From assembly GCF_025602895.1 (NCBI RefSeq), contig NW_026516259.1:236296-300295 (forward strand): a DNA stretch of 64,000 nucleotides, given 5' to 3'. Source of the DNA: Polychytrium aggregatum. Its lineage: Eukaryota; Chytridiomycota; Chytridiomycetes; Polychytriales. The notes beneath the pieces are model-generated. The model saw only the letters and a list, made by a program, of their open reading frames with translations. It did not search any database and was not told the origin of the DNA. Both the position numbers and the translations under genes were made by a program. This document shows positions 1-64,000 of the stretch, piece by piece; the stretch's first letter is position 1; every line of letters starts with the position of its first letter.

Positions 1-1333
1 CTGATAGACGGCGGCGCCCGCTGAATAGGGTACATCGGCGCTGGAGGGGTTCGAGGGCCAGGCCGAGCCGGTTTCACCATAGTTGTGCCTTGAGGACGTC
101 TGGCGTCCATTCTGGATGGCGCCGCTGGGCAGCGAAGGATGATGTGGATACGGATAGTGCGGCGGCGAATGCTGCGAGGAGTGCACACCGTGAATTCCGT
201 GTGCTGAGCCGGACTTTTGGGGCCGAGGGGTTACTCCGGGCGGGGCCGGCCCCTTGCCGTGCAGGAACCGGCACTCTGGCCCCCGGGTGCAAGTGCCTGT
301 GAGCCAGTAGCGGCAAATGGTGGTGCTATGAAAGACACCCGAGCCCGTCTTGTTGAGTGCGGCAAAGGATGACTGGTTTGCGGCGACGTTGGGAGCAGAG
401 TGCTTTGACGGACGAGGACTGGTGGGGCTTCGGGAAGTGCCCGTGGATCCATCTGGATGGGCACTTGGGCTGACGGTGCAAGCCGAGGTTGGGGGGCTGG
501 GGCTGTTTCCGGTCCTGACGACAGCTGTACTGATTTTGAGATTATGCGAGGATTGAGAGGCTTTGTTGGGATGTCCCGTTGGCGAAATTCTGTTGTTCGA
601 GGCCGGATGTCTTGTCTGCATGACCGAGGGGACAGGCTCCAGGGAGGAACAGTCGGTGCCCGACTCGTCCGATGAGGACTTGGAGCGACAACGACCAGCA
701 TCGACCATGCGGAGAGCTGCTGGCGGGTCCGGGTGTGACTGTAAGTCAGCTTGGTGACTGAACCAACATGAATCGCTGTACTTGCAGTGCCCCCGTTTCC
801 AGTAGCGACACACGATGCTGGACCCGTTTTCGCAGTGGCCGGTGCCGGCGCCCGTGGAGACGGAAGCTTGAGCTTGAGCTGGAGCTGTAGCAGGAGCGAG
901 TGCGGGTGCGTTCTTTGGGGGCGAGGGCTTGGGTCTGGGGTATGTGGCGGCCGCAATGAGCTGCTTGATCTCTGGGGTGGTTGCATGCGCAAGGGCGTCG
1001 CCGGCAAAGGCTGTTGGGGCAAGGACATGACGAGAGACGACAGGGGTGAGGAAGGGCATATCAGACATCTCAGACAGAGCAGACATATCAGACAGAGCGG
1101 GGCCGAGCCCAGGGAACGGACGAGAGGCTCCGCTACTTACACTCGTGGTGCGGGTTGGCTCCATACCGCAGCAGCTCGACAACGCAGTCAAGGTGGTTGT
1201 ATTTGGCAGCCTCGATTAGAGGCGTTCTGCCCATCGCATCTGTCCACTCAAGCTCCAAGGCACTCGCGCTTGGCAGCAACACCCTCAGCTGCGAGACATT
1301 GCCCGAGTTGGCAGCACACCAGATTTGAGACAT
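1..1333 (-). CDS. Ankyrin-repeat and CCCH zinc-finger protein (3-prime part beyond window)
   Basis: Likely an RNA-binding regulatory protein combining N-terminal ankyrin repeats with CCCH zinc fingers. I read exon 1 as 1333-1141 and exon 2 as 1010 to the window edge. The protein starts MSQIWCAANSGN at 1333, and ankyrin motifs follow (DAMGRTPLIEAAKYNHLDCV, then ELLRYGANPHHE). After a GTAAGT...CAACAG intron, exon 2 completes a repeat (ALAHATTPEIKQLIAAA). Two CCCH fingers with C-x7-C-x5-C-x3-H spacing follow: CRYWKRGHCKYSDSCWFSH near 810-754 and CRYWLTGTCTRGPECRFLH near 315-259. They are exactly 165 codons apart and in frame, with a Ser/Pro-rich linker. The frame is still open at position 1, so the C terminus is missing. 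CCCH fingers of this type usually bind RNA; the target is unknown. Confidence 0.72.
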
Positions 1334-1746
1334 GTACGGGTCGCAGTCGAGATGAGACGGGGACGAGGTGGGAGGAGACAAGCTGGGGAAAGGACGAGGC
1401 GGAGCGGGATGGCAGGATGGGGCCGGACGATGAACCGAGGCGAGCGACGGAGGTATTGGACCGAGTCGATGGAAAGGTTGGCAGCCAAGTCGGCGAACAG
1501 GTCGATAGATAGGACCAGACAGTTCGAGAAGGGACCGAGAGACAGAAGCAGCGAGGGTATAAGACGGCGACTCTGGAAAGACACAACTGAACAGCAATCC
1601 CCCAAACCGCCAGGCAGACGTGCGGGCCGGCAAGACAGGAGAGCGGCCCGCCCGAACGTCTTTATAGACGGCCTCATACCGGTCGTTTGGCGGTGTGTTG
1701 GACTCCCGCGAGGACGACAGCACCCCCTTTCCGGAGGGGCCAGCGG

Positions 1747-1773
1747 CAGCAGCAGCAGCAGCAGCAGCAGCAG
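1747..1773. repeat. (CAG)9 trinucleotide tract
   Basis: Nine uninterrupted CAG units in non-coding sequence. They create poly-Ser/Ala/Gln frames that look coding but have no other support. Confidence 0.9.
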
Positions 1774-2154
1774 GCGAAGGTCAGAGCCACCCGCAAGTGA
1801 CCCTTGCTTTCTTGTTCGGCAGCCAACGCGGGGGGGGGTCGAAGCAGGAGACGCAGCAACAGGCGGACAAGGACAGCGAGCAGCTCCGCGACTTGCTTCT
1901 GTTGCTGCTGTTGTTGCTGTTGCTGTTGGGCAGTGTCAGAGTCGCTGTCGGTGTGGCTTTTGCAAAGACATCCGCCGCTGCTCGTGGATGTTGTTCGCGA
2001 TGCTGTTGGTCTCGACGGCCGGTCTGCTGGGTCGCAACAACGGACTGCAGACGAGCAAGACGGCGCCGTCTGGCCATTGGTGTGCGGTTGGAGGGTCCAC
2101 CGCCGGTGGTGGCAGCAGCATCGATAGAGTCGCAGCATCGACAGCACCGACAGC

Positions 2155-2240
2155 AGGACCATCAGGCAGGACCACCAGGCAGGACCACCATCAGGCAGGA
2201 CCATCTGGCAGGATCAACTGGCAGGATCAACTGGCAAACC
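2155..2240. repeat. Degenerate GGCAGGACCA-type minisatellite
   Basis: Tandem units of about 10-13 bp built on GGCAGGACCA, drifting to GGCAGGATCAACT at the right end, with no coding context. Confidence 0.75.
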
Positions 2241-2330
2241 GACCTGCGGACATAAGAGTGCAACCTGCGACGCGATTGGTGCAGCGCGCTGATTGGCCCG
2301 CGTCGGCCCAGGCGTGCGCAAATTTTCGCA

Positions 2331-2358
2331 GCCGAGGCACCCTTAAGGGTGCCTCGGC
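2331..2358. repeat. Perfect 28-bp palindrome
   Basis: The half-site GCCGAGGCACCCTT is followed directly by its reverse complement, with no spacer, centred on TTAA. The symmetry breaks at the next base on both sides (a on each side). Confidence 0.95.
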
Positions 2359-3998
2359 ACACCCACCCGCGTGTCTGCGTCGCAGCGGCTCGATCCCTGT
2401 GGAGGGCACGGCCGATGCCGATGCCGATGCCGGTGTTGGTGCCGATGCCGATGACGGCGATGGTGTCGGTGTTGGTGTTGGTGGTGAAGGCGGTGTTGAT
2501 GACATGTCGTGCCAACGTGGATAAGTGCCGCCGTCGATACAAATGTCACGATGCAAATGTCATGTCGCCGATACAATATCACGGCGCCAACACGATATCG
2601 CTGTCGATACCAGTGCGAATATCGCTGTTCCTGTGGCTCCTGCTCGGACCAAGCCCGCGCTCCACCACCAGCTCAGAACCACCCCCCAGAGGGCCCCTCT
2701 CGCGCTGGCCTGCAGATACGGGTGCAGAAGCACCCGTAATGCTTGCGCGGCCGCCGTCGGACGACCCGCGGACGACGCCGTCGCATCGCTCGAGCGGTGC
2801 AAGCAGCCGTCAGCCCTGGTCTGCTGGTACGGAAGACGTATCGGCTCGCATATCCGCTCGCATATCCGCTCGCATATCGGCCTGGCGCCCGTCAGCCCAG
2901 CGCATATCGATCTTGCGCCCTGTTCGTCCGGTCCGGGGGGGCGTATCGGTCCTGCATTACCCCCCTGCATTATCGCCCCACCACTGGTCCCCCTCTCTCC
3001 TCACCCATGCCCAGCCCGCGCTTTGGCTGAGTGTCCAAGTCCATCCGCTGTCTCCTGCATCTCTCCTGCAGCTGCCTCGCCGAGCATTGGCCAGTAACCT
3101 GCACCCCGTTTCTCCGAGCCCCGGCATCCCACACCCCGCACCCCGAAGCCGCTCGTGTGGGTGGACACCAGCGCACAGCTCGTGGGCAGATTCCGAGGCA
3201 CCCCAGCTCAGTGGGGGGACAGGACGTCTCCAGCATCCATCTTTTGTCGCAAGAGGATGCATCCACCAGCCGCGACTCTGCGCGGCCGCCCAGCGTGTCC
3301 CCATGCCGACCTGGCTCTGCGCCCCAAATCCAATCTTGCTGCTTGGGCTGTGGAGCGGGAAAGGGGGTTGGTCAAATGACCCGCCAGCAGAACACCGCGC
3401 CGGCCCATTTCATCCCGAACGGCCACTCCCAGGCTGACCGGGGCTGTTTGCTGGGGTCGGTGCGGGCTCATGCATCCCACCAAGCAGGGGGCGACCCATC
3501 CGCCGCTGAGCACGCCTTTCCGCTATCGCTGCAGCACAGGCGGCCTATCCTGGACCCATGGGCGACACTGCGGCCGGCTCGTGCCGAAGCGGATCCACAA
3601 TTTGCCATCCATCGCTCTCCCGCTTTCTTCCTGTCTTGCCTCCTGTCCCGCTTCCTGCCTCGCTCGTTCCCTGCACCGCTTTCACTCCACCCTCGGCGCT
3701 ATCCACTTGCCGAGGGTATTGTCATCCGGGACTGACTGGCATTTTGTTCCACTTGCCGGTCTCGATCCAGCCCAGTTGCCCCATATGCGTGCTCAGTAGT
3801 AATACATGTTCGCTGTCGAGTGTCCTTGGAATCAGTGCTCAGCGGGCATGGCCTTGCCTCAATCAGACTCGGCCTGGATCACATCCCATTGCATCCCTTC
3901 AATTCCGGCGGGCTGCTAGATGCGCTCCCCCCCTCCCTCACCATCGGATTCTGCCATCGCTGCCCTGCAAACTTTAGCCAGAGCGCAAGCGGGTCCAG

Positions 3999-6225
3999 AT
4001 GAAGCCATTTCTGTCCCAGATCACTTCATATCCATCCTTCGAGGACCCGGCCAAGCATATCGCGTTCGAACCGCCGCGCTTTCTCACGGCCGGTCAAAGT
4101 CTCTCGAGCAGCAGCCATGTCGAAACCATCAGCGCGGCCTGCATCGAGCAAAGACTTGACGGCCTGCCGCTCGAGATCTGCGAGACCATCTTCGTGTATG
4201 CTTCCAACCCGCAGCTGGCTCATGTCTGCCGACGCTTCCGCCGCATCTCGCAGTCGGCCTGGATCCGAGCACGCTTTCTTCTCCAAAAGTATCCGACGAG
4301 CGCGCTCGCAAAATGCTGGGGCTATCCGTTCATGCGTGCCCTTGGCGACAGGCCCTGTCGGTGCGGAGACCGTAAAGTTCAAGCAGCCGGGCTCGCTCGC
4401 ATCCACCCACGCCTTGGCGGCAGTTTGCTCAAACCAGATGTGTGCCCTCTGGAACAGCACCAGATCAAGGTGTGCTCGTATCTGATCGACTTGGGTGCCG
4501 GCGTCGACCGAGGCGGACAGCAGTGTCTCCGGCATGCTGTCGCTGATGGACACATGTGCCTACTCGACTTTTTCCTATCGCTCGGGATCGACCCGGATGT
4601 GCAACTCCTTCCCAAGATGACGATCGCAAAGCGCGTCCTGGGGGTGCTCAAGCCCCAGTCCCGCTCTTTGGTTGTGGACGAGGCCGACCCTGCGGTGGAC
4701 GACGCTGGCCCGGCTATGGAAGCGGCATTCACTCCCCAATTCGGCACAGCTGGTCCAGCAGCCTCGGTACAGATCGTGGTCGAGGTTCAGGAGGGCCCAG
4801 GACCGAGCGCCTCTCATCCTCCACAACCACTGCCATTACCTCTGCCACCGCCACTGCTGCTGCCCGCACCGACACAGGTCGCCTTGCCTGCCGCTCCTTT
4901 GGCCCGGAATTCACGACGCAGGCCGATGAAAAATACCCTTTTGATCCAGGCCGTACAGAGCCGGAATGTCCCACTTGTTCGCAAACTTGCATCCAAACGG
5001 CATGTCATCCACAGATGCACGCTGACTCGGCCCCAGCCGACCGCCACGCAGGACACTGCTGCTCCGTCAGCCAGCACCTGGGCCGATCCTACCTCGACAC
5101 TGATGCACAACCCGGCATCGCTCGAATCACCCAAGCCAGACTTGCGCATTCGGGTCTCTCAAATCCACCCGCTGGCTCTGTCCGAGGCTCTCGATGTGGC
5201 TCTGATGGCGAGAAGTATCCAGATTGCCGAAATTCTCGTGTCTGAAGGTGCTCGAGCCACAAGCCGGACAGTCCAGAAGCTCATCCGACGAGGCACGGCA
5301 TGGCGTCTCACCCTTGGAGTACGCGAGCGGTATTCCGGAGCCCTGGTGCTGGCGATTCAAACTCTGCCGGATTCTGAGTTTCGACGGCTAGGTAGGTCAC
5401 GGGAGTATGTAGGAGTCTGTGTCGGTGCGTAGAACGCATGTGAGAGCGTGGAAGAGTGCAAGAATATGTGAGCATCGATATGTGGCTGATACGCATAGGG
5501 ATGTCATCCGCTCGGTTGCATCGATGGCAAGGAGTCCACTGCCATCCAAGCAGCCAGGCGCTAGAGGCCTGGCTGTGATGCATTGCTTCGACAACCCTGC
5601 CGTCCTAGCGCATTAATCTATCTGGACCGGACGTCTCTCAAAACGTGTTGGCTGAACAATTCGATCGACGCACCCATGTACCCCCATCACAGAGGGATTC
5701 TTGATGCGGTCGTGCGCTGAGATTGGGGCAGTCTCGGCCGTAAAGGCCTGTGTCGACCGCGGCGGCGATGTCAACGTCTGGGACGGCATCCCGCTCTACA
5801 CAAGCATCTATAACGGCAACCTCGAAGTCAATCGATATCTGTTGAGCGTCAACGCCACCACCGACTACTTTGACTGGCGACAAAAGCTGTTTTGTCTGAC
5901 CCTCATGAGCATCGAGGCCTTTGCCATCGCGCTGTTTCTCATCCTGGCATTTATCTGGATCACAGGCGTCGTCTGCAGCCTCGGTCAATGGGTTGGCGTC
6001 ACCCCCGCAACCGGAAATCGCCTCCTGAGCGGGTGGGGCGGTGATCCCGGCACAACCATGGCCGAGCTCACCGCCATGGCAACACCGTCGGCGCTGGCTC
6101 TTATTCTGATGTACCGTCTGGCGCCCTTCCATCGGATGTGCATCGGATTTGTGTGCACCTGTCGCGAGGACCGGCGCCGGAAGATCATGCGACGACGAAA
6201 CATGACCACTCCAACGATAGAATAG
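3999..6225 (+). CDS. F-box/ankyrin-repeat protein with C-terminal membrane segments
   Basis: Possibly a membrane-anchored substrate adaptor; function is inferred from domains only. Exons 3999-5391 and 5693-6225 join in frame to about 641 aa, through a GTAGGT donor and a CACAG acceptor that produce a GAG codon. Residues of about 50-95 form an F-box-like helix bundle (LDGLPLEICETIFVYASNPQ, then LAHVCRRFRRIS). Ankyrin-like repeats follow (KVCSYLIDLGAGVDRGGQQC, LLDFFLSLGIDPD, ALMARSIQIAEILVSEGA, and in exon 2 AVKACVDRGGDVNVWDG). A Pro-rich linker interrupts them. Exon 2 then encodes a strong hydrophobic segment (AFAIALFLILAFIWITGVV), a weaker second one and a basic tail (RRRKIMRRRN). F-box plus ankyrin plus transmembrane is an unusual combination. 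The first ATG at 3999 was chosen because the frame is open from there; a later start is possible. Confidence 0.65.
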
Positions 6226-6895
6226 AATCAAAGGGCCGACTCTGGGCACATGGCCACTTTGTTTTTGGTTTGCTTTTTTTTTTTTTCTTCTTCTTCTTCT
6301 TCTTCTTCCCAAAACACAGAGCCATAAGCTGTTCCGATCTCGATTTCGTGCTGGGGGATTGCGCATTCTAACGGCGTTATGAGACAGAGATCTATTGTGT
6401 GTGCCTGATGAGCAAGTGCTTCCAGTGGACCACTCCTGCTTCAGAATACAGTTGATGCAAACGAAGGGGGCGACCAGCTTATTGCTCAACGGCGGAGGCT
6501 GCCGAGGTCTTTGGGTTGGTTTCATACGGATCCGTTGGACGCAGGCGGTCGTCGGTTCTGCTGTCAAAGTTGGAATGGGACGGCGCCACGTGTCTGGATC
6601 TGGGGGGCGGCAGATGGATGCACTATGAAAAAATTTCTTGTTAATAAAATGAGCGAGAACGAAAAAACGCGCTCTCGGAGCCACCTCGGTCGGCGAGAAG
6701 AGCAGTCTCTGGCGAGAGACCAGCGAGGGAAGGCGAGAAGCCTCTCGCCGTCACACACACACACACACTTTGCAAGGGAGTCAACCACCTCCCATCGACC
6801 ATCCCAAGAGGGATGGCAACCCCGAAGTGGACTGCCCAGAATATGGGCGACCCGGCATCCACTGTCGACATACTCAAGGAACAGTGCGAGATACT
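6226..6895. other. Intergenic region with polypyrimidine and CA tracts
   Basis: No gene seen. It contains a T/TTC tract at about 6273-6309 on the plus strand just downstream of the F-box gene, and a short (CA)n run near 6754-6770. Confidence 0.6.
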
Positions 6896-7711
6896 TACAG
6901 TCTATCCAGAAAGAAACGGGACAGTCACTTTCTGGCTTCAGATGTCTGAAACCCGCTGACTGACTGTAGAACCCAGTGAGCAAGCCGTGAGATTGCACTC
7001 CTGTCTTCGTTGGCAATCGAGTGGTTATGGTTGGTTTTGGAAGCACAGTCTTGGATGCACTTGGTCGATCTCCTGTGGCGATGATCGACTTGTATTGATG
7101 TGTCGATGTGGGAGTGTGTTGAACTCGTTCACCGAGCACACATGGATCTTGGAGACGGATCAGTCTGGTGGGCGTCTCTGGTGGTGGTGGAACTGCTCAA
7201 AGTACTTGGCAAACCTGAGTCTCCTGGGACTGGATGCGTATCCCTTCCCCTGCTTCCACGAGGCATTTCCAAAGGCAATCACCACTTCGGTCTCCTTTGG
7301 TGCCTGGTCGATGACTTGCTTGCACATCTCGTGGACGGTGCGCTGTCGCTTGCTGTGGAGATCGAGTCGCTTGAATCGCCGTCGCCGGGTCAGGCTGAAG
7401 TACAGCTGTTTCTCCAGCATGTCTCCAGTGAACACATGGCGAATGTATTGCAGGAAGGGATCCAACCCGGGGATCTTGGGACTTGGTGTGGTGCTCATCC
7501 ATTCCTGCAGACCAAGGATCTTGTGGGTGCTCTGGATCCACTTGGTCGCCTGGGTGGTGTCTTTCGCTTGTGGGGAGCCATCTGGCGAGAAAATAGCGAC
7601 GATGGCTGGTTCTGCCCTTGGGAAAGAAAAATTTTCCTCAAAACCAGCGCATTTTTGGGCTGGCAGAGATACTGCGCAGTGGCGTCCTTGATTCAGATCC
7701 AGAAACGCATC
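6896..7711 (-). pseudogene. Fanzor-type (TnpB-like) element remnant A, central nuclease region
   Basis: Read on the minus strand, 7711-7160 is one open frame of 184 codons with the central part of a Fanzor/TnpB-like nuclease. It has the basic helix TRRRRFKRLDLHSKRQRTV, the RuvC-II-type strand ETEVVIAFGNASW, and the family block GKGYASSPRRLRFAKYFEQF. It stops just after HHHQRRPPD. DNA resembling the start of the next block (NEFNT) continues, but the zinc ribbon is absent. The RuvC-I block is not recognisable upstream, where a stop precedes the frame. The 3-prime side ends at 6923-6896 in a terminal motif shared with copies C and D. This is an inactive fragment, clearly diverged in sequence from copies C and D. 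Confidence 0.72.
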
Positions 7712-8109
7712 GCTCGCTCAATCAGTCGTGGGAAGACATCTTGTCAAGGTGAGTCTTGCCTGATAGCCAAACGATCATGTCATCTCGCTGACACACAGCC
7801 ACGCTTGACTAAGTTTCCAACCAGAGAGATTCAGATGGTGGTGGTTCTTGTCCGCAATCGGAGTGGAGCTTCCAACAATGATACAATTGGTCATTCCTCC
7901 ACACCAATTGCCCACCACCACCGTCAATCGGCTCAAGGTGATACCAAATGCCGTCAACCGACCATGGCCGGATTCCAACTTTGCTGCGTCACATACAACG
8001 TGACTTTCAGGTGACCGAGATGAGCAGCCGCGAGGGGCCGGATAAAATTGATAGTGTTGGTTTCCAGCGCTAGTCTCCTCCTCCTCCTCACCACCACGTC
8101 ATTCGCCCG
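7712..8109. other. Intergenic region upstream of coiled-coil gene
   Basis: About 400 bp with no gene recognised. Presumably it contains the promoter of the plus-strand gene starting at 8110, after a CT-rich stretch near 8073-8100. Confidence 0.5.
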
Positions 8110-11100
8110 ATGGGGTCTTCAGCAGAATCGTTCTTTACCCGGCTGCTTGAGGACCAGCCCGACCGCCAGAGCGGCGTCGCCGTGGTCCTGGGCATCTGCA
8201 AGATGGTCGCCGAGGGCAAAGAGAGCTGTGGCCTCCCCCAGCGCAAGCTCCCATGCATGCTGCTCCTGGCGACGCTGGAAACGAAGCAGTATGTCCTCGA
8301 CTTTACGGCCTCCAGCATCCACAGCGGTGCCGCCAAGGAAAAGACGGCGCAGAAATGGGCGTCGCTGGAGAGCAAGTCGATCGACCTGCTCGGCGAAATC
8401 CGCTTCCCGATTCCGGCCGCCAAGCTCATCCAGCTGTGGTCCGAGTCAGGCGTCTCGCTCGAGCAAGAGGGGCCGGGCCTGCTCGATCTCGCTGGAACCC
8501 AGCTCGCCAACTACCTCCAGATGGTCAATATGGTCTGGGCCAGCCCAGCCTCGCTCGAGGAATCGTGGGTCATCAGCATGTACACCCAGCTCGCTCGGAT
8601 GCAGGCCGTCAAGCGGGTCGTCAACATTGCCGGAGACTGGATCCCGCTCTCCATCTCCAAGATATGCTCGGCCAGAGACAAGTTTGATGTCTCGCTGCTG
8701 ACCTCGACGCCTTCGCCGCTGCAGCTGACGCCGTACGACCAGCTCTCGGTCGCCTTTGAGGACCGCACCCGTCGCGAGCTCCAGGAGCATGTGTCGCAGA
8801 CGGCCCTGTCGATCATGCAGCTCCAATCGGGCTACGACCGCAAGCTTGGGGAGGCCGACTCTCAGATCGAGTGCCTGAAGCTCGAAAACAAGCAACAAAA
8901 GGACCTGATCGAGCAAATCGTGCGACGAAACTCCAAGACCCTTGAGGAGCGGCAGCAGCAGATCAAGACGCTGGAGCAGGCTCTTACGGAAGCCCGGTCA
9001 AAAGCGATGCCGATATCGGCTCGCGGCGCATGGGAAAACGACACCGTTGATCTCGAAAGCGGGCTCGGTTTGCCGCTGGTGTCCAGTTCCGGTCCCAGCT
9101 CCAGCTCCAGCTCCAGTTTCAGCTCCAGTTTCGGCTCCAGCTTTGAGCACGAACGGGTCCGCCGGGCTGCAGCAGTCTCGCTCTTTGGCGATGCATCTCC
9201 AGCTAGGCAAGATGCCTGCCTGGATTCGCCGCCTCTGTCGAGCCTCGATCGCCATCTTCTCTCAAAGGAGATGGACAAGAGCACGCGCATCAAGAACCTG
9301 GCTCGGCTGGTCGAGCAGGCTTTGCTGGAGCTCGAGCAAGAAGAACACGCCGAGATGGGCCTTGGGCTCGAGGACGGTTTGAACAAGCTACTGCTGACGC
9401 ACGACCCGCCCGAGAAACGAGAAGCCTCAACGGCCGACGTCTTCCACATCACCCATCTCGAGAGCCAGATCAAGCACCTGATCGAGGCTTACAAAAAGCG
9501 CGCGGCAAACCTCAAGCAACGAGCACGAATTCACGCCATCAAGACGGCCGAGGAAGATCCCATTCCCGTGCCCGTCCCGATCCCGGTTGTCGCCGCCACC
9601 GCCACCACCACATCAAACCGACGGCGCAAGAACAAAAGGGTGCCTCAAAACAGCAACCCAAATAGTGCAGCTTCAGCCGCAGCGACAGCGACAGTGCCCT
9701 CGCTGGGGTCGTCTGAATCAGCTGATGCGACACAGTCCACATCGCTGCCTACTGCAGCCGCATCGTCGGCGCAATATGAAGCATCGCTCCGGAACTGTAG
9801 CCTCGTCAAGAAGATAGAGGAAGAGTGTCGGCGTACGTACACCAAGAAGATCGAGAACCAACGCGACGAACTCAACCGCTCCGAGCAGCGCATCAAGGAG
9901 ATGACGGGCACAATCGCAAAACTCAAGACACAGGCGGCCGAGAGCGAGTCCAGCCTGGTGACCTTGAAGCAGCGCTACAAGGAGATCCTTTCGCTGATTC
10001 TACGACACCCCGAATTTGGCTCCTACCGACCGGAGAAGATGCCCCAGCCAGCCAGCAGCGATTGGATCATCGACTTGCTTTCGAGCACGGACGCAGATGT
10101 TGATCTCGCCCAGGTGCGGGCTGATCTCGAGTATGCCACCGAGTTTGGTAGTCGTGCCCAGATACAGCAAGAGAACAACGCCCTCAAGCACAAGATCCAA
10201 GAGCATCAGGACCACATCGACCGCATCAGGGAGACAGCAACGACCAAGCAATCGGAAAACGACGCCCTGCGAGCGGAGCTAGCGGCAAAGTCCGACAGAC
10301 TCGCACAGGTATCTCGCGAGCATGCGACGGCAGTCCAGGAGCTCGAGACGGCATCGCACGAGCTGGTGTCAAGATGCAAGGAGCAGTCCGCCTTGTCGGA
10401 AGCCCTGGCGAGCCGTTCGGCCGAGCTCGATGCAGCAAATCGCGCGATTGAAGAAGAACAAACTGGCTCGGCTGAACTGGCGCAGGAGAACGCACAACTA
10501 CAGAGCAAGTCTGACGAACTCACAGCCGAGATTGCCGTGCATCAAAAGACCATCGACAGCCTCGAGGCAGAGCTGGTACGCTGCAAAGGCGAGACTCTAG
10601 CCCTTCAGCGACTCGTGGACGAGTCACAAGAGTATATCAGCCAGCTGCAGCACGAGATTGTTCACTTGCAGGCGCAACAACGGCCAACAGGAGCAGGGTC
10701 CACAGGGTTGCCGGAGGAGGCATGCTCAGTCGAAGCCGCGGATCTGCTCGAAGACCGGACCAATCGAATCTTGTCGCAGGTGTTTTCTGAGATGGCCGAG
10801 ATCCTCAAGAGCCGGCTGGCAGACAAGCCGACACATGCTATAGCACCTCCGATCCGGTCACCGGCGCCCATCCATAACATCAGACCGAGCCATGCCGCAG
10901 TCCAGCGCGCGGAAGTAGCCCCTGCTCGGCGCGGAGGCAATGACATGCTGCTGACCGAGCCGTTTGTGTCGCCCGCCCCTGGTTACCCGATAGCCAGCCC
11001 TCCCACAGGCGTTCCCGGGTTCGTGCCCCACTATCCCGTGGGTCTGCCGTATCTCCCGCCGTCTCCAAGCATTGTGAAGCTTCCCTTTGACCATGGCAAC

Positions 11101-11526
11101 GACTTTGAGTCCTCCGAGATGATCAACCAATTCAATCACGCCGTCCGAAGCCACCCATGGCACAGCCCGGCAATGATGCGGATGGACGCAATGGCTGGCT
11201 GGTGGGAGCCTCAAGGCTATCCCCAGCTGCCGCCACACTCGCCGATGCCGCCGCGGACGCACACGCTTCCGCACGGACAGCTGCTGGACCGGCAGTTGCC
11301 CGTTGCGGCTCCTGCTGCAGACACAGAAGTGGCTGTCGCTCAAGCACGCTCAACTCACGGCAACGCCAATGACTCGATGCCGGACACAATCGACAGCCAC
11401 ATGGCCGGAGCCGCAAGCGACGAGACAGAGAGCGAAGGAGACAGCATAATAATTGACTGCGGGAGCGCCAATGTTGTAGACGATGTTGTGTCGGCCGCTG
11501 CATCGAGCCGTCGCTATGGTGTCTGA
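8110..11526 (+). CDS. Large coiled-coil protein of unknown function (1138 aa)
   Basis: Single uninterrupted frame starting MGSSAESFFTRLLEDQ, unusual among intron-rich neighbours. Residues of about 1-200 are non-repetitive and helix-rich. Coiled-coil heptads run at about 215-310 (ELQEHVSQTALSIMQLQSGY, then LEERQQQIKTLEQALTEARS). A Ser-rich spacer lies near 325-345 and a basic, low-complexity stretch near 490-555. A long second coiled coil spans about 570-875 (TKKIENQRDELNRSEQRIKE, HEIVHLQAQQ). The C terminus is Pro-rich and disordered. I do not recognise a family. Rod-like proteins of this shape act as scaffolds at centrosomes, Golgi or membranes, but nothing here selects one. Codon use looks like that of other genes in the window, supporting a real gene. 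Confidence 0.8.
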   Translation: MGSSAESFFTRLLEDQPDRQSGVAVVLGICKMVAEGKESCGLPQRKLPCMLLLATLETKQYVLDFTASSIHSGAAKEKTAQKWASLESKSIDLLGEIRFPIPAAKLIQLWSESGVSLEQEGPGLLDLAGTQLANYLQMVNMVWASPASLEESWVISMYTQLARMQAVKRVVNIAGDWIPLSISKICSARDKFDVSLLTSTPSPLQLTPYDQLSVAFEDRTRRELQEHVSQTALSIMQLQSGYDRKLGEADSQIECLKLENKQQKDLIEQIVRRNSKTLEERQQQIKTLEQALTEARSKAMPISARGAWENDTVDLESGLGLPLVSSSGPSSSSSSSFSSSFGSSFEHERVRRAAAVSLFGDASPARQDACLDSPPLSSLDRHLLSKEMDKSTRIKNLARLVEQALLELEQEEHAEMGLGLEDGLNKLLLTHDPPEKREASTADVFHITHLESQIKHLIEAYKKRAANLKQRARIHAIKTAEEDPIPVPVPIPVVAATATTTSNRRRKNKRVPQNSNPNSAASAAATATVPSLGSSESADATQSTSLPTAAASSAQYEASLRNCSLVKKIEEECRRTYTKKIENQRDELNRSEQRIKEMTGTIAKLKTQAAESESSLVTLKQRYKEILSLILRHPEFGSYRPEKMPQPASSDWIIDLLSSTDADVDLAQVRADLEYATEFGSRAQIQQENNALKHKIQEHQDHIDRIRETATTKQSENDALRAELAAKSDRLAQVSREHATAVQELETASHELVSRCKEQSALSEALASRSAELDAANRAIEEEQTGSAELAQENAQLQSKSDELTAEIAVHQKTIDSLEAELVRCKGETLALQRLVDESQEYISQLQHEIVHLQAQQRPTGAGSTGLPEEACSVEAADLLEDRTNRILSQVFSEMAEILKSRLADKPTHAIAPPIRSPAPIHNIRPSHAAVQRAEVAPARRGGNDMLLTEPFVSPAPGYPIASPPTGVPGFVPHYPVGLPYLPPSPSIVKLPFDHGNDFESSEMINQFNHAVRSHPWHSPAMMRMDAMAGWWEPQGYPQLPPHSPMPPRTHTLPHGQLLDRQLPVAAPAADTEVAVAQARSTHGNANDSMPDTIDSHMAGAASDETESEGDSIIIDCGSANVVDDVVSAAASSRRYGV

Positions 11527-11773
11527 GCTATTCGACCATACAGAGCCGCTTGTGGGACGCTGGATGGCCTGCTCCCTATTATTTTTGGTACTTTTGGTGC
11601 ATCAATAGACAACGACGCCGCGAGCTGCGTGCCCGACAAGGCGAGAGCATGGCTCTCTACCGAAGTGTGATTGCCTCGATGGACGGATAGACGGATGGAT
11701 GGCGGATGACTGGTACCAGCGGCGGCGCTTGTTGGTCAATTGCGCATCTTGGAGATCGACGACAGCAAAAAGT
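11527..11773. other. Short intergenic region
   Basis: Follows the coiled-coil stop codon. No gene seen; it leads into a tRNA-like sequence. Confidence 0.5.
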
Positions 11774-11852
11774 GGGTGCGTGGACCAGCAGTCGAACCTG
11801 GGTCTTGCCCCGGACAGGTCACATGTTCTAACCGTTGAACTACCCAACACCC
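11774..11852 (-). tRNA. tRNA-like sequence, probable tRNA-Asp-derived pseudogene
   Basis: On the minus strand, TAGTTCAACGGTTAGAAC forms a proper D arm (GTTC/GAAC) preceded by TA at positions 8-9. GGTTCGACT resembles a T arm with partial CCAG/CTGG pairing. GGGTG at the 5-prime end can pair with CACCC at the 3-prime end. CTGTCC could be an anticodon loop with GTC (Asp). The anticodon stem does not pair and the 53-61 pair is a mismatch, so this is more likely a decayed tRNA or tRNA-derived repeat than a working gene. Confidence 0.35.
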
Positions 11853-11865
11853 GGGGTTTTGACCA

Positions 11866-12507
11866 TTGATCGAATATTTTGTTACCCAATGTTATCGCGC
11901 GCTGGCCATGACCATTCGCCACACATCCGACTTTCGCACCGCCGCATTGCGATGCTACGACCTCATCCATGGCTTGCGTAAGGTTGCCTCCATATTCAGT
12001 GTGTCCAAGAGCACCATCCATCGCTGGCACTCCGAGACCAGCGCAGCGGCAAGGCAAGGGCTATGCATCCAGCCCTCGGAGGCAGCGGTTTGCTCGGTAC
12101 TTTGAGCAATTCGAGCACCACCGACGCCGTCCCAATCACCCTCACGGAAGCGTCAAGGTGGCCTCAACGAACGAGTTCAACACCTCGCAAGTGTGCTCCA
12201 AGTGCCTGGAGCCAGTTCGGTTGGAAGGACTCGATGCGCCCAGTGTTGCGAATTCCCACTTTGTCAGGAGCTGCAAGAATCCCAGCTGCCGGACAGTGTG
12301 GAATCGCGACGTCAATGCGGCGCGCAACATGATCACAGTGTGCAAGTCGATTGTGGAGACCGGAGGGCGACCGGTGGTCTTCACTCGGAGGCTGCCAAAG
12401 TGATCTGTTTTATTCCTTATGGCTTTGCTTGACACAAGCACATCACATACTACATGTTCATGGAAACGGCTGTGTTATCCCGTTTTTTTTTTTCTGAATA
12501 AAGTGTA
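11866..12507 (+). pseudogene. Fanzor-type (TnpB-like) element remnant C, HTH start joined to zinc-ribbon end
   Basis: An N-terminal frame at 11908-12105 starts MTIRHTSDFRTAALRCYDLI and carries a helix-turn-helix (VASIFSVSKSTIHRWHSE). At about 12045 it meets, in another frame, the C-terminal part of the nuclease ending at 12403. This part has GKGYASSPRRQRFARYFEQF, then PHGSVKVASTNEFNTSQVCS. The zinc ribbon has CSKC and the later pair in RSCKNPSCRTVW, and the RuvC-III block is WNRDVNAARNM with its Asp. The RuvC-I and RuvC-II core is missing, so this is an internally deleted, frameshifted copy. The non-coding tail 12404-12507 is nearly the same as that of copy D and ends at the shared terminal motif. 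Confidence 0.8.
12404..12507 (+). other. Conserved 3-prime non-coding tail of Fanzor element C (candidate guide-RNA region)
   Basis: Starts right after the stop codon of the zinc-ribbon frame and stays almost identical to the equivalent tail of copy D (63678-63579). It includes ATGGCTTTGCTTGAC, CATGGAAACGGCT and the end motif CTGAATAAAGTGTA, and similarity stops there. TnpB and Fanzor elements make their guide RNA from this position, so it is a candidate, but no RNA evidence is available. AATAAA near the end could also be a poly(A) signal. Confidence 0.45.
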
Positions 12508-12972
12508 AACCATCCAGCGCACCCAAACCACAACCCCCAACCCGACTATTTATCAATACCTGGAGCCGACCAGCTATCCACACAACGCAGCCATGGTTCG
12601 GATGATGAATACACCCGCGACGCACATTGCAGCCATTCCGGAAAACAGGGGTGTGTATCCAGGACCAGAAGTCAACGACAGCCCGACTCAAACCTGGGCG
12701 ACCCGTTTCGAGATATGCATTGTAATAGTGCGGCATCCACATTCCGACCTATCCGACTCGGCAACATCGACAACGCCAGCCGCAGACACAAGCCCACACC
12801 GTCGACAACCGGCATGATCCGCGGCGCTGGCCCAGGGGGAACCCGGCTGGCGTCCTTGGCGCTCCGCGAACGAACGAGTGGGCAAGGGGGGTCGTCGTTT
12901 TCCTCAGCGCCGTCCCAACGATCATCGGCCTTCGCCCCTGTCTCCCAAACCCTCTCCCGATTCTGCTGCCTC
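12508..12972. other. Intergenic region
   Basis: No gene recognised. It separates the Fanzor tail from a plus-strand gene and probably holds that gene's promoter. Confidence 0.5.
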
Positions 12973-13494
12973 ATGGATCCGCATGCCCTCCCGGCCCTGG
13001 CCCTCGTTGCGGGCTGCCTCGGGCTGACTGCGGCTGCCCCGCTCCACAAGCGAGACCCGAGTGAGTTGCCGACTTGCAACAGGAACCCACCAGCTCCGCT
13101 CATGTTGTATCCCCTTTGCCGACCCACCCTGATATCGGCGCTGACGGTTGCCTCCACTCCGCCCCTTTGTTCCGCAGCGGGCAACGCCATCGGAAACGTA
13201 TCCATATTCGTTGTCGGCCTCATCATCGTCATCTGTTTGATCATCGTCCGCCTGAGACTCGGTAGCGTCGGGTTCCTCCGAACCCCTCACGACCAAACGA
13301 ACCTGACCAGCATCGCCCTCCAGTACACCAACAGGGCCGAAGCAGGAGCCGCTCCTCCCGCCGAGGCAGCCGAAAACCTTCCGGCATATGAATCGCCAGA
13401 AGCCTCGCCTCCGTATGCAGAACAGGCCGAGGCCGAGCCTGCTCCTGCCTATGATGATAACCCGACCGCCGAGCCAGCACCTCCCTATGTCTGA
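12973..13494 (+). CDS. Small single-pass membrane protein with P-x-Y motifs (134 aa)
   Basis: Exons 12973-13060 and 13178-13494 join in frame (GTGAGT donor, CCGCAG acceptor, ACG codon across the join). The N terminus MDPHALPALALVAGCLGLTA is a good signal peptide, possibly cut after AAAP or the KR pair. After a short lumenal part comes one membrane segment (SIFVVGLIIVICLIIV) with basic residues following. A cytosolic tail rich in Ala, Pro and Glu carries repeated Pro-Ala-Tyr or Pro-Pro-Tyr motifs (LPAYE, PPYAEQ, APAYDD, APPYV at the C terminus). Such tails can bind WW-domain proteins such as Rsp5-type ligases. No family is recognised, so the function is open. Confidence 0.7.
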   Translation: MDPHALPALALVAGCLGLTAAAPLHKRDPSELPTCNRNPPAPLMLYPLCRPTLISALTVASTPPLCSAAGNAIGNVSIFVVGLIIVICLIIVRLRLGSVGFLRTPHDQTNLTSIALQYTNRAEAGAAPPAEAAENLPAYESPEASPPYAEQAEAEPAPAYDDNPTAEPAPPYV

Positions 13495-14005
13495 CCGTTC
13501 TGCGAGCCTCGACACTCTATGCAACCCATAATTATGCCCGTTTCTATGAGCAGCACAATCAAATGTTGCATGTTGCGGCTGTCGGCGTAGATGACAGTCC
13601 TGCCGAATCGTCTCGTTGGCGCTGCCTCTGTTTCAAGCGAATGCAGCACTGCGACCTCCGAATCTCCAGAGCCCTTGCTCCAATTCGATCAACAGCCGGC
13701 TGCACCGTCGTCACCGCTGCTATCGCCCCTGCTGCCCCTGCTACCCTTCCTTTCCCCTCCCTCGCGGGATGTATAATATGCTGGTCACAGCCGGTCGATG
13801 CTCGTGATAATACACTTCCCCGGCCCTGCGGGGTCCGGATTGTGATCCATCGACGACAATCGCTCGCTCAGATCCGAATCTATGCAGATTCGCATTTCCC
13901 CCGAGTAAATGTGGATGCGAGCGTGTGTTCGGGGATAGTGATATTGGTCTCGGCCGCCGACGATCAAGCAGCAGACACACCAATACCCGCCCGGCTCACA
14001 GAGTA
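13495..14005. other. Convergent intergenic region
   Basis: About 510 bp between the ends of two convergent genes. Nothing recognised beyond probable 3-prime untranslated sequence. Confidence 0.5.
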
Positions 14006-17000
14006 TCACTTCATATAGGTCTCGCGGATGCGGCTGCGGAGCAGCAGCCGATTGACGAGCTTGGTCCAGTTTCCGAGCGCCCGCACCGCCTTTTGCTCTG
14101 CCTGCTTTCGGTCCTTGGCAATTGTGATTTCTCGATATGCCTGAAAGAAAGCCGATGGGTCGGTTACCGGGCCTGGGTCGCACTCGTGGGACAATCCAGT
14201 CACCAGCAAGCGCCATCGGCTGGGCCCTACCTCGAGCAATATCTCTTGGTACTCCTCGGCGACAACGATTCCCTGATACACTGGCGTGGATTTACCCTTG
14301 TTGAATTCGAATCCGGTCTGGCCAGCAGGAAGAGCTCGTCAGCTGGTAGCGCGGGGACTGGTTTTTGGCTTCATTGTTGCCCAAATGGCTCGGCCCAAGC
14401 TCCAGGTTGGAAGCGACTTACCACAGCGTTTGCATAGTCGATATTGAGCTTCTGCGCGACTTTACCAAGCCCAGACACTAGGATCACATACGATAAGCAC
14501 CAGGGATCGGTGGCCGTGAGAGCAGCCATGCATTGCCCATCTGTAGCTCAGTCGTTGCGTACCTTTGATGTGGACGCCACCAATCGGTACCATGCTTTCG
14601 TGCAGGATTTCAATATTGCCGAATTGGTTCTTTGGAATTATTCCCTGCCATAAGGTGCATCTTAGTAAGTGCTCCCGATAGATACACCGGCCGGTATTGC
14701 AGTGACGCCAGACCCGGCGTGCCAGCGATCGCGACTGTCGCTGGCAGCTGCCAGAGTGCATCGTGCCGCTAGAGACTCTCCTCTTACATCCTCGATAATA
14801 GGGGGCTTGTACAGCTCCGTCTGCCAAATGCCAAAGAGCCCAATCTTGGAGCTGTCGATCAGGACATCGCCCTGCTCATCGTCTAAAAGCCGCAGCTCGC
14901 GATTGCTGGCTTCGTGCTCGATATCGCGCCTCCGCTGGATCGACGCTTGTCTCACAGGTACGATCTTGGCCGGCTTCTCATCCGGCTTGATTGACCTTCC
15001 ACGGCGGAGCCAGCCATTGACCGAAAGAGCCTGGGAACATCCCAACAAGAAAGGGGATTTGTTATACCGATGCTGGATGTCCACTCGGGCACATCGCCCG
15101 ATCCCTCGACTGCCCGTCTTTGCCCGTCTTACCTCTTGCACATTTCGTCGCGGGTACACCGGCTCGCCCTTGTACTGGCCGATCATGTTCTCTTTGCCAG
15201 CAGGCCAGATCACTTCGTTGCGTTTGCAATGCCTCTCCAGGGCAAAGAGAGGGTGGTTGTTGAATCCGGCAAGCCTCGTCGGCATCTTCTCGGACCGCAA
15301 CTGCTCCCGGAAGAACTGTTCTTCGCGGGCGTCTTTGTCGGTGTCTCGCTCCGACATGGACAAGAGCCACAGCGCCCGATTCCACCATTCTTCGCCTTCG
15401 AGGCCAGCAGGAAGTCGGTTGCGTGATGTCTGAGCACCCCAGGCGGGTGCATATCTGCGAGTAACATCTTTGCACTCGCGCAGAGGGCCATACGCAACAA
15501 TGTACGAGAGCTGTAGTTGCAGGGGCTTGTTTGGTCCTGGAGCCATATCCAGTGGTCGGTCGACCATGCCCTTGTTCGGATCAACCGGAATCCATTCATC
15601 GCAATGCGGCGAATGGACCTCGCACCAGAGCGTAAGGGGATATGGCACCATGATGAAGCGATCGTCATCGAACGGGATCTCTCCAGCGTCCTTAGCTGTC
15701 CGGATATCCAGGTACAAAATGAAGGTTTAGCAGCCGAGCATCCATCAGCATGAGGATCACAGATCACAAATACGGCCGATTCGGTTCTTGCCGGCGACTA
15801 TCGCCGCCCATTCCGGACCCATGCCAACCAGGCTGCTACCTCGGTCCTCACCTGAGTTGGTTTTGCGCCGCTTCGTTGGACGCCGATCCGAGGCTGGGGC
15901 GGTGACGCTACCCTCGACGTCGTTCGGATTGCTGCCGCCCGGATTGTTGTCGGGAGATTCATCAGCCTTCCGCATGCGGCCAAGCTCGCCCGAGAACGAC
16001 AGGGGTATGGGATGGAGCGAGACGGCTAATCGAGCGTCCAAACCAATGCCCCGCATGGCGGCGACAAACAGAATTGCTGAAACTTCTGGCGACAGCGCCG
16101 TCTTGGAGCCTTCCTGCGATGGCGGTCGACTCAGAAACCGACCGAATTTCTCCATTACCGAGCCCACGCCTGACGGAGGCGCTTCGTCAGGGTCGAACGA
16201 GGGTTTGATGTCGCGCTTCCACCATATGGCCAGGAGCCGGAGATAGTGGATCAGATACCGATGGTTGGCCACATTCTGTTGACCGCTGATGCCGGAGGCG
16301 CGGCTGGAGAGTCTCGTCAGAGATTCTGCGATCTGTCGTGGTATCGCCGAGCGAGCGACGTTCTGCGGACGAGGCTGCCGTTAAGACCACATTGAGGCAC
16401 TGTCCAGGATGCAAGATGGGCGATCTGACCGTTGATATGCATCCGCCCGCATCTGCTACCGACTCACTTGCAGCTCGGGGTCGTGGCACCAAATGTTTCG
16501 ATTGCTACCGCAGATCAGAAGACAGAGCAAATGGGCTTTGTGCATCGCCATGCGCAGATCTCTGTCTTCCTTCGTGATGCCTTTGGTTTTGGGCGAGGCC
16601 CGCTGTTGCTTCCGGGCATCCTTGTCGCTGCAGACGATACGACGTCAGGAAGCTGAGGCCGTAGTACACACAGATACAGCATGAGGGCTGCATGTTGCAG
16701 AATGCTTACAGAAACGCTTTGAGCTTGGGAATGGCGATCTCTAAAGGACCAGAGGACGAGCTGGTGCCGAGCAGGTCCGAGCCAGAGCCTGTATGCCCTG
16801 CATCATCATGGGACGCAACCGCTTGTCGTCCAGCACGAACCACGACCAAATGCTTCTGATTAGACTACAAGCCCATTCGCCTGCAGTCCAGTCGCAAGCC
16901 AGCATCCCATAGCCGTTTGTATATCTATCATCCTGTCCACTCTCCCGAGTCGCCGGATCGTCAAAGGCCAGGTTGTTCCGGGTTCGGCTGGAGAGCGGGT

Positions 17001-17286
17001 CGCTGAACGTACCATGGACCACATCGATCTGCATCCATTCCTCTTCGTCTTCGTCATCGTCGTCGTCGTCGCCCTCGTCAAAATTGAGGCCGGAAGAAGA
17101 CGACACAGGCCCCGTGGCATCGCCAGGATTGACATGCCCAAGAGTGCCAGGGGAGAGGATACAGGCTGGCGTATAGGGCTCGTTTGTTACTCCGTATTCC
17201 GAGGAGAACAGACGGCCGGGACCAGGCAGCGGCGATGATGATGACGGTGCCGACGGCCCAGATGGCTTGCTGTTGTTGGCGCTCAT
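14006..17286 (-). CDS. RAD4: DNA damage recognition protein Rad4/XPC
   Basis: Recognises distorted DNA to start nucleotide excision repair in the nucleus, normally with Rad23. Ten exons can be joined in phase to about 755 aa: 17286-17013, 16788-16710, 16627-16468, 16362-15774, 15695-15133, 15030-14788, 14644-14563, 14477-14422, 14317-14231, 14140-14006. The N terminus is Ser/Pro-rich and then acidic (DEDEEEWMQIDV). The transglutaminase-like fold includes MAMHKAHLLCLL and PLTLWCEVHSPHCDEWIPVD. The DNA-binding BHD region has FNNHPLFALERHCKRNEVIW, GEPVYPRRNVQE, GIWQTELYKPP, GIIPKNQFGNIE and TGFEFNKGKSTPVYQGIVVA. The start ATG at 17286 is conservative; in-frame ATGs lie upstream to 17508. Confidence 0.93.
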
Positions 17287-17769
17287 GTTGGCACGATCGG
17301 CGGATGAGCAGCGAGCGGTTCCGGCGTCTGGGCGAGCCTGATATCCTACCAGCGCTGCGCAGTCCTGGCCATGGCGGCTTCCTGATGCCGTGGGCCGCTC
17401 CATGTTCTGCGAACGACCGTGGCACAGCGAGACGGAGGGATACAACGCACCCAAGCCAAACGGGATATCCATGGCCGCATTGCGATTGTGGGGACCCGGT
17501 GTCTTCACTCGGAGACAACCGAGGCGATCCCTCGGATCTATAGACGCAGGAGATCACAGACCACGCTGTCTCGTTTCTCTTGGGTGGAGTGTACCACATG
17601 TTGTATTTGCGCCGAACGCACATCGCAGAACTGACCACACCAATCGATGGCGGCGATGCCCTTTGATTCCCGGCCCAACTGGCTTCGAATGAAATGCACC
17701 GCCATTATCGCCGGGCTGAGATCCGTCTCACCGGGGCCGTGCGGGCAGATCAGTGGCCATGACCGTGGC
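17287..17769. other. Intergenic region between RAD4 start and V-ATPase subunit C end
   Basis: Both neighbours are on the minus strand. The stretch should hold the RAD4 promoter and possibly more 5-prime coding sequence, because the RAD4 frame stays open to 17508. No other gene seen. Confidence 0.5.
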
Positions 17770-20483
17770 CTAGACGATTGCATTCACCGGGAACAGGACC
17801 ACAGGCGAATAATCCTTATCGCCGAGCAGGAGCTGCAAGTTCTCCTCCACATGCTCGTCAATGCTGCCCTTCGAGTTGGCGGCACCACCCAGGTTGGAGT
17901 AGAGCTGGTTGATCAAGTCACGGACCTTGCGGTCCTGCTTGGGCTTGGCCTGAGGTTCCATCAGCGATGCAAAAAGCAAATCAGCAGTCCGAACAATACA
18001 CGCAGCTGTTTGCAACGGCATAGCTCCACGACTCGTCGCCTGCGCTGGAATGGCTCGTCGGTAGTTCGGCGAACCACCGCTTCGTACCTTGACGATCATA
18101 ACCTGGAAATCGGGTGGGAGGCCGTATCGCAAGACCGACTCGACGCAGGCGCGGATAACCTTGATATGGAGCCAGGATGCATAGACCTCTCCAAAGTTGG
18201 TTTTGCAGAGGCGCAGGACTTGCGACTGCCAAAGTGAGCGTGTTGCCAGGGATTAGAATGCGAGGACCGCACAAAGTTATGGGCTCTGCAGAGCTCTTGC
18301 ATTCGTAAGGCTCTCTGGGCCGGTGTCCATTTCATCGTGGGGTAATGGAGGGCACCATCGGCCCAGTCAGCCCTGCACGCTGCTCCTGTCGCCGCTGTGT
18401 CTCTCGGCCCTACGTACCCATAGCCCCTTCTCGGACGCGCCAATCTCGGCCAGTTCCTTCTTGTCCTTGGCCATTTGAGACTCATCCCACTTGAAGTCTC
18501 GTACAATGAACCTGGAAAGTGACGCCACCGAAATCAGCACTCTTCCGATCAGTAGAGCGCAGCAGGTTGACAGACTCTCGCGCTGCGGCGATCTCCCGCC
18601 CCGTTCTGCTACACCGCAGGCTACGTTACTTGAACTCTCGCGCCTTGAGAGTATAGTCGTCGACGATTCGTTTGAAGAGCGTCACTGTGTAAATGATGTA
18701 TTCGTCGTCCTCGGTGATCTTTCTGCAGCGAGAACAATAATGGGGCAGTGTCAGTTCGGGGACTATTGGGATGACTCTGACGACGGATTGTCGCGCACCA
18801 AGCGCCAGCCGCTCACTAAAGACGATGGGCATGGTGGCCATAACAGAGAAACGCGGCATCGGGCCAGAGATGCCTCGATGCCGGACGATTGTTCCTCACG
18901 ACACCGCACGATCATCAACAACGCCTCGAGACTGCTGTTGCCGAGGCGGGCACACTCACTGCGTCGATCGTGGCACGACCATTTGGGTCAGGCTTTCGTA
19001 GTTGTTCAGCCAGTCGCGCTCTGACTGCCTGTAAATCAAGAGCGTGAGTGCAGGTTGATGCTGTGCAAACATAACTTGAGCGGGCTGTGTAATGGGTCGC
19101 TGTTTCCGGCACAACCAATCGCATGCCGCTTACTTTGGAACAGCCACGAGCAGCGTGGTCAGGTACTCCGAATCGAGGACAAAGTGCTCCTTCTTGACAA
19201 CGTCGTTCAGGCTGCGAACCGAGAGGTTTCCACTGTGGAGCGACCATCCAACATAACCGACGCAAACCAAAGTTGTTAATGATCGGTGCTCTCTTCGCCT
19301 TGTTTAGACCATCAGTCGGCGAACAGCGCAGCGGCTGGCGACAAACGATAGACATACACTTGTTTGCGCTGAAGTCCTTGAAGCTGGCCCTTTACGGTTG
19401 CGTAATTCTGCATTTTGTTCTTCATCAAGGTGTCGATGGAGGTCACCTCCTGCCAGGAGCATCGTACCGGGTAGAGTTTACCAAAGGCCGGGCTGGTCAG
19501 TAAGCTTCTGGGCACGACAGAGGATACAAATGCGAGGCACGGGTCGTCGAGTCGCACCTGAGTGATCAGGTCCGTAAGCTCGCGCAGGGACTTGTCGGTG
19601 CGGTACTTCATGGCGTTCCACTGGAAGCCCCTGAGATAGTTGTCGATGCTCTCTGTGCCGCAGACCAGTTACCGAAACAGGGGGCATCAGCGCAAGATGC
19701 CAACGAACGCATCGCCTCTGGTGTCCCACTGAGAGAAACAGGCGTCGACAGGGCTCCAACGCTGCCGAGCGCGTCCTGCATCCAACCATTCCTCCCGGGC
19801 ACCAAGGATATGCTCATCAACCCAGGAATCTACGCCTCGCTGGCCTCGTGCCATCGGCGACTGGCGCTCAGCCCCATCGAACTTACTGTCCGTGACAGAG
19901 AGATTCGACCTCCACTGTTCGACGTCGTTGTTCAGCAGCGACTTCATGTTGTCGGAAAGCTTGCAGGCAATTGATTCAAAGTTGCTGTCGAGCTTGCTGA
20001 GGTCATCGCTGAGGACGACCAGCGTATCGAGTGTGCCGACCTGGTCGGAGCGATACGATCAGCAGCGAGTCAGCCCGAGCCGATTCGAGAATCCAACCTC
20101 GCGATGCCAGTCTTTGGAGGGCCAGCCCGAGGAACGAGTCATACCGACTCGCTGCAGCCCGCTGGGCGCACATGTGCTTCAAACCAACGCCTGCATTCGC
20201 TACGCTCCGCTCTCCCAAGACGGTCGACTCTTGCGTCATCCGCTTCATCCTCATATGTATCGGGCCGCTCGCGACTGAGCAACAGCCGATCCGGGACTCT
20301 GCTGCCGCTGCCCCGCACACCACACACAGAGCCCACCTTGAATTCAGGCAGATTGACCGCAAAGACTTCGGCGTAATCGCCGCCCCGCGAGGCGATCTTT
20401 GCCTTGAGTTTGTTCACGGCATCGATCTTCTTTGGGTCTGCGGGCGCAGAGACGATGTAGAACGTGCCGCTATTCTCGGACAT
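17770..20483 (-). CDS. VMA5: V-type H+-ATPase subunit C
   Basis: Links the V1 sector to the stator and controls reversible assembly of the vacuolar proton pump. Ten exons join in phase to 386 aa, the usual length: 20483-20337, 20040-19887, 19652-19558, 19449-19358, 19232-19134, 19028-18960, 18722-18630, 18511-18418, 18225-18088, 17949-17770. Diagnostic stretches are [20 protein letters not shown] near the N terminus, [96 protein letters not shown] and the C-terminal [16 protein letters not shown]. The exon-4 donor was taken two bases further on (GTATGT) because only that keeps frame. Confidence 0.95.
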
Positions 20484-21150
20484 GGGTCAGGTGTCAGGCG
20501 AAACTCGGCGGCGATGGACGGGTCGCGAGGAAATAGGTATTGGCGCTGGTCGGAGGGGGCGGTGGGCGACTTGCAGCAATCGGCGGCGAGTCCGGGTAGG
20601 TGTGAGCTCGGCGACAGCAGTCCAGGGGCAGGGCTGAGCGGTTGGTGACAAAAGACGAAGGACAGGACTTTCGGGGTGCGGGTTTTGACGCGCGGGGAAG
20701 CCTGACCGGGAGGGCTCGGCGACTCGTCCCGGATACACCCTTGGGATGCGACTGCCGATCCGCTCGGCGATCGGGATGATGGACATTCCCACATGAGTCG
20801 AAGGGCTCATGCTCGTCCGACAGGCCATGGCTCTGGTACATTCCAGGCACACCTGTCTCCGGCGCATTTGCCACAGCGCGATGCCCTCTGTGTACCCGTT
20901 CGGATCTCCCCGAGCGAAAGCGAGCGGTGAACTTGAGCGCAGTATTCGTGGCATATCGACTGCCGGAGGGTGCGATGTGCTCAAAGCACTCGATATCGTG
21001 TTATCCAACAAGGCTCCGGCTCCATCAAACGACAAACGACAAGCGGCAGGAACAGGCTCGATTCAGGGGCCGTGCACGCCCAGATCTCGCTCGTTCATGC
21101 AATGTGCCTCGCTGGAAGGCCTCTGGCCAAGATCGAACGGCCCCGAACAT
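20484..21150. other. Intergenic region upstream of V-ATPase subunit C
   Basis: About 670 bp. No gene recognised; presumed promoter of the minus-strand VMA5 gene and 3-prime region of the SARNP-like gene. Confidence 0.5.
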
Positions 21151-22240
21151 CTAATGCGCATTCTCAACAGCGGTCTCGTCCGACTTTTCTGTCTCGGTCT
21201 TTGGCTGGTGGGGATGGGAGCAGCACGAGTTGAAGATTGAGGATTCGACAATCCATTCACGACAGCATCAACCAAAATCGTGGGACGGGCAAGCCATAGC
21301 AATTAGGAGAGGAGGCAAAGGCGGCACTCGGAGGGCAGCCACAGGGCAAGCAAGCATGGTGCACCAAAAGCCCGACAGATGCAATCTCTCCATCCAGGCC
21401 CATTTCCTACCTGCTTGTTTGTTGTGGCGGCCTGGCCAAAACGCTCCTCACGCTTGCGCTTCTTCTCCTCCTCCTCTGTAGACATTCGAGGTGTCGTTCC
21501 GTAGCATTTTGAACATGTCTGGTCAGATCAGCTGCATGCAGATCGCAGTCGCAGTCACAGTCCAGCGGGCAGAGACAATCCCATCGAATCGAATCGGTAG
21601 CCGGGCGCACACAAGCCCAGCTTCAACTGCCGGGCTCTACGGCGATGCACACTGAGGGGGCATTCAGCTGCGGACAGATCGAGCATACCAGTAGACGGCT
21701 TAGGCTTGCTCGTCTCCAGCCCAAAGCGCTCTCGTCGCTTGGCAACAGCGGGATCGACCTGAAGCCATACAGGGAACGAGGGTCAGTTTGCGGTGAGCAG
21801 AGCTTTGATCTCGGTCGAGAGAGCCGAACCGCTGTATCTTGAGCCTCGTTTCGGCAGGCCTATGTACGAGCGATCGGCTTCTGGGCAAAGTTCTGTGCGG
21901 GGAGGCTTGCCTGCTTGGTCTTCCTGCCCTTGGCTGGCTCCTCGACTGTGCCAAAGCGAGCTTGTCGCTGAAGCTTCTTGTCGGTGTCATCTTGGCTCAA
22001 GGCAGCTTTCTTCTCTGTGCTCGGTGCCTTCTGATCTGGCTGCTTCTTCTGGGCCGGCTCGCTGCCAAATCGAGCCTCTCGGGCCTTTTTTTTGTCGACA
22101 AAGGTGGTTGGGGCCTGAACTCCAAAGCGCTCCTGGCGAAGCTTCAGCTTCTCCTGGTCGGTCAACGCCGATGCGGAGGCCGCCTCGGGCTTGGCGGAGG
22201 GCACGGCCGGGGCCGGCTCGTCCTTGACGTCGGCAGTCAT
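21151..22240 (-). CDS. SARNP/Tho1-like mRNA export factor (RFG-motif protein)
   Basis: Likely a nuclear mRNP protein linked to THO/TREX-type mRNA export. Exons 22240-21911, 21758-21689, 21475-21411 and 21204-21151 give about 172 aa. The hallmark is repeated basic RFG motifs, as in the C-terminal halves of SARNP and Tho1: KLKLRQERFG, KKAREARFG, KLQRQARFG, AKRRERFG and KRKREERFG. The last exon is acidic (PKTETEKSDETAVENAH). No SAP domain, which normally opens these proteins, can be seen upstream. The first intron works in frame only if its donor is GC (CAG then GCAAGC). The start at 22240 is chosen; the frame is open to an ATG at 22384. Confidence 0.68.
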
Positions 22241-22674
22241 TGGCGATGCGGTGTTTGTGGGTACGGGTGGCAGGATTCCCTGCAGGCGATCAGATCGATG
22301 CAGAGGCGGCGGCCAGGGCAAGCGAGCCAGGCCCGTCGCGCCATACCGGACGCTGCCGATCACAGCGCGTCCGGCGATGCCCATCGCAGCACCTCAATCA
22401 CAGATGCGGTCCGCTGGGACAAGGTCCGCATCTGTGGTGGTGGAGAGTCCATGCATCGGATAGAATGTGTATTCGGGATCCAGAGGGGGCAGCCATCGGT
22501 ACCGAACCGGGGCGGGTCATTTCGTTTTATGGATGCAGTATCGTCTATTGTCATCACATTGCTTTCACCGTCGCAGTCACCATAGCTGTGGAATCACAAT
22601 CATCACGACTGCGCTTGCATATTGTCTTGCTTTGATTGCCGCAAGTAGCAAAGGGCATATCAAAGCTGAGGGCT
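22241..22674. other. Intergenic region upstream of SARNP-like gene
   Basis: About 430 bp with no gene recognised. I looked here for a SAP-domain exon of the SARNP-like gene and saw none. Confidence 0.45.
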
Positions 22675-25370
22675 TCATGTTTCACTTGCGAGATCCTCCA
22701 TGGGCACCTGTTCCTGGTAGCCCTTTGTCCTCATGAACCATCGTCGAATCCACGAGACATGCTCGGGAGCGCCAGGATGAGCCTCATCTGATCGTGCTGA
22801 GACGCCGATGTACTGGATGTCGCCGCCTGGGCACCCCAGGCGGGTGCCGAAGACTCGGTAGAGCCCGTCGCCGATGCCTAAAGGGGTTGACAGTCCGCCG
22901 GTCAATAAACCAGTCAGGGGCCGTGAGCGACCCGTTTGGTTCGTCCGTTCGCCGCAGTGTGGAAAGAAGATGGAGCCGTTAGAGTGTGTTGCCAGGGCCA
23001 GGACATGTGTTGTATACGACTCGGGGTACGGGTAGCCCCACACAGATGATCGCAGCGACGGTGCAGTACTTACGTTCCCACGTCATACCGAGTACTTCGC
23101 CGGCATACCAAATCGGCACGCCGCTCGCAAAGAATAGAAATGCCGCCAGGGCTTCCTTGGGTGCCTCCATGACACTGAATACGATCAGGAACAGTGTGCT
23201 GGCACAAAAGATCACTGGGACAATGATCCAAACCCGGAACGGGCGCTCCAAGTTGGGCGCACGGTACCGCAGCAGCAGCAAACCAAGGACCGCCAGCAGA
23301 TAGAATGTCCAAGCAATCATCGAATAGAATGTCACCAGAGACGTGAACGAGCCCACGCTGACAAAGAAGACGGAGATGAGGCCTTGGATAACCAACGCAT
23401 TCAGCGGTGTCTTGAAGCGAGGATGCACTTGTGCAAAGACCGGCGGTATATCCCCATGCTTCGCAGAGGCCATAAGCACCCGTGCACTTGTGAAGACGGA
23501 GCCGTTGGCAGCGCCAAAGGTCGATCCGATGACGATGATGGGGATGATGATTCCGCCGACATGGCCAAACACGTTTTTACCAAAGTCCTGATAAAGCAGA
23601 GGACATCAATTTGGCGATGGTCAGCGCAAACAACGATGAAAGCACGACCGACGTCGGGTTCAGCCATGGAGCAAGGGCAGCAAGAAAGACAAACTGCTCA
23701 GGACCCAGTGAATATCGTGAGCGCGCCGCTTCATGATATGACGGCATCAGATGATCACACAATCAGCACCAATTCATCGAAGCCCACAGTCTGGCCAGCC
23801 TAGCCAGCCTAGCCAGCTAGCCTCGACCGGCCGACTGTCTCGCTCGCTGATTCATACCATAGCAACTGACGCAGATTTGACAATCACATCTTCGGGAAGG
23901 ACGGCGTAGTAGGCCAGATTTGTCAAGAGGTAGCACACCATGATGATCAAGGGCCCTGCTATCGTGGCCTGCGGCAGGGTACGGGTTGGGTTTCGCAACT
24001 CCCCAGTGACGATGTTGAGGTTGTTCCTGCGTTGGCAATGCCCCGGGTCCACATCAGCATCAAGAGTGGCAAGGCTACCGATGATGCACAGGAAAGAGGC
24101 AGCTTCGAACGTCTGGCCAGACACACACAGTACCCAAGCCGCTGCTTACCAGCCATCGTACGCCCACAGGGCCGAATAGAGTGCCAACGCATAGTCACCC
24201 GGGTTTGTGGAGCTCCCTTGGAACGGCTCGCGGTCATAGTTGTGGCTCTTGGAGGCGCCCTCGGCCAGGATCACGCAGCCGATGCCTCCGATAACCAACA
24301 GACTGACCAGCTTCAAGGACGTAAAGATGTTTTGGACCCAGGTGCCCAGGCGAGTCGATAGGCAGTTCAGCAACGTCAGGACGGCGATGCACAGAGCGGC
24401 AATCAGCCGAGTGAGCCACACCGGGGCTACACCCCCGGGGTGTCCATAGTATATCAGTCGGACGACATACTCGGCAAAGATCATAGTGATGATGGCGATC
24501 GAGCCCGGGCGGGTGCACACCACCCCGGTCCAGGAGAACAGAAACGCGGGCAGGGTGCCATAGGCCTTGAGCAGATAGGGGTGTTCGCCGCCCGATATCG
24601 GGTACATGGTGCCAAGCTCGGCATAGCACAGCGAACCCGTCAGTGCCAGCAGGCCCGCGATGAGCCAGACAGAAAGAGCGGCGCCTGGGGTGGAGTTTCG
24701 TTAACGAAAGAGTCAGCGATCGAGTTCATGCACACTGGGCAGCCCTGGCGGTTGAGACGACGACCTGGTCGACATAAACCTCGCCGGCGGCTCGATCGTC
24801 CCCATCGCAGACCCTTGAATGCTCTTCCAGTGCCGAGAAAGGCTGCTCCCACTGCATCCATAACTTGGACAGTCCTCGATATCCCTTGGATGTCCTCTGC
24901 TGTCCTCGATTGCGCTCGATTGTGCTCGATGGACCCCTGGCCCTCGACGAAAAAGTGGACGTTGTTCACATACCGACGCTTTCTGTGTAGCCCAGGACCG
25001 GTCCAGGACTCGCAAAGATTCCGCTGCCGATGGACATGCCTATGATGATGGACAGGCCCTCGAACAGCCCCATGTTGGTTTCCAGGTCTTGGTCGTCCTT
25101 TGACAGTGAGATGGAGAGAGGGAAGGACTGCGACAGGGGAGTAAAGTCGAACGACGAGCTGGCCGCCTTGGCTATTGTCGGGTGCTCCATGTCGTCCAAG
25201 TCGTCGTCGTCGTCGAAAGGCGTGGACGGCACCGGAAAGCGCCCCGTCCTGGATCCTGCTGCGTTGCCTTCGAGGTCGCTTCCTGTCGACACATCAGACT
25301 CGAATGATGGGCGGATCGCGCTCGAAGACGCCTGGGTCCTGTATAGGCTCTGGCCGGCGGTGCTCTCCAT
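22675..25370 (-). CDS. APC-superfamily amino-acid transporter (LAT/SLC7-like)
   Basis: Multi-pass membrane protein predicted to move amino acids across the plasma or vacuolar membrane. Exons 25370-24974, 24684-24150, 24026-23858, 23587-23074 and 22796-22675 join in phase to about 578 aa. About 110 cytosolic residues (acidic DDDDDLDDME) come first. The first membrane helix carries the family substrate-binding motif: SIIIGMSIGSGIFASPGPVL. Further helices include LSVWLIAGLLALTGSLCYAE with the LGTMYPISGGEHPYLL motif, GPLIIMVCYLLTNLAYYAVL, GHVGGIIIPIIVIGSTFGAA and SMIAWTFYLLAVLGLLLLRY. The order matches L-type or methionine-permease-like fungal members; the substrate cannot be told. It is divergent from FIG4 with 543 bp between the start codons. 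Confidence 0.87.
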
Positions 25371-25913
25371 GAGGGGTGCTGGCGGACGGCCAAAAGGCAG
25401 AAGGGACGGAGCGGAAGGGCACTTGGTGGAGGGGAGGTGTGCCGGGGGTGGGGCCAGGACCGAGACTCTTGGCTGCTTTGGTTGACGATGGCCGATCGAT
25501 GGAGAGAAAGGCTTGGGGAGCCAAAAGTCGCACGCTCGACAGAGAGTTTGTGGCAGCGCCGCCGCACACCTTCCGCCCACATCGCCTTTGGCCCCTTTCG
25601 CTTTGCTTGGCTGCCATCCGGACCAGCCCACCAGCACCTCCGCCTGCCCATGAAGCCGTCGCAGCCGTCCGCGGCCCATCCAGAGGCCCATCCAGAGGCC
25701 CACCCAGAAGCACATTCGGTGGGAAACAGCAATCATGTCGTCCTGAGGTGGGCCCAGAGCATCAATCCATCGGGCCCGAGGCCGGCAGCTGGCATTCGCT
25801 TCGGATCCTGGTAGCCCTCGTCTCGGATGCCGCCCAACCACAGACTTCCTGCATATTCCCGTCTCGACTCACTTGCTTGTGTCCGTCCTCCGGGGGCTTT
25901 TCGCCTCCACTCC
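25371..25913. promoter_or_regulatory. Shared divergent intergenic region (transporter / FIG4)
   Basis: The only sequence between two start codons facing away from each other, so it must hold both promoters. It is GC-rich and contains a CCATCCAGAGGC-type direct repeat at about 25677-25700. No specific element identified. Confidence 0.5.
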
Positions 25914-28900
25914 ATGCACTGTCGTTCTACTCGCAACATTTCTCGCCACAGCAAGTTTACTCTCTATGAAACCAAAGCCGTAAGTGTCTCGCTTTTGTCT
26001 CTGTTGCAGGACAACAATGCGACCTGCAACCTGCAACCCATCCGGCGGCCCGCCCCTGTGATAAACTAACTGACGCTGCCGGCACTCTCGTCCAGCGGTT
26101 CTATATGGTTGGCTCCAACCAGGCCGACGACCATTTCCGGGTTCTCAAGATCGACCGAACCATTCCGACCGAGCTCAACATCACCGAGGATGATTATGTG
26201 TATTCGAAGCAGGAAATCCGCGAACTGCTGACAATGATCGAGGAAGGCAACAAAGTATCGGGCGGTTTGCACCGAGTGTCGTCATTTTTCGGGATCGTAG
26301 GTGCGTTTCGTCGGCTTGGCGATGCGTACGTCCAGAGCAACACCGATTCGAACAGGACGCTGTCCGATTTGTCTGGTGGGGCGGCGGGCTCCTTGGTTGG
26401 GCTGAGGAGGAACAAATCACGACAGACATCAGCACGGACGAAGCATGCCAGGCGTGGTGCAGACATACTAGCGACATGGACTTGTTACATACCGCAAGGC
26501 GATGCAGCGCAGCGAGCGAGCGTTGACGCAATGTGCATCCTGCTGTCGCTCAAGCCGCCAAAGCTGCGTTTGGCCGAAGGAAAACGGCATTCACCAGCGC
26601 TTTGAATTTTCCGCTTCTCACTTTTTCTATCCGCTATGGCTTTCCTGGCTTACCTGCATTGGTCTCTGCTCCATCCATCATCAGGATTCGTCAAGTTCCT
26701 TGAGGGCTACTACATCATCCTTATCACCAAGCGGAGCGCCGTCGCACTGCTGGGCGGCCATTACGTTTACCACATCGACGATACGCTGCTGATCAGCGTG
26801 CCAGGACCGGGATCGAAATACGACCGCAAGCCCGACGAGTCGAGGTCGGTGCTTATATGACTGTGCAGCAGTGTGCGACTTTGTTCCCAAGTGCTTGTCG
26901 AGCGACTTCTTGAATCAAATAGGCCGTAACCCGCTGCGATTTTGTCGGCTTTGAATACCCCAGATACCTCCAGATCTTTGGGCAGGTCGATCTCAGCAAG
27001 AACTTTTACTTCAGCTACACGTACGACATCACTCAATGTCTGCAAAACAACTTGGCTCGGCCGCCAGGTCGGTCCAACTTCTCTCCCAACGAGATGTTTG
27101 TATGGAACAAGTACTTGCTCGAGAATGGATTCAAATCCTTGACTTCGGACTGGTCGCTTCCGATCATCCATGGCTTCGTGGATCAATCAAGTACGGCGTG
27201 TGCAGGCTGACATGATTCCGGTCCACACTTGCATCGCCACGTGTCGTCAAACAAGTCTTCCCAAGCTAACCCGTTGGCTGTCATAGGAATCAGCGTCTAC
27301 GGACACAATATCTTCGTCACCTTGATTGCCAGACGGTCGCGCTACTTTGCTGGGGCGCGATTTCTCAAGCGGGGCGTCAATGACAAGGTAGTCCGAGAAG
27401 AGATGATTCGTACGAGCGACTTGGGCAACGGGTCATTTGCAGCCAAGCCCATGTACTGACCGGCTGCATATCCCGTCGATCAAACGACAATAGGGCTATG
27501 TCGCCAACGATGTTGAAACCGAGCAGATTGTACACGATGCCACCACGACCTCGTTCTATCGCCCGACTGGACGATCGGGACGAAAGCCGGCATATACTTC
27601 CTTTGTCCAGCATCGCGGCTCGATTCCACTTTCGTGGTCCCAGCTTGTTTCCAACATGCAGCCCAAGCCCCCGATCAGCTGTAAGATTATTGCCACGTCG
27701 CCATTTGCGCTGATGTAGCACCAAGCATCGAGCAGATCACCGCTTACCCATCCTGGTTCTCTTTCTAGTGGACTGGATCGATCCCTTCTTTCACATGGCC
27801 GCACTCCACTTTGACAACATGTTCAAGCGCTATGGATGTCCAATCATTGTGCTCAATCTCATCAAGGTAGGGTTGATGCGAAGCAGCGGTTGAGGTGTGA
27901 GCTAGTCAGGGGAAGCTTGCCAGAAGGAAAATCCGTGCAATCGGCAAGGGCGCGGATTGAGCAGTGCTGATACGTGTATAATGGGGCCCCGCTTGTAGGC
28001 CAAAGAAAAAACACCTCGAGAATCTGTGCTGCTGGAGGAGTTTTCGCAGTCCATCGCCTACCTGAACCAGTTCCTGCCAGCGGACAAAAAGATTCGATAT
28101 ATACCGTGGGACATGGCGAACGCATCAAAGAGGTATGCAGCAGTACTGCTGGGTTGCCCACCCAATGCCGCTGGGCTCCACCCAATGTCGGCCGACGAGA
28201 AAGCGTGGCTTGCATGGGCTCCGGGTCTATCCTTGGCAAAGCGCACCTGCGCAGAGATGTTTTCCCTGGCAACTGTGCAGTTGGTGGTTCTGGCAACTGG
28301 TTGGTGCGCAAGGTCTGATTGAGTTTCCACCATCAGCAACGCGGAAGACGTCATAGGAGTGTTGGAAGATCTGGCTGAGGAAGTACTGGCCACGACTGGA
28401 TTCTTCCACAGTGGCCCCGAGCCCTACACCAACGCTCTGAAGCGGGCAAAGTCGCACGGAGATCCCAACCAAAAGGTCAATCGGATCCTGGGTCGTTGCC
28501 AGAACGGCGTTGTGCGCACCAACTGCATCGATTGTCTGGATCGAACAAATGCCGCGCAGTTTGTGATTGGCAAATGTGCCCTCGGGTATCAGGTGGGTCC
28601 AGGCCTCTTGGCAATGGTTTGAACCCATTCGGCGATAGCACGGTCGAGAGCAAGCCATATTTGGATCCAACAAGTAGCAAGCGCTAGAGTGGGCATTTAT
28701 CAGTGGGGCAGTGCCGCTGTAACTCGCGCTCAGTGCCAGCAGGAGTAGTCGCCTGACTCGCCATCGGCATCATCACTCCTTCTTGCAGCTTCATGCCCTT
28801 GGGGTCTTATCCCATCCTTCAGTGCCTTTTGACTCCGACGCCATCAATTTGCTGAATGCCATGTACCACGATCACGGCGACACAATAGCTTTGCAGTACG

Positions 28901-30686
28901 GCGGCTCACATCTGGTCAACACCATGGAGACATACCGCAAGATCAGTCCCCTGACAAGTCACTCGCGAGACATGATCGAGAGCATTCGCAGATACTACAG
29001 CAACTCTTTCACAGATGCCGAGAAGCAGGTGGGTTGATTATGGCCGTTTCTTTGTCAGGGCAGGGTTGTTTCGTGATGCTGTGGCAATACTCTGTCTCTA
29101 ATGCGGCTGAGGCATCCAGGACGCTATGAATTTATTCATCGGCAACTATGTGGCTGATCCCTCAAAGCCCATGCTCTGGGAGATGAACAATGACTTTTAT
29201 CTGCATAACGAGGATCCACGGCGTCGAACGCCGACCATCAGGTTTGCATCGCTGTCGGCGGAAGGTTAGACACAGCGCCATTCGCAGTCATGTTCGGGGT
29301 TTGCTTGCCTATTTTCTTCTAATACGTTCATTTGTCGCTCTCATTCGTTGCCCAGCTATACGATGTGGTGGACACGGGAGCATCTCAACGAGCACAAAGC
29401 AGTCACCTTCTCGCGGTCTGGTGGCGACCGATATATCTTGGACGACGGGTTTTTCGAGGACTACTATCGACCCAAGGTGTATACCTCGTTTGCGCGCCTG
29501 TTTGCCTACAATATGATCAGTACATATAGCCGCAGCGGCACCAGTGACGAGAGTTGGATCAACGCCAGTCCCTTCATGGTGCGGGCCATGCAAGGCCCCC
29601 AAAACCGGTAAGGATTGCGAAACTATTGGATGCCCGACCACGCTGATTGTAATAGGCGTGTCTTGACTACACGAGGCACTGCTGCATGATACGCCATCTA
29701 ACTCAGTCCGAGTCCCATGTTTCGCGTGTATGATCGGATGATCTTTTCTCAATCCTGCTGCGGCTTGTGATGAATGGCGCGACTGTAATCTAATGGCACG
29801 GTTGTCTCGGTTCGGTTGTCCCTACCCCCTTTCCCCTTCTTCTCTGTGCACTCGTTTGTGTCTACCCCTTTCTCTACTCCTGTTTTGATAGGGTCATGAT
29901 CTACAATCTGAACATTGGTGGAGTGCGTCGTTGGCTCAACCCCGCAAACAAACCTGTGGAGGATACGAGCGACTTTGACCGCTCAGAGCCCACTCCCGAG
30001 ACCGCCCACGAAGCCGAGGTGCAGACCGCGAATCGCGACACTAACGAGCCAGCAACCGATGATTTGGTGCCTCCGTGGTATACGGCCGGTTTGGCGACCA
30101 AGCTATTGGAGCCCGAAGTGCCAGCAAACGAAATGAAAGAATACAAGCGGTAAGAAGCTTTAGCGACCCTGTTTCCTTGTCTGCACAAGAAAGATGCGTC
30201 GATTTTACCGAGAAAATATGCTGTGGGCCGGATGCGGCCTGTTCAGTTGCCGGAGCTACTAATAAGTCGTTGGTGTGCAGGTATGTCAACAACTTCAAGC
30301 CCTCGGCAATCACTCTCTCGGCCGGAAACGTCATGATGCTGCTGCGACAGTCAGCGCTACTACCTGCGGGCACGGCCGCGAGTGCTCCAAGCCAAGTGTT
30401 TGTGGATCCACATGCCTCGTCGCATCCAGACTACCAAGTGTTCCAGAGCTTTTTGGAGAAGAATGGCGAGGATCCACACCTCTCAAGCGCCTCTACCTCG
30501 GACCAGCATCTCTACCAGACGTACGCTACGACCTTGGGCAAGTGGAGCTACTACATCGGCCCTCCCTCCTCCAAGAGCAGACAGCAGCAGGACCTGTCCC
30601 GCCAAAAGTCATATTCCCAGTGGCTCGAAAAGGGGCGGTTTGTTGGCACGCGGCCGCCAAAGAGCCACAAGCCCCTCCACATGTAA
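25914..30686 (+). CDS. FIG4: Polyphosphoinositide phosphatase FIG4 (Sac domain)
   Basis: Sac-type lipid phosphatase that removes the 5-phosphate of PtdIns(3,5)P2 and works with the Fab1/PIKfyve-Vac14 complex on vacuole and endosome membranes. Fourteen exons join in phase to 903 aa, close to yeast and human length: 25914-25979, 26096-26300, 26685-26844, 26964-27190, 27287-27387, 27494-27680, 27769-27866, 27999-28132, 28337-28592, 28789-29028, 29120-29241, 29356-29607, 29892-30149, 30281-30686. Key features are [18 protein letters not shown] at the start, [31 protein letters not shown], the catalytic CX5R(T/S) motif in [16 protein letters not shown], and [20 protein letters not shown]. The C-terminal extension from about residue 790 is less conserved. 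Confidence 0.96.
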
Positions 30687-31056
30687 ACCTGTCGCCTGCC
30701 TGAGCCGCGAGACTTGGAGATGGCAGATTGTCTTGGCGGGTGCATGCACGGTACCGGCAAGGACCGCAGAAAGCGCAGACGCCATACACTGTATTCAGAA
30801 ATAAGCCGAGACCTGCCCCCATTTCCATGTTGATGGCGTCGTCTGTGAAAGCCAGCACCCATGTTTCTTGTGGCCGCTGCGCCGCTGTGACGTCACCGCT
30901 GCTGCGCGCCGGCCCGCGCAGCCGCACTCGATCCGCGTCCGCCGCCGGATCGATCCGCGAGGCTCAAAAAAAAATTTGCTGTGGGTGGCCGAGCCACGGA
31001 GCGGACACACCGGACACCCGTCTCTGGTCTGCATCTCCCGCCACCACCCCATCACC
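30687..31056. other. Intergenic region FIG4 to eIF2 beta, with a solo Fanzor terminal fragment
   Basis: Tandem plus-strand genes about 370 bp apart. A fragment at 30785-30835 resembles the end of the Fanzor family. An A-rich run (about 30966-30974) lies shortly before the eIF2 beta start. Confidence 0.5.
30785..30835 (-). mobile_element. Solo terminal fragment resembling the Fanzor element end (fragment E)
   Basis: TACACTGTATTCAGAAATAA matches the end motif of copy D (TACACTTTATTCAGAAAAAA) with two differences in 20. The word TTTCCATG follows at the same distance in both. No coding part of the element is attached. It could be a short footprint or partial copy left in the FIG4 3-prime region. 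Confidence 0.5.
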
Positions 31057-33189
31057 ATGCCCAAGAAGATCGTCGAGGACGACATTGTCGTCGAGAACAT
31101 CGAGGACGGCGAGGCCGCCAACAAAGAAGAGCCTGTCGAGGACGCCGGAGCCGTAAGCATCGTCCCCGAGGCAGCCACTGCAGCAGCGGGCTTTTGGGCG
31201 AGAGACCCTCCAAAACGGAACAGCAATCACAGGGCACAAGTCCGGCGGTGGGAGGCCATGGCCCGAGCAGGACAAGCTTGCGGGACGGATGCGAGGATTC
31301 CCGGAAAAAATCAAGCACTATGATATACGGAGACCTCCCCCTGGAGCTGCAGTGCATCGGCGCCCTGCTTTGAGCCCCTGCCGCAAATAGATCTGTCTGA
31401 AGCTGAAGCCTTCGATGATCTGCAGCCCGCTGTCCTGCCGTCGATGTCGCGATCGACGGAGGCTGGGAAGTAGCCGGGGGGGGGGGCGGATCACACTCGG
31501 CCTGGTTCTCGAATCATTCCAGATCACCAACCGCGGCGCAGATGCGGGCACGGCCACGAGGGCAATGCTTCTGATCTAGCGAGTCAGCTTGATGCTGTGG
31601 TATGTCGCTGAGCTTTCACCTCTTGCTCTGCAGGGTCTCTTCGATGGCCTGAAGAAGAAGAAGAAGAAGAAGAAGGCGCCTGCCTTTGACGACATTGCTG
31701 TGGAGGAGGCTCCTGCTGAACCCGAGCCTGAGCCCGAGCCTGAGGTCCAGCCTGAAGCTGCTGAGCCGGTTGCCGATGAGGACGGCGCTGCTCTGTTTGC
31801 GGACCTGAAGAAGAAGAAGAAGAAGAAGAAGGTTGTGCTCGAGGGCGACGAAGAGGCTGCTCCTGTCGAAGAGGCCCCTGCTGAGGAGGCCCTGGACTTT
31901 GGCGAGAAGAAGAAGAAGAAGAGCAAGCGACCGAACTTGGCCGAGTTTGAGGCCTCACTCAAGGCGGACGAGGAGGAGGGTGCCGTTGATGTCGATGGAA
32001 ACGATGAGTCCACCGGCGGCGCGGGTCAAGGCCAAGATGCTTGGCTCGGCTCGAATCGCGACTACACCTACCAGGAGGTAATGGCGATGCGCTTGCTTAG
32101 CAGGGCTGCCGAGACCGTAGGGACAGGGCAGCTTGCCCACGGACAACGATCCTTTTCAATCCAACTTTACCGCAGTTCGACTATATAGCCCGAACACATC
32201 CCGACTGACAAATCCTTCCTCCCGCCCGCCTACCAGCTCCTCACCCGCGTCTTTGCCATCCTGAGGCAAAACAACCCCGAACTGGCGGGCGAGAAGCGCA
32301 AGTACACCATCGCTCCTCCCCAGGTGTTCCGCGAAGGCTCAAAGAAGTCCGTCTTTGCCAACATCACCGACATCTGCAGAAGGTAACCTGGTCGCTCACC
32401 CAGTCCGAGCCATCTGCACAAGCAACCTGGCGTCAATCTGCCGATCCCAGCGCTCGATAGTGTCGATCCCTTGGGCCTGGATCGTCGCGTGTATGCTCGA
32501 ACAGCCCTCTGCACCCTGGCACTACGCGCACTAACCGCATGACTGTTATCTCCACCTCGCTGCAGAATGCACCGTCAGCCCGATCACGTTATCCAGTACT
32601 TCCTTTCTGAACTCGGTACCACTGGCTCCGTCGACGGCAGCCAGCGGCTCGTGATCAAGGGTCGCTTCCAGCAGAAGCAGATCGAGAATGTGCTGAAGCG
32701 CTATATCAGTAAGTCGACGGGCACCGCTCACGCCATGTCACATTGTCTCGTTGCTGCATTGTTGTGTCGACCCGAGCCTTGAGCCTCTTTGTTCGGCTGA
32801 TCTTGACTGTGCCATTAATTTACCCACTGCAACTTGTTCTACACAGTGGAATATGTTACCTGCAAGACCTGCAAATCCCAAGATACCATTCTGATCAAGG
32901 AAAACCGCTTGTTCTTTGTCCAGTGTGAATCTTGTGGATGCAGACGATCTGTTGCCGCCATCAAGGCTGGTTTCAAGGCCCAGACTGAGAAGAGAGCTGG
33001 TTCGTATCTGTCACCGAATCGTGTGGCTGCCTTGACTTTGCTATGGCTTTCCTATGGCGTTGCTTTGGTTGCCGCGCATTCTCCTCGGGCTACCAATGTG
33101 TGTGGAGCCAGGCTGTTGCTGTTTCGTGTCACTAACTCTCTTTGATCATGCTTTGACACACAGCCCAGCGAGCTGCTGCCGGTGTTTGA
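31057..33189 (+). CDS. SUI3: Translation initiation factor eIF2 subunit beta
   Basis: Beta subunit of the eIF2 GTPase complex that brings initiator Met-tRNA to the 40S ribosome; it binds eIF5 and eIF2B through lysine boxes. Exons 31057-31152, 31634-32077, 32237-32382, 32566-32708, 32847-32999 and 33164-33189 give 335 aa, the normal size. Three lysine boxes are visible: [28 protein letters not shown] and [10 protein letters not shown]. The core follows with [20 protein letters not shown] and [22 protein letters not shown]2-C2 zinc ribbon has CKTCKSQ and [17 protein letters not shown]. The last exon encodes only AQRAAAGV. The intron phases all agree. Confidence 0.96.
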
Positions 33190-33820
33190 AGGATTATGGG
33201 AGGCAAACCGTCGAGGGCGCTTCTTTAGCGATGAGGCTGTTCAGATTGCTGTGCTTGTTGCTGTGCTTGTTGCGACATGTTGCTTTTCGCTGATTTTGTT
33301 ACAGCGCTTTTTGAAACACATTGATCACTCCTGCAAAACACTCTCTGTCCATTGCGCTTGAACACATTCAAGACATGCTTTCCGGGATCAGGCACATGGA
33401 TTCGCGGTTAGGCTAGGAGGCGCGTGCATACAGCTTCCCTCCCCCTTAATGCTCTTCGTAGGCCGCAGCGAGTGACCAACGACAACATGGCGCCCACGTC
33501 TCAAAGCAATATGAGCACATCCTCGATGATGGGTCTATTGGTGGGATTCTGGGGCTCGGGGTGAGCACCAACTGGCTGTTGTGTCGTCGAGGACCCTGGC
33601 GGTGCTGGTGAACGTGCACAGACTGCGGATGGGGGGCAGCCGCAGAGTCACCGGCAGGTGTCGTATGGGCAATGCATGGATCGAGGATGTCTTTGCATCC
33701 AAAGGAGTGTCACATGCCGGGCTCAAGACAGGCCGGAAAAACACGTGGTCGCTCGGTCTGGCTTCTTCGTCCATCAACCACACCGTCCCTGTCGCTCGTT
33801 GCCTCCGTCCAGACACCATC
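33190..33820. other. Intergenic region eIF2 beta to alpha/beta hydrolase
   Basis: About 630 bp between tandem plus-strand genes. No gene recognised. The stretch from 33475 on is probably the promoter and 5-prime UTR of the hydrolase. Confidence 0.5.
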
Positions 33821-36051
33821 ATGGTCATTACCGACTACGCCGTGGTCGCCAAGACCAGATCGAGCGAGCCCATCAGGCTCTACTACGAACTGCATGGAAC
33901 CGGGCCCACCAAAGCTATTCTCATGTGAGTTGCTCTCTATTCCCCCCCGCGACATTATTTCTTCGTTAGTTTCGCAACCTTTCGATATGCATATGTGGGA
34001 TCCGCAGTGTCTGGCATCGCTCGGTGAGCCTGTTGCCGGGGGGGGGCACGCTAGTCTCTGCTCTTTCAATCTTCATATGCTGCCACCAGCCGAGACCGCT
34101 CGTTTCTGCTGGGCCCGCCCATGCTCTGCAATCGTCCCCATTCCCGCTTCTCAACTCGTTCCCACTGACGACTCTGTACCTCCCCCTCCCTGCAGAATGG
34201 GTAGGAACAAATCTCTTTTTCGTTGCCGCCACTTCGTATAGGATGGGTGCTGAGCTGGTCTGTCGATTAACGCAGCACACGCCGCCTCTGATATGCTGAC
34301 AACTGCACTCGTTCGATGATGATCCAACATCACCCTGGCCACCAGGCCTCAATATGACGTGCGATTCTTGGGTAAGCCAAGGACGCCGCTTGCCAGACGT
34401 TTGCAAAACCATGGACTCCCAGTGCTCTTCGCCTTGACAGAGAGCGCCAACAGTCCGCGTCGATCGTATCTAACCCTCCATTGCATCTGGCACCATATAT
34501 TGCTGGCCCAGGACAACCAGGTGGGAGAGGCTCGGTGCGCGGCGATGATGAGAAGGACGGTGCTCGCCACGAGGGCCACGGAATACCATCGGCCAGCGGG
34601 GACTTGAATTGCGGCTGCCGAATCAAGCCCGCGATCGACTGCAGTGTTGCGTTGGTCTTCTGACCTTGCATGCCACAATCGCCCCCCTTCAGTCGAGGTT
34701 CTTCGACTCTCACCCCGACTATCAATGCTGTGTCTTCGATAACCGCGGAGTTGGAAGATCGTCAACGCCGTCTTGCCGCTATACGTACGAACCAAGGCTC
34801 TTGCAGTTCGCTCTGTCTGCTGATGCCGCCTGTTGATGGGCGACTTTGTTGGGAATTGTTTCCTGAGCAGTCATCTATGCATTTGCAGGACCTCGGATAT
34901 GGCCAAGGATGTCTACGAGCTTCTGATTTGGCTCGGATGGAAGAGTGACATCCATTTGGTTGGAATTTCCATGGGTGCGTACTCAACGGTCAGCACATGT
35001 CTCGCTTTCAGCTTGGGTGGTGTCCTAATCCAGACTATATTTGCTCCCGCTCAGGTGGCATGGTAAACCCAGTCGACGCAACAATACCGCTCGTGACTCG
35101 GATACTCATCATGGACAATTGATTCACATTCGATGCGACTATTCCAGATTTCCTTGGAGCTGGCGCACTTTTCCCCTGAGATGTTCACATCTCTCACGCT
35201 CGTCTCCACCACTGCGGGATTGACGATACCTCCGGTAAACGCCAGCCCAGCTGTCGAGCTGCCCACCGCCGACAATGTATCTAAACCGCCACTCGCCTGC
35301 CTTCTTGATTCAGGTCACTGCCATGATCGAAATTCCGCGCCTGCTTGTCATCAAGGACAGAGGAGAGAGGTTACAGCGAGTCCTTCGGCTGATCTTTCCG
35401 CAGTCGGTGCTCGAGGCACCTCCGCCAGCACACAGTTCGCCTGAATACAAGAACATGTTCGAGTACATGTTCGAGACGAGCCGCCGGAAGGCAGAAGCCT
35501 ATCCTCCCCAGAATCCAATTGGCGCCTTGGCACAGCTTTCTGCTGTCATGACCCACCATGTCAGCTCGACGCGCCTGAAGCAGATCGGCGACGCCATGAA
35601 AGGGCGCATCCAGATCGTCACCGGGACATGGGACCAGGTACGGACGGATCTGGGTTTGCATCGGAGCGCAGTCTCGAGGCTCTTGGTGGTCGGAAGTGTT
35701 CGGGTGGTAGCCCAAATACCATCTTGCTGTATCGTGCAGCCAGTTCACCATCGTGCAGCCCGTTCACCATTGGTGCAGCAGCGCCCATGGTCGATTCTAT
35801 CGTGAGCAATCCAGGCTGCCGGTCACCTCCCACTAATCTCATATCGCCCATCGCAACACTTGGTGTGGTACCAGCTCGTCCGACCGTCAAACTCGACCTA
35901 TCTTTCTAAGCAGCTCTCGTGTACGATGCACGTTTACGAGGGCGGCGGCCATGCCCTGCCTTCGGAGCGGCCTGCTTGGTTCAACGACCTGCTCGTGTCT
36001 CATTTCGGCCAATGCGCACGCTTGGTGCAGAGCATGGACTCTGCTCTGTGA
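33821..36051 (+). CDS. Alpha/beta hydrolase with two micro-exons (302 aa)
   Basis: Predicted serine hydrolase; substrate unknown. Nine exons: 33821-33924, 34196-34200 (5 nt), 34346-34371, 34693-34784, 34889-34974, 35055-35062 (8 nt), 35148-35234, 35314-35637, 35875-36051. The 5-nt exon is needed to keep frame and rebuilds the conserved AILIMGLNMTCDSW strand-turn. The 8-nt exon completes the nucleophile elbow GISMGGM. Other family marks are CCVFDNRGVGRSSTP (oxyanion side), YTTSDMAKDVYELLIWLGW before the elbow, TWDQLV with the likely acid Asp, and GGGHALPSE with the catalytic His. The triad Ser-Asp-His is complete, so the enzyme should be active if spliced as read. It resembles fungal proteins annotated broadly as alpha/beta hydrolases. 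Confidence 0.82.
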
Positions 36052-36461
36052 CCCAAAAGCCCCGACCTCTCCGACTCGCTATGCTCAGGGGCCAGCCGAG
36101 GCTATCCCATCCGCTTTTATCCATCGTAGTTTCCGGCTACTGCCTTGTTCCAAAGATGCACGGTCGCAACTTTGGGAATTCCGGACAGAGCTCTTGAATG
36201 ACGGTGTTTACAGGGCACTGTGCCGCCTGTAGCTATGACAATGTTCCGTTAGTCCTGAACAGCTATGTGGCGTACATGTCTTCCTGAGATGATTGAATGA
36301 ATAATGTCGATATATGATTGCAAACAACATGGCATGTACTTGTTGCACGGACATATCCGAAACAGCCCAAAAAATGCAACTGGAGCTTGAGCCAAAGCGA
36401 AGGGATCCAGGATTCGTGCTTGGATGCTGCTCCTCCCCCGGTTGCATGAAAAAGAGCCATT
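36052..36461. other. Convergent intergenic region
   Basis: About 410 bp between convergent gene ends. Nothing recognised. Confidence 0.5.
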
Positions 36462-37437
36462 TCACGAGTGGTCGATGATGCCGTAGAGATCTTTGGCCTG
36501 CATGCCCTTCAGATCAAACCCTTTGATCCTCTTGGTTGAGCCTCGCTCCAGCTGTTCCAGATCTGCCGTGTGCGATTTGATACTGTCCCGCAGCGACTCG
36601 ATTTCCTTGGTCAGCGTCTCGCCGTCTGCATTGATCAATGATCATTGTAAATGCTGCAGACAGGACGACGAGCCCGATAGGATGCTCACGAGGACCAAGC
36701 AGCTACCGAGATCAACGTACCTTTGGCGATGAGTCCTTTGGCTGTGTCTTGCTCCATCTTCATGAAGATGCCTCCCATATTATACCACACTCGCTGGTCT
36801 ATGCGGAGACGCAAGATGAGTCAAGTAAATGGGCCGCTCGCACGGGAATCGGTCCGATCGATATGCTGATGTGTATCAGAGACAGATTGATGGTGTCCTC
36901 GCTCGCCGACTGCAGCTGTAGATGCGTTTGGACACTCGAAAGCATCGCTCAGCTGCCAGCTAAACAGCATCCTCACTCCACCTGGCTCAAACTGCTTCTT
37001 GCGAAAGCATCCAAGGGCTTCTCTATTTGAGTTCCGCCTCCGGTCGAGATCCAGTATCTATGTGTGGGACATGCCGGAGACCAATAGGGGCCATATACTG
37101 CTTTAGAAGCTCGTCTTTGACATTGAGTCTCGGCCAGAAAGACTGTGATCGGCATGGCCCTGCTCTTTCGCGGACAGGGAGCGTCGGTCCAAGGTTTGAG
37201 GATCCTCCAACGGTAGATGCTTGTTGATCATTGGCCACATACCAGCTGCTTCTCGGTCAGGATATCCTCGGCAATCCGCTCCCGCTCAGCTTGCGCTGGA
37301 GATGGATGGTTGATATCGAAAAAGAGCGAGTCGAGTTTAGCAGACCACCTAACAAACGATGGCAGCGACCGCTTCCACAACTGTATGCGCATTCGGCTGC
37401 GGCCTGCGCTGCCTCGCCCACCTTTCACAAAATCCAT
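36462..37437 (-). CDS. PDRG1-like prefoldin-family protein
   Basis: Similar to p53 and DNA-damage-regulated protein 1, a small coiled-coil, prefoldin-like subunit of the R2TP/URI chaperone complex. Exons 37057-36982, 36798-36721 and 36625-36462 are well supported. The first exon ends at 37243 in AERERIAEDILTEKQL. The joined protein reads ...TEKQL, ILDLDRRRNSNREALGCFRK, then DQRVWYNMGGIFMKMEQDTA, KGLIAKDGETLTKEIESLRD, and ends KRIKGFDLKGMQAKDLYGII. This matches the PDRG1 order: acidic helix, LDxxRN block, hairpin with FMKM, second helix, KGF(D/N)L tail. The start is uncertain; 37437 is the nearest sensible in-frame ATG, but its N terminus is not conserved and an extra exon is possible. Confidence 0.72.
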
Positions 37438-37794
37438 CTTGTGCAGCTCGGTTTTGGGCAGAGTCGCTCTGGTCGGTTCGGTTTGGAGACATTTGCGAGA
37501 GAACAACAGCGGCACACGTGATGCCTGGCGCTGGACTCTGGTGGCGCAGTGCCAAGTGACCTCCACATGACCGAGAAGACATCCGTCCAGCCGCCGCCTC
37601 TCGCCCATGCCGAGCCCAGATCAGTCTCTGTTGTTGGCATCGTCACGACCAGCATCGTCACGACCAGCACCGAGGCCGCAGTCCTCCCGAATCCACACCG
37701 CAACACCAGCAACAGCAGCAGCACCAAGCGCCAGACGCCACAGCGCTGTTTGCAAATCACATCGGCGACAGATCACCCAGAAACACCCGCCAAG
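37438..37794. promoter_or_regulatory. Shared divergent intergenic region (PDRG1-like / SF3B6)
   Basis: Short region between opposite-facing genes that should hold both promoters. No specific motif identified. Confidence 0.45.
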
Positions 37795-38761
37795 ATGGCT
37801 ATGGCAGCAAAGTCCCGGACAAATGGTATGTCGTCCTCACCATCAAGCTCGGCAGCATGGGTCATTTCTAACGATGTGACGACGGCATATGCTTTGCAGT
37901 CCGTCTCCCCCCCGAAGTCAACCGGGTTCTCTTTATCCGGAATCTGCCTTTCAAAATCACGGCCGAGGAGATGTACGATCTCTTTGGAAAGTGAGTTAAG
38001 CCCACCGGGTGTCTCAAAGCTCACGTCCTCTGGATCTAGTTGTACCGATCTGGCCCAGCCAATCGGTGTGCGTCTTGGCAACGATGCTTGCATCCATGGA
38101 CGAACCGATATCGGGCTGATCCGCTCTCATACCGCCTCTTCAGATATGGCCCTATCCGACAAATTCGGGTAGGAAATGCTCCAGATACCAAGGGCACGGC
38201 CTTTGTCGGTAAGCGCGACAGGAGTGGAGGATCCGATCCTGTCATGCCAGATGCTTGCTCGCCATGGCATTCGGCAGCTACAGCACCACTGCTGGACCTC
38301 CTACTTACCATCTGCGCACGACCAGTATACGAGGACATCTTTGATGCCAAGGCCGCTTGCGATCACCTGAGTGGATTCAACATCATGAACAGATACCTGA
38401 TCGTCCTCTACTACCAACCCAACAAGGCGACAAAAAAGAAGGATCTCGACAAGCGGGTCAGTGTCGATGCCTCGATCGATGCGGTGCTCCTGCAGAGAGC
38501 ATTGGATTTCTGCTAGGGCGATGCCTGCTCGGTCCGCTAACAATTCTTTCGTCGACTTTTCATTCGCCTGGTCGGGCTTGTATATAATTGCGGTGCCAAC
38601 TGCACTCTCGCTGGACTGCTGCTGGACTGCTGCTGGACTGCTGCTGGACTGCTGCTGGACTGCTGCTGGACTGCTGCTGGAATATCGCACACCCTTTTCG
38701 GTTATTGCAGGAGGAGGATCTGGAAAATCTGAAGCGCAAGTACGGAGTCGACGACGAATGA
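37795..38761 (+). CDS. SF3B6: Splicing factor 3B subunit 6 (p14)
   Basis: RRM protein of the U2 snRNP SF3b complex that sits near the branch-point adenosine. Exons 37795-37825, 37900-37990, 38144-38208, 38326-38456 and 38711-38761 give 122 aa against 125 in human. The sequence is strongly conserved: [80 protein letters not shown], and the C-terminal [15 protein letters not shown]2 (LFIRNL) and RNP1 (KGTAFVVYED) are intact. Intron 4 carries an 11-bp tandem repeat (38611-38691). Confidence 0.96.
38611..38691. repeat. CTGGACTGCTG tandem repeat in SF3B6 intron 4
   Basis: Six full copies of the 11-bp unit and a partial seventh, between donor 38457 and acceptor 38710. Confidence 0.92.
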
Positions 38762-38952
38762 GCCTTTGTGGACTTTGGAAGCATCGCCTTCGAGCAGCTC
38801 TCACAGCGACGGCCGTGCGTTGATGCCATCACTTAGGTTGGAGACCCGACCGGCACGGCTACTCTCTTACAGCCAATCCAATAAAAAGCAGGTTTTGGCC
38901 GTTGGTGACTGATATCACTCAACACATCGCGCGCTGGGTATGATCATTCAGT

Positions 38953-39177
38953 GATGCGTTTCTGGATCTGAATCGGGGACACTGTCTCACTCCGATGGCT
39001 CCCCGCAAGCAAAAGGCACCACCCAGGAGACGGCGATTCAAGCGACTCGAGAAGGCCGAGCATCTTGATATCGAGAAACCATGGAGCTGTCCAGGTGGTC
39101 GAGCGAATGCACCACACAGAGTGATTGCCAACCAGGACGGGAAACAATCGCATGGCTTGCTCACATTGCACACATGA
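38953..39177 (+). pseudogene. Fanzor-type element remnant B, internally deleted
   Basis: One open frame starting DAFLDLNRGHCLTPMAPRKQ. DNA similarity to copy A is clear at GATGCGTTTCTGGATCTGAA, at GATGGCTCCCC(A/G)CAAGC and at GGCGATTCAAGCGACTCGA. In A the second and third blocks are about 230 bp apart; here they are almost adjacent (CACCACCCAGGAGACGGCG). A last block encodes VIANQDGKQSHGLLTLHT and matches the region of A near 7020. The nuclease core is gone, so this is a deletion remnant. Confidence 0.65.
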
Positions 39178-39511
39178 GCGACCCAAAATGCAACTTCTGA
39201 CAGACAGAGCGAGACAATCCGTCTATCTGCTGAAATCAGGAGCCATGCATAGCGGTGTTGGGTGCGCCGGACAGACTGCGGATACATGGAATTCGGAGGG
39301 AAACGACCATTTTCCTCGACAACGGAATAAAGCTCGGTGTGCGAATCACATGCGGGGGAGCGGTGGCTTGCGATAAGCTTATTTGTATAATCGCCTAGTC
39401 TACCGCACACCAGTGGGCTGTCCAGCAGGAGCGCTTTGAGATGCGGATAATGCCAACAGATCGACATGCTGGGTTGCATACGTCGATGTGAATGCGGGGA
39501 TCCGGCGGACG
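39178..39511. other. Intergenic region after Fanzor remnant B
   Basis: About 330 bp. It may include the decayed end of the element; a weak resemblance to the terminal motif near 39214-39240 is not convincing. Otherwise it is the 3-prime region of HEM25. Confidence 0.4.
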
Positions 39512-41401
39512 CTACGTATACAACTTGCGACCAATCTTGACAAGTTCTTCGTACAGGGTCCATGTGATTGCAGCGCTGCAAGCCTTTCGCACGAGTCGCG
39601 GACTCAGGCCTGAGAAAAGTCCAAGTAGCCCTTCCTCCTATCGAAGGGCAGCGTGGGGGAGTGAGCCGGCGCCTGCTTGTTATCGACTTCTCGCCAAACC
39701 CGCAAACGCTCTTGGTTGCGTCTATTCAGCCGATCATTCTCGGTGAGACCGATACAATCAGTGTTCCCATCGATACTAACCTTCATGATGAGTGCGATGC
39801 TTTGGGTCGTGGATTTGTACAGATGCGGCTTGATCTGCATCCGCGTTTTGATGACATCGAACGGCTGGGTGAGAAGCGTGGCGACGATGCTACTTGACGT
39901 CGCAGACGTAAAGTTGATCGAAACCGACTCTTGCAGGAACGGCAAGCGAGCAGCTAGCGGATGTGCATCCAGTCAAGCATGCGTCATGGTGAGCCAACAG
40001 TCCCTGAGTGCACAGGCAGAAGCGTGGATCAAGAGGCGGACAGCACATTCCAGTGCCCCCCCCCTGTGCGTCTTGGACGGATCAGCGATATCGGGCTTCG
40101 AATGAACTGAGCAAGCCCGGAGCCATCCAACGAATCCGATGCAATCGATGGGTCACTACCCACCTTTCAACATCGCCTTGCTGTTTTCATAAAAGAGGAG
40201 ATAGAGGCCAGCATAGGGTGCATCGCGTAGGGCTGTCGCCGTGAAGCCGTTGAAGAGCCCGCGGATGCCTTCCGTCTTGCGAATTGAAGTGAATGCCTCC
40301 CATAGGCTCTTGTAATTGTAGAGATCGCTCTGGTTCGCAGAAAGGCAGGGGTGTTGAAATCAAAGCTCGCTTGAAATCAAAACTCGCCAGAATCGACTCC
40401 AGCAACCAACTTCCAGCATTTGACAAGCACACGACTGACCTCGTATCTCGACTTGACGACCGAGACCGGCATCATCACCAACCCGATGGACTGGATGGCC
40501 ATTAGCAAAGACACAGACCGAGCAACGTTCGTGGAGGTCAGATTTGTTCAGCGCAAACGCCCCCCCCCTGACGGCTGCAGACATCAAGGAAAAGTAATTC
40601 ACATACTACCCTAGTCAAGGCACCAGAAACCATGTTGATGGTACCGTCGTTCATGGTGATGCCCATCAATCGATCTTCCTGAAATCCGTGCTTCAATAGC
40701 TTGCGGACCTCGGTCAGCGAGGTCATATAAATGGCGCTGCCTGGAGCCGCCCGGAGCATGGTCGCCAGCGTTCCTCTCCATAGGGTCCACACAGACTCTT
40801 GAACCACTATCTGTCTGGCTTTCGAGAAGATGGCAACGGAATATAGCCGGTTCAACGAGAACCACGGACGGTGGAGCGTTGATGTCGTCGATCCCGAAAC
40901 CGATGATGCGGAGGGGTGGGGCTGGCGCTCTTGCTGCAGCCTCTGTGCACAGAGCCGGCCAGGACAGCGTCGGGATGTCAGGATCATGCACGATGCAAGG
41001 GCGCTTTACAGGCAGCCAATGCGATCGATCTCGATGCTGGGATGAATCCAGTCGAGTGTGAGCGAACGATGACCGCTACTCACGGTTTTGACCTCAGGCA
41101 GCCGATAATAATTGGGTCGAGCGATGGTGGCGATAGCGGTTGACGGCGATCGAGCGTGGCGGATGATAAAGGACGGTGAGGATATGCCTGAGACGACAGT
41201 GGGCGGACCAGGAGGGGCCACCGCCCTGGTTCGTTCGAGGCTGCGGGATTGACCGAGCAAGACGAGAACACTTACAACATCCAGCGGCTGGAGTACCAGA
41301 CAGCTCACCAGGCCTGCTATGCCGCCGGCAAAGAAGTGGATGTGCGGCTCGGTCGGGCGCTTGGTCGAGGCCGAGGCCGAGATATGGACGGTTGTCGCCA
41401 T
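39512..41401 (-). CDS. HEM25: Mitochondrial glycine carrier (SLC25A38/Hem25), with a 9-nt micro-exon
   Basis: Inner-membrane carrier that brings glycine into mitochondria for heme synthesis. Exons 41401-41276, 41092-41084 (9 nt), 40942-40610, 40490-40440, 40329-40164, 39953-39781 and 39637-39512 join in phase to 327 aa. The three carrier repeats are complete. Repeat 1 has [20 protein letters not shown] then V-VKT-RLQQ. Repeat 2 has [14 protein letters not shown] followed by [20 protein letters not shown]. Repeat 3 has [13 protein letters not shown] and [20 protein letters not shown]. The micro-exon codes Val-Lys-Thr, so the first PxDxxK signature is split over three exons. The VVKSRYE and [10 protein letters not shown] features fit SLC25A38 better than other carriers. 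Confidence 0.9.
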
Positions 41402-41652
41402 TGGCAAAGATGATGGGGAGAAGAGCGCAGATCCCGGCCAGGCGAGACACCGCCGGGCAAAACGCACCTTCTGGATTTCCAATCGTGGGTCGCAGAGCCA
41501 TCCGCGACCCCAACGAGGAAGTGTTTCGCCCTGGATCGCACGAACCTGCTCGTCACGATGACCACCACGGCCGCGATGAGGCGGATGGAGCCTCTCACAC
41601 AAATCGTACCCAGATAGGACGACCAGCGACCTCGAAAGTGAGGGATACTGTT

Positions 41653-42977
41653 TTACTTTGCGGATGCTTTGAAGTAGTCGTCCAGCGTGGCCTGCACGCT
41701 CGCTTTTCCGCTCTGACTGTCGCTCTCGCGGGCGTCGTCGACTTTGCGCCTCTTGCCTCCTGGTGCTAGCCCGCAACCCGGGTCGTCCTGGGAGTCGGCG
41801 TAAGGCGATGCTGACGTTTTCACCAGCGACATTCGGTCTCCGGTGGCAGGTTTCCGACGAGATGTGGGCCGCGCAGGCTTGTTCGTATCCTCGGGCCCCG
41901 AGATTTTGCTGTACTCGCCTCCGCAGGACATTTGGTGATCCGCCCACCATCGGTCTGCCGGCTGGGGCGGTCGGTTCATCGCTCGACGGACGATTCCAAA
42001 GTACGGTGGTTGGTTCTGGCAGGGGCCGTTGCATTTCCAAACATGCACACGATAGTGATCGACTTCGTCGTGAAAGCTGCGATGAATTGGGAGGTGGACA
42101 GTACCCGCGAGTCGGGTCAGAATCTGCAAAGCAGCAGCAGGCGGAGCGATATTCAACGAAGAGGCGCAACAGATACCCAGAGGCAAGAGCCACTCGTCGG
42201 TCGATACAGCGAGATTGTCGTCCTACCTGTGGTACACAGTAATGTTGGTGAGCTGGCTGTCATTGATGCGGTTTGCCTGCTTCATGAACTGCGGTCCATG
42301 TCCATCTTTGTGAGAGCGATGACGTTTCGTTAGCAACATCGGTGTCTGGCGTGTGCATCCTAGCGACGGCTAGGGTTCGGCAATGAAAGCAACGGAGGAC
42401 TCCGGCCGATCGTGAATGGCCAGGAAGTTATCCGAGTCAATAGAAGGATACCCTGCCGCTGCGTACCATGATCGTCGTTGTTCTCCGTGACAAACAGGTA
42501 GGCATGGATCATTTCGTGCAGCAGCGTGTCGATTCGGTCTGATTTGGATCGAAACTTGAGCAGCGGTTCGCTCAACCGGATCTTACAGTATCCGCCTTTA
42601 AAGAGCCACGCACATGGCGAAGCAGTCAGCGACAATATGAGATTATCAGGGAGGCAAAGTCATCAGGTCCGTTGCAGCGTGCGTAGCTCATCCAGACAGA
42701 TTGGTCAAGAGCGCAGAGCTGACCTCGAAAGTAGGAGCACATCCCTGCGCACAGGCTGCCAAGGAGTCGGGGCAACTGAGAAGTTAAAAGGCTCCGTAGA
42801 GATGCTCCCAGCCATGTCAAAGCCCGAGGGTGCAACATATTCGACCTACGTCATTTTGGGGCTCCAGCCAACCTCGACTGCGTCCAGTGCGTTGCCGAAA
42901 CATGCCGAGTTGAAGTACAGGAACATTTCGTGCAGATCGGGGTTGGGGTCGTCGGAGAGGTGGAAGGGCGAAGCCAT
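41653..42977 (-). CDS. SPRTN: SPRTN/Spartan-like DNA-protein crosslink metalloprotease
   Basis: DNA-dependent protease that digests proteins crosslinked to DNA at stalled forks. Exons 42977-42850, 42755-42724, 42595-42467, 42305-42227 and 42076-41653 give about 263 aa. The SprT domain reads DDPNPDLHEMFLYFNSACFG, LDAVEVGWSPKMTLCAGMCS, GGYCKIRLSEPLLKFRSKSD and DTLLHEMIHAYLFV with the zinc-binding HExxH, then DGHGPQFMKQANRIN with the third His. The zinc-binding subdomain has HYRVHVWKCNGPCQNQPPYF and GIVRRAMNRPPQPADRWWAD. The C terminus ends QATLDDYFKASAK, a canonical PIP box (Q-x-x-L-x-x-Y-F) for PCNA binding. An in-frame ATG at 43034 would add 19 residues. Confidence 0.92.
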
Positions 42978-43313
42978 CTTGCCTCGAGTGATGCGCAGGT
43001 GAGGGAGATGCCACGGGGGGCTGGGGGATGGCACCGAAGAGATCGCTTTCGTTCTTGCTCAACACCCGATGACGATGTTCGTGGATGCTGGCCAAGACAT
43101 CCATGAGAACCGGATCAACCAAAGCGAGAGAGCCGAGAGAGAGCCGAGAAGGTGCCGAGAAGGTGCCGAGAGAGAGGGTGACACTGCCAAGCCACACATG
43201 GCATCGCCGCATGTCCATTCGGCCCCTCCGACAGCTTGTCCTTCATCTCACCCGTTCGACATTCGATTTGCTGCTGTCACAACAAAGGCGCTCACGATGG
43301 GCGAAGGTGGGTG
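42978..43313. promoter_or_regulatory. Divergent intergenic region (SPRTN-like / TIR-NACHT-WD40)
   Basis: Holds both promoters if the chosen starts are right. It contains imperfect GAGAGAGCCGAGA and AAGGTGCCGAG direct repeats at about 43127-43178. Confidence 0.5.
43127..43178. repeat. Imperfect purine-rich direct repeats
   Basis: Units GAGAGAGCCGAGA and (A)GAAGGTGCCGA each occur about twice in tandem in the divergent promoter region. Confidence 0.75.
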
Positions 43314-46300
43314 ATGCTGTCGTTGCCGATCAGTGACTTCCTTCACCGACTAATTTGCGGTTTGCCTGGGCCGAATGACTCGAACCCTCCTTGGCCATCT
43401 GCTGCCTCTGCCTCTCTTGTTGCTCCAGTTGCTACTGCCACCCCTGTTTCGGCCCTCACTCATACTGCCACCGAGCGAGAATACAACCGTCCTGTCCGGA
43501 ACCCACGATGGAAATGCGTCAACGGCTTCCGAATCCACGACATCTTCATCAGGTTTGTTGGTGGCGATTGTTGTTGCCGATGATCCATTCACATCCATTC
43601 ACATCCATCTCATCGATATTGCATCTATCCAGCTATCGTGCCGCAACAGAGAAATACACCGCGATTGATCTCCACTCGGCTCTCAGTGTTGGCCGTGTCG
43701 GCGAGCAGCACCCCTCCCATGTCTACCTGGATGTCCGCTGTCTCGAGAGCGGACTGAGCTGGGAGGATGGCTTCATGAACGGCCTGGCCAACTCCAAGGT
43801 CATTGTGCTCCTCCTTTCCGAGGCTGGACTCGAGAGAACCAAGACTGCTGGCACCTGCCCAGACAATCAATTCCTCGAGGTGAGTGTCGTCGATCCAGTC
43901 CAGCACCACCATCACCATCCACTCGCCATCTACTCACCAATGATCCTGTCCCAGATCGAACTGGCTCTGAAGCAGATGAAGGAGACCCAGAACACCCGCT
44001 CGCCCGTCCAGATCCTGCCGATCCTCATCAAGTCCAAGGAGATTATCAACGGCACCAAGTACATCAAGGACTGGTTCCCCAACACGAACGACTTTCCCAA
44101 TGCCATCCACTGCCACAGAGCCAGTCCCTCCAAACTCGGCCAGATCAGCCCTCCCCTCACCGTGCGCCAGACTCTCGAGGAGTTGCTCAAGTTGCAGGCG
44201 CTGATTGCTGCCGACGACTATGCCGTCACCAAGTGAGTGTGTCTGTGTGGCACTTGCTGATGGCATCCGTCTCATCCATCAGTTCATTGATGCAGACCAT
44301 CCAGATGCTGACTCACACATCCACAGACTCGTCCCCGAGATCCGCGAGACCTGGAAGAAGACCAGCCTCGTTGCCACCGTGCCAACTTATCTCCCGACTG
44401 GATCGACTGTCCTCACTGCCAACGAGAACCACGCCCTGCGACTCCTCCTCTGTCCCATTGACTCGACCCTGGACAGGCGAGCACTCGAGAAGCTGTTTGT
44501 CGAGGGCACTCGTCAGTGGTTGTTCGACCAAACGACCGACTGGGTCTACCAGGATACCATCGACACTGTCCTGTGGGTCAATGCCGTTGCCGGTGTCGGC
44601 AAGTCTGTCGCTGCTGCCCAGATCGCCAACATCCTCACAGCCAGCAACCAACTAGTGGCGGCGCTGTTCCTCAAGTACAACGACATCCGCAAGAGCGATC
44701 CGCGAGTGGTGCTGAACACCATCGCATACGGTCTGTGCAAGTGGTATGCCCCGATCGGCCGCAAGCTGCTCGATGCTGGTCACTCTAAGGACAGTCTCGA
44801 CAAGATGAACATCAACGATCTGTTCAAGGCTGTGATAGAGAGACCATTAGGGGCTCTGGGTGGCTACGAACCACAGGAAGCGATTGTGATCATGGTGGAT
44901 GGACTGGACGAGTGTCATCCCCGTGACGAGATCCTCGGGTTCCTGGCCAGTGGACTGCAGCGACTGCACACGAAGCATCCGTGGCTCAAGTTACTGCTGA
45001 CATCCCGTCCCGAGGACGATATCAAGGCAGCATTCGATGGAGTCCCGATCAAGACGATCGAACCCTCGAGCGAGGAGAACATCCGTGACCTCGAGGTGTT
45101 CATCCGCCACCGACTGCGAGTGTATGACACTCTCAGTGACTCGGACCGCACCGAGGCAGTCGCCATCCTGCTGGACCAGTCCAAGACATTCGTGTGGATC
45201 AACCTGATCCTCAACACCGTCGACGCAGCATCCAAGGACGGCCCAGTGACACTCGCCACGATCAAGGACATCAACGACAGCGCCGCCGATGTCGGTCAGC
45301 TGTACCACAAGACATTCGCCAAGATCCACTCGCAGTCGAGCCACCCGGCCGAGCTGGTCACGGTGGTGTCGGCGATCGCCACGGCCCAGTCGATCCTGAC
45401 AACACAGATCATCGTCGATGTGTTTGGACTCGAGATCGGCGTCGTTCGCGAGTGTCTCAAGAGCCTCAGCCTGGTCCTCGATCCTGGTGCCAATGGACTG
45501 GGTCCCCGAGACAGCCAGTCCACCAACAACGAGGTCAAGTTCAACCACAAGTCGGTGGCGGACTATCTCCTCGGCGACGCATCGACTGGCCATCTGTGGC
45601 ATGTGTCGACCTCGTTCCACACGGTGTTTGCTAAGGGATGTCTCGGCGAGATCCTCTCGCACGACCCAGTGGTCAACATCTGCGATATCTTCGACTTTCA
45701 CGACAATATCGCCGACCTCGAGGACAGAGTCGCAGCCAAGATCACACCGTCGCTGCGATACAGCGTCGCCCACTGGATCACACACTTTGTGTGGTGTGTG
45801 GGTGGAGTGGCCGAGTCGAGTCCGGTGTGGCAGTCGACCGAGATGGTCGATGTGGCAGCGGTGCTCACTCGGTTCGTCAAGACGCATGTGTTCTTCTGGC
45901 TCGAGTGTGGATCGCTCACACATGTGGTCAAGCCGATCATCGAGCAACTGGCTGTGCTGCGAGGAGTGATCACAAAGGCACCCAGCACCATCGTCGACGA
46001 CACCACGAAGGAACTGGTCAAGGACACGTATCGATTCATCCGCGAGTTTGCCGATCCGATCATCAAGAGTGCACCACAGGTGTACAACTCGGGATATGCA
46101 TTCACACCGAAGGAGACAACGATCTACAAGACATATGCCACCCAGCTCGAGGACAAGATCTCGTTCCTGGTCACGGCTGGTCCAGCACCCACCTGGGATC
46201 CGTGTGAGATGACATTGACTGGTCACTCGAGCCAAGTGAATTCTGTGGCAATCTCGCCCGATGGCAAGTGGATTGCCTCTGCCTCAGACGATGAAACTGT

Positions 46301-48165
46301 CAAGGTGCGTAGTGTTACCACGGGTCAAGTCAGTCGTAGCCTTGAAGGGCACATCAAGCCCGTAACCTCGGTGGCGATCTCACCCGACGGCAAGTGGATC
46401 GTCTCTGGCGCGGCTGACAAGACCATCAAGGTGTGGGATATTATCACTGGCCAGCTGAATCGCACTCTCGAGGGACATGTAAGGAATGTGAACACAGTGG
46501 CGATCTCACCTGATGGGAAGTCAATTGTCTCGGGCTCGGATGACAAGACCATCAAGGCGTGGAGTGTCGCGACAAACCAGGTGGAGTACACCCTTGTGGG
46601 ACACACAGGAGGCGTGACCTCGGTCTCGATCTCACCCGACGGCAAGTGGATTGTCTCTGGTTCTAAGGACAGGACCATCAAGGTGTGGGACGCCACGACA
46701 GGCCAATTGAAGCGCACATTGGATCAGCATACCGACTGGGTGCTCTCGGTGGCCTTCTCTTCCGATGGAAGGCGTATCGTATCCGGCTCTCTTGACAACG
46801 CCATCATGGTCTGGGATGCCGTCACTGGCCAGGTCAAGCACACTCTCAAAGGGCACACAGAAGGTGTGAGCTCTGTAGACATTTTGCCCGATGGCGGGTC
46901 GATCATCTCTGGCTCTGGTGATGGCACAATCAAGATCTGGGACTCCACCACAGGCGAGGTGACGCGCACTCTCAAGGGACACGCAGGCACTGTGAACTCC
47001 GTGGCGATATCAGCCGATGGCAAATGGCTTGTTTCTGGCGCGTGTGACGAGACTGTCAAGGTGTGGGATGTTGCCATGGATCAGGCAAAGTGCACTCGCG
47101 AAGGACATACCCACTTGGTCCTCTCCGTGGCCATCTCACTCGATGGAAAGCTGATCGTCTCCGGCTCCCGGGACAAGACCATCAAGGTGTGGGATGCCAT
47201 CGCGGGCCAGCTGAAGCACACACTTGAAGGGCACGCTAACTTGGTGCTCTCGGTGACAATCTCATCGGACAGCAAATCGATCGTCTCTGGCTCAAGTGAC
47301 GAGACCGTCAAGGTGTGGGATGCCACCACGGGTCGATGGAAGCGCACTCTCAAAGGACATGCCGGCGCTGTGTTTTCGGTTGCCATCTCGCCCGATGGCA
47401 AGTGGATTGTTTCTGGTTCCCGGGACACAACCATCAAGGTGTGGAACTTGGGCACAGGCCAAGTAAAGCACACACTTGAAGGACATAGTTGGGATGTGAA
47501 CTCCGTGGCAATCTCACCCGATGGCCAATCGATTGTGTCTGGCTCGGGTGATTGCACCGTCAAGGTGTGGGACATCAACACCGGTCGGCTGAAGCACATC
47601 CTTGAAGGACACTCAGGATATGTCAGCTCTGTAGCGATCTCGCCGGATGGCTTGCTCATCAAGTCTTGGTCCAATTGTGAAGTCATCGGCTGGGTCCGTC
47701 GGGGCAACACGTTCGTCCGCTCCGATGACGATCTTGCCAGGTTCGCCGTCGTCGCTTCGCCACCTGTCTCGCCCCAATGGGTAAAGAGTGGGGACCTGCA
47801 ATCCGAGTGGATCTGCCACGGCAAACACAGTGTCAAAATCCCGCACGCTTCCCTCGGTGACTGGTGGAGCCGGTTCTCAACTTCTCCCGACGGGATTGCA
47901 TTTTGGACCATGCCTCCATACCGTCCCGTCGCCATCCTGGTAAGTTCAAGTCAGACGTCACATCGCTCCTCGACTGCAGCTGACATCTCGTTTCCCACAG
48001 CCAATCTACCTCGGCACCCCACGGATCCAAGTAGAAGTTGCCTCCTACCTCAGAAACTCTCCTGATCCCGAACGACGGTCTCGTGCGGAAATCATTCTAT
48101 CAAGTCCGGTAGTGACTGCCTTCCTTGAGAAGGGGCGAAAGACTAGAAGCCAAAAATACCCCTGA
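43314..48165 (+). CDS. TIR-NACHT-WD40 NLR-like receptor (about 1513 aa)
   Basis: Predicted STAND-type signalling ATPase, an NLR-like sensor. Exons 43314-43552, 43633-43879, 43955-44232, 44327-47939 and 48001-48165 join in phase. After about 70 disordered residues a TIR domain begins: HDIFISYRAATEKYTAIDLH, then HVYLDVRCLESGLSWEDGF, NSKVIVLLLSEAGL, DNQFLEIELALKQM and VQILPILI. Its candidate catalytic Glu is in FLEIELAL. The NACHT part has the P-loop NAVAGVGKSVAAAQI, Walker B AIVIMVDGLDECHPRDEIL and the sensor region LLLTSRPED. Further helical sequence includes HKSVADYLLGD. The C terminus has eleven full WD40 repeats and a degenerate twelfth (46215-47700), each exactly 42 codons, typified by VTSVAISPDGKWIVSGS and KTIKVWD. 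A short tail follows the last intron. The start is the least certain point. Confidence 0.88.
46215..47700 (+). repeat. Twelve in-frame WD40 units with 126-bp period
   Basis: Unit starts (LTGH, LEGH, LVGH, LKGH and similar) fall at 46215 + n x 126 without any insertion or deletion up to the twelfth at 47601. Unit 5 has DQH in place of the usual GH. Unit 12 loses the pattern after VSSVAISPDG. Variable residues sit mainly between GH and V, and near the end of each unit, where a propeller top surface would bind ligand. Confidence 0.93.
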
Positions 48166-48491
48166 TGCCAAGCTCAAAGACTCGCTCCAGTGCCTCCGCA
48201 GGCAGAGTGCTTGAGCCATCCGGATGCAGTGCCGCCAAATGAGATCGATGCATTGCAATAGATTGACTGAATCATGAAGCCAGCTCGTTCCGCGACGGGC
48301 TGCGGCAATGCGGATGAGTGAGTCTCGCGCGTGGGGCTCACGCAACTCGACGGGGTTGGCTCTGTCGGGGAGAGTGCGATGTGATGAAAGCGATTTAGTG
48401 AATGTGGCGTACATCTGGTCGCAGTAAGTGTTGGGCCAGCCTTATCCTCTCATCGCCGAGGGGCGTCAGCGATGGGAGGGTGTCGCATTTA
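48166..48491. other. Convergent intergenic region
   Basis: About 325 bp between convergent gene ends; nothing recognised. Confidence 0.5.
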
Positions 48492-51041
48492 TTACCGAGC
48501 TTTCTCATGCCAGATTTCCATCAACTCCCGCCTCCCACCCATTCCCAACTGCTCGTACATCCATTTCATGGCTTGGATGTCCTCCAGTCCCGGCTCAAAC
48601 CCTTCCACTTGCATCTCAGTGAAGATCCATTCGCACGCCTGACATAGCAAGTCGCGGATGTGTGGGTCCCGATGATGCTCCGGCCCAGACTGAGGAGCCA
48701 GTTGACTGTGTTCGGTCTTGGTTTCGGAGTCGATGAATCTTGCATACAGGCTAAGTGCCCCGCCGTAGAGCTCGACACTTGGGGCTTGCTGGGCAAGCTC
48801 GCTCGTGTCCCTCAGGAACTGCTTGAATATTCTCTTGACGCTGTCGAGCTCAAACGGCCGCAGCCTATTTTGGTATGCTAGATAGGGCGACTGGAACTGG
48901 GACGGCGGCAGAAGCCGCTGTCTCATGAGAATCGCATGCGGCTGGTGGGGGTGGTAGAATCGTGTCTGCAGTCGCTTGTCGTAGAGCGACGGCTTTCCAG
49001 ACGACCGAGTACTTTGGAGCGAGAGTTCGTGATAGACATGGTAGATGTTCATGTAGTCTTGTCGGGTCCATCGCTGTCCCTTCAGATGGGCGCAATCGAT
49101 CTCGAGAACGTCTCGGATCTTCACCCGGTTCAGCGATTCTTTATCACCGTTGCAACTGTCGCTGGGAAGCAGTCGCAGAATGCTCAGTGCGGCGTCGAGG
49201 CTCAGATCGCTGCAGAATAGCTGGAGTAACTTCGAGAGCACTGACTTTGGCACCCTGATCTCGAGCGGCTCTGTGCTGGCTGACCGAAGCAACGCCTGGA
49301 TATCCTCGATGCGCCGGTCGCGGCCCAACTCGACAACCATGTGCTCCAGCATCGTCTGTAGCGCTTCGTCGTGGCGGTGGATTTGTATCCGAAGATCGTC
49401 GAGATTGTGGCAAGAGACTACGGCCGAGAGCCGGCTACTGGCCCCATTGTGTGACTTTGGGAGTTCTGTGGGTGTGACTGCTGTCGACTGGCTTTCGTGT
49501 GTCTTGAGTTGGCTTCGGAGCGAGGTCATGGCGGCGTGGGTGCTGAAGAGAATGTCTTCTGCACGGGCGAAATCGCCCATCGCTGTGTAGAGGCGTAGCA
49601 TATCGGTGCGCTGCGAGAGGCTGAGCTCGGTGATTGCTTGTGAGTGCGCATCATTTGGCGGGCTCCTGGGCCGCTTCCGTCGTCGAGCGCCTCCTCTTAG
49701 GCCTTGGTTGGTGGGCGATGAGGGTCCGGCAGCTATTTTTGCTTCGAGCACACCGAGTAGTTCGCCAGCCACCTTGGCTGAGCTACTCAGAATCGAGGTG
49801 GCTGCCCACAGAATCAAGTATCCTGGGTCCAGCTGCGTCGAAGGAGGCTCTCGGCGCCTGGCACTCGGCGTCGCTGCAATAGTTCGGAGAATTTGCAGGG
49901 CCGAGGCTCTCTGGCCGTTTTGCAGAAAGATCCGCGTCAGTGTCTTGAGAAAGAACGGCGTCAAGTGCGCCTTTCTGCTCCTTAGGAACTTGAGAATGTC
50001 GACGGCGATGAGGAGGGCTTTCGAGTGGTTGGTTCTTGTGAGGTTGTGCAGGTACATTGCCAAAACATCTGCGGGTATCCCCACGGTGCCCGGGGTTTCC
50101 TTGGAGAGCAGGGCAAGCGTAATGTCGCTGGAAGGCAGTGTCTGAGAGTCCCAGTGATGTTTCAGAACCTCCCAGCGAGCCTGGCTGGCTTCTCGCGGGC
50201 TGGTCGATGCACGCTCTTCAATCTGGTTGTAGATTGAATTAGCTTCGTGGGATCGTCCGCGCTCCAGTGACGCAACCATTTGCCACTTGAGACAGCCCGT
50301 CGGAATGGACAGGCCTGTGGACTGCAGCAACTCGGAGCAGCGCTTCATTTGGCCGGGTGATTTGGTTTTCGTGAATGCATACATGAAGGCCTCGAAGCAA
50401 AGGCCAATGTCGTGGGCTTGGGTATCTTGGCTGGTGCCGTCGGGTTGTGCGGCGGGCTCCGCTTGGGTGAGTCCGAGTCTTTGCAGCTCGGCCCGAAACA
50501 TGTCAAAGAGGCTTCGGATCATTGCCGTGTCTTCCGATGCTCCATAGAGTCGTGCATAGCGAGTATAGATCGGGAATGGGTTGCGCAGGTTGCTTGAAAG
50601 ACTGTCCATCAGATCCAGCGCGACTGCGGCTGGCCCTCTGAGATGGATCCAGTCCTGGAAGTCGCTGGCCAAGACAGTATCGAGCTCGAGCCACTGGCGG
50701 GCTTCGTGATCAGTGATAGACTCCCAATCGTCCTCGGAGAAGCGCAATGCAGGCTCCAAGAGCTCTTGACCGAGCGCTCCAGGACGCCGATCGCCAAGTT
50801 GGATGACATGGTACGCTGGGGGAGGACCACGGGCACTGCGCAGATCGATCGATTCGATTGCTGCACTGGAAGCGGGCTGCGAGAGGGCACGATTCTGGCT
50901 TGGACGAGGCGTCGGCGAGGAGGCTGCGAACGACTGAGGACGACCTGGCGGCCCAAGTTGCTGTTGCTGCTGCGACACAGCGAGAGTAATGGTGCGTCTG
51001 CAAGCCCAATGGACGCTCCTGAATCTTGCAGATGCCAACAT
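48492..51041 (-). CDS. Alpha-solenoid (PPR-like) protein, probably mitochondrial
   Basis: Single long frame without introns. Starting at the ATG at 51041 gives MLASARFRSVHWACRRTITL, a basic Arg/Ser-rich, acid-free presequence typical of mitochondrial import. The frame is open to 51275, so an upstream start is possible. The body (about 849 aa) is almost all amphipathic helix pairs, for example IPADVLAMYLHNLTRTNHSK then ALLIAVDILKFLRS, and QRTDMLRLYTAMGDFARAED. The end is PPR-like: ACEWIFTEMQVEGFEPGLED. Fungal mitochondrial RNA-processing or translation factors often look like this. I do not recognise a named family, and repeat assignment by eye is weak. Confidence 0.72.
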   Translation of the reverse strand: MLASARFRSVHWACRRTITLAVSQQQQQLGPPGRPQSFAASSPTPRPSQNRALSQPASSAAIESIDLRSARGPPPAYHVIQLGDRRPGALGQELLEPALRFSEDDWESITDHEARQWLELDTVLASDFQDWIHLRGPAAVALDLMDSLSSNLRNPFPIYTRYARLYGASEDTAMIRSLFDMFRAELQRLGLTQAEPAAQPDGTSQDTQAHDIGLCFEAFMYAFTKTKSPGQMKRCSELLQSTGLSIPTGCLKWQMVASLERGRSHEANSIYNQIEERASTSPREASQARWEVLKHHWDSQTLPSSDITLALLSKETPGTVGIPADVLAMYLHNLTRTNHSKALLIAVDILKFLRSRKAHLTPFFLKTLTRIFLQNGQRASALQILRTIAATPSARRREPPSTQLDPGYLILWAATSILSSSAKVAGELLGVLEAKIAAGPSSPTNQGLRGGARRRKRPRSPPNDAHSQAITELSLSQRTDMLRLYTAMGDFARAEDILFSTHAAMTSLRSQLKTHESQSTAVTPTELPKSHNGASSRLSAVVSCHNLDDLRIQIHRHDEALQTMLEHMVVELGRDRRIEDIQALLRSASTEPLEIRVPKSVLSKLLQLFCSDLSLDAALSILRLLPSDSCNGDKESLNRVKIRDVLEIDCAHLKGQRWTRQDYMNIYHVYHELSLQSTRSSGKPSLYDKRLQTRFYHPHQPHAILMRQRLLPPSQFQSPYLAYQNRLRPFELDSVKRIFKQFLRDTSELAQQAPSVELYGGALSLYARFIDSETKTEHSQLAPQSGPEHHRDPHIRDLLCQACEWIFTEMQVEGFEPGLEDIQAMKWMYEQLGMGGRRELMEIWHEKAR

Positions 51042-51625
51042 GGCCAAGATGCAAATCCGGTTTGGGTCGATCTGGTGAGGGTTGCGAGCAGCAGCCTTGG
51101 CTCGGGTTGTGGCTTTCGAGTCCGAAGTTGCTTGCAGGCCGGCAAGACACTGGATAAAACAAAGCGCAGACGGATGGGTCCACCTCGGCTGGCGATTCGC
51201 CTGGCAGGGTCGAGTTCTAGCGGCAGCTTGCTGGAACAGCGACCAGGCCATCAAGCGATCGCAGGACGGAAACATTTGATGGAGCGCAGATCTGTCTTGC
51301 CAACCCAGATGACCACACGTGACAGCTGCATGAACGAATCAATCGGTGGATCGGTTGGCTGGTTCGCTGGGGACGAATGTGCCGCAGCGAGACTGGGGTT
51401 ATAAATTCGGGTTTATTCAATTGAGCACTGAACTATTTTGAATTCGTGATGAAGCGGCTGCCGCACACACCAGGCTCGAACTGCGAGCGAGGGCCGGCAC
51501 AAGAAAGACAGGACAGGACAGGACAGGACAGGACAGGACAGGACAGGACAGGACAGGACAGGACAGGACAGGACAGGACAGGACAGGACAGGACAGGACA
51601 GGACAGGATAGGACGGGGTCGACTA
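51042..51625. other. Intergenic region with pentanucleotide microsatellite
   Basis: Lies between a minus-strand gene start and the end of the next minus-strand gene. Apart from possible extra 5-prime coding sequence up to 51275 and the microsatellite at 51507-51608, nothing seen. Confidence 0.5.
51507..51608. repeat. (GGACA)n microsatellite, about 20 units
   Basis: Essentially perfect tandem GGACA units for about 100 bp, ending with a GGATA variant about 15 bp past the stop codon of the minus-strand lipase gene, so within its probable 3-prime UTR. Confidence 0.95.
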
Positions 51626-54219
51626 TTAGCGGCGGCCAAGGCGAGCATCACGCTTGCGCTGCCAGGCGGTGCGGACAACATCACGGATGCGGGACTCTTC
51701 CTGCTTCCAGTTGAGGGTGCCGCAGTTCAGGAGGTTCTCGACCTCCTCAGGCTTGTACTGGAACTGGCCAAAGCCAATGTCGTTAGGGTAGAACTCGGGC
51801 ATCTCGGGGTTGGGCAGGATGGGCATGTAGGCAACGGTCATGGGATGCGTGGCATTGCGGGCGCCGTAGATGTTGGCGCCGGTGGGGTTGTTCGGAGTCA
51901 TCTCGTAGACCTGCAGGTAGCGGTTCTTGTACTTTTCGCGGAGCGACTCGGCCGTGTTAGGGACTCGGGCAACACCGGGGGTGGGTTGTTCTTGAGGAGG
52001 AGGTGCAGCCGAGGCAAGCTTCATCGAGAGACCCTTGCGCTTGCCAAAGGATTCAATGTCGGGAGTCACGACGTTGCGCTCGACATCGACACTCGAGTCA
52101 AAGACAAAAGCAATGTCGACGTTGCGGCCCTCGCGGGTGAGCACGTACAGGGGCTGGTTGTTGTCTGGTCCGGCATCGACCAGCTGGATGCGCTTCGAGT
52201 TCTTGATGCCAGGGGGAGTCTTCTCGGGGCCCTCCTCGTACATATAGTTCCAGTTGTACGAGGCGTGGAAGGGATGGATGTTCAGCAGCTGCTTAAGCCA
52301 CAGGCTGGCGTTGGGCTGGATGAGAGTGCCAAGGAATTCCTTGAGCTTGGCCTGGACAGTCGACGTGGTCTCGGAGCGCTGGAAGGTCTGGATGGTGGTG
52401 GTCAGGGGCGCACAGATGGCGCTGCCGGTCATGCCGATGATGAGCGAAAAGTTCTGTTCAGGTACGACGTTGATGGACTTGCCGTTGACGAACTTTCTGC
52501 CAAAGGCCCAGGTGGGAACCCAGGCTATCAGAAGCAGGGAAGCAGAGGCAGGGGCAAGTGAAAGGGATGTCAGTATCATGCAGAAGTGGCCGCCGCCGCA
52601 GACTGGCCATTGTCCACCGGGCTGAGCACGGCCGATGGACAGATCGCATCGCTCCCTCGAGTCAGCCAACTCGCATCGCTCCCTCGGGTCAGCCAACTCG
52701 CATCGCTCCCTCGGGTCAGCCAACTCGCATCGCTCCCTCGAGTCAGCCAACGACACGCGTGAGCTCGGGATCCGGCCCAAGGCTCTCAACAGGACAGCAT
52801 GCTTGCCTTGGAGCTCGTCACAGCCAAGCTGGAAGGGAGTGATTTCGAACCACTGCCACCAGGCGCAGGGGCTGTTTGGATCGCGGGGATCAAACTCGGA
52901 CTTTTCTTTCAAGGCATCGCGGGTTTCGTACGTCTTCAGCATGGCCTCGTACTCTTCCTTTGGAAGATCGGGGTCGAACTTGTCGGCCCAGGGGCGTTCG
53001 TGGCGGGTGCACGTGTAGATGGGCATCGGGTTCTGGCCACCCTCGAGGAACTTGCTGTGGTGGCTGAGCTTGAAATGATCGTCGTCCCAGTTGCCCGAGA
53101 TACCGCCGTAGAAGAAGCAGTTCATGATGCAGCCGCAGGTGTCAATGACACCGCGGGGGAGATCAAGGACCTTCTTGAGAGCCAGGCCGCTGAAGACCTT
53201 GTGGACACGCTTCTCAAGATCTTCTTGGAGAATCTGGTAGAGGTGGATGGGGTCGGCGGGGTGGTGGACGATGGTGCGCTTGATGTGTTCGATCATGTTT
53301 GGGACAGAGCGACCGGAGGTGGTGAAGTACGTAGCGAGGGTGAGGCAGCCGCCGCTGACGCCTGGCCAAGACGATCGAGGGCAAGGAAGGGGTACGAGTT
53401 GGGGTAAGTACCGGCGCTCTAACGGCGACCATGCAGTCAGCAGGTACGGGGTCTGGCAAGCAACATATGCTTTGCTAAAGCCCGTCCGGACCCACGTTCT
53501 CTCAAGCCGATGCGGACGACGAAGGAGCAACGGCAGTCAATGCCCTGCAAAATACGCACCGGCCATGTACATGATGCAGTCCCAGAATCCAGAGTCGTAG
53601 ATGCCCTTGCAATATCCTGTGCCGTTGAGGGTTTGTTAGCAAGCAGGTTCTCTGGATGGCGCTGCACCAACAAGCAGGTCGCCACGAGGCGGTGTTTGGA
53701 CATTGGGCGGACAGGCAGGACCTCAGTGCGGCCGGAAGGAGGAATCTCTGGGAGGCTTACCAGCGGTAACGGTCATGGACTTGAAGGCGCCACCGCTGCC
53801 GGTGATGGCAATAACGGGGATGTCGTCGGGGTGGATGTTCTCGACGGGCTCGCCAATGAAGCGCGCAAAGGCCTCTCTCATGAACTCCTTGCGTTCCTTC
53901 TGGAACTTTTGCTCCTCAACAGGAATAGTGTTGTCGTGGCTGCAGCGAGCGGTACGATGAGAGAGAGGCACGGTGAGACATGGGTGGATACGGGTCCAGG
54001 CGACAACGGCGTTTGGCAACAGCGCTCGGCAAACAGCGGTGGAGGACAACAAGCGGCCGGCACTCACGACACAGTGACTTGCTCAATCTTCAGCTCGGGA
54101 TGGAGGTCCGGGTTGTCGATCTCAGTGGGGTACTCGCCCTCCATGCGGTTGACGGCCTCGTAGATGGAGGACGTGTCCCGCACGGACTCGGGGATGAGGG
54201 ACTGGATGAAGCTGGCCAT
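51626..54219 (-). CDS. Cytosolic phospholipase A2 / phospholipase B-type lipase
   Basis: Predicted to cleave acyl chains from phospholipids with a Ser-Asp dyad. Exons 54219-54068, 53939-53761, 53616-53560, 53361-52807 and 52524-51626 join in phase to 613 aa. The oxyanion-hole motif is PVIAITGSGGAFKSMTVTAG, the nucleophile elbow MAGVSGGCLTLATYF, and the Asp region IQLVDAGPDNNQPLYVL followed by VDIAFVFDSSVD. No signal peptide is visible at MASFIQSLIPESVRDT, so it should be intracellular, unlike secreted PLB enzymes. The fourth intron appears to use a GC donor (CAAG then GCAAGC) and contains a 27-bp minisatellite. If it is retained, the frame stays open and adds about 94 repetitive residues. Confidence 0.85.
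52645..52750. repeat. 27-bp minisatellite inside lipase intron 4
   Basis: About three and a half copies of a unit beginning TCAGCCAACTCGCATCGCTC. It lies in a putative GC-AG intron. The period is a multiple of three, so the intron has no stop in the coding frame. Confidence 0.9.
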
Positions 54220-54646
54220 GGCGATGCTGGCGGGTGGACGGGAGTGTGTGGAGACGGGCGGGAAGCTGGACAGCGATGCAAGACAACGGAGCCGGGCGGA
54301 GGAGCAGGCGAGCAAGCCAGCCGGCCAGGGAGGACGTTCGTCTTTTGTATTGGATCGCAGCCCAGCCGAGGGGGGCGACGGAGACGCCGCCACGTGAATG
54401 CGAACAAGCGAGGCTTGCTCCGAGTCAGCGCGTGTCTTCTTGGCGGACTGGGGGCAAGGGACACCAGGTACAATCGATGGACAGGACGAATGGATACAAC
54501 GGATGCAGCTTGTGCAAAAGATGTGTATGGATTCGACGGCCGACGCAGCCCGGACGGTCGGAGCTCAGCCGATATCTTGGCGAGCGGCGAGACAAAGAGA
54601 GCCGTCGTCGCCTCCCCTGCCCAGCCAGCTGCTGGTGCGAGCCACC
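54220..54646. other. Intergenic region lipase start to SEC10 end
   Basis: About 430 bp, no gene recognised; presumed promoter of the lipase. Confidence 0.5.
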
Positions 54647-57600
54647 TCAGTAGACTGTGCTTTCGAGGCTGTTGAGCGAGTTGGTCGAGGCGATCGCCGG
54701 CGCCTGGAACAGGTCCCGCTCGTATTTCGAGAACTTGCCGTAGTCTGTCCGCATCGACACGTACGGCAGCAGCAGGTTCGTGGCGATCTGGGAGAGATAT
54801 CCCTCATTGATGACGGTCTTGAGGCTCTCGGGCTTGACGATAAAGAGATTGCCGAGCTCGCGCAGCATATCAAACCGCTCCTCGAGCTTGTCGATGCCCC
54901 AGCTGCTGAACATTTCATGGTACCGAGACAGATCCCTTTGCGGCCGGCATAGAAACGGGCGATTCAGGTGGATCAACCAGCGATCCAACAGGCGATCCAA
55001 CGAGCGATTCAGGTAGCAAATCGGCTCTCCAGAGCGCCACCACCGCTTGGGACACTTACTTGGCAAGGATCAGGCTGCCTGCCTGGCTGACAGGGTACCT
55101 TTTGTAGTGCTCCAGCAGGAGGCTGTTCGACAGTGTGGCGACTAAGTGTTCACTCTAGCCCGGCTCGACCATGTCCATACATAGCGGGCAAAGTGACTGC
55201 CGACGGCCGACCCGTACCTGTGAAACGAGTTGCCAAGCTCAAGCAGCACCGTCTTTGCGTTCTCAGGATCAAGGCTCTGAACAATGATCTTGTGGATCTT
55301 CTCGACAAAGTCGCAGCACTGTCCGCAAACCTAATATCGTTCATACAGCCGAGAATCGGCGAGCAACAGTTTCTCCTCAGCATCTCTGTGTGCGTTGCAT
55401 CGCTGACGGCCCAACAGAATGCACTTTGTTCATGCAACCAGCGCCGTACTTGCGTCACTGTGTTGTTGGCGCCATAAGATTCATCCCTGGGCTTGAAGTC
55501 GGCTTTTTTCTGTCGGCCGAGCAGCGAAACAATCCAGTTGATGCTCGCTAGAAAGTAGATATCAACCTCGTCGTAAGCAATTGATATTTACAGCGCCGGC
55601 TCGGCCAGCCGTCCTCGTTGGTGAGCCGTGTACCTTCGATCTGCTTTTGGATCAGACTGTTGACCAGGGTTTCGGTCATCTCGATAAACTCGTTTTTGAC
55701 CAGGACACACTCTCGGTGCACAACCGGTGAGATGAGTATGGTTGGCAGCTGGTTTTGGTCGAGGAAAAGGAGGGTGGTGGGTCAATCGGCACTATTCCGC
55801 GTCTGCAAGCCATAGAGAGCTGGTACGGGATGCAGCAGCGACCCTCGGACTTTGGCTGCACCCACGAATGGCACTCACCACGCATGTCTGAAAATGCAGC
55901 TGAACGAGATGTAGGATCTGAAAGCATATCTTGACAAGCGGAATGTAGTGCAAGTCGGGTTCCACTTTGGCATCGACCATCGTGACTTCCTCGATGATGC
56001 TGCATCGTCAGGCCAGAGATTAGCATCGCTTCACAAGCAATTCCATGCATCAGCGCTGCCCATGGCTTCGGAGACATCATGTTGGCCTTGGCGGGTACAC
56101 TTTACCTGTTCAGCGACGCCTCAACGTAGCGAGTCCCGGTGGCCTCGATGAAGAACCGGAACAGCGAGGCAGACATGTTCGGGCTGTGGAGCCAGACAGC
56201 GTCAGTCCAGTGTGTCAGTCCAGTGTGGCAGAACGATCCATGCTGCTACGGCAAGCATGGCTCCCTTGGGGGCATGCTCGTACAGGAAGAGCGGTGAACC
56301 CTTGCTTACAGCTCCTTGGCCGATGCCAGTTCGTGGCAGCGTCTGGTTGACTCGTAGTGGAACTCGATGAGCTTTATGGTTAGCTCCACCGAGGGCAGCC
56401 CGAGCTCTTCGGGGGTCTTTTCGCCCTCGTCCTCCTGGGAATCTCCAAGAAGATTCAGGCCACTGGCTTTGAGGATAGAGACCATTGGCTTGCCATCCTT
56501 CTTTGGCTTCAGGCGATTTGACTTTGGAGACGTAGTCGGCATGCATCGTGGATGAACGCACAACGATGCAGTCAGAATCGAGCAAGCACATTTCGTCTGC
56601 TGTATTTGGCCGCCCTCGCACAGTCCATTGCACTGTTTCCGAGATTCTGTTGCCGCCTGGGCAAAGGCCATACCAGTCCGATGAAGAACGGCGCCAGGGC
56701 TTCGTCAAAGCGATCGAATAAGCTCCGGTGCTCAACATCAATGTAGCGATCGCCCTCGGTGTATGGCACAAAGAGGTCATTGAAGGCCCTGTCGATGCCG
56801 GAGCCCAGGGCCAGGGTCTCGCTCTGGGCAAAGATGGTTTCTTCATCGAACCGATGCAAGTCGTTCACGAGACTCGAGGTGGCCGAGTGTGAAAACGCCA
56901 ACTTTCGCAGGTAAAGCAGAAACGACTCTGCCTCGGCGTTGGACAGCTGCGTTTCAAGATAGCTTTGGATCTATCCGGAAAGAGTGTCGGTAAGCCGCAG
57001 GTGGCTGTCGGGCCAACTTCTGGAACTGCACTTGCGAATTACTTCCAGCACAGGGCAGTCTAATCGTTATCGCCAACATGCACCCTCCACGAATCACTCC
57101 TCCCCCGACATACCGATTGCGCAAAGATTCGCTGCAGAAACTGCTGGAGGACAGAGTGCGCGTTCGGAAATACGGCCGAGAGAATCTCCCATTCCTTCTT
57201 GACCACATTTAGGATCTCGGCGTAGAGTCGGATGAGGCCCAGATCGGTTGCTTGTGATCCGCGGGCTTTCTCAGAGCTTCCACGAGCTGTTTCGGATCTG
57301 TTTTAGACAGTGGGATCAGTCGAGGGAGTTTGGCAAACGAACGCGGTGATGTTTATCCAGTCACCGGTCTGTCTCTCCCTAACCTCATTCCGAATACACG
57401 TCTTGCACAGACGGGTTGAGGTGCGGAGCGTTGGAAGGTACCTCGATGGAGAGCTCTCGTGTGGATGGTACAGCTTCAGATCCTTGATGAAAAAGTCATG
57501 CTGGTTGATGTACATCTGAACGCAAGAGTTGCCTCCGTTGAAATCGCACAGAATCTTGGCACATTGCTGGAGCCAAATCACCCGGCACCCCCGTCCCAGG

Positions 57601-59414
57601 TGAACCCAGCGCAGAGAAGACCGCCGAGATTGTGATGGTTTCCAGTGCGATGACAGGTTCGGAACAGGGAAAGGATCACGGATCCAAGATGAAGGAGGGC
57701 GCAAGAATCAGCATTGGGGGTTTGGGCCACTGCCCCAGCCAAGGCGATATCGGGCGGCAAATGCGCCACCTACGTTCATGAACTCGATGTTGTGGTTCTT
57801 GTAGGCGGCATCGAATTCTTCCAGGATGCTCTTCTCGAAATCTTCGCTGTATTTTTCAATGTTCATTTTGGCCTGGCTCGTCGTTTGGGGCGGGTTCAGG
57901 GCTGCGTCAGCGACCGGACAATCGCCGACACCTCGGTCCCTGCAGACCGCTTCGTTTCATGTATATATACTCCACAGCCTACCGTCTCGGTTCCATGGAG
58001 TTCAATCTCCTTGGCCACAATGAGAAGCCGACGCAGCATGATGGCGACCTGGCAAATCGAATCGCGATCGCTGTCAGCATTATATGCGCTTTGGAGTTGA
58101 ACAGCCCGATCATGAATCGCACGTTTGTTTCAGCGAAGCATCCCGGCCAAGTGGCAAATGCAGAGTTACGCCCCCACAAGGTCTCGATCCGTCGGACTCG
58201 AGAGGAAGGCGGCTGCATGACGCACCTTGTACTTTCCCTCGTATCCTGAGGAACGCAAATCGTCCAAGTGGCCCCACTGGCCAACGTTGAACTGCATAAA
58301 CGAATGGATGATGCTCTTGGCTTCGGTCGCGCGGCTGATCTGTTTGTCAATGATTTCGAGCTGCTCGCCTGGCGATACGGCGATTCGGCGTCAGCGAAGC
58401 GGTATTGAGTTATCGGTAACATTCGCCAAGCTCGGTCACATCTCCTAAAGCAAAACTTGTCCAGCACGAAATCAGACATACCAATGCGAATAGCGGTATT
58501 TCCGACCTCGCCAAGCCCAACTTCCAGTGTTTCAAAGGCTGATTGAACCTCCTGAACACGCGAGGTGCCATCGAGACGGTGAGTCAAAGACTGCGCTAAT
58601 CGCAGTGCTTCGAGTGCAACACCCACGCATCTTTTTAAGTCGAAGCATTCCTCGTAGCTCCCACGTAGTTATCCCACGCCTTCTTCCTGGCTCAACCGAG
58701 GGGACAAACCGCACCTCAAATTCCTTACTGAACTCGCGAAACTTGGCTTTGCGCGAGTTGTCAGTCACTTGCGCGGCGTCCTCAAGATCGTCGATTTTGT
58801 TTTGCACTTTCTTGCGCAACTTGAGGAGCTCATCCACGGACAGATCGTAAATGCGGATGAGGGGCTGGGGGTCAAACTCTGCGCGAGGTCGAATACACGT
58901 TTGCGGACGGACGGTAGATGAGGGGGAGAGACGCAAGAATGGTTGGAATAAGGGTGAGTGCACGAATGCGTGCAAGCAAACCAAAAGCACCAGGAGGACT
59001 CGGGCTCTCAAGCACCAGATGCCACCCATTTCGGTCTCGTGCATGCAGGCTCCGATCCCCCACCTTTCGACGAAGTATCAAAAGTCTCGCTGGCTTTGGA
59101 CGACAGATTGTCGATAATATCCTTTGCAAGCATCTTGCCCTGTTTTATCAACACAGCAGTGTGAACCAAGGCATCCGCGGGTTTCTGACGCAACGTACCG
59201 CAGTCTATCCCGACGATTCCTGGCATGCATTCCTCCCGAGCAATGTTTGGGATAATTGCCGATTCCCACGCTCGGAAACGCGCAACTGTCGATCATTCGC
59301 ATGCACCCAAGCCGACGATGCTTCGAATTCTGTTACCTTGAAGGCGTCCAGCTTGATGACGTCTTTGACAGCAAGCACCTGCTGCTCGTTGGTCGGGGCT
59401 TTGCCTTTGGACAT
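54647..59414 (-). CDS. SEC10: Exocyst complex subunit SEC10 (about 18 exons)
   Basis: Tethers secretory vesicles to the plasma membrane as part of the exocyst. Exons read: 59414-59337, 59139-59064, 58878-58715, 58590-58482, 58368-58226, 58048-57983, 57872-57774, 57566-57442, 57297-57114, 56970-56674, about 56521-56310, 56183-56106, 55999-55879, 55748-55634, about 55575-55450, 55318-55218, about 55140-55070, 54935-54647. Family stretches include EFDPQPLIRIYDLSVDELLK, FNGGNSCVQMYINQHDFFIK, EWEILSAVFPNAHSVLQQFL, FNDLFVPYTEGDRYIDVEHR, ISPVVHRECVLVKNEFIEMT, LSNSLLLEHYKRYPVSQAGS and ERFDMLRELGNLFIVKPESL. N-terminal coiled coils (KLRKKVQNKIDDLED) match the family. Two late joins, near 55634/55575 and 55218/55140, do not resolve with canonical sites in my reading. 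Confidence 0.9.
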
Positions 59415-59957
59415 TTCGTACACCAGTGACGAGCGCAAAGGATGCAATAATGGTGGTTGTGTTGGTGGAGACGACTACAGCGATAGAGTGGGTGGTGGAG
59501 CCAACTAGAGTTGAGAAGCAGGCGCAGCAGATCAATGGCAGATCGAGGACCAAATGCGCCGCTGGCCAGGCGCCAAGCAAGCAGGCACACTCTGATCGGA
59601 TGACACCCAATGCTCTCTGGAGCCATGGCCATCTGCCACACGCTTGGCCTTCGCTCCAGTGTACCCAGTCGCTCAATCTCGAGCGCCGACTGGAAGAGTC
59701 GGATTACACTCCGGGCTCACTCCAGAGAGCTACAAGACCCCGAGCAGAAACCAGTACAGCCACGAATGGCGCGGGAGGTCTGAGAACAACAGAGGGAGAC
59801 GGTTCTCTAATCGTGTTCCTGTGCGTGCCGTGCTGACTGAAATGCACAAGGGACAGTATATGTCCAGCTACAGCCAACGAGCCTGCAGCCAACGAGTCTG
59901 TAGCCAACGAGTCTGTAGCACGTTTGTTGGTGCCGACGAGTTGGCAGACAGAGCCAT
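59415..59957. other. Intergenic region with 16-bp direct repeats
   Basis: Between a minus-strand start and the end of the next minus-strand gene. It contains three copies of a 15-16 bp repeat (AGCCAACGAGTCTGT type) at about 59872-59918. No gene seen. Confidence 0.55.
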
Positions 59958-61287
59958 CTACCCCTCCAGGGCGGCCAGGTCCTCGTCATCCTCTTCCTCG
60001 GGGGCATTGTCATCGTTTTCATACCCGCCGTTACCGCCGCTGCAGGATATGATCCAGTCGGCCAAGTCCTCATTCAAATGCACCCGGATTGCCTCTCGAT
60101 CAACCTTGGCGACATCGATATCGTCGAGCGATCGTCCCGGGTCCTGGTTGTCCTGCGGCACCACAAAGACGGCCTCCCACGCCTGCGTCGTCGACTCGAT
60201 AAATGCGCCCTCCTTCCGCAGGTTGGCTTGCGAAAAGACGGTCGAGGGCCGGGGTGATCGCAGAAGCAGCCTATACGAGTACCGCATCGACAGCACGGCG
60301 ATGACGAGAAGATCCCTGGACGCTTGCTTGCTCTCGTAGATGGAGTGGAAGAGCAGCGCGATTTCTTTCCAAGCCAGGTAGTCGTTGCTGCGGATGTGGA
60401 GGTATTCTCGGTAGCAGGTGAGTGACTTGATAAAGTGGTGGTTCAGGCGGTAGATCTGGGCGATGAGAAAGTAGTAGCCTGGCTCGCGGTTCGGCTGTGG
60501 TCGTGGTGATGACGGTTGGGGTGACGGAAGGAGGGGAATCGGATCCAGAGTCAGAAAATACTAAAAACGATATATCCCGGTAGCTTGACGTCTGTCTGGA
60601 TCGTCGATGACTGTGCCAGTGAGCCCATGGCGCATATGAGCATCGCACTTTGCCCTGGCCTTGAGCATCTCATGCTCGCATTTTGATCCGCCGCGGGCCT
60701 ACCTCCGCGGGTTTCTCGATCCACGCCAGCGCCTCTTCATTCCGGCCGAGGCGTAGACAACACCGTGCGCCAATCTCGCAGATTTCCTTGATCTGAATGG
60801 GTTTGGGCCGGGCGGCGTTGTGCTTGACAAACTCGGCAACGAGACCCAGACACTCTTCATACTTGCGCTGGAGATACAAAATCTCGATGCCGTTGATGAT
60901 TTGGTTCGGGCCAAGCTTTTCACCGAACCGCGCTGAGACATCGAGCGAAGCGCCTAACAGCCACTGGATGATGGCGATGATAAACAGTTGGCAGAGCGAC
61001 ACGAACGGAGCGATAGAGGGAGAATGTGGATAGCGAGCGATGGTCAGCACGGCCGACAGGCGAGGGCTGAGGGACAGACGACTCATCTCGATGAAGATTC
61101 CCCCATCGGACGACGGGCATCTTGATTTTCAGCAACGTACTCCGCGCGGAAGTGCCCGAGCAGCAAAGTCGGTGTCGATGACATGCCGGTTCCGCTTTGG
61201 GGTCTGTTCGAACAGATCGTCCGAGTCGTCGAACTGGAAGATGCCGTGGGACTCGCTCGAGTCCTCCTGGACAGGTTGGTCTGTCAT
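59958..61287 (-). CDS. TPR-like helical-repeat protein (314 aa)
   Basis: Exons 61287-61141, 60963-60703 and 60494-59958 join in phase. The N terminus is acidic (DSSESHGIFQFDDSDDLFEQ). TPR-like helix pairs follow: NGIEILYLQRKYEECLGLVA, EICEIGARCCLRLGRNEEAL, GYYFLIAQIYRLNHHFIKSL and WKEIALLFHSIYESKQASRD. The C terminus is strongly acidic (PEEEDDEDLAALEG). The gene is divergent from CDC123 across 288 bp. It is probably a protein-interaction adaptor. I cannot name the family; the VFSQANLRKEGAFIESTTQA stretch near residue 235 should be diagnostic in a search. Confidence 0.75.
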
Positions 61288-61575
61288 CCGGTGCAGGGCC
61301 GTGCTTGGGCTGGAAGCGGCGATAGGTAGCTCGGCAGCTCGGCAGCGATGATCGGCTTGTCGATCGGCAGGATCGGTGTTCTGGATCGGGATTGACTGGG
61401 ATGAGGTGAAATGGAGGGCCGAAAGTGTATTCCGGGAGGGACATCATGTGAAGTGCTCGTGACCAGCCGTCCCGGAAACGATCGTCGTCAGCGCAGCCAT
61501 TCATTCGGTCGCTGTTTCCTGTTGATCCACTTGCCCACTTGCCTACTTGCCCACTCGCCCACTTGCCCATCCGCC
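61288..61575. promoter_or_regulatory. Shared divergent intergenic region (TPR gene / CDC123)
   Basis: Only 288 bp separate the two start codons. It includes a run of CCACTTGC-type repeats at about 61526-61568, directly before the CDC123 ATG. Confidence 0.55.
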
Positions 61576-63432
61576 ATGTCCAGCGACTCTGAAGTCCAGG
61601 TCGAGTTCCCGCCCATCACGGTGCAGCATGTCCGCAACTGCGAGTTTGGCTCGTGGTATCCCAACTTCCGCAAAGTCTCGATCAAGAGCCACGTCATCTC
61701 CCTGACTCCAGCCTTTGTGGACTATCTCCTCCAAGACGGCGTCTTCCTGCCGCTGGACAGGTAGGATGCGATTTGAGGGAGACAAATGATGGTGATGGCG
61801 GTGACGGAGGGAGAGCTCATGCCCACCGAGAGCAGTGGTATCAATCTGCCTGCCAAGGTGCCCATGGCTCGCTGGGATGCCTGAGTGATCGCAGCAAATC
61901 CCATCTTGGATCGTCGGCAGCGAGTGGTTGGCGAGCATGCGATTCGCTCTGTCTATAACCAGCACCGTCACCCCCGATGCAGTGCCGGCCAAGTTCAGCC
62001 ATCCTACCATGCAACCATATCCGATGACTGGGACGGGGACGAGAGTGCTTTCCAAGAGCCCTCGGGCGATGGCGATGATGGCGATGATGGCGATGACGAT
62101 GATGGCGATGATGATGGCGACCAGGTCGAGGTTCCACAGTTCCCTGAGCTCGACCAGACCATCATGGATGCAATCGACGATTTGGGCGGAGCCTGCTTCC
62201 CCAAGCTGAACTGGAGCTGCCCAAAGGTAGGCTGTCTTCACGATGCCGCCGGCTGCAATCTTGGATATCGGGGCTGTGTCATCAAACACATGGATGCTGT
62301 GCGCTTGGCAGTTTCTAATCTCGGGATCCAGTCTCGCATCAAGCGCACAGCATCCATGAGTCACAGCAGCTCTCCTCATGGTGCCGCTGCCATATGAACG
62401 GACGTTGGGCTTGATGTGGGCTGCTTCGTTCGCCCGCCCGCTTATTCCATACTTTTGTCGTTGGCTGCAGGATGCCTCATGGATGGCGCTGTCACAGAGC
62501 CTCAAGTGCACGACGCCGTCCGACATATATCTGCTTCTCAAGTCATCGGACTATATCTCGCACGATCTGCTGCAAGCCTTTGAGTACTGCGTCGATCACA
62601 CTGGCAGCAAGCCCAGCGACGGTGAAGGCGAAGGCACCAAGAAGGAGCAGCCGAAACGACAACCGCTCGAGGGCGCTCACCTGGTGCTGCGAAAATGGTA
62701 CAGCCTGGACTTGTCGATGGAGTACCGCTGCTTCGTGCGGAATCGACAGCTGATTGCGATCAGCCAGCGAGACCATGTGAACTACTACGACTTCCTGGCG
62801 GAGCAGGAGCAAGAGACTGTCTCGCTCTTGAACGACTTTTTCAACACCCACATCAAGGATCAGTTCCCGGATCCAGACTGTAATTATCGATTGCGGCATA
62901 TCCTGCGGGCGTTCTTTGGCATGCCGTGCACACCCTGCGCCGATGCGATCCCTCAGAGCATGGAGTGTTCTGATGTGTTCCACTGCCGATGCCACACTCT
63001 CACCAACTAACTCGCCGTCGAACATCGTGTCGTCTCCAGACGTCTTTGACATATACATCAACAAGACAAACAAAAAGGTCTTCCTGATCGACTTCAACCC
63101 GTTCAGTCCCACGACCGACGGTCTGCTCTTTGACTGGGCCGAGCTTCTGACTCGTACGTATGGCCATCGGCTGGCTGGACTGGAAGGTTTGCTGTTCAGA
63201 TGCCCGAATCCAGACTGGACCAGGACTCACGACGCCATCGCTCCTTCCCAATGTCATCACAGTGGATACACTTCAGTTCCGGATCATCAAGTCCAGGGGT
63301 CAGGCGTCCCAGTCGCTCCAGCCCGCCCATGCCACAAATCGACTTCCCAAAGATGTGATCGATCTGTCGGACGGAACCAGCATCGCCGAGTTTGCAGCCC
63401 GGTTCAAGGAGGAGGTTGAGAGGGCGGCGTGA
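61576..63432 (+). CDS. CDC123: CDC123, eIF2 assembly factor
   Basis: ATP-grasp-like protein that binds eIF2 gamma and promotes eIF2 complex assembly. Exons 61576-61760, 61983-62226, 62471-62879, 63040-63153 and 63263-63432 give 373 aa. Diagnostic parts are [20 protein letters not shown] and [19 protein letters not shown]. An acidic Gly/Asp loop ([19 protein letters not shown]) follows, longer and more repetitive than I expect for the family. Then come [52 protein letters not shown], and [20 protein letters not shown] before [18 protein letters not shown], holding the metal/ATP-site residues. Confidence 0.94.
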
Positions 63433-63578
63433 GGGCCCAGAGCGGGATCGGGCGCTGGTTGATGCTATGCTGTCCAAGAGCGGGTGCCGTCATTGCAGCG
63501 CTGCCAATGGATTGTCCACCGAATCTCTTCAGTTCCCGGTGAGGAAGCCCGTCTTGGGCATCGGGCATGGGAGGGAGG

Positions 63579-63678
63579 TACACTTTATTCAGAAAAAAAC
63601 GGGACAATATAGCCGTTTCCATGAACATGTAGTATGTGCTGTGCTTGCGTCAAGCAAAGCCACAAGAAATAAAACAGA
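63579..63678 (-). other. Conserved 3-prime non-coding tail of Fanzor element D (candidate guide-RNA region)
   Basis: Directly downstream of the zinc-ribbon stop codon, nearly identical to the tail of copy C at 12404-12507 apart from a shorter T run. It ends in the shared terminal motif (reading inward: TACACTTTATTCAGAAA). Confidence 0.45.
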
Positions 63679-63889
63679 TCACTTTGGCAGCCTCCGAGTG
63701 AAGACCGCCGGTCGCTCTCCGATCTCCACAATCGACCTGCACACTGTGATCATGTTGCGCGCCGCATTGACGTCGCGATTCCACACTGTCCGGCAGCTGG
63801 GATTCTTGCAGCTCCTGACAAAGTGGGAATTCGCAACACTGGGCGCATCGAGTCCTTCCAACCGAACTGGCTCCAGGCACTTGGAGCAC
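63679..63889 (-). pseudogene. Fanzor-type element remnant D, zinc ribbon and RuvC-III only
   Basis: Minus-strand frame with MCSKCLEPVRLEGLDAPSVA, then NSHFVRSCKNPSCRTVWNRD and VNAARNMITVCRSIVE, ending FTRRLPK. It is almost identical to copy C, differing by a few residues (CKSIVETGGRPVVF in C, CRSIVEIGERPAVF here). The match stops abruptly at TGTGCTCCAAG near 63886. Upstream is inverted sequence from another part of the same protein family. Confidence 0.78.
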
Positions 63890-64000
63890 ATCGGCGACCC
63901 AGACCCCAACCGCACCACTTGGATTGGCATCGATCCTGGAGTCGGCTCCATCTTCATGGCGGTCATCCAAGCACCGAGCCACCAAGACGAGGTGGTCTCA
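63890..64000 (+). pseudogene. Fanzor-type element fragment D-prime, RuvC-I block (runs off window)
   Basis: Plus-strand open frame reading PDPNRTTWIGIDPGVGSIFM then AVIQAPSHQDEVVS to the window end. GIDPGVGSIFMAV is a classic RuvC-I strand with the catalytic Asp, the block missing from remnants A, B and C. It lies head to head with fragment D. It may continue as a longer copy outside the window; I label it pseudogene only because its start is fused to an inverted fragment. Confidence 0.65.

Follow-up and report, generated by a model that had tools for sequence, protein, structure and literature searches.

The window analyzed here is the whole 64,000-nucleotide stretch of Polychytrium aggregatum DNA. 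Positions 43314–48165 of its forward strand read as a five-exon gene, with a product of 1513 aa in a gene model made from the sequence. The features of this gene are as follows.

43314..43552, + strand: exon 1, leader at the N terminus, linker, and first TIR strand (HDIFIS), with an uncertain start codon
43633..43879, + strand: exon 2, TIR core; its last codon (43877–43879) encodes the candidate catalytic Glu, residue 162
43955..44232, + strand: exon 3, C-terminal half of the TIR (IELALKQ...)
44327..47939, + strand: exon 4, NTPase of the NACHT clan, with GVGKS as P-loop and VDGLDEC as Walker B motif, plus the WD40 array
46221..47732, + strand: WD40 units, 12 × 42 aa, of which the last is degenerate; variation greatest at a few positions of the repeat
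48001..48165, + strand: exon 5, C-terminal tail and stop

The sequence-only reading of this DNA had described the introns as being in phase, and this was borne out: GT-AG was found at every junction of the five-exon model, phase was kept, and the frame was open across all five exons. In the protein, HDIF lies at residue 75 behind a leader of 74 aa, the Glu of FLEIELAL at 162, GVGKS at 344, and VDGLDEC at 445. The domain order is seen in a single gene model, with support from the paralogs. Intron positions 1–3 were found again in a diverged paralog pair, and in other paralogs the TIR and NTPase lie within a single open frame. Homology to the paralogs starts in exon 1 at ~43422, positions 43422–43550 matching them with 63% identity; exon 1 sequences upstream of ~43422 had no counterpart among the paralogs, the C82 allele excepted.

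In a Pfam scan of the whole protein the best 25 of 60 families were all propellers, and the TIR and NTPase were scanned as separate parts. The TIR part alone gave a significant match to TIR_2 (PF13676; E 2.5e-7, 31.7 bits against a cut-off of 28), in agreement with the TIR domain proposed earlier, and TIR_2 was the sole Pfam match at E ≤ 1 for a 199-aa N-terminal query. The closest solved TIRs by sequence were those of SARM1 (profile E 1.5e-4; E 0.0098 for the window TIR on its own), with the Glu of FLEIELAL aligned to the SARM1 residue that we take to be its catalytic Glu. The LE motif was invariant in 10 of 10 chosen TIR copies, and the candidate catalytic Glu is predicted to sit at the start of helix C, as in NADase-type TIRs. 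Because the Pfam TIR profile PF01582 had zero matches at E ≤ 0.001 when the genome was searched exon by exon, a TIR family of this type is easily missed. The window TIR did not reach the Thoeris profiles (ThsB of PADLOC, 15 bits, E 0.0024; ThcB4 of NCBIfam, 14.7 against 220 bits). A prokaryotic origin was also considered and set aside; a contig scan with the TIR alignment (one peptide pattern, 100 stretches, none confirmed) is weak evidence of absence.

A structure model was made of an intronless relative, L065, the window TIR itself being split by introns. This relative belongs to another branch of the family, with 34% identity to the window TIR, and its TIR_2 score of 19.3 bits fell below the cut-off of 28, as did those of two other intronless TIRs, L042 (22.6) and L069 (17.3); the fourth, L036 (32.1), was above it. 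The model, which is of the relative rather than of the window protein, had a mean pLDDT of 79.9, and 10 of 10 PDB matches at E ≤ 0.001 were TIRs. The fold matches were RPS4, SARM1, L7, L6, RPP1, RUN1, and TIR-1, with TM-scores by query length of 0.46–0.56. Among 15 aligned paralog loci, allele pairs counted, the TIR frame was kept in 13 and was not intact in two. The TIR exons are under purifying selection: dN/dS was 0.16–0.42 in 11 of the 13 computed pairs, namely those without the frameshifted L012, and 0.21 between the window gene and its C82 allele.

Scanned alone, the NTPase matched NPHP3_N with an E value of 2.2e-26 (93.5 bits against a cut-off of 24.8), and the Pfam NACHT profile gave 19.7 bits, under its cut-off of 26.7. 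With its P-loop and Walker B motif, this is a STAND NTPase of the NACHT clan. The linking of TIR, NACHT-type NTPase, and WD40 repeats in one gene, as first read from the sequence, was backed by profiles, by the relative's model, and by paralog comparison. A genome search for NB-ARC returned only 6 matches; because TIR-P-loop open frames of the NB-ARC branch are more numerous than this, that branch is undercounted.

WD40 stretches numbered 12 in the whole-protein scan and 11 in the segment scanned alone. The 12 units are spaced exactly 42 aa from 46221, the final unit being degenerate; a 13th match, at 45588, was rejected as spurious. Mean pairwise identity among the 11 full units was 58% in amino acids and 66% in DNA. 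Variability was greatest at loop positions, and repeat positions 5, 7, 23, and 25 were among the top 8 of 42 in an 11-unit ranking by entropy rather than by a codon model. In paralog L062, where 8 of ~10 units were caught, three of these four positions ranked as the top three and the fourth ranked 11th. They correspond to HET-E repeat codons 7, 9, 25, and 27, which are given as the diversifying codons in PMC1805685. The variation was not retained as proof of selection, since WD40 loops vary generally. Repeat number differed by eye among paralogs L061, L062, and L064; the family is large and its alleles mosaic, with patchy differences between alleles.

The domain architecture proposed in the sequence-only reading stood, but its statement that TIR N termini are rare was wrong for this genome. 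With alleles included, 96 of 101 NPHP3-type NTPase loci had a TIR match ≤2.5 kb upstream, where about 0.3 would be expected by chance. In counts taken over all 144 search rows, 64 of these 96 TIR-NTPase loci had an upstream SAM-region match at E ≤ 0.001, 71 at E ≤ 0.01, and 74 at E ≤ 10. SAM_1 scored 39.1 bits in one paralog (cut-off 23). The SAM of the nearest paralogs, scanned alone, was sub-threshold (14.3 bits against a cut-off of 20.5), and was accepted because diverged paralogs clear the SAM cut-off. The paralog SAM was nearer to Caskin-1 than to SARM1. The usual build of the family appears from these matches to be SAM-TIR-NACHT-WD40, and within this predicted, mostly SAM-bearing family the window gene, like its allele, has no SAM; consequently, the SAM carried by most paralogs was invisible from the window. 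A genome search for HET returned zero matches, as did its control.

TIR is the module by which plants and animals trigger cell death. By domain content and by analogy, we consider it likely, with a probability of about 0.7, that the window gene encodes a TIR-type NOD-like receptor in which assembly of the TIR would switch on an NADase and lead to cell death or arrest. The WD40 propeller would sense a target, perhaps in self/non-self or antiviral recognition. Binding would cause the NACHT-type NTPase to exchange nucleotide and oligomerize, as in the STAND family. By analogy with SARM1 and plant TIR-NLRs, oligomerization would pack the TIR domains into an active NADase, helped by SAM in most paralogs. 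Cleavage of NAD+ by this TIR may then deplete NAD+ or make ADP-ribose signals.

The window copy could instead be a damaged or decoy member that lost its SAM exons by recombination and, with them, the ability to signal by itself. Because it has no SAM and its 5′ end is distinctive, it might be a decoy or in decay: the SAM-region search matched only the linker in the window gene and its C82 allele, and tblastn with a SAM-linker query found no SAM elsewhere in the window. We regard this alternative as unlikely, however, in view of the five open exons and the dN/dS of 0.21 between the allelic TIR exons, although other, intact copies may have produced that difference through gene conversion. Slightly more doubtful is a non-catalytic TIR that serves as a scaffold or adaptor to bring in further TIR or SAM proteins, a role that some animal TIRs play. 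Many animal TIRs lack catalysis, and the paralog SAM suggests oligomer assembly, but the invariant Glu in the 10 chosen copies and the presence of NADase-type TIRs among the closest relatives by sequence and fold argue against it. A nephrocystin-like housekeeping scaffold, with a propeller and no immune role, is very improbable: NPHP3_N is the best NTPase match, but that profile presumably also takes in fungal NLR NTPases, and such a role fits poorly with 101 NTPase loci, differing repeat numbers among paralogs, patchy allele differences, and units that vary at loop positions.

The receptor reading can be set beside known systems. HET-E, HET-D, and HET-R (HNWD) of Podospora anserina likewise form a gene family with a NACHT-type NTPase, followed at the C terminus by WD40 units that resemble one another and vary at corresponding loop positions, but have HET at the N terminus, where this family has TIR, with SAM in most paralogs. 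SARM1, an animal cell-death enzyme, has two SAM domains. SARM1/TIR-1 resemble the family in the SAM adjoining the TIR of the paralogs, and provide the best PDB sequence match with the catalytic Glu aligned; however, the paralogs have one SAM, the window copy none, and the TIR here stands ahead of a NACHT-WD40 body. No ARM domain was noted in the general scans, and only 74 aa precede HDIF. Plant TIR-NLRs (RPS4, L6, RPP1, RUN1) share an N-terminal TIR, matched in fold by the L065 model, a STAND NTPase, and a C-terminal repeat sensor, but have NB-ARC and LRR in place of the NPHP3/NACHT-type NTPase and WD40.

TIR-type NLRs have been reported from Chytridiomycota in one sentence of PMC9815663, and passages of PMC10197012 call fungal TIR-NLRs "a small group"; these likewise place TIR on a fungal NLR, but the passages give no SAM, repertoire dominance, or full architecture. 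According to the latter passages, what is known of fungal NLR biology comes mainly from Dikarya, with HET, a distant TIR relative, in TIR's place; the enzymatic activity of HET is still to be shown there, and is given as not determined in a passage of PMC12881547. SARM1 homologs are placed in animals and choanoflagellates in a passage of PMC6040629. Our literature searches turned up no published SAM-TIR on a NACHT-WD40 chassis, nor such TIR dominance.

We would give even odds to a zoosporic fungus in which nearly the whole NACHT-type NLR repertoire joins a SAM-TIR NADase core, similar to SARM1, to a NACHT-WD40 sensor similar to HET-E, whose propeller loops are hypervariable. If so, one effector logic would be common to the enzyme of axon death in animals and the allorecognition receptors of fungi, and fungi would possess a TIR-NLR system that is large, diversifying, and on a par with the plant one. 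In a chytrid-grade fungus with 96 TIR-NTPase loci, counting alleles, and SAM-like sequence at most of them, NAD+ cleavage as the basis of fungal NLR cell death would become directly testable, and the same family would allow the SARM1-like SAM-TIR pairing to be tested outside animals and choanoflagellates. The chytrid-type fungus first proposed as the source is consistent with the chitin synthase matches and the radial-spoke protein 3 found in the genome.

The window gene (in C372:236296-300295, from an assembly of 64.7 Mb and 418 contigs) splices to 1513 aa from five exons, with its stop at 48165. The sequence-only reading had proposed an N-terminal TIR domain and introns in correct phase, and both proposals were borne out: all four introns are GT-AG and in phase, and the TIR segment matched Pfam TIR_2 with 31.7 bits (cut-off 28) and no other Pfam family at E ≤ 1. 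The NTPase matched NPHP3_N with 93.5 bits, its Pfam NACHT score being under the cut-off, and the WD40 units are spaced exactly 42 aa apart.

The same reading had joined the TIR exons to a NACHT-type NTPase and a WD40 array. Three lines of evidence from paralogs say that this predicted TIR-NTPase fusion is real, because intron borders are shared, some paralogs lack intron 3, and a second, intronless branch has the TIR and P-loop in one frame. In an alignment with 15 paralogous loci (allele pairs counted in), the pair L016/L017 was 63-83% identical to the window gene in exons 2-4 and 39-49% in introns 1-3, with the GT-AG borders of introns 1-3 at equal positions (by eye; the alignment slips at intron 3). 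Intron 3 is absent from L029, L030, and L063, in which a single open frame spans the final TIR exon and the NTPase; that of L063 extends to the WD40 array. Second-branch loci with TIR and P-loop in a single open frame are L036, L042, L065, L066, L067, and L069. Within this branch the NTPase was scanned in L036 and L042; against the NB-ARC cut-off of 23.5 bits, L042 passed (25.9) and L036 was under it (18.1). In L054 the frame runs on across what is probably an intron; the P-loop of L068 is degenerate, and the TIR frame of L070 is broken ahead of the NTPase. The TIR_2 cut-off was passed by one of the four second-branch TIRs scanned (L036, 32.1 bits), with L042 (22.6), L065 (19.3), and L069 (17.3) below it. 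The second branch was mostly overlooked by Pfam models.

The frame across TIR exons 2-3 is intact in 13 of the 15 paralogous loci. L012 (C179:601263-601553) has a frameshifted TIR with stops, and L014 (C179:612895-613182) has a differing, foreign 5' part; both are likely decaying family members. They lie ~12 kb apart on contig C179, on opposite strands. TIR-exon dN/dS was computed for 13 pairs and ranged from 0.16 to 0.42 in the 11 pairs without L012, meaning that, as judged from these ratios, the TIR exons are under purifying selection. L022 and L023 (on contigs C79 and C9) share an insert in intron 1, at ~1060-1450 in gene orientation with an A-rich run at its end, which by eye is of retroelement type.

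Querying the genome with the window TIR gave 183 exon matches, of which the best 150 of 183 were used; Pfam TIR_2 gave 38 matches and NPHP3_N 106. After merging, there were 101 NTPase loci among the matches listed (86 with an open frame of 700 aa or longer) and at least 139 TIR loci. Among the matches listed, 96 of the 101 NTPase loci had a same-strand TIR match at most 2.5 kb upstream (~0.3 by chance), mostly from the window-TIR query rather than Pfam; one of the other five, C320:284, begins at a contig end. Conversely, 43 of 139 TIR loci among the matches listed had no NPHP3-type NTPase nearby, the second branch being part of them. Because loci were often paired on two contigs with equal scores, the assembly seems to contain both alleles; as a rough guide only, 72 distinct score pairs occurred among the strong rows (89) for the 96 TIR-NTPase loci. 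The genome's top Pfam TIR_2 match was L031 (C386:1072842-1073114; 63.9 bits, protein 61.5) in a 402-aa frame, whose protein had TIR_2 as its sole Pfam match at E ≤ 0.001.

In a PDB sequence search, the window TIR alone found SARM1 at E 0.0098. A 10-sequence TIR profile found it at E 1.5e-4, and in that alignment the LEI Glu lines up with the KEIVTAL Glu, which we take to be E642 of SARM1. The LE motif was invariant (10 of 10 TIR sequences). An AlphaFold model was made for the intronless paralog L065 (8 sequences), a relative rather than the window protein, with mean pLDDT 79.9 and pTM 0.75. All 10 Foldseek matches of this model at E ≤ 0.001 were TIRs (RPS4, SARM1, L7, RPPT, two chains of L6, RUN1, two entries of RPP1, and TIR-1), with TM-scores of 0.46-0.56 by query length; folds unrelated to TIR appeared from E 6e-3 on.

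Upstream of the TIR, 10 of the 11 close loci (L018 and L020-L028; not L019) have a SAM-like pair of extra exon pieces, joined by script in six and by eye in four. The SAM of a close version was under the Pfam cut-off (SAM_2, 14.3 vs 20.5 bits), and all three diverged paralogs scanned passed the SAM_1 cut-off of 23 (24.3, 39.1, and 37.0). L062 splices to 1467 aa with five introns as a complete SAM-TIR-NACHT-WD40 protein. Because a seven-sequence SAM profile found Caskin-1 entries in the PDB from E 3.1e-9 on, with SARM1 far behind (E 0.05 to 0.63), the predicted SAM is not specially near that of SARM1. Genome-wide, using all 144 rows, the number of the 96 loci with a SAM-region match within 4 kb upstream was 64 at E ≤ 0.001, 71 at E ≤ 0.01, and 74 at E ≤ 10, many rows extending over the linker, which raises their score. 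Matches to both SAM halves were seen at 15 loci with E ≤ 0.01 and at 53 with E ≤ 10. A control count placed 130 of the 135 SAM-region rows upstream of a locus in this set of 96. Since most loci have this region and the window gene and its presumed C82 allele matched the query in the linker only, with no SAM, the window copy is, by predicted content, an exception. C23:61029-62124 and C81:19885-20980 each have a TIR match with a SAM-region match upstream and no nearby NPHP3-type NTPase.

Compared with window positions 42430-48920, the C82 allele (L001 plus L061) was 98-100% identical in the flanks, exon 1, and WD40, and patchily so (77-100%) across the TIR and NTPase, a pattern suggestive of conversion by paralogous genes. 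The two alleles have equal numbers of repeats. In the 11 full WD40 units of the window gene, the most variable positions were, in order, 5, 4, 23, 25, and 33, followed by a tie of 3, 7, and 32. Positive selection was described at WD repeat codons 7, 9, 25, and 27, flanking conserved codons 8 and 26, by Paoletti et al. (PMC1805685); mapped via V6 and D24, these are window repeat positions 5, 7, 23, and 25. All four are in the top 8 of 42 by variability (~6e-4 by simple counting). In L062, where the pattern caught 8 of ~10 units, three of them ranked top three and the fourth 11th. This variability supports a putative recognition surface and falls short of proving selection, because WD40 loops are variable in general.

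The window gene product is most likely a STAND receptor with a WD40 sensor; we infer catalysis, ligand, and outcome. The sensor would trigger oligomerisation, and TIR NADase activity would follow. The literature was covered through the available parts of PMC9815663, PMC4986451, PMC10197012, PMC12881547, PMC7075850, PMC6040629, and PMC2939053 for TIR, and of PMC1805685 and PMC2873952 for WD repeats. One sentence in PMC9815663 already places TIR-type NLRs in Chytridiomycota, and PMC10197012 mentions fungal TIR-NLRs as a small group. SAM-TIR-NACHT-WD40 in fungi was not described in the portions of the literature searched, which covered few subscription journals and, for the Chytridiomycota TIR-NLRs, the citing sentence rather than its primary sources. 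Pfam PF01582 TIR was absent from the fungal genomes examined in PMC2939053, as far as its accessible text goes, and our exon-by-exon search of this genome had the same outcome, finding none.

PF03142 had 71 matches in the genome (best E 3.9e-229), the weaker of which are possibly not chitin synthases; the model also matches 4 of 14 prokaryote controls. Radial-spoke protein 3 had four matches on two contigs. Together these matches fit a zoosporic fungus. Six of the 10 window neighbour frames scanned had no match at E ≤ 1e-4.

Neighbours of the window gene (window coordinates, strand, feature)
1-1215, -, CCCH zinc finger, ordinary neighbour, by profile scan
14665-15726, -, Rad4, ordinary neighbour, by profile scan
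24149-24700, -, amino acid permease, ordinary neighbour, by profile scan
42360-43058, -, divergent neighbour; HEMIHAYLF in its frame reads by eye as the HExxH type of metalloprotease motif; presumably SprT-like
51629-53536, -, lysophospholipase-like, ordinary neighbour, by profile scan
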